Source: Branchiostoma lanceolatum (taxonomy: Eukaryota; Chordata; Leptocardii; Amphioxiformes; Branchiostomatidae). Taken from it: a stretch of 64,000 bases of DNA. Under the pieces are notes generated by a model that was not told where the DNA came from, searched no databases, and saw only the letters and a program-made list of their open reading frames with translations. A program made the position numbers and the translations under genes. The stretch is from positions 12,664,052 to 12,728,051 of the forward strand of contig NC_089740.1 of assembly GCF_035083965.1 (NCBI RefSeq). The letters are read 5' to 3'. Numbering within the stretch: the first letter of the stretch is position 1; every line of letters starts with the position of its first letter. Shown piece after piece: positions 1 to 64,000 of this stretch.

Positions 1-1082
1 TCTTTTGATTTTTGATAATGCTATTGTCTTGTAGTGTTTTAGGTTCTTGCTTTTTCTGGAGTTTACAATCATTCATACTTGAATACACATCCAAATATGT
101 AAATTGTCTACCATTACATTTGGGGTTTAAGGTGTATATTTTGTAAATTCCTCCCCATTTCAGCTTTTATTACAAAATTACAGTAAAACATTACATTTTT
201 AAAACATTAAAACACATTTAAAGACTCTCTGACTTGATATCTTTTTCTTAGCATTGTTGGTTACTGTTAGTATATTAGGTATGTGCATGGGATAAAGACT
301 GAGTACTGCAGCAGTAATTCTTCAGGGCTACATGTGAATGGACTATTGAGGTTTTCTATGCGATACCTATGGTGGAAAGTATTATCGTTTGGGGATGTTG
401 GAAGACTTAGACCCTGTGGAAAGACCCTTGTTTAGAATGATGGTGACCTGTCCCTCCACACCATGTTCCACTGTGTGCAGTGTTAATGATGCGGACTACA
501 TTTTTCTGTAAATTGTATAACCGGGTGGGCTCTTGTTGGTTTAACACACTTCAAAGCCAAGTTTAAACACATTCAGCTGACTCCCAGGTCTGGCCTGGAC
601 AGGGTAGTGACTGTGATTGAGTTTGGTGGGGTTTTGGTAGAACCCCATGGAAAATCAACCTTCTAAAGTGAAGTACAACCCATGTGTACATGTATGTACA
701 TGTAAGTCAGAGTCTCATTTCGTCTGTTGATTCCATGGAGTTTTACCTCGTACAACTTATAGCAGAAGTCTTGCCTGAAAAGAACTTATGTCTTGGTGTG
801 TAAATATATAAAGGGAGGAAGAAGATGTTGCGGAGAACTAGATTATGATGTTTCTCTTTGTACATGACATGTTCAATATGTTCTTGTCTCTGTTGGCCCT
901 GGTACAGTGTATGTTGATGGGGGAAAGTTTGTTGCTTAAGTTGAGCAGATGACTTGTATCAAGCCAAATCGCTTTGCTGACGTATTCCATCAAAGTTCTA
1001 AGGACAAAATATTACAGTATTTTGCCAGATTCCTGATTGAAACTTGAGTGTATCAAACCAGAATGTGTTTCGGCAGTACCAA

Positions 1083-1293
1083 CCAATAAGAGGTCTAATC
1101 CAGGAAGCAGCCAATCAGTATCAACTGTTGGTGACCAATCACGTTGTGGTTCTTGGTACAGCCAATCAGCATTTAGCTGTTGGTGACCAATCACATCATT
1201 ACTCTGGATTCAGCCAATCAGCATTAAATGTTGTTGACCAATCACATCATTGCTCTGGGCACAGCCAATAAGCAACCTATCTTGGTAACCAAT
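1083..1293 (+). repeat. Tandem CCAAT-box array (about 51-bp unit)
   Basis: Nine CCAAT pentamers start at 1083, 1111, 1135, 1162, 1187, 1213, 1238, 1265 and 1289, all in the same orientation. They are spaced 24-28 bases apart. The underlying repeat unit is about 51 bases and holds two boxes: AGCCAATCAGCAT and, half a unit later, GACCAATCACATCAT. A tenth, decayed box (ACTAATCAG) follows near 1314. The array is either a minisatellite that happens to carry CCAAT or a clustered NF-Y-type binding platform; the sequence alone cannot decide. Confidence 0.8.
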
Positions 1294-4200
1294 CACATTA
1301 TGCCACACATCCTGACTAATCAGAAGCCACAATAGTTCTGTAGATTTCCCTCCTTAGAAATAAGAAAGGAGTTTGAGGATCCAACAGAGACAAGATTATG
1401 TTAGCAAGACTTTTGCTATATCTTGTTACTTAAGCTGTCTTCTTGAGGCAAGGTCTTAAAGTTTGCATCGCAAGATCACGTTTCAGAGTCTTCAAAAAAA
1501 GGCACAGTGTCATGATCAGTAGATGAATATGTTTCTGGTGATCTGCATTTGTTCCAATTCAAAAGTCCTACCTACAAGCGGGGTAAGGAAGGCAGCTACA
1601 CAATGTGACAAGGCTAGGTCAGATCCCCTTTCAGTATTGCCATTGCAGCATTCACCATTGCAGTAAAGAGATGCTCGAAGAGTTGAGCAGATTCTATTTG
1701 CTGACAGTTGCTCTTAAATGCTGATGCACTAGAATTGCTAGCATGGTGCTAAAAGAACTTCCTTGTAGATTCATCTCAACAAAATCAAACACTCTTGAAC
1801 ATATTGTTAAAGTTGAAAAACAGACTTTCTCAAGACTAATTATATGAAACAACTTGTCATATAAAACAAGTCAATTCATGTAAACCTTAGACTCTTAGGC
1901 TTTAAAAGAATTCCAATGTTTGGATGAAAATAATTTCTTATGCCAAAAACCTTTCCTTAAGCAGAATCTACTTTCAGTTTGACTAGAAATATTTAACCTT
2001 CTCCCTGCTGCCTAACCAAATAACCAATACATATTTGGTGCCAAACGGCTACATTAGCAGTCCTGAAGGATAAAATTGCCCCATATATGAAGGCTTAGTG
2101 AACCAAGCTTGACTTAACCCTCAACATGCTACCTTATGAGTGTGCCAGTACCACTATAGTGTACAAAAGCACCTGTAGCATTTTGAGGGTTAAAGAATCC
2201 TGTCAACAGTGAATGTTGGACCTGACCTAGCCTGTCAGTTTTTTTCTACATCCAAGAAGCGCAGTGTCTTAGATTCACTCAGGTTAAGTTTTTACTGAAT
2301 GTAATTCTCGATGTGTCAGTAACTTGTTTAACAGGGCTTGATCCTTCTGGAATGTGAAACTGAAAGATCTGTTGGATTCAATTTTTTGTATGATTACACT
2401 GTGTTTCATATATTGTCAATATATAGACAAATAGTGTTTGTCCATGAAAATGACTGCATATGAAACCATAGAAGGAAAATATCACGTTAATTTTTTCATG
2501 CTTTGAATTGATAATGCTGCTATTTTATGTTGCTGCTTAGTTATATAACTTTTACATACATTTTTGCTCAGCAAATTGACAAATTTCACACATGGCAAGT
2601 CAATTTGGACAAGATAATGCTAGATACTCGCCCTAAAGAGTCAGTTTCATGCAATTTGAAAACTCTGGCTTCTTTCAAGATTAAAAGCATGATTTACATA
2701 ATGTTATGTATTGAAATAAGCCTGGTTGATCTTGAGGTTGTAACTGCCTATTTTTCATCACAGCAGTTTTTTTCACTCCCTACTACTTGAATGTCCTCTG
2801 CTTTGGCAGGTTTGAATTAGGATTTGTATCTGCAAACTTGTGAGGAATATTGTGTTTCAAATTGACAAGCCCTTCCGTAGGGGTGTACCACTTGTACAAA
2901 GGAGGGAGTATGCTTAACAGAAAAATTGGTGAACCGCCCATACCAGAAAAAAGTGGAAGAGGGTAGGAGGCTTGGTTGAAAATTACTTCTTTTGCCTCAC
3001 TGACGTTACTATCCTTTCCAGTACATACCTAGAATAACTGCCATGTACATGTGTTGAGCATGCTCTTTAAGCTTTTGGAGTGCCAGTTTGTAGGGTACAT
3101 ATTGCATTGCATAGTATAACTGGACTGTATAATTTACTAATCTACCAAACAGCACAGTACTCTGCATTGTAGTAGACATTTATCAACACCAGTTAGTCGT
3201 AGGGAGCAAAGTGTAACAGTTTGTTTTGTAGAGAGTTTGAACTTTGTTATAACTGCCATCTATGTGAAGAATGGACAGGGACAACTGAAGGTTTGGAGTG
3301 ACAAAAGTACCAACATACACTGACTGGTAATGTGATATCAGTTTTGATTGGAGAAAGGAATAATCAAAAAGGTAGACACCACAGCAATATTTTGGATGAT
3401 GATTTTTAATGAGATTATGGTATCTCCGTTTCAGTTGAAATGAACCATTGTTGAATCAAATGAAAATAGATATTGTTTTGGAATGGCCTATCCAAACTTC
3501 ATTCTGAGTAGGACTTTATATTCCTAAAGCTTTTTGGAGTTACTAAAAAAGGTCTGAATGGAAGATCACAGAATTAGAAAAATCTTGTCACTCTTATTGT
3601 CTAACAAAAAAGTTGAGACTGTATTGTAATACATACTAATAACATGAACGTGTGTAACTATGTCTATTGTCCCTTACCATGTATCATGTCAAGCTTTGAA
3701 CTAAAAATCTGTAAAGAAAAAAAATGGATATGCCATCGGGTCCATAAGTTATAGGAGCAGCCTGGAATTTCAAGCAATATGATGTACCGTAGTAGTAGGA
3801 ATGTGTACATCAGTCAATGTTAACCCAAAAATGGGGGAGTAGCACAACAATCCTTTGGGACCACAGGAGACTTTAACCCCAAGAGTGTCAAGTGAGTCTG
3901 CATATGTGAGGAATGTGTTAGCAGGTTGAACATCTGATCAACGTTGACACTTGTTGGGTTAATGTGTCTTTCCAACATTTCATTCCACCATTTGGATGAA
4001 ACAGTCCCTGTGATAATGTTGACTGATGCGTTCATGCTTCCCTCTCCCCCTCCTTGAGGTTTACATTGACATGTGCTACACCCCATGACCCTGAATTCAT
4101 AGATTCCAAATGTGCCAACCGTTTCTTGTTATGTCTTAAAGATGTTGCTGTGTTCTTAAAAGCCACAAACTTTAAAGTGGTTGAGTTAGAAAGACATAAG

Positions 4201-4843
4201 AGTTCTTGTGTGATCTTACCGTTGTTGATTTTAAAAAATCAGAAAGCTGAGCTGACTCAACTTACACATCTATTAACCATGGTAGACAAAAATCACTGCT
4301 TATTATCTATCATTGTACCTTGTGTTTCCAAATGAGATGGATTGAAGAAGTATAATTTGAAAGTGTTGTACTTTTCTTTGGAAACCAGAGATTTGGAAGA
4401 CAGACATGTTAAATGTGAAACTGTACGTTTGTGGTTTTTATTACTTTTCAACATCTTACATCAAATCTAGACAAAAAAGCTATACCATAACAGGCTTGCT
4501 CCTGACCCAAAAGAAAAAGAAATTGTATCAAAAGTAACAAAAAAAGAAAGAAACATGACAAAAATGTACCGAAAGTGAGCTTTGTGTTCTGCGACTGAAA
4601 GACCTTGCATGTTTGTTAGCATAAGAAGTTTGTTCTAATGTGTTTCAATGATTGTATTTGACGGGAAATCTAGAGTTGTGGCTAACATACCGTTGAGAAA
4701 TGTATGAGGGTGCTGAAAATTTGGGGAATTGTTCCGTAGTTGGTGTAGAGTATTATGAAGTAGGAAGCTAAAACATGAAATGTTGAACGGTGCCCTAGAT
4801 TTATACCAATATGCAGTGTGCAGCTAGGTTGCTGAAAGTATTG

Positions 4844-4849
4844 AATAAA
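4844..4849 (+). terminator. Candidate poly(A) signal AATAAA
   Basis: A canonical AATAAA sits at the right edge of a 4.8-kb stretch without coding signal. It may end a transcript entering from the left. No stop codon or coding exon for such a gene is inside the window, so this rests on one motif. Confidence 0.2.
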
Positions 4850-5444
4850 TGTACAAAAGTTCAATGTGTGTTAATTTATGGTTTATTTGCTCTTCTACCC
4901 AAGCCTCTATCCTGCCCGTAGAATTGAAATTGAAAAAGCAAAGATCTCATACCTCATGAAATATGAAACAACTGAAAAGGGCAAGGATGATGGTGATGAT
5001 GATGACATATAGATTTTGTACATTTCTTGACAAAATATAATGCAACCATGTCCATGTTACACATTACATCACTCTTGGGCACATGCTGTCCTCGGGTTCC
5101 TGACTTTTGGCCTGGTATATATGTGCTAACGTTCACTTCCTGAACAGCTGTCGAAGAAATTCAGACCCAGGCTAGCTCAACCTTTACATCCTGACAGTCT
5201 CTGGTTTCAACTCAGCCTGTTAACATAGGCTAGTGGTAAAAAAAATGGAACACACACCAAGACAAACAGACAGACATCGGCCAACACTAGTTATGTTCGC
5301 ATCAATTATTTCAGAATTGGAAAATACAAGGCTAATCCTATCAGCATGTGGTAATAAAGAATGTAAGGCTCTGTGCTGCGAAATCAAATTGCTAGAGGTC
5401 ACTGCTTAACCACTCCAAAATACATGTAAAGGCAAACACACTTG

Positions 5445-5765
5445 TCCACTGTGCAGAACACTATCCAAATACACCAGTCCTTGGTGCTGAACACTATCCA
5501 AATACTGTACAGGCAACACACAACGACCCTTGGTGCTGAACACTATTCAAATACTGTACAACTGTCCTTGGTGCTGGACACCATTCAGATACAGGCAAAC
5601 ACAACTGTTATTGGGACATAACACCATCCAAATATAAGAAAATATACCTGTCCTTGGTGCTGAACAATCACACCATCTAAAAGGAAAACATACCCATCTT
5701 TAGCACTGAGTCATTCGAAATGTAGTAAGACATGCCTGTCCTTGGTGCTGAACGCCATCAAACAT
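5445..5765. repeat. Diverged tandem repeat of about 47 bp
   Basis: The phrase CCTTGGTGCTGAACACTATC recurs, with substitutions and small indels, at about 5448, 5479, 5529, 5575, 5653 and 5739. Each occurrence is followed by CCAAATAC-like sequence and a variable spacer containing ACAGGCAACACA or similar. Spacing widens to the right as copies decay. No coding potential is evident. Confidence 0.6.
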
Positions 5766-6816
5766 CATGCACTAGCGGTCTCTAGCGATTCATAACCAAA
5801 GCACAGGCGAATGTAACAACAACACGACCTGCGAAGTGGTCAGATTTTGTGATTTCTATCATTCAGTGTGAGGCTTGAATTTTACGCGTTTTGGGATTAA
5901 AATGACGAGAGAGTTTGAATTCTGGTCAGTGACAGGGGACGAAGATAATGCCAGGTTTGACGGAGTCGTTCACGAGTGGAACTTCTGGATTGACGGCAGA
6001 CTATATTGGGACGTAGCAGTGGAATTACCTGTCAAAATGTCACAGTTCCGAGCTTGCCTGCCCGCGAATTTGGCTACATCCTCACTCGCGCTTCTCTCAT
6101 GCCCTCCTTGTCGAGACCTGGCCTTGAGAATCAAAATACAAACACCATTGTCAGGGTGTCAATGGGGTCGTAACCTTTGAACTTTAGATCCAATTTGGCA
6201 CCTTATTACTGATATAACGTCGCGATGTGTCTGTTATCACAATCTACTACACTTTTCAATGAGGACCCTTAGCGATTTGTGTAATATTTGCAGCCACTGG
6301 ATTCATCTCTTCGGCTCTCCTGCCTGGATACAGGCTTGCCTGCAATCATATTTTGCTTTGGACCGTGAGTATGATGTGTTTGTATACGATTTGCTCATCA
6401 ATCTTTAAGCTGATCCTTCTCCAACACTTAGGACGGACCATTTCTTTTCTGTGAGTCAAACATTGGATTGGGAATGTTGCTAAAACGCCCCCGAGACGTG
6501 TTGACATTATGACACAAAGGTCTACTGAGTACACTTCAGGTTTCAAAGTGCAGTTCTATTTGTAATGTCGGGATTGAGAAAAATACGTTACGTCACTTGA
6601 GTGTGAATCCACTAGTTTAAACACAAAGAGGTTGTTACTTAAGTATGGATAAAGTTGAAGTTACAAATAAGATTGTGCCGCTGTTTTGGAACCCTATCCC
6701 AACTAAAAATCTACCTCCGAAAATCAGGTTTACATTCCTCATTCGTAGCGTTTGCTCAATATGAAATGGACTAGTCTAGAATCATGGAAACCCCCTTCCC
6801 TAACACCCCTACATGA

Positions 6817-6823
6817 TATAAAG
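6817..6823 (+). promoter_or_regulatory. TATA box of the NTase-TPR gene (putative)
   Basis: TATAAAG is followed about 28 bases later by a plausible start region near 6845, then by a GTAAGTTA splice donor whose GT is at 6880. The motif lies 1.2 kb upstream of the start codon at 8046, on the same strand, with candidate non-coding leader exons between. The arrangement is consistent with a TATA-driven core promoter but is not proven. Confidence 0.4.
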
Positions 6824-6844
6824 GTGCGGGGAGACCTGTGGACT

Positions 6845-8045
6845 TCCTCTTTTGCTGGTGCCAGTCGCGAGTTGAGACCGTAAGTTAGTTCTTCCTATAT
6901 CCAGTGAGTAAAAGGTGTCATTATACACTTTCCTTCACTTTTAGAGATGCTGAGGGCATCGCAGACATAACAAGACGGACCACGTGAGTACGACTAACGA
7001 TGTACCTGATCTGTGCAGATCTGAACAGATCCTCCTAAGTGGTTATGGAGAGTAGAGTTCGTCGAAAAAATATGAAAAATAATTGGCCAGGAAAATCAGT
7101 CCGTAGAAAGGCTAACAACTATGTGGGCAAATCGCACCCTATGGTAGGGGGGGGGGGGGGGGGTTAGCCAAACTGCAATGGCAAATGATTCTCCTATATT
7201 GGTTAAAATCGACCATTTTTCAGCCAGCGAAACAAAAACGTAACACCACAACTGAAGAGTGTTATGGGAAAAGGGGTAGTAATACATCATGGCACGATGA
7301 TTTTGTAGGTGAAAAGTTTTTACCGGGGTATTCCGATACCAACAACAAACAGTACGTGAGTTGCAATGCGCACAGAAACCATCTTGGTTATGGGGAGATA
7401 ACGGCTGGCTGTGTTATAAATTTCGATCGGAAAGGTTGACGTAATACGCGATTTCCCATGACAAGCGCGTGACTATTCTATCCTTTCAGAGCTGGCCATT
7501 CACCACGAGTCGAACAAAGTCCAACTTCACGAATGTCCCTTAAATGATGCCAACAGAAGGTGCAATATCTACTACAGGGCAATCCCCAATCAAAACGTAC
7601 GAAAGGTCGATTTGCATCATCAGTGCAAGTGCGTCGCAAAGTCCAATTAAAACACAGTTTGCGAGCGCAAGACGAATCAGCCTCTATTAGGCTCAACCTA
7701 GGGAAACTGTACTCCCTGGCCAGCTGACTCCTCTTGCATGTTATCTGTTTATTTGGCAAATTTTTACTATTCTTTCCAGCGACCTGTAGAGCGTGATAGA
7801 GGCTAATGACAATTGGTGATGCCCAAGTATGTTTGAGCAGGACAACTCATAGTATAGAGTTTATTTAAAGGATATTGATGGAGTACTGTTTTTTTTTCAA
7901 CATTTGAAATGTTTTCTGAACACTAGAACTCTTTTTCGAACAGTATTTCTGCCATGCTAACCCCGGGTTCTTTACCAAATCGGTTATACAGATCTAGAAG
8001 AGCAAAGTGCGCTAATACCTCGTCACTGAGTCAAGAGATGCAGAC
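6845..8045 (+). other. Candidate 5' leader exons of the NTase-TPR gene
   Basis: Three short non-coding pieces can be joined by consensus splice sites. They are about 6845-6879 (donor GTAAGT), 6945-6983 (acceptor CACTTTTAG, donor GTGAGT) and 7992-8045 (acceptor GTTATACAG), the last running into the coding start. The second piece contains a short upstream ORF (ATG CTG AGG GCA, stop after 7 codons). An upstream ATG at 8038, out of frame with the main start and overlapping it, opens a 19-codon frame. These joins are predictions from splice motifs only. Confidence 0.3.
7147..7163 (+). repeat. Run of 17 G
   Basis: Uninterrupted poly-G lies in an intron of the leader of the NTase-TPR gene. A second run of 14 G is at 14420-14433, in the presumed tropomodulin 3' UTR (poly-C on the transcript). 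Such runs are prone to length error in sequencing. Confidence 0.9.
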
Positions 8046-11000
8046 ATGGCAAATACAGACACCAAGCTGTCTACAGTGGTGGAGGAACTTCGGGAACTAG
8101 ATCTAATCATCAAAAGTGGTTCTGATTTGGCCGTTGCAGAGAGGGGATACGGATGTAAGTTGATTCACGCTATAAGTAGTCAAAATAAGGTTTTGATGTG
8201 TGAGGCTTTGAAAAGTCTCGGAGATTTGTACCTGAACAGAACAAAGATTAACAAGCATAAGGTAGTGAACTTTCACAAGGCTTGTTCGTTGTACATCTTA
8301 CTGTTGCGATGTTACACAACCATTGAAGAGAAGCAAGTTGTACAACATCGTATCAGATATGCAGAGAAATGCTCGAAACTTGTACATGACGACACTATAA
8401 AACCACGTGCTACGAGTTCAGTCAATACCATATTGGCTGTGTCGGTGACCCTTCACGAAATGAAAAAGAAGATCAAGGTTGAAAGGTACGGTATGCAGCC
8501 ATTGATTGGAGACTATACAAACTCCTTTGTAAAAGCTGTCGCTGAAAGAAATAACCGTTTGGAAGTAGAATCACTGAAGAGCATCGGAGATCTGTACCTT
8601 GAGAAGAAAAGGGTTGGCAAGGACGAGGCAGCATTCACCAAAGGCAAAGCAGCTAGCCTATATCGAGCGGCACTGGACCTCTGTGAAGATGCAGATGGCA
8701 GAGAAACGCTAAGGCACCGCATCAAGTACGCGGAAAGAGTCAGGGAAAAGGAACACTTGCAGGAAGGCTGCAGGGCTCTGCAAAAGGGGGACTTGGACAT
8801 GGCAGAACTAAACTTTGCAGCTGCGCTCAAGTCTGTTCATCTATTTTTGAAAGGTGAGTATTTCAGTGCACATGTCGCAAGTAGACAGACTTCAGTTAGT
8901 GAAGCGAAATACATGTTTCGTTCGTGTACCAAACGCTGTGTCTGATAGCTTACAATTAAGTATTAAAGAAAACGCTTGAAATGGATTTCGTGGCTAACAT
9001 TGAACCGTACCATTAGTAATATGTAACAATCGTTTGGTACAGATTCCAATGCAGATCAGCGCTGGAAAGAAGCAGATCCCCTCTGCAAGTTAAGCGATAT
9101 CTACCAGAAGAGAGGGATGCAGTCAAAAGACGGAGGAGATTTCACCAAGGCCGCAGCACTCTGTAATGCAGCACTGGTCAGAGCAAGGGCAGAAGATCGA
9201 GAGGCCATCAAACAAACAATCCAACAAATAACCCAATCTTTTGTTAAGCAGGTACTGATAGAACAATCGGCACCCATCGATGATGTAGAGAAACACAAAT
9301 CGATGTTAATGGAATGCCGTAGCTATGTGGAAGAAGAAATCAAGAGAATTGATCTCCAAATAGATCCTTATAGCCTTGATGATGACGATCCAAACATCAT
9401 AGAAGTAGAGAAAAAGAGAGTGGAAGCAATCAAAGCCTTGTTTGGCACTATTGCTAATCAGCGAAGAACATTCGTAGCCGGCCTTGTAGATGAATGTGTG
9501 GAGGTAATGGGTCCCCCTCCCTGCAAATACGCCATGATAGGCCTGGGTTCACAAGCCACTGGATTAGTAACACCGTACTCCGATCTGGAGTTTGCTATTT
9601 TGATACAGAAGGACACAGAAAAGAATTTGAAGTATTTTCAAATTCTCACGCATTACCTTCATCTCAAAGTAATCAATCTTGGGGAAACCATTCTCCCGGC
9701 CATGGCGATCAAGTCTCTCAATGACTTTGAGTCAGATAACAAGCTAGACAACTGGTTCTACGACTCTGAAACACCGCATGGTTTCTCGTTCGATGGAGCC
9801 ATGCCAAATGCATGTAAAACCCCACTAGGCAGAGGTGAGACGTGCCTCCTTATTAAAACACCACTTGACATGGCCAGAGTTCTGGAAGATGATGTCACAC
9901 TCCACTTGAAGAAAGGTTACCACCTAGCGAGTGTTTTGGGAAATTCGTCTTTGATTACTGGAGAGCAAGGCTTGGTTTATGAATACATCACTGTATGGGA
10001 TGAGCAACTTAACAAAAATGAAAGGAAAATTGCTATGCTAATAGCGAACAATATATTAGAGGGAAATACTGCAACATTTAAAGTACGGGATCCGACAGCC
10101 CAAATGCTCGATGTAAAGAACGAAATCTACCGCTTTTCAAGCCTTGCAGTCTCTTATTGGGCGTTACGTTGTGGAATACATCCGACCACAATCTGGGAAA
10201 CTATCAAGAACATGCACAAGGAGGGAGACATCAATGATGAGAACGAACATCACTTGATGGTGCTGGTCAGCATCTCAGCAGAACTGAGGCTGCGGACATA
10301 CATGAACAATCGTGGTCAAGTGGAAAATATGTCAGCCTTATCGTCTATGTCAATCAATGATGATATCGAGGAAAAATCAATGAAAATCTTTTACTACTCC
10401 AATGTCAAACAGATACTGAGATACTACTACACGGCAACACCGTTGAAGTACTTTGTTTCGCAACTTAGCAATCCTCAACTCGTAACCAACCCATCGATTC
10501 TATTCGACAAATCATCGAGACTTCAAGCACATGTATACTTCAGTCTGTGCGACTACAAACAATCGAGGGCATGCATTGAACAGGCACTCCGAAATGAGCT
10601 CTCGAAACATGGAGACGGCAAGATACATTCTAATATAGCCGAGTTACATTACCTGTTGGGTATCACATTGCAAAACATCGGTGATAGCAAAAATGCTGTC
10701 AGTCATCATGAACAGGCACTAAAGATGTGGCGGAGTATTTATGGAGAGAGCACTGCTTATCCTTACATTGCCGAGTCACTTAACAACTTAGGTAACGCTT
10801 GCAGGGCCCTTGGTGATCACAAAAAGGCCGTCAGCTGTTATGAACAGTCACTAAAGATATCGGGGAGTATCTATGGTGAGAACATGGCACATCCTGCCAT
10901 CGCCGATTCACTTTGCAACTTGGGTGCCGTCTGGCTTGACTTTGGTGATCACAGAAAGGCCGCCAGCTTGTTTGACCAAGCACTAAAGATGAGACTGAGG

Positions 11001-13277
11001 ATCTATGGTGATAATAATGCTCATCGTAACATCGCCTACTCACTCAACAGCTTGGGTGCCACCTGGTGTTGCCTTGGTGACCACAGAAAGGCAGTCAGCT
11101 ATCATGAACATGCACTACAGATGTGGCGGATGATCTATGGTGAGAACACTGCACATCCTGACATCGCTAACTCACTTAGCACCTTGGGTGCTGCCTGGGG
11201 TGAACGTGGGGATCACAGAAAGGCCGTCAGCTATAATGAACAGGCACTACAGATGATGTGGCGTATCTATGGTGAGAACATCAAACAGCCTCATGATCAC
11301 ATCGCCTCGGTTTTCACAAGCTTGGGTAATGCCTGGAGGAGCCTTGGTGATTACAGAAAGGCCGTCAGCTATTACGAACAGTCTTTTCAGATGAGGCGGA
11401 GTATCTATGGTGAGGACACTGTACATCCTGGGATTGCGAAGTCACTTACCAGCTTGGGCGCCACCTGGAGTGACCGTGGTGATCACAGAAAGGCCGTCAG
11501 CTTTTATGAACAGGCACTACAGATGAACCGGAGTATCTATGGTGAGAACACTGCACATCCAAAGATTGCCGGTTCACTTAACAACTTGGGTGTCGCCTGG
11601 AGTGACCTTGGGGATCACAGAAAGGCCGTCAGCTTTTACGAACAGTCACTAAAGATATGGGGGAGTATCTATGGTGAAGACACTGCACATCCTGACATCG
11701 CCGGTTTACTTCACAACTTGGGTGCTGCCTGTTGTGACCTTGGGGATTACAGAAAGGCCGTCAGCTATTATCAACAATCACTACAGATGTGGCGGACTAT
11801 CTATGGTGATAGCAATGCATATCCTGCAATCGCTAAATTACTTAACAGCTTCGGCACCGCCTGGATAAAGTTAGGTTGTCACAGAAAGGCAGTCGGGTTT
11901 TTTGAACAGGCACTACAGATGGCGCTGAGTATCTATTGTGAAGACACTGCACATCCTGACATCGCCAACTCACTTGACAACTTGGGTATCGCCTGGAATG
12001 ACCTAGGGCATCACAGAAAGGCCGTCAGCTATTATGAACAGGCACTACAGATGAGGCGGAGTGTCTATGGTGAGAACAATACACACCCTGCCATCGCTTC
12101 ATCACTAAACAACTTGGGCAACGCCTGGAGTGGTCTTGGAGATCACAGAAAAGCCGTCAATTATCATGAACAGTCACTCCAGATGAGGCGGAGTGTCTAT
12201 GGTGAGAACACTGCACATCCCGAAATCGCCTGGTCACTTAATAACTTGGGTGCCGCCTGGAGAGAACTTGGGGATCACAGAAAGGCCGTCGGCTATCATG
12301 AACAGGCACTACAGATGAGGCGGGGTATCTATGGTGAGAACACTGCACATCCTGACACCGCTTCATCGCTTAGCAACTTGGGTAATGCCAGGAGTGACCT
12401 TGGGGATCACAGAAAGGCCCTCAGCTGTCATGAACAGTCTCTACAGATGGCGCGGAGTATCTATGGCGAGGACACCGCACATCCTGATGTTGCCTCATCA
12501 CTTAACAACTTCGGCGTCGTCTGGATAAACTTAGGCTGTTACAGAAAGGCAGTCAGATTTTTTGAACAGGCACTACAGATGAGGCGGAGTGTCTATGGTG
12601 AGGATACTGCACACCCTGACATCGCCGCGTCACTCAACAACTTGGGTGCCGCCTGGAGTTACCTTGGAGATCACAGAAAGGCCGTCATCAATTATCTTGA
12701 ACCGTCACTACAGATGATGCAGAGTATATACGGTAAAAATAATGCTCATCCTGTCATTGCCAAGTTACTGGCAAAATTGGGTTCCACCTGGTTTGACCTT
12801 GGTGATCTCAGAAAGACGGTCAGCTATTATGAACAGGCACTACAGATGATGAGGAGTATCCATGGTCAGAGCACTGCACATCCTGACATCGCCTTGTCAC
12901 TCAACAACTTGGGTGCCGCCTCGAGTAGCCTTGGTGATCACAGAAAGGCCATCAGCTACTATGAACAGTCACTAAATATGATGCGTAGTATCTATGGCGA
13001 GAACACTGCGCATAGTCAAATCGCCACGTCATTTAAAAACTTGGGTCTCACCTGGTTTCGCCATGGTGATCTCAGAAAGGCCGTCAGCTATTTTGAGCAA
13101 TCACTGAATATGTTGCGGAGTATCCATGGTGAGGACATTGCTCATCCTGACGTCGCTGAGTCACTTCACATCTTGGGTGCCGCCTGGCGTCTCCTTGGTG
13201 ATCACAGAAGGGCCGTCAGCTACTCCGCTGAGGCAACGCGGATGAAACAGAGGATTGATGAGACTTACAAGCCTTGA
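8046..13277 (+). CDS. Nucleotidyltransferase-like protein with TPR array
   Basis: Two coding exons, 8046-8853 and 9043-13277, join in phase (donor GTGAGT, acceptor TGGTACAG) to encode 1680 residues. Residues about 56-345 hold three related helical segments, each with an LGDLY/IGDLY/LSDIY core, a TPR-like layout. A polymerase-beta-type nucleotidyltransferase motif follows: G438-S439, ten residues, then D450-x-E452, after YAMIGLGS. A downstream F-D-G-A-M-P (D520) resembles DUF294/GlnD-type NTases. From about residue 770 to the end run 21 TPR units of 44 residues, of the kinesin-light-chain/nephrocystin-3 type ([16 protein letters not shown]...[12 protein letters not shown]). The start was chosen because ATGG has G at -3 and the frame is open from there. 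Domain assignment is by motif; the reaction, substrate and pathway are unknown. Automatic pipelines would probably name it nephrocystin-3-like or kinesin light chain from the repeats alone. Confidence 0.85.
10551..13265 (+). repeat. 132-bp coding repeat array (21 TPR units)
   Basis: The C-terminal half of the NTase-TPR gene is a tandem array of 132-base units. Conserved cores include GATCACAGAAAGGCCGTCAG, ATCTATGGTGAGAACACTGC and CATCCTGACATCGCC. The units are very similar in DNA as well as protein, pointing to recent expansion or homogenisation. Units 5 and 16 carry small in-frame insertions. The first unit (about 10551) and last (about 13197) are the most diverged, as expected at array edges. 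The frame stays open throughout. Confidence 0.9.
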
Positions 13278-13337
13278 CATTATATTGCCACTCTGCTGAA
13301 GAATTTCATGTTTCCCTCAACTTGTTCAGTAGCCATA

Positions 13338-13484
13338 ATCTCCAAGCATAATCATAATCTAAAGGTGGCAAAGACCGTATCCAACTGGCAAAATGAGTTT
13401 TCACGGCCACCGGTGGCTATGAAAACTGTTCATGATGAAAACAGTTGAATGTGGTTTTTGCCATTGTCAGATCTGCTTGGAGAT
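13338..13484. mobile_element. MITE-like inverted repeat (TCTCCAAGCA family)
   Basis: The ends ATCTCCAAGCA and TGCTTGGAGAT are reverse complements, as are the inner GGCAAAGACCG and TTTTTGCCATT in part. The element lies in the presumed 3' UTR of the NTase-TPR gene. Related copies are at 48491-48628 (same GCAAAGACCGTATCCA block) and 35093-35213. Confidence 0.55.
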
Positions 13485-13702
13485 CAACATAAGTCAAACC
13501 TTTGTCTAAAGTTGCAGCTTTGGTGTTCCAATTGCTGAATGATATTCTGCTAGATTGTTCAAAGTAACCTTTACTCCAAAATTCCCGATTAAACTTGAAA
13601 GTGATTCTATCAAAACCTTTCGTATAAGTGGTTTTTATGAAAATTACTTCCATGTCTATAACGAGTGCACAGCGAGCAAAACTTACCACACTTTGTACTT
13701 TC

Positions 13703-13708
13703 AATAAA
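13703..13708 (+). terminator. Poly(A) signal of the NTase-TPR gene
   Basis: AATAAA occurs 426 bases after the stop codon and is followed by a T-rich/GT stretch. It would end the plus-strand transcript near 13725, about 170 bases short of the converging tropomodulin transcript end. Confidence 0.5.
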
Positions 13709-13910
13709 GTTCATTCATTCTTACCAATCTGTCAATTTGAAAATTGTTTTCCAACTATTATCAATTACTATATTGTCTTCGTCTTTCGTGGAGTTTTAAC
13801 ATAAGGCATTGTGCACAAGTGCAAGCTATAACTAAAGTTGACCTTCACTAAATACATGTACAACATAACAGTAGACAGAAAAGTGTTTTTGGTGAATTAC
13901 TTTATTTAAA

Positions 13911-13916
13911 ATCTCA
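13911..13916 (-). terminator. Candidate distal poly(A) signal of tropomodulin
   Basis: TTTATT on the plus strand is AATAAA on the minus strand. It is a candidate end for the transcript that uses the distal terminal exon (stop at 15641), giving a 3' UTR of about 1.7 kb. No coding feature lies between. Confidence 0.35.
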
Positions 13917-15640
13917 ATGTTGCATGCATCTCTAGCATCACATATTGTAAGCGGATGTGTTTAAAACCAAATTTCCTAGCTCAAAACAATCTTTCTAAGC
14001 AAAGGAAATATGTAACAATTTGCTGGTTTCATGCATGATGATGGTGGCATGAAAAAGTCACACATTTTATCTAGTTTTCTATGATTTTTTTATCCACATG
14101 AAATTTGAAGCTGTCACATACATAATCTACACAAGAGTAAGTTCCAAGTCATGCAACTGAAAATGTGTTAAATCGTACCCGGTTTAACCTTCTCCCTGCT
14201 GCCTAACACTATAACCAATGCCAATTTGGTACCAAGTGGCTATCTTAGTAGGCCAAAGGTTAACACAAATTTGCAGTTTCATGAAACGTTGTTAACACTA
14301 ACATACCAGTTGTTTGCAAAGCAACACATGAAATCTTACAATTCAACATGTTATGTACATATAATTATGGATTACAATTTTTTTACATGGGTACATAAAA
14401 TGGAGGTAACACATAAGATGGGGGGGGGGGGGGTAGTACCAACACCAGTTTGTGAACAAAAACTGATTTTGAACATGAATCATAATTGTTAGTACATAAC
14501 GTACAAAAGGGATGCTTGATATGACTTTTTTTGATAATCAGGTACAACAGATAATCTTTTAACGACACATTCCTTATTTTACATCAGAAAGACAGGACGC
14601 AAAAATGCCACTATTGTATTTTGCACTGCCCAGAATTACCTAAAGACAGATGACAACCCTACAGTTAAGATTTTTCTCCCTTCATTCACAAAGTCGAAAA
14701 CACCAGATGAGAACCCAATTGGCACATGTATGAGTACAGAGAAGATTTTTTTTCCTTTTCCAAGATTTCATCCAAGAAAGGACACGTTTAAGTATGCCCT
14801 ATACCAAACCAGTCATTCTCCCACCATCTACAGAGGATTTTCCTCAGAAAATCAGAACATACTTTCCAGAAAAAGAGCTTATGAAAACTGACTTCAAGCG
14901 ATCGAAACCAGCTAACAGTAACAGTTGTACCGAATGTACAGTAAACATGGCTGTCAACATACCTGAAAAGTTTGCAAAAACAAAGATTTGTCCATTCCTT
15001 GATGTACATGTAAAGACACATGGGATAAAGGTGAATACAGTCATGGACACTGTTTAACACGAGGTGCTTCATTCTCATTTGCATCTAGCTAAGTTACAGA
15101 TTTGCCATAGCTAACGTCTTCTGCTTTTCACAGTTGTTTCTTAACTAAAAACATCTTTTCATAGCTGCTTCTTAACTAGTGCTATAATTCACATTACATA
15201 TCTTATTAATAGGTAGTTGCCTTAACTACGCATCTCAAGTCTTCACTGATTTCTTTAAGATTGTTTGAAGAAAACTGAATCATTTTAAAATCTGCTTTTC
15301 GTGTACCTTCCTGTTTAGTTTCCATCATCATGATCTTTTCTTTATCTAAACAATTCTTTCTACAGTTTCAAAGTATCTGTCTTCTACATCAAGTCGGATC
15401 ACCCCTATTTCTAAGTGAGACATTCCTATGATGATATTGTCTTATACTGGACCGAGACAAGTCTATTGTTAGAAATAGGGGTTGTCCGTAGTACAAGAGA
15501 TGAGTTCATGCTTGCATCGTTTGCGTAGGTTTCACACTTTGTTGCGGGACACAAACACAAGTTTTATCACTGCCAAAAACACAAGCTAGCCACTGCCGCG
15601 TGCCCGTGAAACGGGAACACTCGCCGTCAGCTGCCGTTGC

Positions 15641-18600
15641 TTACTCCTGATCTTCCTCTTCTTCCAAATCCTCCGTCGGAAGGCCCAAACGGCGGCGACG
15701 AACTGAAAGAACGACAAAATAAAGCGTAAATTCCCGGCAGCTATATTACATGTCACTGTTTTATCAGTATTTGTCTCCAATAACCATGCACTTTAAAAAA
15801 ATAATACACTTCATATAAAGGTTTATTTCTACATACATGTAGGAATAACGTATTGATACAACAAAAGCTTAGAGACTTTTGTATGGTTGTCTATATTTCT
15901 ACACTAATAATAATTATAACATCAACCAAAATAATAATACCTTAACAGAAATGCAATACTGTACAATTTCTAGTAGTCTTTAAACAATCAAAGAAAATGA
16001 GTGAAAGTTTTACACCTAAACCTGCCATTTGGAATGTTCATTATTCACACACAGAGGCATGGTCTTAACTGCACAAAAATTAGGACAAATACTGTAACTG
16101 TTACAGATACTTTTAAACAATGTGGGAATGAAAGAATGTACACAGTGGAGATATCACTAATTGATAATGGGGTATTTGAAAGAATGGCCTAGCTATAGCT
16201 ACAGCCTGTTAGGAAAAAGGAACAAAATATTAGGTTATTGAGCAAAAGAGGTAAAATAAGAAATGAAGATGCCTGAAAGAGCAGATGACATAAGTAATGG
16301 TAATGTCAGAAGGGCTACATCAGGACAGACAAGTACAGGTACGTTAGATTTTTGTACACAATCATGTATTATGCAGTCTAGTTCTGCTTTAATCGCAACA
16401 TACTCTCACTCACTATCCTGTGTTGCTGTCACATAAAAACTAGAATGGCTAGACAATCTACCTGCACTCTACATGTAAATTTCTACCTACAGTATTTCTT
16501 ACATCCTACAGTAACTGATGTTGACTACATTTTGTACTTAAACTATACAGGCTAGAAAGACTGACAGCAAAGCTTTTTGTTTGTTGGTGTCTGTCCTTAC
16601 TGAAGTGTGTTGGAAACCTGTTTGAGACTAATCCTCGAAGCCCATTCGTCGTTTCCGAACTAGAGAGTGACAAGACAAAACAACACAACGGCAAAGAGAC
16701 AGGAAAAACAGAAAAAGAGTAAATGACATTCACATTTTCAAGAATTCGGTAACGCCTTTTTGTCTCATTTACACTGGATTGAAAGTTGCATAATAGTGTC
16801 CTATAAGCTTAGAACTTGATGCCATTCTGACTTTAGGTAATATGAACATTGCTTGTACATGTACTTGTAGAGCCTCCTTTGCACTGGATGGAGACAGTTG
16901 AGTGACCAAAAATAAATCTGTATGAATTTATAAATTGAATTTGATCCATGATGTACATTGTAAAAGTATGTACATTGTGAATGACAACAAATGTACAAAA
17001 CTTACAAAATTGGTTTGAACTACGACTGAAGTTTTTGATTGCTCAACTGTCTCAGCCTTGGTGGAAAGGGGCTATAACTTAACAAACTACCTCCCTGGCC
17101 CATGGCAAGTACAAAATCATGGATAAACAGGAGAGTGAAAAGATAAGTGTACAAAATGTAGTGCATTCAGAGAGAACAAACAATGTACATAATCAAAGTT
17201 GGAGAGTGGAAAGATCTTCCCCGAAAAGGGCTTTAGGAAGACTGAATACATGTAGATAAAAGTAAATATTTACAGAACACTCAAAATGTACCCTATGCAA
17301 CTGAATGTACAATGTGCATGACTTGTGTAAAAGTGGTCTGTGCCCTGTATCAAGAACTACAGATTTGTAAGCTAAACTTTGAAATAAGACGTTGCAATGA
17401 AGATCCTGTGTCCAGTAAGATGCCTTGCTGGCTGGACGTCTTGACAAAACCTTCTTTCTTCAAAGAAATGTATCATGGACATAAGAAACATGTTACTGCA
17501 AACTCTCCTCAGACATCAACCATCTAATCTGTATCAAGTCAAGTCAATGCCTTTATTTTACTTTGAAATGCTTGTTCAGCCACATGGCCGCTTTTCAACA
17601 AGGTCAAAGTGGAGGGGGAGGAGTCACGGATTAAGAGTACAAAAGAAACTTAACATGAACTATATCAACACAATCATGAATTATAAGTCGAAACTTATCT
17701 TTGTTACATTTTGTCCAACGCTTACGTGTACCTCTTCCCTCATGACCTCATTGAAAAGCGGCCAGCAGGCCGATAGGAGCCCTTCATAGAATAAACAAAG
17801 GCTCAAACAAACAAACAAAGAAAAACAAGACTTACCCAGGTCGTTGTTGCGAGTTAGAGTGTGGTCAGCGGAGTCCCGCGGTCCGGGGAACTCGAAGCTG
17901 TAGCCGAACTTCAGGACGACCCTGTTCTTTTTCAACATGTCCGCGATCGCCATCTCGCACGAGTTCCCCAATGAGTGCCGCTAAGCGAAATCAAAACGTA
18001 ATGGTAAAGAACCCGTAGCATTTGAGGCCCTAAAGCCTCTGTCACAAATAAGAAATTCAGCTCGGCCAACGTGTTGGCGAGCTTCAAATGTGCATTTTCG
18101 GCCGAAGTACGGCCGACGTCCTGTCGATTATGCCCTCTTCGGGCAATTTTTAGAAATAAAAGTTGATCCAAATATTGGCCTTTTACCAGGTTAGTCGATA
18201 CTGACTTCGTCCATGTCCAAGAGATGGGACCATCTCATGGGGGATTTTTAGTTTTTAGTGTTTGACGGACGTCGCCCGAGATTTTCATTGGAAAATAAAG
18301 TCGACGCTCGGGCAATTTTGAAACTCAGCGAGCTTTGGGCGATCTACAAAGTCAGCTGACGCTCGAATGAATTGTGAAGCCGTCTTAAGGACAGTGGGTT
18401 GTTATCCACTGTGTCTACGGCACTCTCCTTCCATTGAAAAGAAGCAAAGATGACTCTCCTTCCACAGCGTTTTACCTCCCCAACCAAAGTCAGGTACCCA
18501 TTTACAAAAAAATTCCAAGGCTTTGGATTAGACTTATAATGTACAATGTAAAGACTTGCTACATACATGTAGTGATCATAGTTAAAGGAGAATACATCAT

Positions 18601-21600
18601 TTACTAAAAATCCGTAATATTTAACAAGGCAAGTAGTAAAAAAAAGACAAAATGGTAACATAACATGATTTTTTCTATGTAGCTACAACTCAATGAGAGA
18701 AGAGAAATATATTTCAATCTTATGATTATTATTTTGTATAATTTTGATCTATTTCTTAATAAATTGTAAATGGTAATTTGATAATGTACAGTGTAATCAC
18801 ACTTATTATAACGTAATCTTACTTATTATGTTTACAACTCAATTTATTTTGTATTTCCTCTTCTTTTCCATTTGTTTCATTAGGATTTATGGTACAATTT
18901 CAATTTGTTCTTTCGTTAAATTTGCTTAGTTTTGATTATGTATAATTTGGTAAAAATTCCCATTGTCTAGTTTAGGGGAGGCCCATGAAAAGCCACCTAG
19001 GCTTCTGCCCCCCCTGCATGTTTTCTTTTTGCCCTGTTTATCTTTTTATAATTGTACATATATGCGAATAAACAATAAACAACATTGACCAATGTAAGTA
19101 CATACCTGGTTCGCTATTCTGATTTCTGTCAGGGTTGGATGGTTCACCACTGACTTCATTATTTCCTGTAGTGAGAAAAAAAATTGTCATAAATTTCTCT
19201 ACCATACATCCTTTCAAAACATTGCCATAAAATTCTCACATTTTGACAGAGCTTTTAGAGGAATTGAAAGAAAATGAACCTGAATCCTGTTAGCAATAAA
19301 TCAATTTTTTATTGGCCAAGTTAAAAGAAATACAACTGTAAGGCCTTGAAGCTGCCCAGAACATCTACACTTATCAAAAAGATTAAGACCAAACCTTACA
19401 GTTCAATCTTACACAGCTTGTAGGTAAAGCGATTGAACCTCTTTTTTGTAATGCAATGCAGTTTGCTATGGCTCACGTTACTAACCAAGCACACCTTGTA
19501 CCTACTTTAACATATCAGGTTTGTTACGCCTAAAGGTGGTGTACTGGTCATGCAAAACATACTAAGATTTTTACCTTCATTCCTTCACCAGAAATAAAGT
19601 TGGACTCGATGTTGAGTCTCTCCAAGGTGGTGTTTTCCTTCAGTCCCTCTGCTAGATCCTGAAGAATAAAATAAAGATTGAAAGACTTCAAAAATTCTCT
19701 TATTGAATCACTTTAACCTCTATCTAATAGCAACAATGTTATAAATATTTTTCTTTAAAAACCAACCTATACCAAGACCTAGTACAGTAGGGGCATGCTC
19801 ACTAGATAGCTTTATATAACGGTGGCAGCTAGATGTGCAAAGTTTATGCGTGACAGGGCGTTCATGGTAATACAACCAGCTGCTGCCACGCCAGGTGCCT
19901 GCAAAGCTGGTGTGTGTTACACCGAAGGGCGGCTTTACTGACTATACAGATACAGAAGCTCAAGTATTATACTGAAGGGTGGTAATACTGGCTTCACACA
20001 TGTAGATACAGAATGTCGTATGCTGGGCACCCTCCTTATATCAGGACCACTATCGCTCCACGTTAGCTCGCTCGCGTTGGGGCCCTGATCTTCAGTGCCG
20101 GTAGACATGGTTCTGGCGACGACACCACCAAAACATCTTCAGCCAATCAGAGGGTTTGCTAAACCTCATCTCAAGCAAAAGCGCAAAGGATGCTGGGAAG
20201 CTATCAACCAATCAGGTTACGTCTCATATGGTTACTTTAGGTTCAGAACAAATTAACCGCCAAATTGTACCAAATAAGGACAGCTCATTAATTATTCATC
20301 AGCAACTGTCAGTAACAGCGCCAGAACCATGTCTACCGGGGCTGAAGATCAGGGCCCCAACGCGAGCGAGCTAACGTGGAGCGATAGGGGTCCTGATTTA
20401 AGGAGGGTGATGCTGGGATGTCGTGTTGCTGACTGACCTTCGCCACCTTGTCGTTGCTACGCGTGGACGCCATACTGAGACGCTTCAGGTTGGTGTTGTT
20501 GGCCAGAGAGCTGCAGATGTCTCCCAGGGTCGGGATGGCGATGTTCTGTAAACAAACAAACAAACAAACAATTAAATATGTCAGCAAATATATAAGACAG
20601 TGATGATTTATATAAAAACAACTCCAAACAGCTGCCCCAAAGGTATTTAAGGAGTCCAACAGCAATCTTAAGAAACATAGACCGATCACAAGAAGTGTTA
20701 TTAAGCTTACGAATAGGTTCTTGATGGAAAAACACCAAACATAATTATGAAATGTAAATTAATCTTTTGTCTATTACCGGCTTTTTGGCTGCCACTGCCT
20801 CACTGTGACATCAATGCAATTGCTTGTATAACAATAATCTTAAGAAACATAGACTGAGTCACCTTGATGTTGTTCAGGTTGAGGTCGGTGAGATCGGAGT
20901 CGTTGTCCTGAAGTTTGGTCAGGCTCTCATGGGGGTCGGTCGTGTTGGGGGGCTCCGACTGGACCTGGGGGTATGCTGCGCACTTCACAACCGCTAGGGG
21001 GAGTCGATGAACACAAACATGTTATACTTTGCTGTTCTTGCCATGTATTCATCATCATCATCAGTCAATGTGCTTATGCACTGTTGGGGTTTCCATGCAC
21101 CTTACGGGGTGACATACCCTTTCGTTGGCTGATACAAGACGGGTTTCGCCAGGTCTCCCATCCAGGTGAATGATGTATTACAAGTGTTACATACATGTAG
21201 TAGCATACAACTAGGCTAAATGGGTACCATATCATAATAAACCGTAAGACCCTTCAGGTTTAAAACTAGGTTGTATTGTCATAAAGCAACATGGACTGTA
21301 TGATATATATATGCAACACTGTCCCCCCTACTAAGGCAGGTACCCTTAAAACCGCTGATTAAAAAAAACAGCCTTCCTAAGAATGTCTAACTTCAACATG
21401 TAGATATCTGAAGACGTGTAGATACCTCTGGAATTACTGAATCAGATGCTACATTTAGTAGATCGCTTTAAATTCACCATTTTTAACAATGTTGTAGTCT
21501 TCAGGCACCCACTTGCAATTATGATATGTTCCATATATAGTGCTGTGTACCTAAACCCGTGTTCAGGTTCAGATCCAGAGGTTCAGGTTCAGGTACGGAC

Positions 21601-24600
21601 TCAGGTTCAGGACGGACTTATAAGTCCGGACTTAGGTTCAGGTACGGACTTATAAGTCCGGACCTGAACCCATGGCATTTGTGTGCTAAAAATATTTTTT
21701 TCCTGTTACGTGTAAAATTGCATATTGGCATATACATTATACATGCAATTTGAAAACTATGGATACGAAATCATATACAGTCAGTTGTAAACACAAAAGT
21801 TGAGACACTTATAAACACAAAAACAGCATTGTTTTCATATTTTTCCAGTGCAAATTTCATGATCTAAGGACGGTTAAAGATGTTGGCATCTGGTTTAAAA
21901 CAAAAAGGAGAGTATAAGCGAGAGATTTTTTTTCAAGTCCGGACTTGTTTCCAGACGTTTAGGTTTTTTTGGACTTGAACCTAAACGTTAGGTCCAGTTC
22001 GGATCAGGTCTGGGGTTTAGGTACACAGCACTATCCATATATAGCCCTAAGTGCAATACTTACAGCGGAAGCCCTCCTTGTTGGCGATTTCTCCGGAAGC
22101 CAGCGAGGCGTAATACTGGTCGTTGGACATCAGGGTGTGCATCCCGAGGATGGCTGCAAGACACAAGAGAACGGGTTTACATGGCTATGTACTTCTTACA
22201 AACATACTGGTGGGTTGAATGAGGAAACATCCAGTAAACATTAATGCTGAGGGAAAAGAAAATAGCACCAAAACAATGAAAACTGTTGATGATAAAACTA
22301 AAACTGCAAAGATTTTTCTTATCACAGTATCAAAATGATTCCCAAAACATTTCGGAAATGTCTGACCGTTTGACCGTTTCCAAATTTTGTTCAACTGCTT
22401 GTCGAATGAGTACAAGTAACTGTTACTTTGCGCCTTTTTTTGTATGTTTTTCTTTGACTTAAAGGTAGATGGAAAACAGGCATTACTGACCAGCCAAGTC
22501 GCACAGTTCTCCGTCGGTTGCTTCCTTCAGTGCCTCCTCAAGTTCAGGGTCCAGGACCGGGTCATCACCCTCATCTTCATCCTTTACTTCTTTCTTCACG
22601 TACGCTTTTCCTGTACATCAAGGAAAATAGCATACATGTAAATCGCAGCACATAGGCGCCCTATATCTACTCTTGTGAGAACTGCACTCTAAACCAGCTC
22701 AGGATCTAGGATCTGTTTGTCTCCTTGATCCTCATCTTTCACTTCCTTCTTTACAAACACTTTTCCTGAAGACCAGGGAAAACAGCATAAACCACAGTGC
22801 AGTGGCTCCCCCTATCTACTCCTGATAGAACTGCACTCTCCCAAATTCAGGTCCAAGACAGGCTCCTCACGATTGTCTTCCTTTTTTCATTCTGGTCAAC
22901 AAGATAAAAATGATAAAATCCCAGCATAGCAGCTCACTCTATCTATTGTTAAGAGAATTTCACTCAAGAATCAAATGTTGACTGGCTACACACAGTTCCA
23001 GAGAGTATATACATGTAATACTATGATGGTCAGACTGAAGTTTTCCTTCCAATTTCCATTCCTCTGTTTTCATCATGCTACATGTGTGTGTCTAAGTTCC
23101 TACATTTCGTACCAATGAAGGAAATGAATTGATGTGGCCTGATAGAAGAGCATTTCCTCACTCATCACATTTTTGCAGCATTCCTAATCAAACTTTAAGC
23201 CTTCCGTAATGCTAATGGAAACAATTTCATTTTCTGGTCCAAAGCACACCAGGCAATGCTGCCAAATTCTTTCATCCCAATCCACAAGCCCACAACACAC
23301 TTATACCCATTAGGACAAATGAGGTGATCAGGATGTGTAGAGGGCAAAAGTTCTATATCTATCTATTTCTATATAACCGGTATAACCGCCATTCGGTGTA
23401 ACACACCAAGCTACAGTTACTGGTTGTCTGACCATTCGGTGTAACATACCAAGCTACAGTTACTGATTGTTTAAACATACTTAGTATATTGTACAGTTAT
23501 GATAATCATAGATTGTTATGCAGTCCATGTCTAACTCCATTGTAATGTCTTGTCTTTGTCAGCAGGGCTAGCCCTTTGTAATAGCCACAGGCTAGTTGGG
23601 CAGCCCTGGCTGTGTGTGCTGAACAGTCAAACCAATAAATAAAATAATTAATAAAATAAACGTACCCTTCCTTTCTCCGGTAAACGGAATCAGATCCTCG
23701 CGATCCTTGTACTCGCGCGCCGACTTCTCCAGGTACTTCAGGAGGTGTTCGCGGTCCAACTTTCCCGTCGGCCCCTTCTTCGTCTGGTCGTGTTGTCTCA
23801 GGCCAACCGGCAACAAGTCGTTCTGGAAAGGTAGTAGTAGCCACAATGTCAGAATTTAATCCTTCAAAATATAGCTTCAAGATACGGATAGTTTCTTTCT
23901 TTGATATTTCCTCATTGCACTCTTTTTTTCATCAGTTCTTTTCTTTTCCACCCTCCTTTCCTTAGATTTGTTCTGAAGTTTTCTAACAAAATCTAGTTAA
24001 TAAGTTGATTCAGATACACTGGGCCATACCCTAATCTTATGTAGTGTGGTTGGTTCCTTAACCATTATTTATAGTACTAGTGTGCTTGAGATCTAGAAGT
24101 GACTGTCCTCAACACATGACCATGAATTTCAAATTAAAGGACTGCAACCCCTAACAGTAGCTAGAGCATGCAAATTCTGAGCACAGCACATGAACTGGTG
24201 CATGTAGGTAAGGAAAGGAAAGGGACCCTGAACCAGTTTAGCTCAAATGAACTCAATGAACAGATGAGCTAATCTTCCATTGGTCGCGACAAAGAAGACA
24301 GACGCTAGGTACAGTATTTACAGGTTCATTGTAACGGGGAAATTCCCGACCAGCACAATGAACAGTGGACCACGGCCTAATGTCCCCTTTCTGGTAGCGT
24401 GCATGTCGGGCGAGCGACACAGCCGGGATTGAACTCGCGGCTTCTAGTTCCAGAGGCAAGATCACTAACCACTGGACTAGGCACGCTACGGTAAGGATCA
24501 AACCCACGACTTTTGGCAGGAATGCCACTAATTGAGCCACGGCACAGTCACACTACTTACATCAGGGTCGAGCTCAGCATTCAGCTCCTCCAACTCCTCC

Positions 24601-24689
24601 TCTGTCATGGAGGACAGGATGGCATCTTCATCGATGTCCCTGTACTTCTCCAGGTCCTCCCCCAAACCAAACTTGATCAGTCCTGCCAT
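15641..24689 (-). CDS. TMOD: Tropomodulin (distal C-terminal isoform)
   Basis: Tropomodulins cap the pointed ends of actin filaments and bind tropomyosin in the cytoskeleton. Ten coding exons join in phase: 24689-24561, 23822-23666, 22610-22491, 22153-22064, 20993-20863, 20545-20438, 19658-19575, 19165-19106, 17980-17836 and 15702-15641. They give 361 residues, the normal family length. Residues 1-43 (MAGLIKFGLGEDLEKYRDID...) form the first tropomyosin-binding site. Exon 2 (LDREHLLKYLEKSAREYKD) matches the first actin-binding helix, and exons 3-4 (LDPELEEAL... AILGMHTLMSNDQYYASL) match the second tropomyosin site. Exons 5-9 form the leucine-rich-repeat cap (LTDLNLNNIK, LERLNIESNFISG, LKFGYSF). 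This isoform ends in a basic-then-acidic tail (VRRRRLG... EEEEDQE). The start ATG lies 18 bases inside an exon with a good acceptor (CCCTACAG). Any non-coding first exon upstream was not identified. Leiomodin is excluded by the lack of a long proline-rich/WH2 extension. Confidence 0.93.
15822..15827 (-). terminator. Candidate proximal poly(A) signal of tropomodulin
   Basis: TTTATT on the plus strand (AATAAA on the transcript) lies about 800 bases beyond the proximal terminal exon and 120 bases before the acceptor of the distal one. That is where alternative polyadenylation would need it. Confidence 0.45.
16628..16659 (-). CDS. TMOD: Alternative terminal exon of tropomodulin
   Basis: On the minus strand, a good acceptor (GTCACTCTCTAG) precedes TTCGGAAACGACGAATGGGC. 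Joined to exon 9, which ends in phase 1 with G, this reads VRKRRMGFED and stops. The distal exon has the same phase and the parallel start VRRRR. The result is a 351-residue protein that shares the first 341 residues and lacks the acidic tail. The VRKRR core matches what I know of the end of vertebrate tropomodulin LRR domains (NNDLVRKRRL), so this may be the more ancestral ending. An AATAAA on the minus strand at 15822-15827 lies between the two terminal exons and could end this isoform. Confidence 0.75.
18700..19083 (+). mobile_element. Possible non-LTR retroelement 3' end
   Basis: An AT-rich stretch leads into a GC-richer block (GGGGAGGCCCATGAAAAGCC) and ends in AATAAACAATAAACAA. A short repeated A-rich tail is typical of CR1/L2-type elements. 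It lies in the intron between tropomodulin exons 8 and 9. No reverse-transcriptase reading frame is present, so this is a suggestion from overall look only. Confidence 0.3.
20028..20409. mobile_element. 382-bp hAT-type MITE with 8-bp target duplication
   Basis: The element starts CACCCTCCTTA and ends TAAGGAGGGTG, with long matching arms: CGCTCCACGTTAGCTCGCTC near the left end, its reverse complement near the right. It is flanked by an exact 8-base direct repeat, ATGCTGGG, at 20020-20027 and 20410-20417. An 8-base duplication is typical of hAT elements. It sits in the tropomodulin intron 20 bases from the donor of exon 6 (20438). It has no coding capacity. Confidence 0.85.
21541..22034. mobile_element. 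Inverted-repeat element with TTCAGG repeats
   Basis: The left end TGCTGTGTACCTAAAC and right end GTTTAGGTACACAGCA are reverse complements. CCATATATAG flanks both sides as a direct repeat (21531-21540, 22035-22044). The exact split between target duplication and terminus is ambiguous because ATAG belongs to both. Inside lie short GGTTCAGG tandem repeats and the palindrome GGACTTATAAGTCC twice. It is inserted about 20 bases from the donor of tropomodulin exon 4. Confidence 0.6.
22689..22765 (-). pseudogene. Decayed tandem copy of tropomodulin exon 3
   Basis: Immediately upstream (in gene sense) of real exon 3, the minus strand reads CTTCAG as an acceptor and then a frame KVFVKKEVKDEDQGDK... 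ILDPELV followed by TAG. The real exon reads KAYVKKEVKDEDEGDDPVLDPELEEA. The copy therefore keeps the acceptor, the phase and the 5' half of the exon, then stops. It is part of a local tandem duplication that includes flanking intron (GAACTGCACTCT repeated). Confidence 0.75.
22841..22895 (-). pseudogene. Second, more decayed copy of tropomodulin exon 3
   Basis: The minus strand here still reads GAAGACAATCGTGAGGAGCC and then a PVLDL-like stretch matching the DDPVLDPEL part of exon 3, with the 5' half scrambled. It is followed by the same GAGTGCAGTTCTATCAG intron block as the copy at 22689-22765, so it belongs to the same tandem series. Confidence 0.5.
23520..23661 (+). mobile_element. Possible retroelement 3' end with AATAAATAA tail
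   Basis: A GC-richer block (GGGCTAGCCCTTTGTAATAG, then GGCTAGTTGGGCAGCCCTGG) ends in an imperfect AATAAATAAAATAATTAATA tail, a layout common in 3' ends of non-LTR elements. The tail stops about 5 bases from the donor of tropomodulin exon 2. No coding part is seen. Confidence 0.35.
24253..24492 (-). mobile_element. tRNA-derived SINE
   Basis: On the minus strand the element begins GCGTGCCTAGTCCAGTGGTT. That is an A-box-like region, followed by a B box in GCGAGTTCAATCCCGGC at tRNA spacing (about 40 bases). A tRNA-unrelated body follows, with a short hairpin, CGGGAATTTCCCCG. It lies in the first coding intron of tropomodulin, in gene sense. It does not fold as an intact tRNA, so I call it a SINE rather than a tRNA gene. 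Confidence 0.65.
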
Positions 24690-24740
24690 GGTTCACTGTG
24701 TCTCTATCTGTAGGGATACAGGTAAAACATCATAAGTTTA

Positions 24741-24800
24741 AAGGTCCTCCCTCAATCCAAACTTAAAAAGCTCTGCCATGGTTCACTGTAATGCGTTTCT
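24741..24800 (-). pseudogene. Decayed tandem copy of the tropomodulin start exon
   Basis: Exactly 90 bases upstream of the real start region, the minus strand repeats CAGTGAACCATGGCAG and reads MAELFKFGLREDL, then stops. The real exon reads MAGLIKFGLGEDL. The copy includes leader sequence, the start codon and about 13 codons. An AG (CCATACAG) precedes it at the place equivalent to the true acceptor. If included in the mRNA it would act as an upstream ORF. Confidence 0.75.
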
Positions 24801-27800
24801 GTCTGTATGGACATACATGTAGCTAGGTAAAATGTACATGTAAAACATTGTCAATACTGAGGTTTCAATACGTCAATATTGAAGTGAAAAATCATATTGC
24901 TTTCGTCTAGCTTGAACCGGCTACGGTCAGTACTGTTTAGTGAAATGCGGATCTGCCATGACTCGCATTTTCAGCCAAGCAAACCAGTACCGGGTCACCC
25001 CTACCATCATTGATAAGTATGTTTGATTCTTTTATGTACAGAGGTTTGACGCCTGTCAAGCTTCCCATATAAAGGGCCACCGGCTTTACCACACCATCTG
25101 ACAAACATGCTGAAATCATAATTATTACATAATTCTGTAAATTGATAAAAAAATTACAAAACCCTGACCTTTTATTAAAATCAGTCAAGACATTAACGAG
25201 ACAAAGTACACAAACTGGTTTTGTTATCTAAGACTACCAACAATGGATACTGGTGAAAATTTAAAGCTCAAAGCAACAGCTGGCACCCGGAGTAGTTGTT
25301 ATGGAGCTTTAACATTGTACATGTATATCTCAGGTTAAGAAACCTAAGTCTCCATGTCTTGGGGGGTGGTGTCTCTACACAGAGGCGTCTTTCCTTGCAC
25401 TAATTAACGTGTTTAGGGTGTCTTCTGTGCCATCCGAGATTTGGACAAGGACTGGAGTTGTTTACAGTACATGCTCCACATGAGGATAGGAATGTTGGGG
25501 TAGGAGGGTTGCATGTTAGAGAGATGCTGATATCAATACATTAACATACTCAGTTTAAATGTACATGTACATGTATCAATTACATGCATCAGAACCTAAC
25601 CCAAATGTAAACAACATTCTTACACATTTCTATAGTTTTACACATAGTTATAGTGGACAGATATGTATTGATTTGACATGAAATCTCATAAACAAAAGTC
25701 AACCAATCTAAACTATTGGAATTGCACGCTGTACACGTATACATTACTTGTATACAAAGTACATGTACAACTACAATGCAATCCTGGATGAAACTGGAAC
25801 AATGCTTTGCAATTAAACCAAAACATACCTGTACTATAAGAGTCTTCTTGGCTCATAAAAAAATTTGACACTGTTGATCTTAAATCTTACCTTAGATTAG
25901 ATATAGCAGTAGAAAATGCTCAATGTAACTCACCCAATTTTGCAACAACAAAAAATGGCTGCATGCAAAACAGTTCAACCACTACGTACCTACGTAGTAT
26001 TTACAATATGTGACCAGCCGTGCAAAATGCCTGGGGGGAGAAGACTACATTGTACGATTGCAACCGAACACCACAATATCTTTTAATTCTGCTGAAAGAA
26101 ATACGCAATTAACATTGATATCTACATTAAAAACGTCATTTTTTCACAACAATTGTGATACCCGAAGTACTTTTTATCAATTTATGAATAATCTGTCTGG
26201 ATTTGATATGACAAGTTGGGAGATAGTGGTACAATCCAAATGAGCTGACAACAGCTAATAACTCTAACCTTTAAATCTAGCAAATTGGAAGTGCCCGGGG
26301 AACTGGTGATAAGAAATGTTACAGTCAAGAAATCACTAAAAGAAAGGGGGAATGCAAAAAAAGAAAACAACCAATCAAACAAACTCTTAGAAGTTAGATG
26401 AAGGCAAAAACATAATTTTTCCAAAAAGAATGATTAATTTGAAACACTAAACAACGCACCAGAACCTTTGACCAAGGAGGATATCGTAATCTTTACTTGA
26501 ATTTTACGTTTAACTTTAAGTTATATGAAATGTCAAATTTTTGTAACTGTGCACTGCTCATCTTTGAAGTGCAACAGATGTCTCTATTTGTCATCAGTAA
26601 ACACAGTCTCATCAGTGAGACATCGGCGAATAATCTGTCATGTCATCTGTTTTGTGAAACCTGACCGTATGTCGCTAGTGATTCATTTCTCCTGCAGTCT
26701 TCTCAAATAAGCTTGGGGCGTTTCTCAGTAAAGACAGAAAATAGAGAGGGATATAGACTGGTGCCAACAACACTGTGCAATAACAAAGCCTGGATTTATC
26801 TGGCTTAACCCTCAAGAATATTGTATGTTTTGCAAGACAGCCACTAACAAGTCTAACACAAACTCATTAGAGTAACACTAACAGCTGGTACTGTCGCTAC
26901 AATTGAAAACGTTGGCATTTCTGCGAAACAAGGCTCCAAAATTATGCTGTACAAGCCATGAATATAATAATATTCAGGGCTTTTTCTAAAGAGGGGAACA
27001 AGGGTACTGCACCCCCATGCCCTGACCATGCGATCTCATGGCAAATCCTTCAAGTTACAGTATTGTTCATTACAGTGTTAGTGTGAAAAGTACAGAATAT
27101 TTTCTGATGCAGCACTAGAGTAAATACAGAATGCTGTCAGTGGTAATTTCACAGTAATGTTGGCTGCCTAACCAACCACTAATCAACTAATATACAGCAC
27201 CCTATAGTGTAACATATCTAAGTTTTTCTTTCTCACTTGAGCTAATGCCGCCACGGCAATGTTATATGTAATGCTGTGAATCACAGTTACAACAACACAT
27301 ACCTGAATACAAAATATCATCACAATTCAAACATTCATTCTTGTGTTATGCTGGCCAAACTATGCGGAAACACTGACACACACACATACAATGTAGTCAG
27401 ACACATGCACACACACACCAGACCTACACACTCACGGACACACATGCAGACACGCAGAAAACAATACCTTCGTAATTAGAGGTTTATACAACCACAGTGC
27501 AGTCAATCAAGCAAAAGAAATTCGGTGTTGTGACAGGCCAATGTCTTTATACTTCATTTAAGCTTCCAAACAATTACCCAAAATTAACTACACTTGTATC
27601 AAGGTGAGGCCACCACCACATGTACAACTCTACTGAGAACATTACACCCAAAACATAAACAAGCTGGGGAGAAATGAAAGGATCTTGTCATCAATGCGGA
27701 ATAAAGGATGCTTGTTTGATAAACATGCTAACATCCGTGGGAAAGCTTTGTCGTCGACTCGCACATGACCTTTCCTGTCCTATACATGCCAAAGGTTATG

Positions 27801-30800
27801 ACCGTCAAGCAACCTTTCGTCATTATCGGCATCATGCTAGTGGTAACATTCTGTCACCAATGAAATTTCTAAGAAATGGGAAAGCCAGAAAACAAAACTG
27901 CACCAGGTAATGATACCAAAGTAGCTTACGTAACCTCTAAACACATAATTGGTGCCGAGTGGCTATCTTGAAATTAGTTTTTTTCATGCTGAGATAATTT
28001 CGTGGTCATATCACAAAACACAAACATTAAATATTTCAATACTTAAAAGATACATGTTTTAAAACTTTGGTAGTAATTTTCACATCAAGACAGCATTCTT
28101 ACATTGACTTACATTCTTACATACTTTGACTTAAGCAATTAACTCAATGATACAAAAATGTAAGATTTTCAGTGGCGTCAATTTCACATTTTCGAGACAT
28201 AGATCGATGCCACCTGTTTGCATTACATATTGGGGGTAAACGCTCTATCCTTGTTAGTTAATACGACCAAAGGTAAAGCAAACAACCAATCAGCATTCAA
28301 TGTGATACCTCCGTACAGACAATGGAGGATTAAAGTCTCAGTTCAATGTACAGGTATAATAAATAATGGATGATAAGGTTATCCAATAAGAACATTAAGA
28401 GATTATAGAGATTTTGGCTGTCAATAGACCAAGCTCCAAGCTATAGTTCAGGGTTTAAGCCACTCCAGAAAAATAACTTGTTTTCAGTAAAAAATATTAA
28501 AGAAAGATGTCCAAGCATTGAATTATTAGAGACATGTTTTTGAAAGTAGTCAAATCTACTAACAATTGCATGTTATAGTCAGAATGTCTATACAAAAAGA
28601 TGCCTACTACTAACTTTCTGTTTTCAGTTTAATTTTTTTTTGATTGCAAAGAGTATGAAAAACAATGAATTTTGTTGCTTTTGCCTTAGACAAATGCATG
28701 ATGGTTTCAAACTTTGTCTCAATCACATGAGCAAAGTCTGACATTATCTACCAGTATGTACACATATTCTTTGTGTTTAATAAACATTGCTTAATACAAA
28801 GGAACTAACTAAACAATTACAAAGACAAAGATCTCAGTGTTGGTTTGGAACAAGTGTTCAAAACACTAAACACAAAAAACTATCCAAAACATTATTTTAC
28901 CACAATATGTTAGCAATTATATTTAACTTAATTTCAAGACAATACTGGTATATGTAGATCATGTCTCAAAGTGTTGGGAATATAGAAAATTTTCAGGCAT
29001 GAAAATAATCACAACATTCTTGTCCTATTTCAGTATTAAGAGAAGTCCTAAACATTAGGATTTTTCTTGCAAGACATTTTTTCCCTCACTTTTAAGTCAT
29101 AAACTGACTTCAGCACAGAATGACTAGAAATTTCCTGTGAGTGTGAGGAAATTGAACACTGGGAATTTGCCTCACAACTTACCATAACAAATTAATCAGT
29201 AACAGTAATTATATAAAAAAGCAGTCCACTTCAAGAAATGAATTCTTTTCGATTAAGAAATCAAGCAGAACAAAGCATATGATAAAGAACTGCTGACCAA
29301 GACAATATACAATGTACAGTATATATGGTACGGTATAAGTTATATATAACAGAAAATGATGCAACATTAACTCAGAGAGTGCCAAAATCTAGTATCATCC
29401 AAACATTGACTCATAAACTCAATAAGTAAATTTATTTAGATCAATACCAATTATGAGTGATTTTACCTGAGATTTCTTAGTGTTTCTGGATCTAAAATAT
29501 AGTTGCAACACACAGTTAAAATACTTCTGTATCATGCCATATAAACGTACGTGCGTCAAACGATATTACCCCGTAAGGTTATGACATATCAAATGACATC
29601 ACCGTCCATGTTTTTGACAGATAAATAAAGACCTTACATTTAGCTTAAGATATAAAGGAAAAATGATACGTAAAACTGAATTAAGATTAAGATATCATTA
29701 TGTACCTTGTACGAATATCATTTTATATGCAAGATATTCAAAGGTTCGTAGTATTAGAACAAATAAAGATACCTTTTCCGCAGCAGACAGTTATGTGCGC
29801 TGTAGGTATTTCAGAGGAGACCACTCACTGAACCAATATGGCAGGGGGAGGCTATTTTAAACCACTGGCAGGTCAAAGTTCAGGACAATGTACAAATATG
29901 GGCGTGGGTGGGGCACAGGGACACTGCAGAAATGAAATCATAGCAGTTAAATGTCTACTTACCAACATATTGTTAATATTTTTGCTATAATGACTAAGGA
30001 AAAATATAGGTCTAGAAACATCTTAACATGTACTTTCCTTACTATTTTCTTCATAATAATGATAATTATGTTATCAAACTGTCACGTTAAAATGTAGATA
30101 GGGGGTAACCAATGATAGAATTTCCATCTACGTATTGTATATTTGCTCTTCTTCTGGTCTCTGCTGGGTTTTCTATTTTTTCATGACTGGAATCTCGAAC
30201 AAGTTAGCCTATACAGCATCATACTGCTTACAAAGTTACACAACAGAAAAATACAGTTTGACCAATATTCCTGGTTCAAAGTCAGTATACCGCAAGACCA
30301 ATATTTCATACATGTATGATTCAAGACTGATCTCTATTTTCAAAAGTCTCTATTTTCAAAAGTCTTCAGAAAACGTAGGTGACTGGAAAGCTTAGAATGA
30401 ATAGAACTGTTCTGCTGAACAATTGTACTTGCAAGTAATTGAAACAAAATTACAAGAATGAAGAAATATGTATTACTAACTGAAATCCAAACTTGTTGCT
30501 TCAGTTTGTGTTTTAAACCTTCAAACAGAGTCAAAGGCCGGTCATGGCACAAAATCTTTCTGGCACTTCAAACAACCGGTCGGCCAAAACACACAGTTTA
30601 CATATGCCAGGCTATTAAAACTGTACAACAGGCCAGGATTCTTTTGGACCTCACTGGCCCAGGGTCAAGGGAAAATTATATTCCTAGAGTCATGTAACTG
30701 CCAAATCTAAATGGCATTAACTTGTCTTGTAGAGTTGGGTACAAGAAACATATGTACATGCATACAGCATGCCATTTCAAATACATTCATACATTATATT

Positions 30801-30831
30801 TGATATGTACACTGTACATACAAAGTACATG

Positions 30832-30920
30832 CACACACACACACACATGCACACACACACATGCACACATACACACACACACACACACGCACAAACACAC
30901 ACACATACAAACACATACGC
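30832..30920. repeat. (CA)n microsatellite
   Basis: An interrupted CA dinucleotide tract with occasional TG, GC and TA breaks. The His/Thr-rich frames across it are artefacts of the repeat. Confidence 0.95.
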
Positions 30921-33279
30921 AGACAGAGTGCAACATGATAAGACTCGTTTTAAGAATACTATACATTCATTGTTATCATTTCGAGGCAACCTAAAATTTC
31001 ACTGCCAAGTGTTCAAGTCATCTTCATTCTTGGCTAAAAACAATTTTGATACAAAGTTGTCACAAGATCATAAAAATAACTATTTGTCTACCAGAGCACA
31101 TGTGTACATGTTAATAAGTTTTAGCCATCTCTATGGACTTGAGGTAAAAATAGGTCCTAGTATTTCATTACACTGGCCAGTTGACAAGATGCTATATTGG
31201 GCCCAGCCTGACTGTACTAGATCTGACTTGCCTTCTGTTTTGTGTTAGGGTTTTTCTGTTAAGGTTTCCAAGTTAAAGCTACTGTAACACTAACAGTATT
31301 ATATTACCGAAAAACTTCTGATCCTCCGGAAATCAACAAACATATCAATATGAGTCAAACCATACTGTTTAGTCACACCCTGAAATATGCCAAAAATAGA
31401 TCCTTTTGCTGTATATACTATATAAAAATCATGTACAATTACAAACAAAGAAACATTTTCATTTCAGGCTCTTTGGTTTTAAGTTTATCTTATATGTTTA
31501 ATGTATATTCTTAAAGTTCACTATGACCTAAATGCAAGCTACAGTGATTTCTTCCGAAATTAATGTCATCAGGTTGTATTTGAGACATTTGTCTGACAGA
31601 CACCGAAACGTCAGCAGGTGAGAATTACCGGTTGTGTAAAAAGAATCTCAAATACTCTACAGTGATTTCTACAATCTTATTTTTATTTCATTTTATTTTC
31701 TACAATTTTACAGTAAGCATACTTCTGTCTTACCAACAAAGATGTCCACATTCTATAAACACCTTAAAACAAAACAAGAGGCTTTGCACTGTGTGCATGT
31801 AAGTCCTTAATACCGACAGCTCACTTTATAAAACAACTTCAACTAGACATGACAAGACACTGAAAACCTAGAAAATGATTGTAAGATGGACCTCACGCAT
31901 TTACAATTTACAAGAGGCACTGCACTACACAAGCAACTACGGCTGACTTCTTTAAGAAAGAGCACTTAACTTCTTCAGAAAATTACCATGACAAGATAAG
32001 AGAATGTGTCTTAAGTACATAAAACATTTTGGACTCACCAAAAACTCTTTTTTTCCTTGTCAATTGCTTTTTTTCTCATCCCATGTTCGAATGTCTTTTC
32101 AAGTCTTTTCAGATATTTTTCCTTTACACCTTGATGATGTTATAAAAGCAACGAACTTACAACAAATAAAACCTATCTAAACCTTTATTTACAAGTTTGA
32201 AATACAAATTACAATGTATTGGTCTTCACAAAAACATCAACACAAAGACAGCAATGATCAAAGCCAGACGTTCTGCTGCAGTGCCATGGAAAGCCGCTAC
32301 GTGGCCCATAATCAAACTTGTCCTTCGTTTTGCTGACACCCACATGTGACATGTACCCACATACATGTACCAAGGATTGAAAAGATCCATCCAGAACTTC
32401 TCAAGTTACATTGTATGTTGTAATGTCCACATACATACAAGCATACAAACAATCAGCAGCTTCTTGGCAAAAGTCATTAATACATTCTAGAATCTGTGAA
32501 CCAAAAGGATAACAGATGACCTGGTTTTGTGGTAAAAGTTTGTACCTGAGAGTTTTGGACACACCCCAGTGAGCTAAGCCCCTGTACTCTGTACCCCCAT
32601 GTTGACAGAGAGTGTCTTCCACTGAGTCATCAATACACAACAAGCCATGCAGAAAATCACAGGTAAACTGAGAGGTACCTCCCCCCTCTCCCATGGTACC
32701 TTCCCATCTCTCGCAAGGTACATGTACCTTCCCCCTCTCCCATGGTCAGTTATCTTATGGTAAATAATTTTTGGCTTGTATCACAAAGCAGCAGCCTTCC
32801 AACTTTGCAATAAGAAGAATTTCTATAATAGAATGAAATTCGTGAAGGAAAACACACAGCTGATAGCATGATACTTAATGTAACTTTACCGATTGCTATC
32901 ATCATTTTTTTCATCATCATCATCATCATTACTGCCATCTAACCCTGCAAGTTATCCATTAACAGAAACCATTTATTTTCACAGGGACTTAATTTTGCAG
33001 TAGGGCTTGAGGGGTATGGACTATGGAGGTTTTTGCAGTGCTTTAAGTTTGTGGTCAAAACAATTCTGTAGTACACTAAATGTCACTAAATGGAAAGTCA
33101 GGAGGATCATTTATGCATTACGCTAAATTCAGGAAGGCAGTTATACAGAAAATGTGGCCACTTCACTGGTACTACAAGGTACGGAAATGCTATCCCTACG
33201 AATAACAGGAAATCTAGCTTGTCTATGCTGTATGGAAAAGGGACATGCAGTCTTGCAAACAACCAACACCGAATTAACT

Positions 33280-33475
33280 GCATTCAAACCTGTAGAAGTG
33301 ACCACCTCTACATAAGGTCTACCTGGCCAGTGTGACCACATTTTGGTTGTCGCTTAGATAATTTTCCCCATGGACACAAGCATTAAGAATCCTGTCTATA
33401 ATGACCACCTGTCCACACAGACCAGATTTTATTGCTCCCCTGAGTGTGGTCTTCTTGGGCAGGTTTGACTGTAAT
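33280..33475. repeat. Dispersed repeat with GACCACCTGTCCA motif
   Basis: The sequence contains repeated statements of GACCACC (at GTGACCACCTCTACA, GTGTGACCACATTTT and AATGACCACCTGTCCA) and closes with GGGCAGGTTTGACTGTAATG. This looks like a degenerate tandem repeat of a kind seen widely in invertebrate genomes; I cannot name the family from memory with confidence. Confidence 0.4.
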
Positions 33476-33767
33476 GCTGATACCAAAGAAGAACACGTGT
33501 TCATTCACATGACCTGTATGACTGGACCTTTTTGTGGACAGTGCAAACCCTTCGGAGATCAGGCCACTTGATCAAACACCTGGGTACAAACAGGGAGGCA
33601 CTTTGCCTTTTGTGTGGGGAACATTCTCATGTCTGTCTGTACAAAGAGATGCTACTCCCCTAGTTACACTGTTTGTCTGTTAATTAGTGCTAGGGGCTAG
33701 TTCAGCTATCGCTGATGCATCTTGCATGATTCCAAAAATAAAAGAGGCATGCTTCTTGGCTTAGTCC

Positions 33768-33945
33768 CTGTTCATACCAGGCTTTACGAATCTGGATTCA
33801 CCCAGCTGGATCCTAATTGAATCTGTCACATCCACCTCAGAATCCAGATTCTGACCATGTATACCAGGCTTGGCGAATCGAGATACTAGTTTATTCCTTG
33901 CCTGGGTAAATCCAGAGTTTCCAAGCCTGGTATGAATGGGCTCTA
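33768..33945. mobile_element. Inverted-repeat MITE (TTCATACCAGGCTT ends)
   Basis: The left end is TTCATACCAGGCTT; the right end AAGCCTGGTATGAA is its exact reverse complement. A second pair, TCTGGATTCACCCAG and CTGGGTAAATCCAGA, lies inside. The length is about 178 bases with no coding potential. Confidence 0.7.
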
Positions 33946-34870
33946 AAACATCATTCTAGACTATTTTTTTTCATGCTACCATTGGCAAGACAAGAAACAA
34001 CATACCGAATAACGGAACTTGAGTGAGTGAGAAACTTTTCAAAACTTTATCATAACACTTTAAAGCATATCGTAATATCAAAGTCCAGAAGGTCCGAACA
34101 ACGACTCAAAGGAGGGTGTTTCTTAAGAACAGCATGGCCAACTACCTGAAGAATGTGAACTGTATACTAGTAACATATTTTCTTCTAAAAATATATCATG
34201 TCTCTACATTTTTAGACAATCATCAGAGCAATGCATTGAATAGTTTGGCAGCGAGACAATACTTCTGCCACTGCCAATAAGTGGTTCCTCTTGAAAATAG
34301 GTTACTACTGTACATACTGTTTATTCTCCAACCACCATTAGACTAAATGTAAACAGTACAGATGATTTGTGGCATTGCAAATAAGTGGAGAACTACTATG
34401 CAGTCCAGTACAGGATATGTTTAGAGATAGGCAGGGTTGGACATAAAAGTACATAAAAAATCTACTTGCCCTAACCAACTTTTCACTTGCCCGAAATCTA
34501 AATGACATTTTTCTTTGCATTTTTGGTTGCAGTAATTATGAATTCTGTTATTTTTCAGTAAAAACATGTTCTTAATTAAGCATGTAATTATAGAAAAGTT
34601 TTAACTACAAGACCAAGCTGTGTGGATGTCATGACAGTATTTACGGGAAATGACAAAAACTTGAACGAGAAGCATGATGTTACAACGTATCTTCTTTAAC
34701 TTAAACAGTTAGGTAAATTAATGAAGACAAAACTGTGAAAATAGAACTTCTTGAATTGCATACATACATTTCTAATGCATGGTCATACTGTTCCTCATAC
34801 ATATTACTGGTCTACAGTAGTCTACCAGCCTGTTGAGGTAGCCCTTTGGTACCCCTTCTGTATTTGTTAT

Positions 34871-35018
34871 GGGGTTAGGCAGCAGGGAGAAGGTTAATTA
34901 AGCAGTGTTACTGGACCTACTGATCTCTTGCACTATCCTTACACTAAATTAACTAAAATTGTAATACAGACGATCTAGTAACACTGCTTAATTAACCTTA
35001 CCCTTGCTGCCTAACCCC
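34871..35018. mobile_element. Long-armed palindrome (CTGCTGCCTAACCCC family)
   Basis: Arms of about 41 bases (34871-34911 and 34978-35018) pair almost perfectly. The left arm starts GGGGTTAGGCAGCAGGG and the right arm ends CTTGCTGCCTAACCCC. Single-arm relatives lie near 1993 and 14187 (CCTTCTCCCTGCTGCCTAAC). Confidence 0.65.
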
Positions 35019-35092
35019 TTAACATATACAGAATTGGCTGTAGTGTAAGGGAACCTATGATGAAGATGACTACACCACCCACTCATCTACAT

Positions 35093-35213
35093 TCTCCAAG
35101 CAGAGGTTTCGGTCGAGAGGGCTAGCAGTGGCCGCGATTCTAATGTTTCTGAACATCCATGTTAAAAATCGCTGTCACTCCTAGCCCTCTCGACCAAAAC
35201 CTCTGCTAGGAGA
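35093..35213. mobile_element. MITE-like hairpin (TCTCCAAGCAGAGG family)
   Basis: TCTCCAAGCAGAGGTTTCGG at the left pairs with ACCTCTGCTAGGAGA at the right; inner GTCGAGAGGGCTAGCAG pairs with CTAGCCCTCTCGAC. ATCTACAT occurs just outside both ends (35085-35092 and 35217-35224) and may be the target duplication. The terminus matches the elements at 13338 and 48491. Confidence 0.65.
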
Positions 35214-35553
35214 ATAATCTACATGTACATGTACTTGCTTGACACATGTACAACTGAGGAATCTTAGCCATGGATCAATACCAATTCCTATTCAAGCTCT
35301 AGTCTGGCCATTTCCCTGGAAAATAGTCTGGCACGTGGCACCTGTCCCCATACAAACAGTTGGCTTTAACCTAATCAATTAGCTCAGAAATGGGATATTT
35401 TTCAGAAGCTGAGAACCTCATTACCATGCCATTACAGACGAACGTGCGACTAGTAGGAGCCAATCAGAGCTCTCGCTTATATTTCTGACAGATGTTCAAA
35501 ATGTAATTATTACCTGTGCCTGACTCTATGCTTGGGGGAACTGAGCAGAGGTG

Positions 35554-35673
35554 TAGCCTGAGTACCATCCTCCATAGTGACAGCTGGCTCAGTGCTTCTT
35601 GCTTGCTAAACACGTATTTAGCAGGTGAAAAGCATTGAGCCAGCGGTCACTACTGAAGATTGTACTCAGGCTA
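35554..35673. mobile_element. MITE with TAGCCTGAGT ends
   Basis: It starts TAGCCTGAGTAC and ends GTACTCAGGCTA; inner GTGACAGCTGGCTCAGTGCTT pairs with AAGCATTGAGCCAGCGGTCAC. It is the same terminal family as the element at 53249-53383. Confidence 0.65.
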
Positions 35674-38283
35674 GATCAAAAGGAGACTGGAGCTAAAAAG
35701 GTCTTTTGGAAGGGAAGTTACTCAAAGTTGGAAGACAGAGCTCATCATGTTTTTGGCTGGGTCCATAACTACGGTAAGGTTGCATTTTACTCATTGCTAA
35801 CATTTCTCAAGGTGTCAAATGTCTCCTTAAAGAATTGCTGCCAAATCCTTGTCTTCTCTGGCGTGAAACTAGGTCTTAAGGATCAATCAACACACAAAGA
35901 AAGACCCTGACTTGATCCGATGGTATAGACAACCTGACCTAATTATAACTCTCCAACAAAAACCGGCTCAACTCTAGCTCGAGACATGGTTGAAACTTAC
36001 TTGAGGGTTTTTTCGTCAGAGTTACTCTTTATAAATTTTGCTATGATTTTTCTACTACACTCAACAGCCTTGTCAAGCCCAACTGCAATTACATTCTTAC
36101 CTATCTATGATTTTAACAGAGCTGTCTCCAGCTTTAAATTTTTTCCATCCCACTATTTTGTTTGGGAGCCCATGCTGTTAATTTTTCTTGTTAAATCATT
36201 CTGTTATTTCAAGCTTACGAAAATACGTTTTCATCAATTTCATTGTCATTTTTTGCTGAATTTTTCCCCCTGTCCCAACAAGCAAGAAGAAAATATTCAC
36301 AGTATGTAATGTATAGAACAATAACAAGTTTACGTTCTTCAAAAGCAAAGTTGAAGTGTTATTTCCAACAAAGATAATAACAGGATATAATGGGAAAACT
36401 GGACTCGTTTCTTGAAAAATTTCCGACTGTACATCTGACAACAGTCTTTGTCAAGAAACGAACAATCCATCACTTGCCTGAAGTCACATCAAGATTCTAT
36501 CTTCGAACAATACTCCCTTTATCATGTGATGATTCACTCTCTAAATCCCTAAACCAACAAAAGCACCACTACAACAGCACAAGGGCCTCTTTCTACAAAA
36601 ACTTTTCATTCCTATCTTTTCCCATGGGACAGTCTTGCCATCCACAAATAGCCTACTTGTATAATGATGAATATCCCCACAGAGACCTTTGGGAGAACGC
36701 TTTAATTCCAACTCAGTAATCTGAGCCTTTACACAGCAAAGAAAAAAGGACAACCCACTACTGTGTTCCCTCTACAAATTGGAAGAAAGACCCTTTTCAC
36801 GTCCTTCATAATGTGGGTCATCTATTTTTCATGTCACATCCATGTTGTTTGGACAAGCATGAATCAGGCACTGATCTTGGTGAACCATGCAACAAAGTTG
36901 TGACTTACTGCTTTCTTAATTCTTATTCAAAGCCACAACTCAAGTTGCCGATGGTTTTATATCCATCGTATAAATCATTTTGAGCAATTGATTTGTCTGT
37001 TTGACCTACTAGTAACGCTACATTTTGTATCCCCCTACAATGAATTCCACCATAAATTCTACACACTAATATATAATTTAACACTCAAGGTTAGAAGATT
37101 ACTGTGTCATTGAGGGGTGATAAATTTTACATGAAGTTGAGCCCTCTGATCCCATATTTCAGGATATTACTATGATGTCAGTGTTCAGTTTTGTCAAACA
37201 ACGAATGCATTTCATTGTATGATATCAGAAAATATTTCCACCTGTGCAAAAGAGGTTGTTATTTTTCAAAAGTCTATGCGGAATGACGTTAGCTGTGTTT
37301 CGACAAATTGAACTTTACATCAAACAAGCAATATGAAAATTGACAGCTAATTAACATAATTTGACAGCTAATCATGATTGAAATATAGCCCGTTAAGATT
37401 ATTTCAAAGACTCATACCAGTCCTGACAACACACAGATAACTTAAGATACAACCTCTAAGTATAATCATATAAAAGATCTTTCTTCCGGAAAACAGAAAA
37501 AACATTTGGCATAATATTCAACAAATTTATGGACAGTGCTGCAAAGCTATAGACATGTTATAGGGTAATCATGACCTTATTGACACTCTACAGGTCATGA
37601 TCAGAGCAAAGTCGTGTCTTGCTACAAAAACAGCCTGTTTTGCAGACAACTCACGTTCTCTGTGTAAAAATAACGTTAGCTGCAACTGATATATTTTCCA
37701 GCCCATGTTTATGGGGTGGGAGGGGGGTAACGTCATAGCATTATATACATTTGTTTCATTCCACGACTAGAAAACAAGTTGTTGATGACATTTTTCTTAC
37801 TCTACATGACAAAATGTACAATATGCTAATATTCTACAAATTATCTGATATTAGTATAGGCCACGTAAAAAACAAGTTAAGGTTGTCAGTGCTTGATATG
37901 TTTTGGGCTTTGGCCCACATACAACAAAGCGACGACTTTGAACTTCAGTTGGGCGTACACATGACAGTAAAGATGAAAGGAGGCCTGAAATAAAAACAGG
38001 ATGCTTGTCCACACATAGGCTTTAACCCTGAACCAAGGGGTAACGAAAGACCTCGGCCTAAAGTCGTCCGAAGCAAGGCAGATCGCCAGAAATTTTAGGA
38101 ATGAGAAAGTGTCATATATAGGACAACCGCCCCCTCCCACTACCTTAAAAATCTCACCCTAGAACAGGCGATTTTGAGGCATATTTCCACATTTTGCACG
38201 GGAGAGAGGAGTGTTTCCTACCTTTTGTGCGTCCTTTGAATGGAGTGGAGTTGAGTGAACGGTTAAACGGCGGTTGTTTAGGG

Positions 38284-38560
38284 TGCAAGAGCAGAAAACA
38301 AGCGTCCGTTCCTGACGCCCCGGCCCCGAGGATCTGGTTTCCGCTTTCCGCTGACGGCAGGTCTCACGGGTTCTCGCGTGACTAGGCGGGACTTTAGAAA
38401 AATAGTATAAAAGGTGCTGTATGGATATTTTTTACTGGAGGACGTGGTGTTTGTTTCGTAAAGCTATTAGAGGTAAGGAAAAGTGCAAGAGCTGAAAATA
38501 AGCGTCCGTTCCTAACGCCCTAGCCCCAAGGATCTGGTTTCCGCTTTCTGCTGTAGCTTG
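38284..38560 (+). repeat. 75-bp direct repeat, copies 200 bases apart
   Basis: Copies at about 38284-38352 and 38485-38555 share GCAAGAGCxGAAAAxAAGCG, TCCGTTCCTxACGCCC and GGATCTGGTTTCCGCTTTC with a few transitions. The left copy lies upstream of the TATA-like motif at 38406 and the right copy just downstream of the putative donor. No reading frame is conserved between them. Confidence 0.75.
38406..38413 (+). promoter_or_regulatory. TATA-like promoter of a possible non-coding transcript
   Basis: TATAAAAG is followed about 28 bases later by a plausible start. A GTAAGG donor after CTATTAGAG (GT at 38473-38474) would end a first exon at 38472. An AATAAA at 39021-39026 could close the unit. No protein of note is encoded between them, so a small spliced non-coding RNA is one reading; chance is another. 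Confidence 0.25.
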
Positions 38561-39044
38561 GGTCTGTATCTCATTCGTTGACTGTAGTGCACTTTAATTC
38601 CGGTAAGAGGCGCTACAGAGCTGTGGCCTGTCGACAGATATCAAGGTAGTCTTCTCTCATGATTCAATTGATCCTACTCAGAGACGTTTCGTATACTTTA
38701 ACAATGACAACTTTATCCAGGCTAATACATTTATACCTTCATAAATTTAAGAAAACGTATAATATGGACTTAAGCGTAAACATATTGACAACTTTGCGGA
38801 GAGGAGACTCGGGAGCTATAATAGGTTTGGATGCCAGACTACAACATATGTAGATGTAATCTAGACATTGAAAATGTGTCTTCTATCAATATTGTATAGC
38901 CGAGAATCTACATAGTTTGTACTAGATTAACGTAACTAACCAGTAGTCTAATACAACGATTTAGCTTACCGATTTAACCGATTTAACTTACATTGTACAT
39001 GTTACAACTGTTGTGCATGCAATAAACTTTGTATTGACTTCGAA

Positions 39045-39215
39045 TTAGCCCCCACCAGGCCCTCCTTCGGGCGTATGGATCGTAGAATTCGGCAGAAAAA
39101 GGAATAGCTGGCCAGTAACGTAAAAGAGCCTGCAAATGAAACCCTGGCAAATATTCTCCCTATAGCCGGCGTAGTTAGTCTGGTAGAGACTACATGTAAC
39201 TTCGAATGACTTGCT
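39045..39215 (-). mobile_element. Dispersed repeat with AGTCTCTACCAGACT end
   Basis: One of three related copies in the window; the others are at 49615-49797 and, inverted, at 63946-64000, cut by the window edge. Shared blocks are GGGCGTATGGATCGTAGAAT, TGCAAATGAAACC, CTGGCAAAT and GCGTAGTTAGTCTGGTAGAG. Copies differ by internal indels. No coding capacity is seen. Confidence 0.7.
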
Positions 39216-40959
39216 CAAACAGTGCAAGCTGCCATCTAGCGGTTTTAATGTGAACAGCATTGTGGTAGCTCAACATTTTCATTACCGTCAAACCTTCGCC
39301 ATTGCCCAACCTTCTTCTAACAAATATAATATCTGTTGCACTCTCATGTGGTATGCACACCTTACATTCATATTGGGGGAGTGAAAAATCATTTGCTCAT
39401 TAGAAAATTCATAGAGAGATGTATATAGAAGGGCTAAAGAAAAACAAATGCGCTGTTTGTAACCATGGACGAACAAAAATGCAACAAAAATTCCTCACAC
39501 TCGCCCCACCCACACTTAATCCTTTCCGATCAGTTTCTAGGCAACTCGAGTATTCACAGTTTTCATGGCTTTGGAGTTCAGTGTCCAATTGCTCTTACCA
39601 CCCAACGCAACCTCAAACAATGTAAAGTTTGTCGTGTCAATAAAATAATTTTTTTGGTCAACAAAGCATGACAGGAACGTTCACTTGTTATAAAACAAAT
39701 GAGCTCCGTTTTCTGAAGGTCAGCCTGTGTATACATTTTGTCCCCTCTGTGGCATTAGCTTGGCAGTGTGACTGTGATAAAATTCGCCAATTTGACATTT
39801 CCACCCTTGTCAGATAATGCATTACTTGTAACAACGTGGGGTTGGTGTGGCGGTTTTAGTTGTCTTGGTCTGTATAAAACTACGGTATCTGATGCAAAAG
39901 ACAACATAGTCTTTCGACCTTTTGCTAGAAGGGAATACAGAAAAACTACATCAATATTCACATAGCAAAGTGTATAAGTTCTTCAGACGGCTGGTTAGTA
40001 GATTCCTTTGCTGTGTGGTTGTGTGTTTATCAATGACTGAATGTGTGCAGTCCATTGGTATTTGACAGAGTAACAATGTACTCAGCGGTTCGGGACCTAA
40101 ATGTGCAAATAAACCGTTACTGGATTTTAACGACGTTTATTCAAAGATAACTTTTTCTTGTGAAAGATTGTGGTGAAATGTCGATCATGTCGTCATTGTT
40201 TGAGAAAACAGTTAGTTGTAGCCGTTACAAAGTTGTAATTCAAAGGAATGCAGAATTTCTTTCTTTCATTTTCTTTATCTTTTTCTTTTAATGGAGAAAT
40301 GTGGACCTTGGACTCGTCCGGACAAACCCTTGGCGGTTGGGTAGATATCAAAGTGAGTGACAGAAATTCCTAAAAAAACATTTGTACCTCCTGAAGTTGA
40401 ATACGTGGAAAAGGCTTTCACATCATTTTCATGAGTGGTAGTAAGGTGTATTTTGAGTCAAATGTAGAGGATATCTTAACTGTTTGAACAAGCTCCCAAG
40501 TTATTTTTCAGCATATTTTTTTATGAAAAAAATTTAAAACTTTGACAGTGCCTCTGCTCAATTATCATCACTTGATAGTAGTTTGAAATATGTTTGAGGT
40601 ATGATATGCTATCAGAATCCATTGATAACAAGCACATAGACAGCTTTGCTTATAAAATGACTTTATATCCAGTTGTCTGTTTGAAGTACAAAATAGTAAA
40701 AATCATTACTTCTAAGCTAAGCTTAACAAAGTAGATTTCTATAACACGTTATTGGCCGTTCACTATGTGATACAGACTATCCATATATATCTGCAGCTTT
40801 TACAGTTTTTTTCCTAGCAAAAAATCTAAAAGCTTACTGGACCTACAACACTGTATTCATACATTGGTAGCAACTTTCTCATTCTCAGACATCCGGGTAC
40901 TTTTATTAATGATGACGTCTACATCCGGGTACTTTCGCGATGACGTCTACATCCGGGCA

Positions 40960-43900
40960 CTATGCTATGAAGCAGGCGACGCCTCCACCGATGGTGAAGA
41001 GCCCCTGGATCCATGTCAGGTAAAAGGAGTAGCCGTAGGGGGCGCCGCCGAACTCGTTCTCGTAGTAGCCGGTAAAGGTGGCAGCAGTGATGAGACCACA
41101 CACACCTAGGGAAAAGTGTTTGACATATCATTGAGCTATGAAAATGAGCTATTCAATGAAAGAGAAGCTGTAGAGAGTTTTCACTAATTTTCTTTATGTT
41201 TCAATCGGACCGCCATATTGGTGTGCTTGGTTTGCATTCTAATGGCTGGTAGCTTAAGCGCCCACAGCATTTTATTAGTTTTCTTAGAGTGTTCTTTTGA
41301 CATTCCATTCTTTAACAACGTAACACACTTGATAGAGCAAATTTTAAAGTCAGATTTCTAAGTGTCCACAAATTAGCTACGATTCACTGGAATACAAATA
41401 TCTCAGTGGTCCGCCCCTCCATGTTAGTGTCCCTATGATGTCACGTGAATTTTAAAAATTGGTCATCTTAGATGTTTTTCATGAACACGCAGACACGAAA
41501 TCGTGATGTTTCAGTTTTCCTTTAACCATTAACCATTTTAATGATTGTTTCAAAGAACTTTGTATAGCTTTGCAGACTGCGTACACCTTTCATACGGCAT
41601 GCTCTGTACAGGAATTAATCTACCTGCTACTTTGGTCAGACCAGTTGGCAAAATTTGTAATCAATTGCAAATTTAGAATAAGCTAGATATCTTTCATAAA
41701 CGCACTGACACGAAACCCTGTTGTTTTTGTTATTCTTGCACCATTTCAAAGCATGCGTTTCAAAGAAACATGCAAACTTTGTGGAGACTTAACGAAGTAT
41801 TATCTACCTGCTACAATGATGAGACCTCCCGCAGTCCTCTTCTTGTTGACCCTGGTGAAGAGGCTGTGCTTGACGGCGTGCACGACTCCCGCCAGGATGC
41901 CGACCGCCATCAGCAGGGCGCCGACAACCGCGAAGAACCGGCAGGCGTGGTAGGCGCCGTTCAGGGAGCCAATATCTGTGAGGGAAAGGGGAAGGTCACG
42001 TGATCATTAGCAAAGTCACGTGATGTCAGGTGATGGACTACTCGGCATTTAGTCCCGGCCGATGGCCGATAGATGATGATGACTACTCGGCATGAAGAAG
42101 GCCGACAACCGCGAAGAATCGGCAGGCGTGGTAGGCGCCGTTCAGGGAGTCAATATCTGGGAGAGAAAAGGAAAGTCACGTGATCATTAGCAAAGTCACG
42201 TGATGTCAGGTGATGGACTATTGGACATGAAGAAGGCTGACAACTGCGAATAATCGGCAGGCGTGGTAGGCGCCGTTCAGGGAGTCAATATCTGTGAGGG
42301 AAAGGGGAAGTCACGTGATCATTGGCAAAGTCCTGTGATGTCAAATGATGGGTTATTCTACATGAGGAGGATGGCCGTAGCCTAAGCCGAAAAACACTCA
42401 CTCAAGCAATTGGATATGATTTTGGAAACAGTCTAAATCATATCCGGTTGTTTGAGTAACTATGCGTTCTGTTTTTTGGCGTATCTTATTTCCTGGATGT
42501 CCAACCTTCATCAACGCAAGGCCGTAGCTTCATAATCCGAGTCTAGCAGATGTATCATTCAATTATTCATTAACACTTTAAAGCAGGTTAACCAAAGTTA
42601 CCGAAACGTATCTGAACAATGCAAATATTTCCATCTTTCGGATTAAGACTTCGTCTTCTATCGTCAAGAAATCTCATCTTTGACCCTTTTTGCCAGTTGA
42701 GGAATTTACAACGTTTAAGCTATCAATAAAACGGGGTGCACTTTGTCACCTGTGTCACTCCAACTAGATGGTTGGCAGGTAACGGTGTTTCAATTCCGCC
42801 TTGCTGGAGAACAAAGCTATGTGCAAATAATCCATGATAAGGTTATGGGTGGAGCTCTTTGCTCAGTCTTTTGTTCACATGTGGGTTTTTTGGTGCTTGA
42901 TGTTACGACTGGACGTTGTAACATTTTGATTTATACCGGAAAACACTGTCCACACCCAGAAGATGTATTTGCGATGTCACAAAGCAATGTCCGGAGTGTT
43001 TGAAGAACCCGTCGTGACAACACCTCAGGCATAAACCACTTCAAATCTAACACGTTCATCAACAGATGTGTCCAAGTTTCATACGGAGAAATTTACATTT
43101 CTTAAGCATTTAGACAAACCTTCAATCACAAAACCTATGTGTTCTTATATTTAGATATTATAGATATAAAAGAAAGCGAGAAGAATGCCAAATCGACACT
43201 TCGAACTTTCTTGTGTATATATGCATTTGTAAACGGTTATTTTTTGGGTCACCCATACTTAGCCCAAAGGGTAAATACATGTTGTATGTATAATAATAAT
43301 AATAATAAGTTTATTGCAAGTTCTTGCCCGTAGGCTAATTGCAAGTACATGTAACATGAAAGGACGGACAGACAATTGATAACAATATAATAAAGGTCTA
43401 ATTCAATTAACCCGGTTAACCCTTACGTGCCCAAGACATGTGGCTCATATCCACCCCAGTCCATGAGGGGTTAAAGTTATTAATGACATCACTGTCGTCA
43501 TCACTGTTATAAGATCAAGCAAAGATGTAAAGAATGGTTTGTATAATAATCGGGTGAAGTTGTTTAAGTGACGGTTTGATTTTAGTGAGTTGTAAGTTCC
43601 TGTATCCGTGATAAAAGGGATTGTTGACGGAGCTAATCATGGGGAAGGGCGGAAGCCTTGAGTGAAGTTTATGGTAACATCGCAGAGTGGACGTCCCTGG
43701 CTGAAAGGGTGGCTGCCGCAAGAAACAGACGAGCCTGGAGACAGATCTCCATCTTCACTGCTACCTTGTCCCCCCAACGACCCGAAGGTCAAGGGACTAG
43801 GTAGGTACATGTAGGTACTAGTAGTATGGTAAGAACGTGGTGACGTCGAATGGTTAGGCTGGTGGACACTTGATCGAGAGGTTACGAGTTCGACTCCTGA

Positions 43901-45306
43901 CATTCTTTAATTTGTGTCCTTGAGAAAGACACCTTACACAGCCACGACTTTCCTCACTCCACCCAGGTGTAAGTGGATACCTGACCTCGGCGAGGGAAGT
44001 AAAAGGTGCACGTGGTTTAAGGACAGGGATGGGCTCCCGGGCCTTCCAAGAAACCTAGCCCCCTGACCCTGACGCTATGTGACCTCTACTTTACCTTTTA
44101 ACATAAGTCGGTGGACTGTGTGACGAATATGGTATTGTCAATCAAATGACGTCAATGTGACGTCATAGTTTCGTAGGAGTGGCTGGTAAAGATTAAACCG
44201 CTGCACGCACACTTGTTCACTCCACCCAAATCAAATACTCGGACCCTCCAAACTCGACCCTGGTAACAGTTGGAGCTGGTGCACATGTAAGATCAGACAA
44301 ACACTGAGAAGTCAAAATTTCGCTCACCGCCTACGCACACTTTGGTTTAGTTGAGAATACCTATTGAGAGATCAACGTCATTATTTAACTTCTGGGCGGG
44401 TGTTTTTTTTACAGCATACCCCGTAGGGAGTCAACCTGTCTCTTTCTCCGCTTTCCCGCGCTTCTAGGTTCATTCATTCCCCCGTTTCCTTCAAACATGG
44501 CTTACACATAACACAGGACAGCGCTTTACAGATGCCTTCTACTCCAAGTACTGAAGTAGAACCAAAAGAAATGCTAAAATGACAGTCCTATCTTTCTAGG
44601 ACACAGATGTTATGAAGTTAAACTTTGATAAGGAACAAACAAAACGTCCTGAAGTAAGTAAGGAAGGTTTGTCAGACGCTGCTGCCAGTATGTCTGAGGT
44701 TTAGGGATCGGTTCGCCGGGTGAGTTTAACGTCGAAAAAATACGTTTACTTCAAGTCTTCAATATCAAAGCAAAGTGTGACAGAGACAAGTACTACCACC
44801 TACACAATGGAATTTTCAATTGTCATAACAGATTATAGACTAAAGTAAATTTAGAGTGAAGGTTTTGCTGTTGTGCGTTTTTCCAACGAAATGCGTCTCT
44901 CGTCATAGTTGGTAACTTAGGCGTCTTCTGTACTCTGTTCTGTGGGAAGTTTAGCTCTCGCGACTTATCAGCAGTATATTTATCAGTACGACCAAATAAA
45001 GACTGCACGGTTGAATATATAAATGAATGAACAAGAGAATGAATGAATGGATGGATGGATGAATAAATGAATGGATGAATGAATGAATGGATGAATGAAT
45101 GAATGATTGAATGGACGAATGAACGACCGAATAACGGAACACATACCGTAGGAGGCACAAATCCTGACGCGACCCTTTGTGCACGTCTGCCAGAGACCGC
45201 TCTCTGCTGCTGCGTTGGACAGCCACGCCGTCGTAGCGATCCCGACAATATACAACAACAACCCGACGCTCGAGCAGGCCAGACCTCCTACAAGACGGTT
45301 ATTCAT
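40960..45306 (-). CDS. PMP22/claudin-superfamily protein A
   Basis: Three coding exons, 45306-45147, 41975-41808 and 41105-40960, all meet in phase 1 and encode 157 residues. Exon 1 holds TM1 (GLACSSVGLLLYIVGIATTA) and the extracellular signature W28, G37-L38-W39, C42 and C50. Exon 2 begins DIGSLNGAYHACRFFAVVGA (TM2, with the conserved Arg at the loop/TM2 border) and runs into TM3 with exon 3. TM4 is GYSFYLTWIQGLFTIGGG. The protein stops right after TM4, so there is no cytoplasmic tail and no PDZ-binding end as in classical claudins. First-loop length and total size are nearer to PMP22/EMP proteins. Expected role: plasma-membrane or junction protein. It is the most diverged of the four genes in the cluster and does not share the B/C/D upstream block. 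Confidence 0.78.
41996..42318. promoter_or_regulatory. Cluster of five TCACGTGA palindromes in gene A intron
   Basis: Exact TCACGTGA occurs at 41996, 42016, 42176, 42196 and 42311; a sixth site near 42331 is altered to TCCTGTGA. The cluster arose by the tandem duplication of the exon 2/intron border. TCACGTGA is the core of bHLH-Zip (MITF/TFE/USF-type) sites. The same octamer is found in the upstream blocks of genes B, C, D and B'. Function is inferred only. Confidence 0.5.
42085..42370 (-). pseudogene. Two extra tandem copies of the 5' half of gene A exon 2
   Basis: Directly upstream (in gene sense) of real exon 2, two further copies (about 42085-42238 and 42239-42370) repeat the first about 60 bases of the exon, its acceptor, and about 70 bases of intron. 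On the minus strand both still read CAG, then ATATTGACTCCCTGAACGGC, the frame DIDSLNGAYHACRFF. Acceptor AGs are at 42157-42158 and 42292-42293. The intron part carries paired TCACGTGA motifs. Confidence 0.8.
42376..42514. mobile_element. MITE copy (GCCAAAAAAGCAATTACTCAA family)
   Basis: Left ACTCAAGCAATTGGATATGATTTT-type sequence and right CATATCCGGTTGTTTGAGTA are inverted; the right end runs GGCGTATCTTATTTCCTGGA. Relatives are at 57912-58164, 60686-60745 and 61188-61400. It lies in the intron of gene A. Confidence 0.6.
43824..44110 (+). mobile_element. tRNA-derived SINE
   Basis: The head ACGTCGAATGGTTAGGCTGG (A-box-like) is followed about 30 bases later by GAGTTCGACTCC (B box). A central block CCTCACTCCACCCAGGTGTA then GTGGATACCTGACCTCGG follows, which resembles conserved central parts of other animal SINEs. 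It lies in the first intron of gene A. Confidence 0.6.
45010..45125. repeat. GAATGAATGGAT tetranucleotide repeat
   Basis: An imperfect GAAT/GGAT tract begins within about 20 bases of the donor of gene A exon 1 (GT at 45145-45146 on the minus strand). In gene sense it reads ATTC/ATCC, giving the Ser/Ile/His-rich frame seen beyond exon 1, which is an artefact. Confidence 0.9.
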
Positions 45307-46704
45307 CGTGAAATCTCACTTTGGTACGTTTAAGGAGAAAGAAATAACTGTAGACCTTCACTCAGGATAGTTGCAGGCTTAATAAAAAGAATTTCAGTTA
45401 AGATTAGACTAAATAGAACACGCCCCAAACGCGTAGGTGTGTTTGTCGTGCGTTTGAGGCGCCAAAACTTCAAGGGATTGGCTGGTTTCAAGGTCCGAAC
45501 GCGTGCGTTTATGACAGAGTAAATAGAAATGGGCGTGCCTGTAGGATTTTCAACAAAGCCTTGTTTTAGTGACGCGGTGATATTTATCAAGGATATGTGG
45601 TTCCTGATCTATAAAGGGTCAGCTAAGTTTGCACGTTTTTTAAGAACAGCTATTACCTGGACAGAAAATGTTCTTATGAAGCTCAGTCACTTGGCATGCT
45701 GACACTGGTGAAATTGTGACAAGGGCAACCTATAAAAGGCCGCAGCAAGTAAATTCTGTGGTTGACATCTGCGCGCGCATTGATTTTCGCCTGACTTCAA
45801 TAAAGACACCAAGACATTTCGTTCCCTTCTGGCGATGGTCCACATGCCAAGAAAATATAACGTTACACCGTAGATGTAGATAAGAAGATGATAAGATGAT
45901 GTCGTGGCCCACTGTGTACTAGTAGAAGTGATACATACCAGTATGGCATCCATGAGTGCTGTTGTAGAAGTGAAACTAGTTTGGTGGTTGCATAAGTGAC
46001 GTCATTAGTGAGGTAGCCTTAAGTTTAGTTTCAGTGACACCGGGATACCACACTGGTGTCTATTTATGCACTTTTTGAATAAAGGAATAAAAGACTAGGT
46101 GGCTCAATAACGTTAACAGTGTGATTCCAGTTCTTGTCATGAAAAAGTTCACGTTTTCAATCTGCAGGGGTTTCTTGCCTCATAACTGCACATGACGTTG
46201 AGGACGTCGGCCACCCTTGTAGTTTAAACATTAACCGCAAGGTAGCGCTATTGTAAACGGTTGGCCTAGCAAGGTCCCTAAGACATGTAAGAACAGATGA
46301 AAATTGGAATGATTTAAACTCTTGTTGCCCGAAAGTGCGGGCTGGCGTTATCCAGGCGGACATCGAGTGTAAGAGTCATCCGGCAGCTCGCTGCAAGCAT
46401 CCCAACCAGAACCAGCACGTCTCCCTCGAATTGGTGCCGCTGGAGAAGGCGGATGCCCAAGTGTGTGGGTCTCAGATTCGCAACCTGTCATCCACCTTAA
46501 ACAAATTCACGCGAAGGCTATCGTGTCAATTGACACGGTCACCATACTCGATCTGTATTTGTATCTGTACTATGTATCTGTACTACATGTATGTATCTGT
46601 ACTATGTATCTGAATACGAATAAAGATAATACGAGTGGTTGCCATCATCATGCCCGACAGAATTAGAAAATATGATGGGAAAGAATTCTTCCCAGATTTT
46701 TTTC

Positions 46705-46710
46705 TTTATT
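46705..46710 (-). terminator. Candidate poly(A) signal of gene B
   Basis: TTTATT on the plus strand (AATAAA in gene sense) occurs about 410 bases beyond the stop of gene B, past the 3' hairpin element. Confidence 0.35.
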
Positions 46711-46864
46711 GCATCATTAGCTACTCAAAAATCATGCATCACCTCAATAGTGGATGACAAAAGAAGCACACAAAGTACAGAGTAACATTGCTGAATTATA
46801 TAGTTTATATGCAGAGGAAATGGATCAAATGCTATCTAGTTTCAAAAAGCATTGACGAACTTTT

Positions 46865-47121
46865 GAGAAAACCATTTTTAAAGAGACTTCATAATAAGCG
46901 AAGTCGTGGTTCGAAGTGCGCACGAGCAGCGAAATGGATTGTGGGTGACATGTCAAAGTTGAAAGTGTAAACAGTTGTTGAATGCCTAGATTATGCTTAA
47001 CACATGTCCACATGGGTTTTATCTACGTCTCAGGGGCCTTGACATTTGATATATCACCCACAATGCATCTGGCTGCGCACGAGCACTTGGAACCTTGAAA
47101 CTGCTTATTGCGGCATTTTTT
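46865..47121. mobile_element. 3'-UTR hairpin element, gene B copy
   Basis: The arms are inverted. AAGTGCGCACGAGCAGCGAA with GGATTGTGGGTGACATGTCAA on the left pairs with GATATATCACCCACAATGCA with GCTGCGCACGAGCACTTGG on the right. The right arm ends in GCATTTTTT directly against the stop codon of gene B. Homologous elements sit after the stops of C (52612-52856) and D (60668-60963), so the insertion predates these duplications. Confidence 0.7.
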
Positions 47122-49024
47122 CTAGTCCTCGCCCCTGCGGCCGACAGCAATGATGACGGCGCCTCCTCCGACCGTGAAGACCGCCTGAACCCAGGTCAGG
47201 TAGAAGGAGTAGCCATACGGCACCAATAAGCCCGGAGCGGCGTTAGCCTGGGAGTTGCCCGTGTAGATGGCGGCAGCCATGACACCACAGATCCCTGTTG
47301 TAAAATCGTAATGAATTAATGACTTAGTAATTCTCAGATCCTATAGACCTACTCTTGCATGCAAGACTACTACGAGCTTAATTCTTCAATCGCATAATTT
47401 TTCGTTCGTCGGGCTGAGCCAATGACGTCAGACATATGACGTAACGGACACGTGACTTCGGTAAGTCTATATCGCCTCCTAATTCATAAAGAAAATAGAT
47501 GCCATGGACATTCCTAACTGAGGGAATGTGTTCAACTAACTCGAAGGTAATTCACTATTTCAAATGATGGAATAAAAAAGGACGTTAGATTTACCTGCAG
47601 CAACAATCAGGGCGCCTCCAACAATCTTGAGTTTGTTGGAGTTCTTTTTCGTGGCGAAACAGGCCACAGCTATCCCGGGGAGGAGCAGCAGCAGCCCAAT
47701 CACGGCGAAGGCCCGGGTGGCATTGAAAGCGCCGGTGAGATCACCGATACCTACAGAAAACAGTAAATGTGATATCCATTTCGTGTGACAAGTTCAAAAT
47801 CCTAAATTCGGGGTGTTAGATGTGTTTGCCTTGGGAGTGAAGGAAGCAGTGTACGTTATCTACATTAAACAACAGAGTGTATTTAACGTATTGTGAAACA
47901 AGAAGTGAAAAAGAAGAAAACGCGATAAGGTTTTTAGATAGATTTGTAAGGCAGTGTACGTTAATTATCTACATCAAACAATTCACAGAGTGTATTTAAC
48001 ATATTGTGAAACAAGAAGTTAAAATGAAGAAAACGTGATAAGGTTTTTAGATAGATTTTTAAGGCAGTGTACGTTAATTATCTACATTAAAAACAGAGTT
48101 TATTTAACATATTGTGAAACAAGAATTGAAAAAGAAGGAAACGCGATAAGGTTTTTAGATAGAGTTTGAGGCAGTGTACTTTATCTACATTAACTCGACA
48201 GAGTGTATTTGATCATGACGTATTGTGAAACATGAAAAAGACAAAAATGCGTACGCGAAAGGTTTTGAGATAGATTTGTAAATAAGGCCATGAGATTAGA
48301 ACACATGGCAATTCTAACTAGTGTGATAAAGACGCATGAAAAGATTAGATCTATTCTAGTCAAAGAACGCCGCTGACACCTGATGACCCTGCGTCTGAGA
48401 TAATGTTCACGCAAACATTGTAACGCAACAGACACGCCTCTTTTTAATACTCGATGCAGTATATTTTTCGAAAAGCAGGTGTAAAAGTAGTCTCCAAGCA
48501 GACCCAACGGTTGCAAAGACCGTATCCATCTGGCAGAAGGAGGTTTTTTTGCTGACAACTTCTCTGGCTGACTGGAGCTTCTCTGGCTAGCTTGTGCGAT
48601 TTGAGCAACGTGGAGATCTGCTTGGAGATTAGTGTAAAAGTACTGGTATGCCGCAGAAGGAGGCATGGGACGGACTCAAGTCTAAGGTGCAACTATCAAA
48701 GCGATAACCGCTCACATTCGCGCGTGCGCACCACGATTGTGAAATTAAAAACAAAACGACCTTCCAACGTAAAGACAACATTCGTCATGTAGATGGAATG
48801 TGGCTTGTGTGCAAAAATGAAAGACGGGGTATTTAACTAAACAAACAGCCAGGCGTTGGTCGCCATCTCCACCTCGAATATATAGAACGAGAAATTGATC
48901 ATACATACATATATTTATACCTATTTTTGCGGGTGCACTTTCCTGTTGTTATTTTCGTCAAACACCCCGTCTTAAATCTTTACAAATGAGCCGCATTAAG
49001 TCTACACGATACATGCATGTTTGA

Positions 49025-49083
<59 letters not shown>

Positions 49084-49177
49084 ACAGATGTGATTTTTGT
49101 GGCCATTCTCGTATAGGGCTGTTTAGCCATAGTCGATGCTGTAGGGCTGTTGTGAATCAGGATAACCAACGGAGGCC

Positions 49178-49213
<36 letters not shown>

Positions 49214-49348
49214 CTGTGTGTGAGTGTGTATGTGTTTGTTGGTATATATGTGTATGTGTGTGTTTCTGTGTGTGTTTGTGTGTGTGTGTGTTTTGTTGGT
49301 ATCTATGTGTATGTGTGTGCATGTGTGTTTTCGTGACTGTGTGTGTGC

Positions 49349-49434
<86 letters not shown>

Positions 49435-50404
49435 CGTTGGCGACCTCGCTGCGGCTAAGCGATTTGACACAGCACTCAACGAATTTCAACGACAACAAAA
49501 GAGAATCGTTTTAGGCTTTGTGTGTTCTTGCACGTTTTGCATGATATTCCTATTATAAATTCTCGGGTAACACAAGTCCGATTTAGGTCGCAGTGCAGAG
49601 AGGCCGCAGTATTAGCCCCCACCAGATCTTTCTACGGGCGTATGGATCGTAGAATTCGGCACAAAAAAGGAATGATTAGGTAGAGTCGGTCCACTGTGAT
49701 AGTCAATATTTCGCTTGCAAATGAAACCGTCAGGTGGCCAAACTTCCCTGGCAAATGTTCTCTCTATAGCTAGCGTAGTTAGTCTGGTAGAGACTACCGC
49801 AGTCCAGTGAGATACCCGCTTGAGAATGAACTTCACACCTTGTGCCTATATACCCGCAGGGGGTGCCGCTTTATCTTATGTCAATGTACCAACGCAGAGA
49901 GCCACAGTACAGAAAATATATTCCGTACCTTGAACCCGGTCTGGTGACATGCCTATGGCACAGAGCAGTCGACGCTTTTCCTTCTAAAAGATATACAGAA
50001 ACTAGTCGAAACGGTACATATTTGAAATAATTTTGGTTTTCTTTTGAACGAAAGTTATAAATAAATAGATGTAATATCTTACTGTCCAAGCAGAGAAGGG
50101 GTTCCGGCTGGTTTTTGACGTATTTTTAGGCGTTTTTGTTTGGCTTTCTACTTTGTCATTTTTTTGTCTCTTGAAGAGTGGAGAGTAGTAATATCTTGTC
50201 GGGTATACTAGTACTCTGTTACTTACCGGGATAAGCCGAGCATATCGTCACTCCCGACTGCGTGAGGCACGTCAGCCACAGACCGGCATCAATCTTCTGC
50301 CCTTCCTGTCCTTCCGATAGCCAGGCGGTGGTCGCTATCCCCACCACGTACAACACGCATCCGAGAAGAGAGCTGCCGATGCCACCCACAAGAAGTCGGT
50401 TCAT
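47122..50404 (-). CDS. PMP22/claudin-superfamily protein B
   Basis: Exons 50404-50227, 47750-47595 and 47294-47122 join in phase 1 to give 168 residues. TM1 is GIGSSLLGCVLYVVGIAT. The first loop has W28, G41-L42-W43, C46 and C55. TM2 starts ATRAFAVIGLLLLLPGIAVA, with the superfamily Arg before TM2. TM3 follows KIVGGALIVAAGICGVMAAA, and TM4 is FYLTWVQAVFTVGGGAVIIA. The tail is very short (VGRRGED). Donors are GTAAGT and GTAAAT; acceptors are TTCTGTAG and TTACAACAG. The upstream block has TCACGTGA at 50558-50565. The first intron carries a 108-base tandem repeat, a MITE and GT tracts. Family level is well supported; whether it is a true claudin or PMP22/EMP relative is open. Confidence 0.82.
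47846..48290. repeat. About 108-bp tandem repeat, four copies
   Basis: GGCAGTGTACGTTATCTACA followed by CAGAGTGTATTTAACGTATT and GATAAGGTTTTTAGATAGAT recurs with starts near 47845, 47950, 48062 and 48170. Periods are 105-113 bases, with indels between copies. It lies in the first intron of gene B. Confidence 0.8.
48491..48628. mobile_element. MITE-like element (TCTCCAAGCAGA ends)
   Basis: It starts TCTCCAAGCAGA and ends TCTGCTTGGAGA, exact reverse complements. It contains GCAAAGACCGTATCCATCTG, shared with the copy at 13338-13484. GTGTAAAAGTA is found just outside both ends and might be a long target duplication. Confidence 0.7.
49022..49434. repeat. Long GT microsatellites
   Basis: Tracts lie at 49024-49080 and 49186-49434. 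The second ends in a nearly pure GT run of about 85 bases (49349-49433). Such tracts can form Z-DNA. They lie in the first intron of gene B. Confidence 0.95.
49615..49797 (-). mobile_element. Dispersed repeat with AGTCTCTACCAGACT end
   Basis: Second copy of the family at 39045-39215, sharing GGGCGTATGGATCGTAGAATTCGGCA-type sequence at one end and GCGTAGTTAGTCTGGTAGAG at the other, with a different internal segment. Confidence 0.7.
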
Positions 50405-50760
50405 CTTGTTGCAGGGTTTTGGTGAGATTTTACGTCTCGATGAAATCAGTGACGCTGTAAAAAAATCAGTGACCGACAAGAAACGCAAGTCACTCGGAAA
50501 TGAGACAGACTCCAGGTCGACGACCAAACACAAGGCGTGGCTTCAGGTGTCTCTTCCTCACGTGATCGAAACTATACGCGTGGTTGACCGAAACTAGACG
50601 TGTGGTTGGTCAAATTCAGTAGTTACGTAGGCGGTGATCGACAAGACGCACGTAAATGATTTTTTTTAAAGATTTTACGTCGCAAAAAGATCAGTGACGC
50701 TGCAGAATATCAGTGACCGACGCAAGTTATCTGAAAACTAGAGTTCCACGAACACATTAT
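50405..50760 (-). promoter_or_regulatory. Conserved upstream block of gene B
   Basis: This region directly upstream of the ATG is clearly homologous to those of C, D and B'. In plus-strand order it holds ATTTTACG, the repeated AAATCAGTGACGCT/AATCAGTGACCGACA, CACTCGGAAATGAGACAGAC, TCACGTGATCGAAACTA (50558) and GGTTGGTCAAATTCAG. The CAGTGACGCT module then recurs near 50690. Conservation outside coding sequence, and its place at the gene start, suggest a promoter plus 5' UTR. The transcription start is not located. Confidence 0.55.
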
Positions 50761-51649
50761 CTTCGCCAAATAATCAAGGCTTATTATGGAGAGTGATTGA
50801 TATTTACGTGCTTATCACCCCCTGCAAATTTGATCATGCACCATACCGTTTGGAAGTTATGATGAGGCGAATGAGTCCAGTCTAGATGGGGTTAAAAATC
50901 ATTTGGTGGCACAGGACTAGTATATGTGCAGAGTGTAATGATATATGTTATAACTGGTCATGAAAAATATGAGTATGTTGATGGTGTTTTTGTCAGGCTT
51001 TCTATTTTGTCCCCTTTTCATTATGTCGCCAATCGTGGTGAACAGAAATGCCTAAACTGAACGCGTTAAAAATAAGGCAGACTCGGGCTCGACGAGCAAA
51101 CACAAACTGTGGGCTTGACTCTCACGTGATCAAAACTGGACACATGATTGGAGCTTCAGGCGTTAGCCCAGACATCAAGCCTCTGCACGTTAAGTAAAAG
51201 AACACAAGACACGCGGCTTGAAAAAGCGCTATGTTTCATCTCAGTTGAGGGTGACAGAAGAAGAAAAAATGGCAGCTAAGTTTGTATGCTTGAGAAACGT
51301 TATCAACGTTCAGAGATTCTAAAGAAAAAATGTTCTTACGAAGATTAGTCATCTAGCATGCTGTCCATGCCCCGAAACTGAGGTGTCTATACCCTATAAC
51401 AAAGACAACAGATAGGGCACTTGTGCCTTGACGCCAAGGACTTCGACCAGCCGTGTAGTTTACATCAAAGCCGCAAGATTGCGCTATTGTTTCAAGCGGG
51501 CCTTGCATGTTCTGCTACTTCCAAAGAAGTAGTAGCGCGGGCGTTTGGCCTTCACGATTCCGTGGAGTGCTGTATAGCTGCTCTGGGAGTAACTAAAAAA
51601 TCAGTGCCCTAAGTGTGTTAAAGACTGGGTTGAAACATCGGAAAGACTT

Positions 51650-51875
51650 GTAGAGATACGGTGGGTGCCTTTTGGTCTTCCACGGCTTCTTTTCCCTTTT
51701 GTGGGCTCCCATAGCACTAGTCTGGAGGCTATTATATCAGGATGTCGGATGCAATGAGCAGCCAATTTCAATCTTCTTGCTTTTATTTTCTCTGAAACTA
51801 GTGGCAGGTCTTGATACAGTTGCTCGTTGGTGAGTTTTAGCTCCCAAGACATATTAAGGCACATTCGGAGCATTT
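51650..51875 (-). mobile_element. Non-LTR retrotransposon remnant (ORF2 C-terminus)
   Basis: The minus strand reads LRMCLNMSWELKLTNEQLYQ, then RRLKLAAHCIRHPD and GKRSRGRPKGT. This is the typical end of reverse-transcriptase ORFs of non-LTR elements (pattern LTNE.L, RRL...GH..R, GKR.RGRP). Only this fragment remains. Its upstream edge lies at the point where homology between the two duplicated units begins (51888 and 59885). Confidence 0.75.
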
Positions 51876-52062
51876 GGATGCCAAAAATACTCTTATTTTT
51901 AAACTTGGTACCATATAAAGCCATTGGTTGGAAACCCAACGTGCTGTCATCAAATGCAACAAGATGGATCCAAAGATTACTTACAAATATTGTTTCGGAC
52001 GTTGTCAGAAGATACTCCTATATATCGTTGCTGTAATAAGATCATTTTGTTGGTAATACCCC

Positions 52063-52290
52063 CTTTCCACTGGTCGGCGATGGCACTGCGCTCTCGCTGG
52101 GACCTAAATCAAATTAGCACTTGACTTCATAATTCGAGTATCATGCAAAATGTAAAAGTACGGCTGAAAAGGCAACAAAACACACAAAGCGTAAAATAAT
52201 GTGTTTTCTATCTATCAAACTCGTTGAGCGCTCTGTTAAATTCTAGGTCACAGAGAGCGCGCGGCGAGAGCGCCGTCCTAGTGGAGAAGG
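52063..52290. mobile_element. MITE with CCACTGGTCGGCG ends (copy 1)
   Basis: TTTCCACTGGTCGGCGATGG and GCGCTCTCGCT near the left pair with GCGAGAGCGCCGTCCTAGTGG at the right. The same element lies at the equivalent place in the second unit (60050-60250), so it was present before the duplication. Confidence 0.65.
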
Positions 52291-52611
52291 TTTTGAGTGC
52301 CCGTTTTTAGTCACCATTAACATGCAACTACATCCTGTCGATGAACTGAACACAAGAAACTCTTTCGACGCACCTCAACACAACGTATTGACTATTGCGT
52401 TCTTAAAGAAAAAACTTTCCAATAGAAATTGACTTAAAAAGTGAAATTGCTGATATTTGTCTTGTTCATGTACTAAAACAACACCAATATGTGCCATACA
52501 GTGTTAATATAAAGTACTAGTTAACATTTCCTATCTTCATAGAGGGCGACAAGCAATAATGTTGCAAAAAAGCTATTTTGTTTGCAAAGCATACGAACTT
52601 TCAGGACGGAC

Positions 52612-52856
52612 TTTAAAAAATGCCTTCTGATAAGCGAGTTCGCGGGCGCAGCGGAATGTATTGTGGGTAACATGTCAAAGGTGAAGGCCCCTTACTTGTA
52701 ACCAGTTCCTATCGGATAAACCTGATACATGTCATTACGTCATGACATGTTTTATTCATATCTCAGTGGACTTCAAATTTGACATATCACCCAAAATGCA
52801 CCTCGTCGCGCATGAGCACTTGGAACCATGAAACGGCTTATTGCGGCATTTTTTAG
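52612..52856. mobile_element. 3'-UTR hairpin element, gene C copy
   Basis: The left arm AAATGCCTTCTGATAAGCGA, with GCGGAATGTATTGTGGGTAA, is inverted relative to the right arm ATATCACCCAAAATGCACCT and ending in ACGGCTTATTGCGGCATTTT. In gene sense the loop region contains ATGAATAAAACATG, so AATAAA could serve as the poly(A) signal of gene C, about 125 bases past its stop. Confidence 0.7.
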
Positions 52857-52877
52857 TCACGGAGCATAGGCAGCTCG

Positions 52878-55800
52878 TCACTCCTGGTCCTTGCGCCCGG
52901 CGACAATCATGGCGACGCCTCCCCCGATGGTGAAGACCGCCTGAGCCCAGGTCAGGTAGAAGGAGTAGCCATACGGCACCGCCACGCCATCGAAGTTACC
53001 GACAAAGATGGCGGCAGCGATGACACCACAAACACCTGTTGGAAAATGAATGAATGAATGACTTTTCATAGAAAGTTGCTAGGGGGGCCAAAATCTAATC
53101 ATTTGGATATCTCAGAAAGACCTACCTCTTACCAAAAATGAAGACAAATTATCCAGGTATATTCTCAAGTTATCGTCTTGTGGACTTAAATTGCTGTGGA
53201 CACATCCCTGTACAATTCCTAAAGTTCTTGCAGATTGCACACAATAATATTAGCCTGAGTGCCAGCCTTTTTAGCTTCCGTACGCAACCCAAGCTCCGCT
53301 CCTGGCCGGCAGCGGAGCTTGGGTAGCGCAGCGGAGCTAGGGTAGCGGACGGAAGCTATATAAAAAAGGCTGGCACTCAGGCTACAATAATACACCATTA
53401 GGCGTCGCCCAAAAGGATGTCAAATTTACCTCCAGCAATAGTCAGGGCACCTCCAATCAGCTTGCCTTTGTTGATGTTCTTCTTCGCGGCGAAGCAGGCC
53501 AGAGCTATCCCAGGGATGAGCATCAGCGATCCGATGATGGCGAAGGCGCGGGTGGCATGTAAGGCGCCGGACAGCTGACTGATATCTACGATAAATAAGT
53601 GGGTATCATTTGCATATCAGTGGATCATAAATAGGTCTTTTAACATCCAAAAACTTTGACCAAAAGTTGGCACACTTCTGATATAAAAGAGTACATAATC
53701 TACAAGGAAAACTAGTGAGTCAATGGCTATCACAATCCTCCTAACAATTGTTTACCTACGGTTATGTTGAAGTATTGTTACAATTATGGTGCATCACAAA
53801 AGCTATCTACGTACCAGAAATCATGACGATTCGTCAACCCCTTCTTTAGTTCTTCTCTTTCAAAGTCTCAAAGAAAATCGTCTCCTTAAGCTTCGATTCC
53901 AGCTTGGGGGACCAAATCTACACCATCTACCTTGAACCTTCTGCCCGAAGGGCTATCTACTACTAAAAAATAACGACCATAGCATGTAGCATGGAATATG
54001 AAAGCCGAAGATTCCGCTGTAGTACCGTAACAAGCCTTTAGGGGGTAAGGTCTCTTCAAGCCCTACCCAAATACCAAATAGCAAGGCAATCCACCCAGGC
54101 ATTCTCGAATTATACTGTTCATCCACATACATAAATACATACATAAAAATCTACAAACAAACGCTACTAAAATCATAACCTTCTTGGCGGAGGTAAAAGA
54201 AACACGGCGGAAAGATGAAAACAATCGCAACTAAGACCTACGGTCTCGCTTTCAAAAACAAACAACTGCTCGCGCCTGCGCACTTTGAGCTTATATTACA
54301 CTTTTTGATGATGACTTCTTTTTGTACTACTGGGTCGTCTGTGCCCGGGTAGCAGGACCAATAGTTACGGTCTGGCTGCACAAACGACCCAGTACAAAAA
54401 GAAGTCATCAGCAAAAAGTGTATCATAAGCAAAAAAAGCCGAGAGAGCCTGCTATAGAGGGCAGGCCTAGTAGTAGTACAGTGTAGCTTACGGTGAGGCA
54501 AATTCAAGACGGGGGATTCAACAATGAAAAGGGCACATGACATATGAGACATATGTACGCCATGTACATGCAGATTAAAAGGGTCCCCCGAAAGTGCGAA
54601 ATGGAACGAAATGGAACGAAATGGAACGAAATGGAACGAAATGGAACGAAACGGAACGAAATGGAACGAAATGGAACGAAATGGAACGAAACGGAACGAA
54701 ATGGAACGAAATGGAACGAAATGGAAGAACGAAAACAACATATGTAACATCATGAAATGAAATACCAGTAGATAGCGAATTATAAGGAGTAGACCGGAAC
54801 AGTAAGCATTTTAAATACAGAAATACATAAATGGTAAATACATAATATAACGTGTTTTATTTCTTGAATCTATGTGATAATATTAAATACAACGTTTTTG
54901 TCGCGTTTGTGTGGCTACATTCTTTCCTGAAAATGGAGGCGCCGCTCTCCCTTGTGTACCAACGATCTGCAATTGAACTGCTTCAAATAGCAGGGAAAAC
55001 AAGCACACGGAAGTATCGAAGTTAGGACTAGATTACAATTGGTGGTAAAATTGCATCTCATAATTCACCAAGAGAGCATGAGGCAAGCGTTATTTTATTA
55101 TTCATACAGCGTGTTTGGAGCTGTTCTCCCCCAAATGGGGCCCCGCATACAAATAAACCGCCACTTTTGTTGCCAGCGCGACGGAACTGTGGGCGTGCGC
55201 TACCGACAGGTTGAATCAAACTCCGACTTTCCAGTTATTCACATACGGTTTTAGTCCATAACTAGTACGTAACATATGCCTATCTCCGCAACAACGATTT
55301 GTATACAACCAATTGTTCGGCTCAAAGTCAGACCCCTGTCGGAGAATGGACCCCTCCGTTAATGACATGCAAATGAAGCTCTGCGCTGCTGCGTCACCAA
55401 TTTCACACATTTCACACTCCTTTTCAAACACGGACGTGGAGCCCTCTGGAGACATTTCTGCTTTATTGTTCACGACAAAACAAAGGCAGGGTGTGAACGA
55501 GCAGGACATGTATTTCACGGTTCGCACAACACGACAACACGCTAGCTGTATAAATGATAAGATTACGCTTGCCTCATGCCCTCTTGGAGATGCAATGTTA
55601 CCCACCAACTTCTGTATAATCTGGTCCTAACTTCGATACTCATTTCCGTTTGCTTGTTTTCCTTGCTATTTGCAGCAGTTTATTTGCAGATCGTTGGTAC
55701 ACAAGGAAGAGCGGCGGCTCTCTTTGCACGCGGCGCCTCCATTTTCAGGAAAGAATCTAGCCACACAAACGCGACAAAAACGTTGTATTTGATATCATCA

Positions 55801-57593
55801 CATAGATTCAAGAAATAAAACACGTTATAGTATGTATTTACCACTCACTTCTGTATTTAAAATGCTTCCTGTTCCGGTCTACTCCTTATAATTTGCCTAC
55901 TACTGGTATTTCATTTCATAATGTTACATATGTTGTTTTCGTTCTTCCATTTCGTTCCATTTCGTTCCATTTCGTTCCATTTCGTTCCATTTCGCTCCAT
56001 TTCGTTCCATTTCGTTCCATTTCGTTCCGTTTCGTTCCATTTCGTTCCATTTCGTTCCATTTCGCACTTTCGGGGGACCGGATATGATATCGGGTGATTA
56101 GATTAAAATACCATTTCCAGTACCTGTTAGCTGCCAGGCGCTACTAAAGACTTTGCGCTTTGTTTATGTTGCCGTTGCTAGGGTATTGTGATCACCTTGA
56201 CCCGTAGGCTGAACGTAACTTGATCTAGCGCGAACAGCAGACAGCTATACTAGTAAACAAGCTAGACATATTCTACAAAGCCAGCCATGCGACACGACAT
56301 GAAACATTCGGCAAGAAGACAGTGGCTGTGCAGATTTTCACTCGTTTTTTCGTCTAATAGTGTACTAACGGAGGGCGCTGTAACTGCGGGCGTTATAACT
56401 GAAATACTGCTGATTGGTCTAGCCAACCGATCTACCTCTTTTGTTCAGTGTTCACACATTAAAGGCACCCAGAGCACTTTATGTGGCTTCAAACTCAAAT
56501 TAAAAAACTCCAGTTTTTAGCCATTTCTACACATAGTAAGTTTCAATAACACTATACCATTACATATCGATATTCAAGGAGCAAAGATGCGATGTCGCTG
56601 TGTGTTGAGCACTCAAAAAAAATCCAAGCGCTGTCAGCGCCGCCGTTTTTGTTCTCAAATTTTCCGACTTCTTGGAACGTGACGTCCCGTCGCCGGAACT
56701 TGCAGAGAACTGACCGTTCCAGTCGAACACAGGAATAACGCACAAGTACATGAGAGACGGACTTGGTAGTAGTTGGCAATGTGTTACGTAAGCTCCGTCC
56801 CCTTGAGTGCCCGAGATATTTTCTTTTTCATTTCGTTTTTTTCTTGGGTATTCATGTAGCCAATGCAGTGAGATATCTGTCCCAGATATGCATTGTCATT
56901 TCTGCTTGTCATTTCTGTCCCACTAGCGCTGTTTTTGACGGAGGTGTTCCAAATAGAACAGGGGGTTCTATATGGTGTTCGACGGGAACGGTCCATTACC
57001 GACGAAAAAACCGTTTTGAGTTCTGTTTCAATCTAATTACACTAGGCGCGTGAAACTAAAGGGGTCATTGTGTAGCTTATTTTCGCGTGGCTTTTGAGCG
57101 CTTGTGACATGTAATCATCACGCAAATGTGGTAAACAGTGGCATTAAATGACAATTTCATAAAGATTACAGCAACTAGAATATTTCCAATTTTCAAGCCA
57201 CATAAAATGCTCTGGATGCCTTTAAGTATTTCACCTCTAGCAATGGCGGGTTGACTGCTTATTTCAGAGCAAGGAGGTTTGAGGTTTCTCTATTTAAACC
57301 TCCTTGTTCAGAGGAACAAGAAGGTCGTGTTTTACTTGTGACTTGTTTGTTTTTAAAGCAAGTAAACATATCAAAGAAATCTATTGATAAAAAGATGCAT
57401 CCTATGGCTTACCTGGGTACGCTTTGCAGGCTGTTACACCCAAATATGTACCGCAGACCTGCCACAGTCCGACATCTTCTTTTGCCAACCCTTGTTGTTC
57501 GGCCTCCATCCATGCGGGAGTCGCTATCCCCACCACGTACAACAAGGCCCCGAGAAGAGAGATGCCGATACCAACCACAAGAAGTCGGTTCAT
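52878..57593 (-). CDS. PMP22/claudin-superfamily protein C
   Basis: Exons 57593-57413, 53585-53430 and 53035-52878 join in phase 1 to encode 164 residues. TM1 is GIGISLLGALLYVVGIAT. The loop signature is W28, G42-L43-W44, C47 and C56. TM2 begins ATRAFAIIGSLMLIPGIALA; KLIGGALTIAGGVCGVIAAA is TM3; FYLTWAQAVFTIGGGVAMIV is TM4; and the tail is AGRKDQE. Exons 2 and 3 are nearly identical to those of gene D, showing a recent duplication. The second intron (between exons 2 and 3) has a MITE with an 8-base duplication. The first intron holds a 1.5-kb fold-back transposon absent from D. The upstream block carries TCACGTGA (57716) and ATTGG (57741). Confidence 0.82.
53249..53383. mobile_element. 135-bp MITE with 8-bp target duplication
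   Basis: The arms TAGCCTGAGTGCCAGCCTTTT and AAAAGGCTGGCACTCAGGCT form a near-perfect hairpin. ACAATAAT flanks both sides (53241-53248 and 53384-53391), an 8-base duplication typical of hAT elements. The terminus matches the element at 35554-35673. It lies in the intron between exons 2 and 3 of gene C. Confidence 0.8.
54297..54422. mobile_element. Hairpin element in gene C intron (copy 1)
   Basis: TACACTTTTTGATGATGACT at the left pairs with AGTCATCAGCAAAAAGTGTA at the right; GGGTCGT and ACGACCC are the inner arms. The same hairpin lies in the matching place of the gene D intron (62831-62968), so it was present before duplication. Confidence 0.75.
54581..56099. mobile_element. 1.5-kb fold-back transposon with decamer arrays
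   Basis: Arms of about 500 bases are inverted copies. Each begins at the outside with a GGTCCCCCGAAAGTGCGAA block and an array of ATGGAACGAA decamers (12 at 54601-54720; 11 in reverse at 55951-56060). Then comes unique sequence pairing through TTCGAAGTTAGGAC-type blocks to about 55112 and 55540. The spacer (about 430 bases) encodes no recognisable transposase. AGATTAAAA occurs at 54572-54580 and 56100-56108 as a 9-base target duplication. Gene D at the same place reads AGATTAGAA once (about 63184), the empty site. The right end has about 20 bases beyond the inverted repeat with no partner on the left. Long arms and a 9-base duplication suggest a non-autonomous Mutator-like or fold-back element. 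Confidence 0.8.
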
Positions 57594-57850
57594 GTTGTGA
57601 CAGGGATTTTTGGTAAGATTTTATGCCCCGATCAAATCAGTAACGCTGCGAAAAATCAGTGACCGACAAGGAACGCAAGCCACTCGAAAATGAGACTGAC
57701 TAGGGATCGTCTATCTCACGTGATCGAAACTAGGGGCGTGATTGGTCAAATTCAGCTGGTACGTAGGTAGTGATTGCCAAAACGCACGTGACTGTTTTTG
57801 TCAGCTTTTACGTCACAATCAAATCAGTGACGCTTCAGAATCTCAACTTG
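57594..57850 (-). promoter_or_regulatory. Conserved upstream block of gene C
   Basis: In plus-strand order it reads AAATCAGTAACGCTGCGAAA, AATCAGTGACCGACAAGGAA, CACTCGAAAATGAGACTGAC, TCACGTGATCGAAACTAG (57716), GCGTGATTGGTCAAATTCAG (57741), GGTACGTAGGTAGTGATTGC and then a second TTTTACGTCACAATCAAATC module. It is nearly identical to the block at gene D. The E-box palindrome and inverted CCAAT box are 17 bases apart. Confidence 0.55.
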
Positions 57851-57911
57851 ATGTACAAATCTACAAAGCCTATCTAATCCAGATATTATACAATGAAGTA
57901 AGCACTTGTTA

Positions 57912-58164
57912 CGTCGATGAAGATTAGACATCCAGGTAATAAGATACGCCAAAAAAGCAATTACTCAAACAACTGGATATGATTTTTGGAAACGGTCAGA
58001 CGTCTTCTCCTTATTTGCATATCAATTCATAGTTCGTGGTTATAAACCTGCCGTTCAACTGATCTCGTTCACAGTCACTGACGAAAAGTAGTGGATGCTA
58101 CTTGAAACGTCTGACCGTTTCCAAAAATCATATCCAGTTGTTTGAGTAATTGCTTTTTTGGCGT
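57912..58164. mobile_element. MITE with 14-bp flanking direct repeat
   Basis: The inverted arms read GCCAAAAAAGCAATTACTCAA / TTGAGTAATTGCTTTTTTGGC, then ACTGGATATGATTTTTGGAA and its complement. GTAAGCACTTGTTA flanks both sides (57898-57911 and 58163-58176). The internal sequence ACTTGAAACGTCTGACCG recurs in the copy at 61188-61400. Confidence 0.75.
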
Positions 58165-59339
58165 AAGCACTTGTTATTTGGGGACCAAGCTGAGTAAAAC
58201 AGGTGAAAAAGGAACCTATGATTGAATAGATAACGTTGGGTAACCTAAATTCGTGGGGTACTTAAAGTCGGGATTTTTCGAAAACGGGGTATATAGGGAT
58301 ATGTGCTAGATGCAACATAAGTAATACCGCTAGAAATGCAAACCTGACAGACTTACGTATTCAGAACACTGTCTGAAAAGCTTCGATAAGCATGGATTAT
58401 AAGGCGACGAGGTAAAAAACTCTCCGTCCCTTATTGGAACAGTCTGAGGGCTTCGTGGGAGAAGTACACAACATGGTTGTCGGCTGGTTTATAAGGAAAA
58501 TGTCACATCCGCTTCCTGCTAAACACAATTATTTACAAGACAGCTTATTACAATCTCTTTTGCTAACCTACAACTGGATTCTAAGTGTGATTAATCATCA
58601 AAACTCCTCTCTGTTGCTACAACCTACGGCACGTGTATTTTCCCGCCGCCATATTGTTAACCAGAATCCTGTTGTCAAGCAGACGACAAAGGTTTGTGAG
58701 GAACACGTTTTTGTCTAAATGCTGCGTGTGATAGTGGACTGAGGAAGATATTTTCCTCAAAGTTTGCTCCTAACACAGAAAGGAACACATGGACATAGTA
58801 GTATTACCATTGCTACGGCATCCAGCTAACTTGCCATGAATAATGTAACGTTACACGTTGCCCGATGATGACGATGGGCCGACTTTGAGTGAAGTTCTAC
58901 CGACTCAACACACGGCCTGTTCCCGAACTGACCTGATGTGTGCGGTACGGCCGTTTTTTCGTGTATTTTTTTTACTTGGACACGTCTATATCCATAGCAC
59001 TCTCCTCAAGCCAAGGATGGAACGAATAGCTGCTGTATAAAATGTGATTAGCGGTAAGATATTCAAGACGAATCTTCTCTCCCGAATTAATGTGCCCCCC
59101 TGTCCGACAGCACCTTATTTGTGCGCGCGGCGGACAATAGTTTCAAGTTGAAATATTATGGTGTCAGCACGACTAGAGACAAAATCTACCATATATATGA
59201 TTAGTGCAAAGATAGTACATGATACTGACAGAATAATAGAAAAAAGGATGTTTTATAGTTCTGCTAGATTGATTTCAGTCAACCATTATCGGAAAAATCC
59301 CGAATTTAGGTTACCCAACGTTACATCCTCTGACTTACC

Positions 59340-59523
59340 TGGGTAAGCTATGCAAGCTGTTGTACCCAAATATGTACCGCAGATCTGCCACAGCCCGACG
59401 CTTACCTTGTTGTACGGTAATAGTAGTTTGCCGCCAGGCGGTGGTCGCGAACCCCACCACGTACAGTAAGGTCCCGAGAAGTGAGCTCCCAATACCCTCC
59501 TTTAAAAAACCTTTACGGCTCAT
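59340..59523 (-). pseudogene. Decayed first exon B' of the claudin-like family
   Basis: The minus strand starts ATGAGCCGTAAAGG and reads GIGSSLLGTLLYVVGFATTAW in one frame, then GLWQICGTYLGTTACIAYPG in another. Compared with gene C, 11 bases are missing between CAACAAGG and GTCGG, shifting the frame. The original donor (CCCAG, then GTAAGT) survives at the exon end. At the deletion a new CAAG/GTAAGC donor-like site has formed. No matching exons 2 and 3 follow before gene C, so this is probably a remnant of a duplicated gene B. It could also be a faulty alternative first exon for C. Confidence 0.75.
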
Positions 59524-59810
59524 CTTGTGACAGGTTTTTGTCAGATTTTACGACTCGATAAAATCAGTGACGCGTCAAGAAAATCAGTGCCCTACAAGGA
59601 AGTAAAGCCACTCGAAAATTAATGAGACAGACTTGCGATCGACGTTTGAAACACAAAATGGAGGCGTTGCTTTTCTTTTCCATCACGTGATCAAAACTAG
59701 GCACGTGATTGGTTGAATTCAGTGGGTACGTACGTAGTAATCTCGTGACTTGCTTTTCTCCAATTATACGTCAGGATAAAATCAATAACGTAGTTGAGGG
59801 TAACAGAAGA
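59524..59810 (-). promoter_or_regulatory. Upstream block of decayed exon B'
   Basis: It is homologous to the blocks of B, C and D: AAAATCAGTGACGCGTC, CACTCGAAAATTAATGAGAC, CATCACGTGATCAAAACTAG (TCACGTGA at 59693) and GCACGTGATTGGTTGAATTC. Like gene B it keeps a segment with AAAATGGAGGCGTTGC that C and D lack. The homology continues to about 59870 (GTAACAGAAGA..AATGGCAGC), matching 51250-51280 beyond gene B. Confidence 0.5.
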
Positions 59811-60049
59811 CTGAAATAAAATGGCAGCGACAGGTTGCGTGTTTGGGAAAACTTATGCTTCAGCGACTTGAATGACAAAACAACTCTAATTTTTAAACTT
59901 GGCACCCTTTAAAGCCATTGGAAACCCAACGTTAAGTCATAAAATGTAACAAGATGGATAAAAAGATTACTTACAAATATCATTTTGGACGTTGTCAGAA
60001 GATAAACCTATGCATCGTTGCTGTAATAAGATCATTTTGTTGGTTATAC

Positions 60050-60250
60050 CCCCATTTCACTGGTCGGCGATGGCGCTGCGCTCTCGCTGCGACCTAAATC
60101 GGATTAATACTCGATTCCATAATTGAAGTGTCAAACAAAACGTAAAAGTATGGCTGAACAGGCAACAAAACACACAAAACGTAGAAGGATCTTTGTTTTT
60201 TTAATCAATAAAATTCGCTGAGCGCGCGATGAGAGCGCCGACCAAGTGGA
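60050..60250. mobile_element. MITE with CCACTGGTCGGCG ends (copy 2)
   Basis: TTTCACTGGTCGGCGATGGC at the left pairs with GAGAGCGCCGACCAAGTGGAA at the right. It corresponds to the element at 52063-52290 in the first unit. Confidence 0.65.
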
Positions 60251-60667
60251 ATGGGAGTGTAAAGGGCAAAAAAATGTATATCAGACGGAAGGTTTCGAGT
60301 GCACGTTTTTATTCACCATCGTTCAAAACAGAAATAACCATGATTGCCTTAACATGCAACTACATCCTCAGATCCTGTCGATGACCTGGACACAAGAAAC
60401 TCTTTCGACACACCTTAATCGACACAACGTATTCACTATCACGTTCTGAAAGAAAATACAACAAATTTCCAATAGAAATAGACTTAAAAGAAGTGAATAT
60501 GTTGATATTTGTTTTGTGCATAACCACTACAAGTATGTGCCATGCTGTGTTTCTATAAAGTACTACATGTAGTTAACATTTCCTATTTTCATAATGTTGT
60601 TGACAAGCAGAGATGTTAAAAGAAGCTATATGTTTGCAAAGCAAGCGAACTTTCAGGACTGCGCTTT

Positions 60668-60963
60668 AAAAAAGCCTTCTAATATGTTACGCCAAAAATA
60701 GCTACTCAAGCAACTGGATAAAATTTTGAAACGATCTAATACGTTAGTTCGCGGGCGCAGCGAAATGTATTGTGGGTAATATGTCAAAGGTGAAGGCCCC
60801 TTACTTGTAACCAGTTCTTATCGGATAAACCTGATACATGTCATTACGTCATGACATGATTTGTTCATGTCTCCGTGGACTTCAAATTTGACATATCACC
60901 CACAATGCACCTCGTCGCGCATGAGCACTTGGAACCACGAAACGGCTTATTGCGGCATTTAAT
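60668..60963. mobile_element. 3'-UTR hairpin element, gene D copy, with nested MITE
   Basis: The arms match the gene C copy (GCAGCGAAATGTATTGTGGG and ATATCACCCACAATGCACCT). The left arm is split by a short fragment (about 60680-60745) of the GCCAAAAAAGC-type MITE, flanked by CTAATA on both sides. The AATAAA seen in the gene C copy is changed here (ATGATTTGTTCATG on the plus strand). Confidence 0.65.
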
Positions 60964-60988
60964 TCAGTCACGGAGCACAGGCAGCTCG

Positions 60989-63550
60989 TCACTCCTGGTC
61001 CTTGCGCCCGGCAACAATCATGGCGACGCCTCCCCCGATGGTGAAGACCGCCTGAGCCCAGGTCAGGTGGAAGGAGTAGCCATACGGCACCGAAACGCCC
61101 GGCTGGAGGTCAGCATTGATTCTGCCGGCAAAGATGGCGGCAGCGATCACACCACAGACCCCTGTTGGAAAATGAATTAATGATTGAATGAATATTGATG
61201 AAGGTTAGACATCCAGGTAATAAGATACGCCAAAATTAGTTACTCAAGCGACTGGCTATTAAAGCTTTCAAACATTCAAAAGTTTAAAGCAGCATCAGCT
61301 ATCTTTCGTCCCCCACTGACGAAAGATAGCAGATGCTATCTGAAACGCCTGACTGTTTCAAAATCTTACTCAGTTGTTTGACTAACTAATTCGGGCGAAT
61401 GTGAATGAATGAAGACATTCATTGTACACGTATACCCACAAGGAATTCGGAATTTTTTACCCTACTCTGCTAAAAATAACAAAAAGGATGTTGAATTTAC
61501 CTCCAGCAATAGTCAGGGCACCTCCAATCAGCTTGCCTTTGTTGATGTTCTTCTTCGCGGCGAAGCAGGCCAGAGCTATCCCAGGGATGAGCATCAGCGA
61601 CCCGATGATGGCGAAGGCGCGGGTGGCATGGAGGACACCGGACATAGTCGACAGCGTATCTATGGAAACGAACAGGGTATCATTTGCGTTTATATAGAAT
61701 ACAACACGGGGTATTCCGTATAACCCGAGGTACTGGCCCGACGGAGGGCTGGGACCGAGGGTGATGCGGAATACACCGTGTTGTATTTCATTTATGTCAT
61801 ACCTTGGTCATACCCACCCGAGAAAACACACATTTCAATGCGGAATGCGCCAGAAGTTGGGGGAGTTTTTTGTCCTGGAACACAAAACTGCAACAACATT
61901 GATTCTAATCTCCGAATCTGTTATTCGAATTTCGGACGGCGGCGCAACCGGCACGCTCGAAATGCATTCGAAATATTCTATGGAAGCCTGTGTGATAACA
62001 CTCCCGAACCCTATGTGATCCGGATAGTTATCACACGGTCCGGAACACCCGTATCAGGCCCAGGCATGACATAAAAAGTATTATTTAATACACAAACATC
62101 ACCGAAGCTCTACTGACTCCGAAGAACAGTGATGGATGTCTCTCAAAACGTCCGGAAGTAAATCTCTGAATTCTATTCAGCTACTAAGATTGAATTTTCT
62201 CTTGGGCTCCCTTGGAAATCAGTTACTCAGTTAACTTAAGCTCTATACATACCAAAGATCATGAAGATATGTCAACTCTTTCTTGAGTTATTCTCTTTCA
62301 AAATCTGTAAGAACTTGAACTGGCTCCTTCGATTAGAGGGTCCAAACCTATAACATTGATTTCCCCCCTGTCTCAAGGGCTATTTACTACCAAAAAAATC
62401 ACGACCTTAACGTTTCCAGTACACGGCATATTAAAACCGGAAGTTCTGCTGTAGTACCATGGTGGTAGGGTTTCGTCAAGCCCTACCCACAATGGAGAGA
62501 ATGCATTGTAACAGACAAAAACATTCAACGTATATTATATCAGTACGCCATTTACGTTCATATTCTTGTAGTTATAGTTTTTAGAATAGAATCGACTAGT
62601 TTAGTATTCATTGTATCGATTGCCTTGTCATTGCAGCCATACATTGTGCCATGTACAATTGTTGAGCAATAACGTTCATTCACTCATATATCTCATTCAT
62701 ACCACATAGCTTGAAGACAATCGCGCCTGTGCACTTTGAGTTCTGAAACTGAAATCAAAGTAAAAGGCCAACTTGCCTCAAGTAGGCTTAGCAGAGTCTC
62801 CATCGCAGGCTCTATTGTCCTTTTTGGGGCTTATGATACACTTTTTGCTGATGACTTTGTACTTAGTATTACTGAGTCGTTTGCGCCGGCAACTGGCCTA
62901 GTGGTTACGGGCTGACTGCACAAACGACACAGTACAAAAGAAACCATTATCAAAACGTGTATCATAAGACCAAAAAAAGGCCCAGAGAGCTCAGTTGCTT
63001 AGGAGAACAGGCTTAGCGAAGCTCACGGTAAGGCAAATTCCAGACGGGGGATTAAACTTCAACTTGTAAGAGTCTGTACGGGCGTTAAGAGGTTGAAATT
63101 TGAGTGTGTGGCTCCCACGGTGGATTCAACAATGAAAAGGGCACGGCATTTGAGACATGTACATATGCACGCCATGTACGTGTAGATTAGAATGCCAACT
63201 CCAGTCACTGCCAGACACATTACACCTGAGGCCTCTGGCAATCACGACAATGGCGGCTTGGGTTTCAGAGGAACAAGCGCTTTACTTGTTTTTTTTTAGA
63301 GCAATCTGAGTAAAATCAAGGTAAAACATATCAAAGGAACCTATGGAACAAATGTATCCTCTGACTTACCTGGGTAAGCTGCGCATTTTGTAATACCCAG
63401 TATTGTACCGCAGATCTGCCACAGCCCGAAATCTTCTTTTGCCAACCCTTGTTCTTCTGCCTCCATCCATGCGGGAGTCGCTATCCCCACCACGTACAAC
63501 AGGGCCCCGAGAAGAGAGATGCCGATACCAACCACAAGAAGTCGGTTCAT
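60989..63550 (-). CDS. PMP22/claudin-superfamily protein D
   Basis: Exons 63550-63370, 61659-61501 and 61161-60989 join in phase 1 to give 170 residues. It parallels gene C: TM1 GIGISLLGALLYVVGIAT; loop with W28, G42-L43-W44 and the two Cys; TM2 ATRAFAIIGSLMLIPGIALA; TM4 FHLTWAQAVFTIGGGVAMIV; tail AGRKDQE. Differences from C cluster in the extracellular parts. The first loop has GTILGITKC against GTYLGVTAC, and the second loop is five residues longer (AGRINADLQPGVSV), like gene B. Introns are shorter because the fold-back transposon is absent. The upstream block has TCACGTGA (63674) and ATTGG (63699). Confidence 0.82.
61188..61400. mobile_element. MITE copy (GCCAAAA..TTACTCAA family)
   Basis: GATGAAGGTTAGACATCCAG and AGATACGCCAAAATTAGTTA at the left match the element at 57912. 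Inside, GCTATCTTTCGTC and GACGAAAGATAGC form a hairpin. It lies between exons 2 and 3 of gene D. Confidence 0.6.
61690..62075. mobile_element. Compound inverted-repeat region in gene D intron
   Basis: ATACAACACGGGGTATTCCG and CGGAATACACCGTGTTGTAT are inverted (about 61698-61790). Beyond them TATGTCATACCTTGG and a distant GGCATGACATA (about 62060) form an outer pair, and TGTGATAACACTCCCG / TAGTTATCACACGGT an inner one. This suggests one element with nested arms or two adjacent insertions. There is no coding capacity. Confidence 0.45.
62831..62968. mobile_element. Hairpin element in gene D intron (copy 2)
   Basis: GATACACTTTTTGCTGATGA and TTATCAAAACGTGTATCATA are the arms. It is the counterpart of 54297-54422 in gene C, more decayed. 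Confidence 0.65.
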
Positions 63551-63790
63551 CTTGTGACAGGGTTTTTTTGGTCAGATTTTATGCCCCGATCAAATCAGTA
63601 ACGCTGCGAAAAATCAGTGACCGACAAGGAACGCAAGCCACTCGAAAATGAGACTGACTCGGGATCGTCTATCTCACGTGATCGAAACTAGGGGCGTGAT
63701 TGGTCAAATTCGGCTGGTACGTAGGTAGTGATTGCCACGTGACTGTTTGTGTCAGCTTTTACGTCACAATAAAATCAGTGACGCTTAAGA
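63551..63790 (-). promoter_or_regulatory. Conserved upstream block of gene D
   Basis: It is nearly identical to the block of gene C, including AATCAGTGACCGACAAGGAA, TCACGTGATCGAAACTAG (63674), GCGTGATTGGTCAAATTCGG (63699) and GTACGTAGGTAGTGATTGCC. It lacks about 10 bases (AAAACGCACG) near 63737. A second module (TTTTACGTCACAATAAAATC) follows. Confidence 0.55.
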
Positions 63791-63945
63791 ATCTAGGTGA
63801 TCGACAAGAAACGTAAGTCACACGAAAATGAGACAGACTCTGGATTGACGACGAAGCTCAAGCCGTTGGCAGGGCCCTTTGACCCTTTGTTTCTAAACCA
63901 CGAGATGAGTCCGAAATGTTTGGAAAGAACCCTGGAAAGAATGAA

Positions 63946-64000
63946 TTAACGTAGTCTCTACCAGACTAACTACACCGGCTATAGGAAGAATATTTGGCGG
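63946..64000 (+). mobile_element. Dispersed repeat cut by window edge
   Basis: GTAGTCTCTACCAGACTAAC and CACCGGCTATAGGAAGAATA match, in inverse orientation, the ends of the copies at 39045-39215 and 49615-49797. The rest lies outside the window. Confidence 0.6.

Follow-up and report, generated by a model that had tools for sequence, protein, structure and literature searches.

The minus strand of the 64-kb window, by which we mean the whole stretch of amphioxus DNA that was analyzed, carries a tropomodulin coding region made of nine exons and two candidate last exons (Table 1). Exons 1 to 9 were joined by script into one coding sequence, and the splice sites and the frame were checked. The reading frame is open throughout, GT is found at the start of all nine donors and AG ends each of the eight acceptors of exons 2 to 9. 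The 3' end of exon 9 encodes NNDL followed by a split Val codon, and its donor is GTAAGT at 17836 (context GTAAGTCT). An acceptor-like AG ends directly ahead of 24707, upstream of the start codon in exon 1, and a further 5' UTR exon is therefore suggested upstream of coding exon 1.

Proteins of the tropomodulin family (Tmod1-4) cap the pointed end of actin filaments. The identification of the predicted product as a tropomodulin, already made in an earlier sequence-only reading of this DNA, is firm on the strength of its domain and structure matches. The N-terminal tropomodulin domain (Pfam PF03250) is present at residues 11-146 with an E-value of 3.8e-54 (182.9 bits for a cut-off of 23.3). Residues 11-347 match the solved Tropomodulin-1 of the PDB (E 3.1e-111), including the VRKRR that closes the LRR domain, and residues 163-347 cover the whole solved tropomodulin chain 1io0_A (E 1.9e-51). 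The LRR actin-binding site 2 domain is thus represented together with its C-terminal helix, which ends in NNDLVRKRR. Leiomodin-2 is the next-best structural match, nearly over its full length (E 1.7e-52), and a chain named tropomodulin TMD-1 is matched as well (93 bits).

Table 1. Coding exons and putative poly(A) signals of the tropomodulin gene (positions in the window)
Feature	Position	Strand	Remark
Coding exon 1	24561..24689	-	begins with the start codon
Exon 2	23666..23822	-	spliced model
Exon 3	22491..22610	-	spliced model
Exon 4	22064..22153	-	spliced model
Exon 5	20863..20993	-	spliced model
Exon 6	20438..20545	-	spliced model
Exon 7	19575..19658	-	spliced model
Exon 8	19106..19165	-	spliced model
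Exon 9	17836..17980	-	end of LRR/actin-binding site 2 domain; aligned to Tropomodulin-1
Proximal last coding exon (candidate)	16628..16659	-	ten codons; tail VRKRRMGFED, then stop
Distal last coding exon (candidate)	15641..15702	-	tail VRRRRLGLPTEDLEEEEDQE, then stop
AATAAA, putative proximal poly(A) signal	15822..15827	-	rank 1 of 79; four TGTA in 80 nt upstream
AATAAA, putative distal poly(A) signal	13901..13906	-	rank 7 of 79; no TGTA in 80 nt upstream

Two further features were observed in and next to the gene. An open frame of 1386 residues with tetratricopeptide repeats occupies 9117-13277 of the plus strand, has a nephrocystin-3 TPR match and, near its N terminus, weakly matches a putative nucleotidyltransferase domain (DUF294, E 0.00014). 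The frame and the tropomodulin gene converge, with about 620 nt between the end of the frame and the distal AATAAA. The intron after exon 6 displays at 20030-20430 an apparent inverted repeat, seen by eye, in which a segment close to the intron start returns as its reverse complement some 300 nt on; this is perhaps a mobile element.

Two candidate last exons

The sequence-only reading had placed two acceptor-preceded exons of the same phase at 16659-16628 and 15702-15641, and these coordinates were recovered exactly. It had also described both exons as starting with VR(K/R)RR after exon 9, one ending shortly as VRKRRMGFED and the other carrying an acidic tail, and this description was found to be accurate. 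Exon 9 breaks off inside a codon (G|TT) that either exon completes, both being in phase 1 and starting with V-R, and the resulting protein counts 351 residues with the proximal ending and 361 with the distal one. Beyond VR[KR]RR, 5 residues remain in the proximal tail and 15 in the distal tail. The latter consists of VRRRRL and 14 more residues, eight of them acidic, and the net charge of the tails, counted as K/R against D/E, is +2 for the proximal and -4 for the distal one. Tropomodulin-1 has the same VRKRR as the proximal tail at the matching position, and the distal VRRRR is one residue off. When the distal ending was used as a query of 70 residues, ten solved chains were found and their matches stopped at residue 56 to 58, so that the acidic tail is unmatched in all of them, Tropomodulin-1 included. 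Read-through of exon 9 into its intron was considered as a third ending and set aside: the tail of about 50 residues so obtained is unlike the VR[KR]RR motif.

The placement of the motif was evaluated against chance. Acceptor-like sites were defined as YAG preceded by at least 10 pyrimidines out of 14 with no AG nearby, and the window contains 333 of them (199 on the minus strand and 134 on the plus strand). An in-phase VR[KR][KR]R follows only two of these sites, which are those of the two last exons. The 3945-nt region downstream of exon 9 was also simulated in 3000 first-order Markov copies, with a mean of 11.7 acceptor-like sites per copy; VR[KR]RR in phase never arose (0/3000), and the looser V[RK]4 was obtained at a rate of 0.0007 per copy. 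Both last-exon acceptors display 14 pyrimidines out of 17 at positions -20 to -4, equal to the highest values of the eight constitutive acceptors of exons 2 to 9 (12 to 14) and reached by 1.5% of the 1880 YAG sites on the minus strand. A yTnAy branch-site match was absent at -45 to -15 of the proximal exon, as it is in three of the eight constitutive exons. Because the proximal exon is limited to ten codons, its open frame carries little weight.

An AATAAA had been noted after each last exon in the sequence-only reading and is indeed present, at 15827 and 13906. The first of these lies downstream of the proximal exon and 125 nt ahead of the distal one. The ranks given in Table 1 derive from a home-made score of downstream T/G richness applied to the 79 AATAAA sites of the window. 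Two additional hexamers occur in 17835-13500, namely an intronic AATAAA at 17557, ranked 19th by the same score, and an ATTAAA at 16393, so that hexamers alone are not distinctive. Along the minus strand, exon 9 is followed by the proximal acceptor, stop and AATAAA, then by the distal acceptor, stop and AATAAA; as far as the predicted elements go, this order is that of alternative last exons.

Relationship of the last exons and partial copies of other exons

The two last exons were compared in order to determine whether one is a copy of the other. With 200-nt flanks, their DNA reaches a local score of 13, equaled in 41 of 300 shuffles, and the flanks alone are no more similar, the upstream score being reached in 25 and the downstream score in 239 of 300 shuffles; none of these values is significant. 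The peptide score of 26 is likewise below the best scores of shuffled peptides (35 and 34). Over the 23 aligned nucleotides nine differences are seen, five of them at third positions (P 0.17, not significant); six codons are changed, three of them non-synonymously. Three aligned Arg codons differ in their third base only, a pattern consistent with constraint at the protein level. As the similarity is not significant, the claim made here is limited to the following: both exons encode the conserved end motif of the family in the right place, and mutual copying is not claimed.

Copies of other exons were searched by comparing the eleven exon peptides to the minus strand of 33000-13300, with 20 shuffles each. 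Two copies exceed the shuffled maximum: one of exon 1 (45 for a maximum of 43) and one of exon 3, designated copy B (94 for 47). A match between exons 6 and 7 (43 for 39) is what leucine-rich repeats would be expected to give. The partial tandem copy of exon 1, at 24742-24789, is 85% identical over 48 nt, possesses a start codon and reads MAELFKFGLREDL before a stop. Partial tandem copies of the acceptor region and 5' half of exon 3 sit upstream of that exon. Copy B spans 22690-22845 (exon part 22765-22695) and reads KVFVKKEVKDEDQGDKQILDPEL, then V, then a stop; no in-phase donor was spotted by eye. Twenty differences separate its exonic part from exon 3, and 14 of them are at third codon positions (P 0.001), as if the copy had once been under coding constraint. 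Copy A, at about 22966-22840, is weaker; it has the intron part in common (69% over 52 nt), and its peptide score (42) does not reach the shuffled maximum (47). At the DNA level, the exon 1 and exon 3 copies score 34 and 46, respectively, for shuffled maxima of 14.

Proposed alternative last-exon choice and competing explanations

The locus is probably best explained, judging from its layout, as a single tropomodulin gene ending in either of two alternative last exons. The expected anatomy is present: two terminal exons of the same phase, each provided with an acceptor, a stop and a putative poly(A) signal.

An unlikely alternative, although the strongest of those considered, is that the distal exon serves as the working terminus, the proximal exon being a relic or rarely spliced pseudo-exon, an old copy whose appearance has survived by chance or whose use is mere noise. 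The other partial exon copies in the gene are broken, that of exon 1 by the stop after its short reading and that of exon 3 by an early stop; tandem copying has therefore occurred in this gene, and a proximal exon of ten codons offers small room for visible damage. However, those copies can still be aligned well as DNA and the last exons cannot, so that a duplication of the last exon, if real, looks older than the partial copies of exons 1 and 3. Despite this greater age if it is a copy, the proximal exon retains its phase, its acceptor, a VRKRR identical to that of Tropomodulin-1, its stop and the first-ranked AATAAA. The opposite explanation, in which the proximal exon is the usual end and the distal one a lineage-specific addition or rarely used, is quite improbable. 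It would account for the closer agreement of the proximal motif with Tropomodulin-1, from which the distal one departs by a single residue, and for an acidic tail unmatched among ten solved chains. It is at odds with a distal acceptor whose pyrimidine content equals the highest among the others, with the rank of the distal AATAAA (7/79) and with an in-phase motif at the distal exon that is unlikely by chance. Finally, a chance match, opposed by the 0/3000 simulations, or an assembly artefact joining two haplotypes in tandem, conceivable since amphioxus genomes are highly heterozygous but opposed by last exons and flanks that lack the near-identity expected of two haplotypes, is very unlikely.

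Under alternative last-exon choice, the two forms could be produced as follows. Joining of the exon 9 donor to the acceptor before 16659, with cleavage past the AATAAA at 15827, would yield the 351-residue form ending in VRKRRMGFED. Skipping of the proximal terminal exon would join exon 9 to the acceptor before 15702 and, with cleavage past the AATAAA at 13906, yield the 361-residue form. The choice would presumably result from a competition between proximal splicing and cleavage on one side and read-through on the other, and both ends would be used in RNA. The tail would be positioned just beyond the C-terminal helix of actin-binding site 2, so that the terminus would remain net basic in the short form and be acidic in the long form. 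With an acidic tail, binding at the actin pointed end or to tropomyosin might be expected to become weaker or to be redirected. Removal of the last 15 residues of Tmod1 is described as disrupting actin-binding site 2 and homologous changes in Tmod2 as disrupting G-actin binding at the same site (PMC6190845), hence the end of tropomodulin appears to matter. The earlier proposal that tail charge is switched by last-exon choice thus stands as regards the charge difference, which is real, and the anatomy, which fits it; its functional effect is something we infer.

Comparison with known systems

Alternative last exons that swap short C-terminal ends are an already known gene arrangement, as exemplified by KRAS4A/4B. 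The open literature searched on tropomodulin in amphioxus and on alternative last exons of tropomodulin provided no clear report of such exons in this family, although the two isoforms may already figure among automatic gene models. Amphioxus tropomodulin is reportedly the subject of a paper by Bao et al. (2012, in Gene). Amphioxus is reported to have one tropomodulin gene (PMC10605842). Actin binding at site 2 is said to require the end of tropomodulin, which nevertheless seems devoid of actin contact in the solved structure (PMC6190845). Isoforms that occur naturally as a pair and differ only in their end, in an animal reported to have a single tropomodulin gene, would constitute a clean system for the study of tail function. 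The same pair could show whether vertebrate paralogues replaced a splice choice. The full scenario, in which a single pre-vertebrate gene made short and long tails by last-exon choice and vertebrate duplicates then split them between long Tmod1 and short Tmod2, replacing splicing, is speculative and has little probability in our view.

The gene resembles Tmod1-4 in its PF03250 domain, located in the N-terminal half, and in the match to Tropomodulin-1 over residues 11-347 including VRKRR. The sequence-only reading had added that vertebrates use separate paralogues for such tails, a comparison that receives some support from the statement that the last 10 residues of Tmod1 are without analogue in Tmod2 (PMC6190845). 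The end of Tmod2 is given in that article both as E348-R352 and as G348-R351. On this basis, a length difference of about ten end residues is common to Tmod1 and Tmod2 and to the two isoforms predicted here, the difference lying between paralogous genes in the former case whereas it would lie between last exons of one gene in the latter.

Leiomodins are alike in the nearly full-length match of Leiomodin-2 and in the variable stretch after the same helix. Their C-terminal extension is described as proline-rich with a WH2 (PMC4571291), whereas both tails here, with 5 and 15 residues, are too short for it. A leiomodin-like WH2 exon was also sought in 17835-13300 with a crude pattern; three L[KR][KR]x matches were returned and nothing convincing, each match having an in-frame stop at most 7 codons upstream. 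The origin of leiomodin is placed in the stem of Olfactores (PMC5888912).

The closest likeness in gene arrangement drawn here is to KRAS4A/KRAS4B, in which two last exons are swapped, altering a short C-terminal end (PMC9882654). Mutually replacing last exons would change a short C-terminal end in the same manner in the tropomodulin gene. The protein is a different one, however, and the end of KRAS serves membrane targeting, whereas the tropomodulin tail adjoins an actin-binding site.
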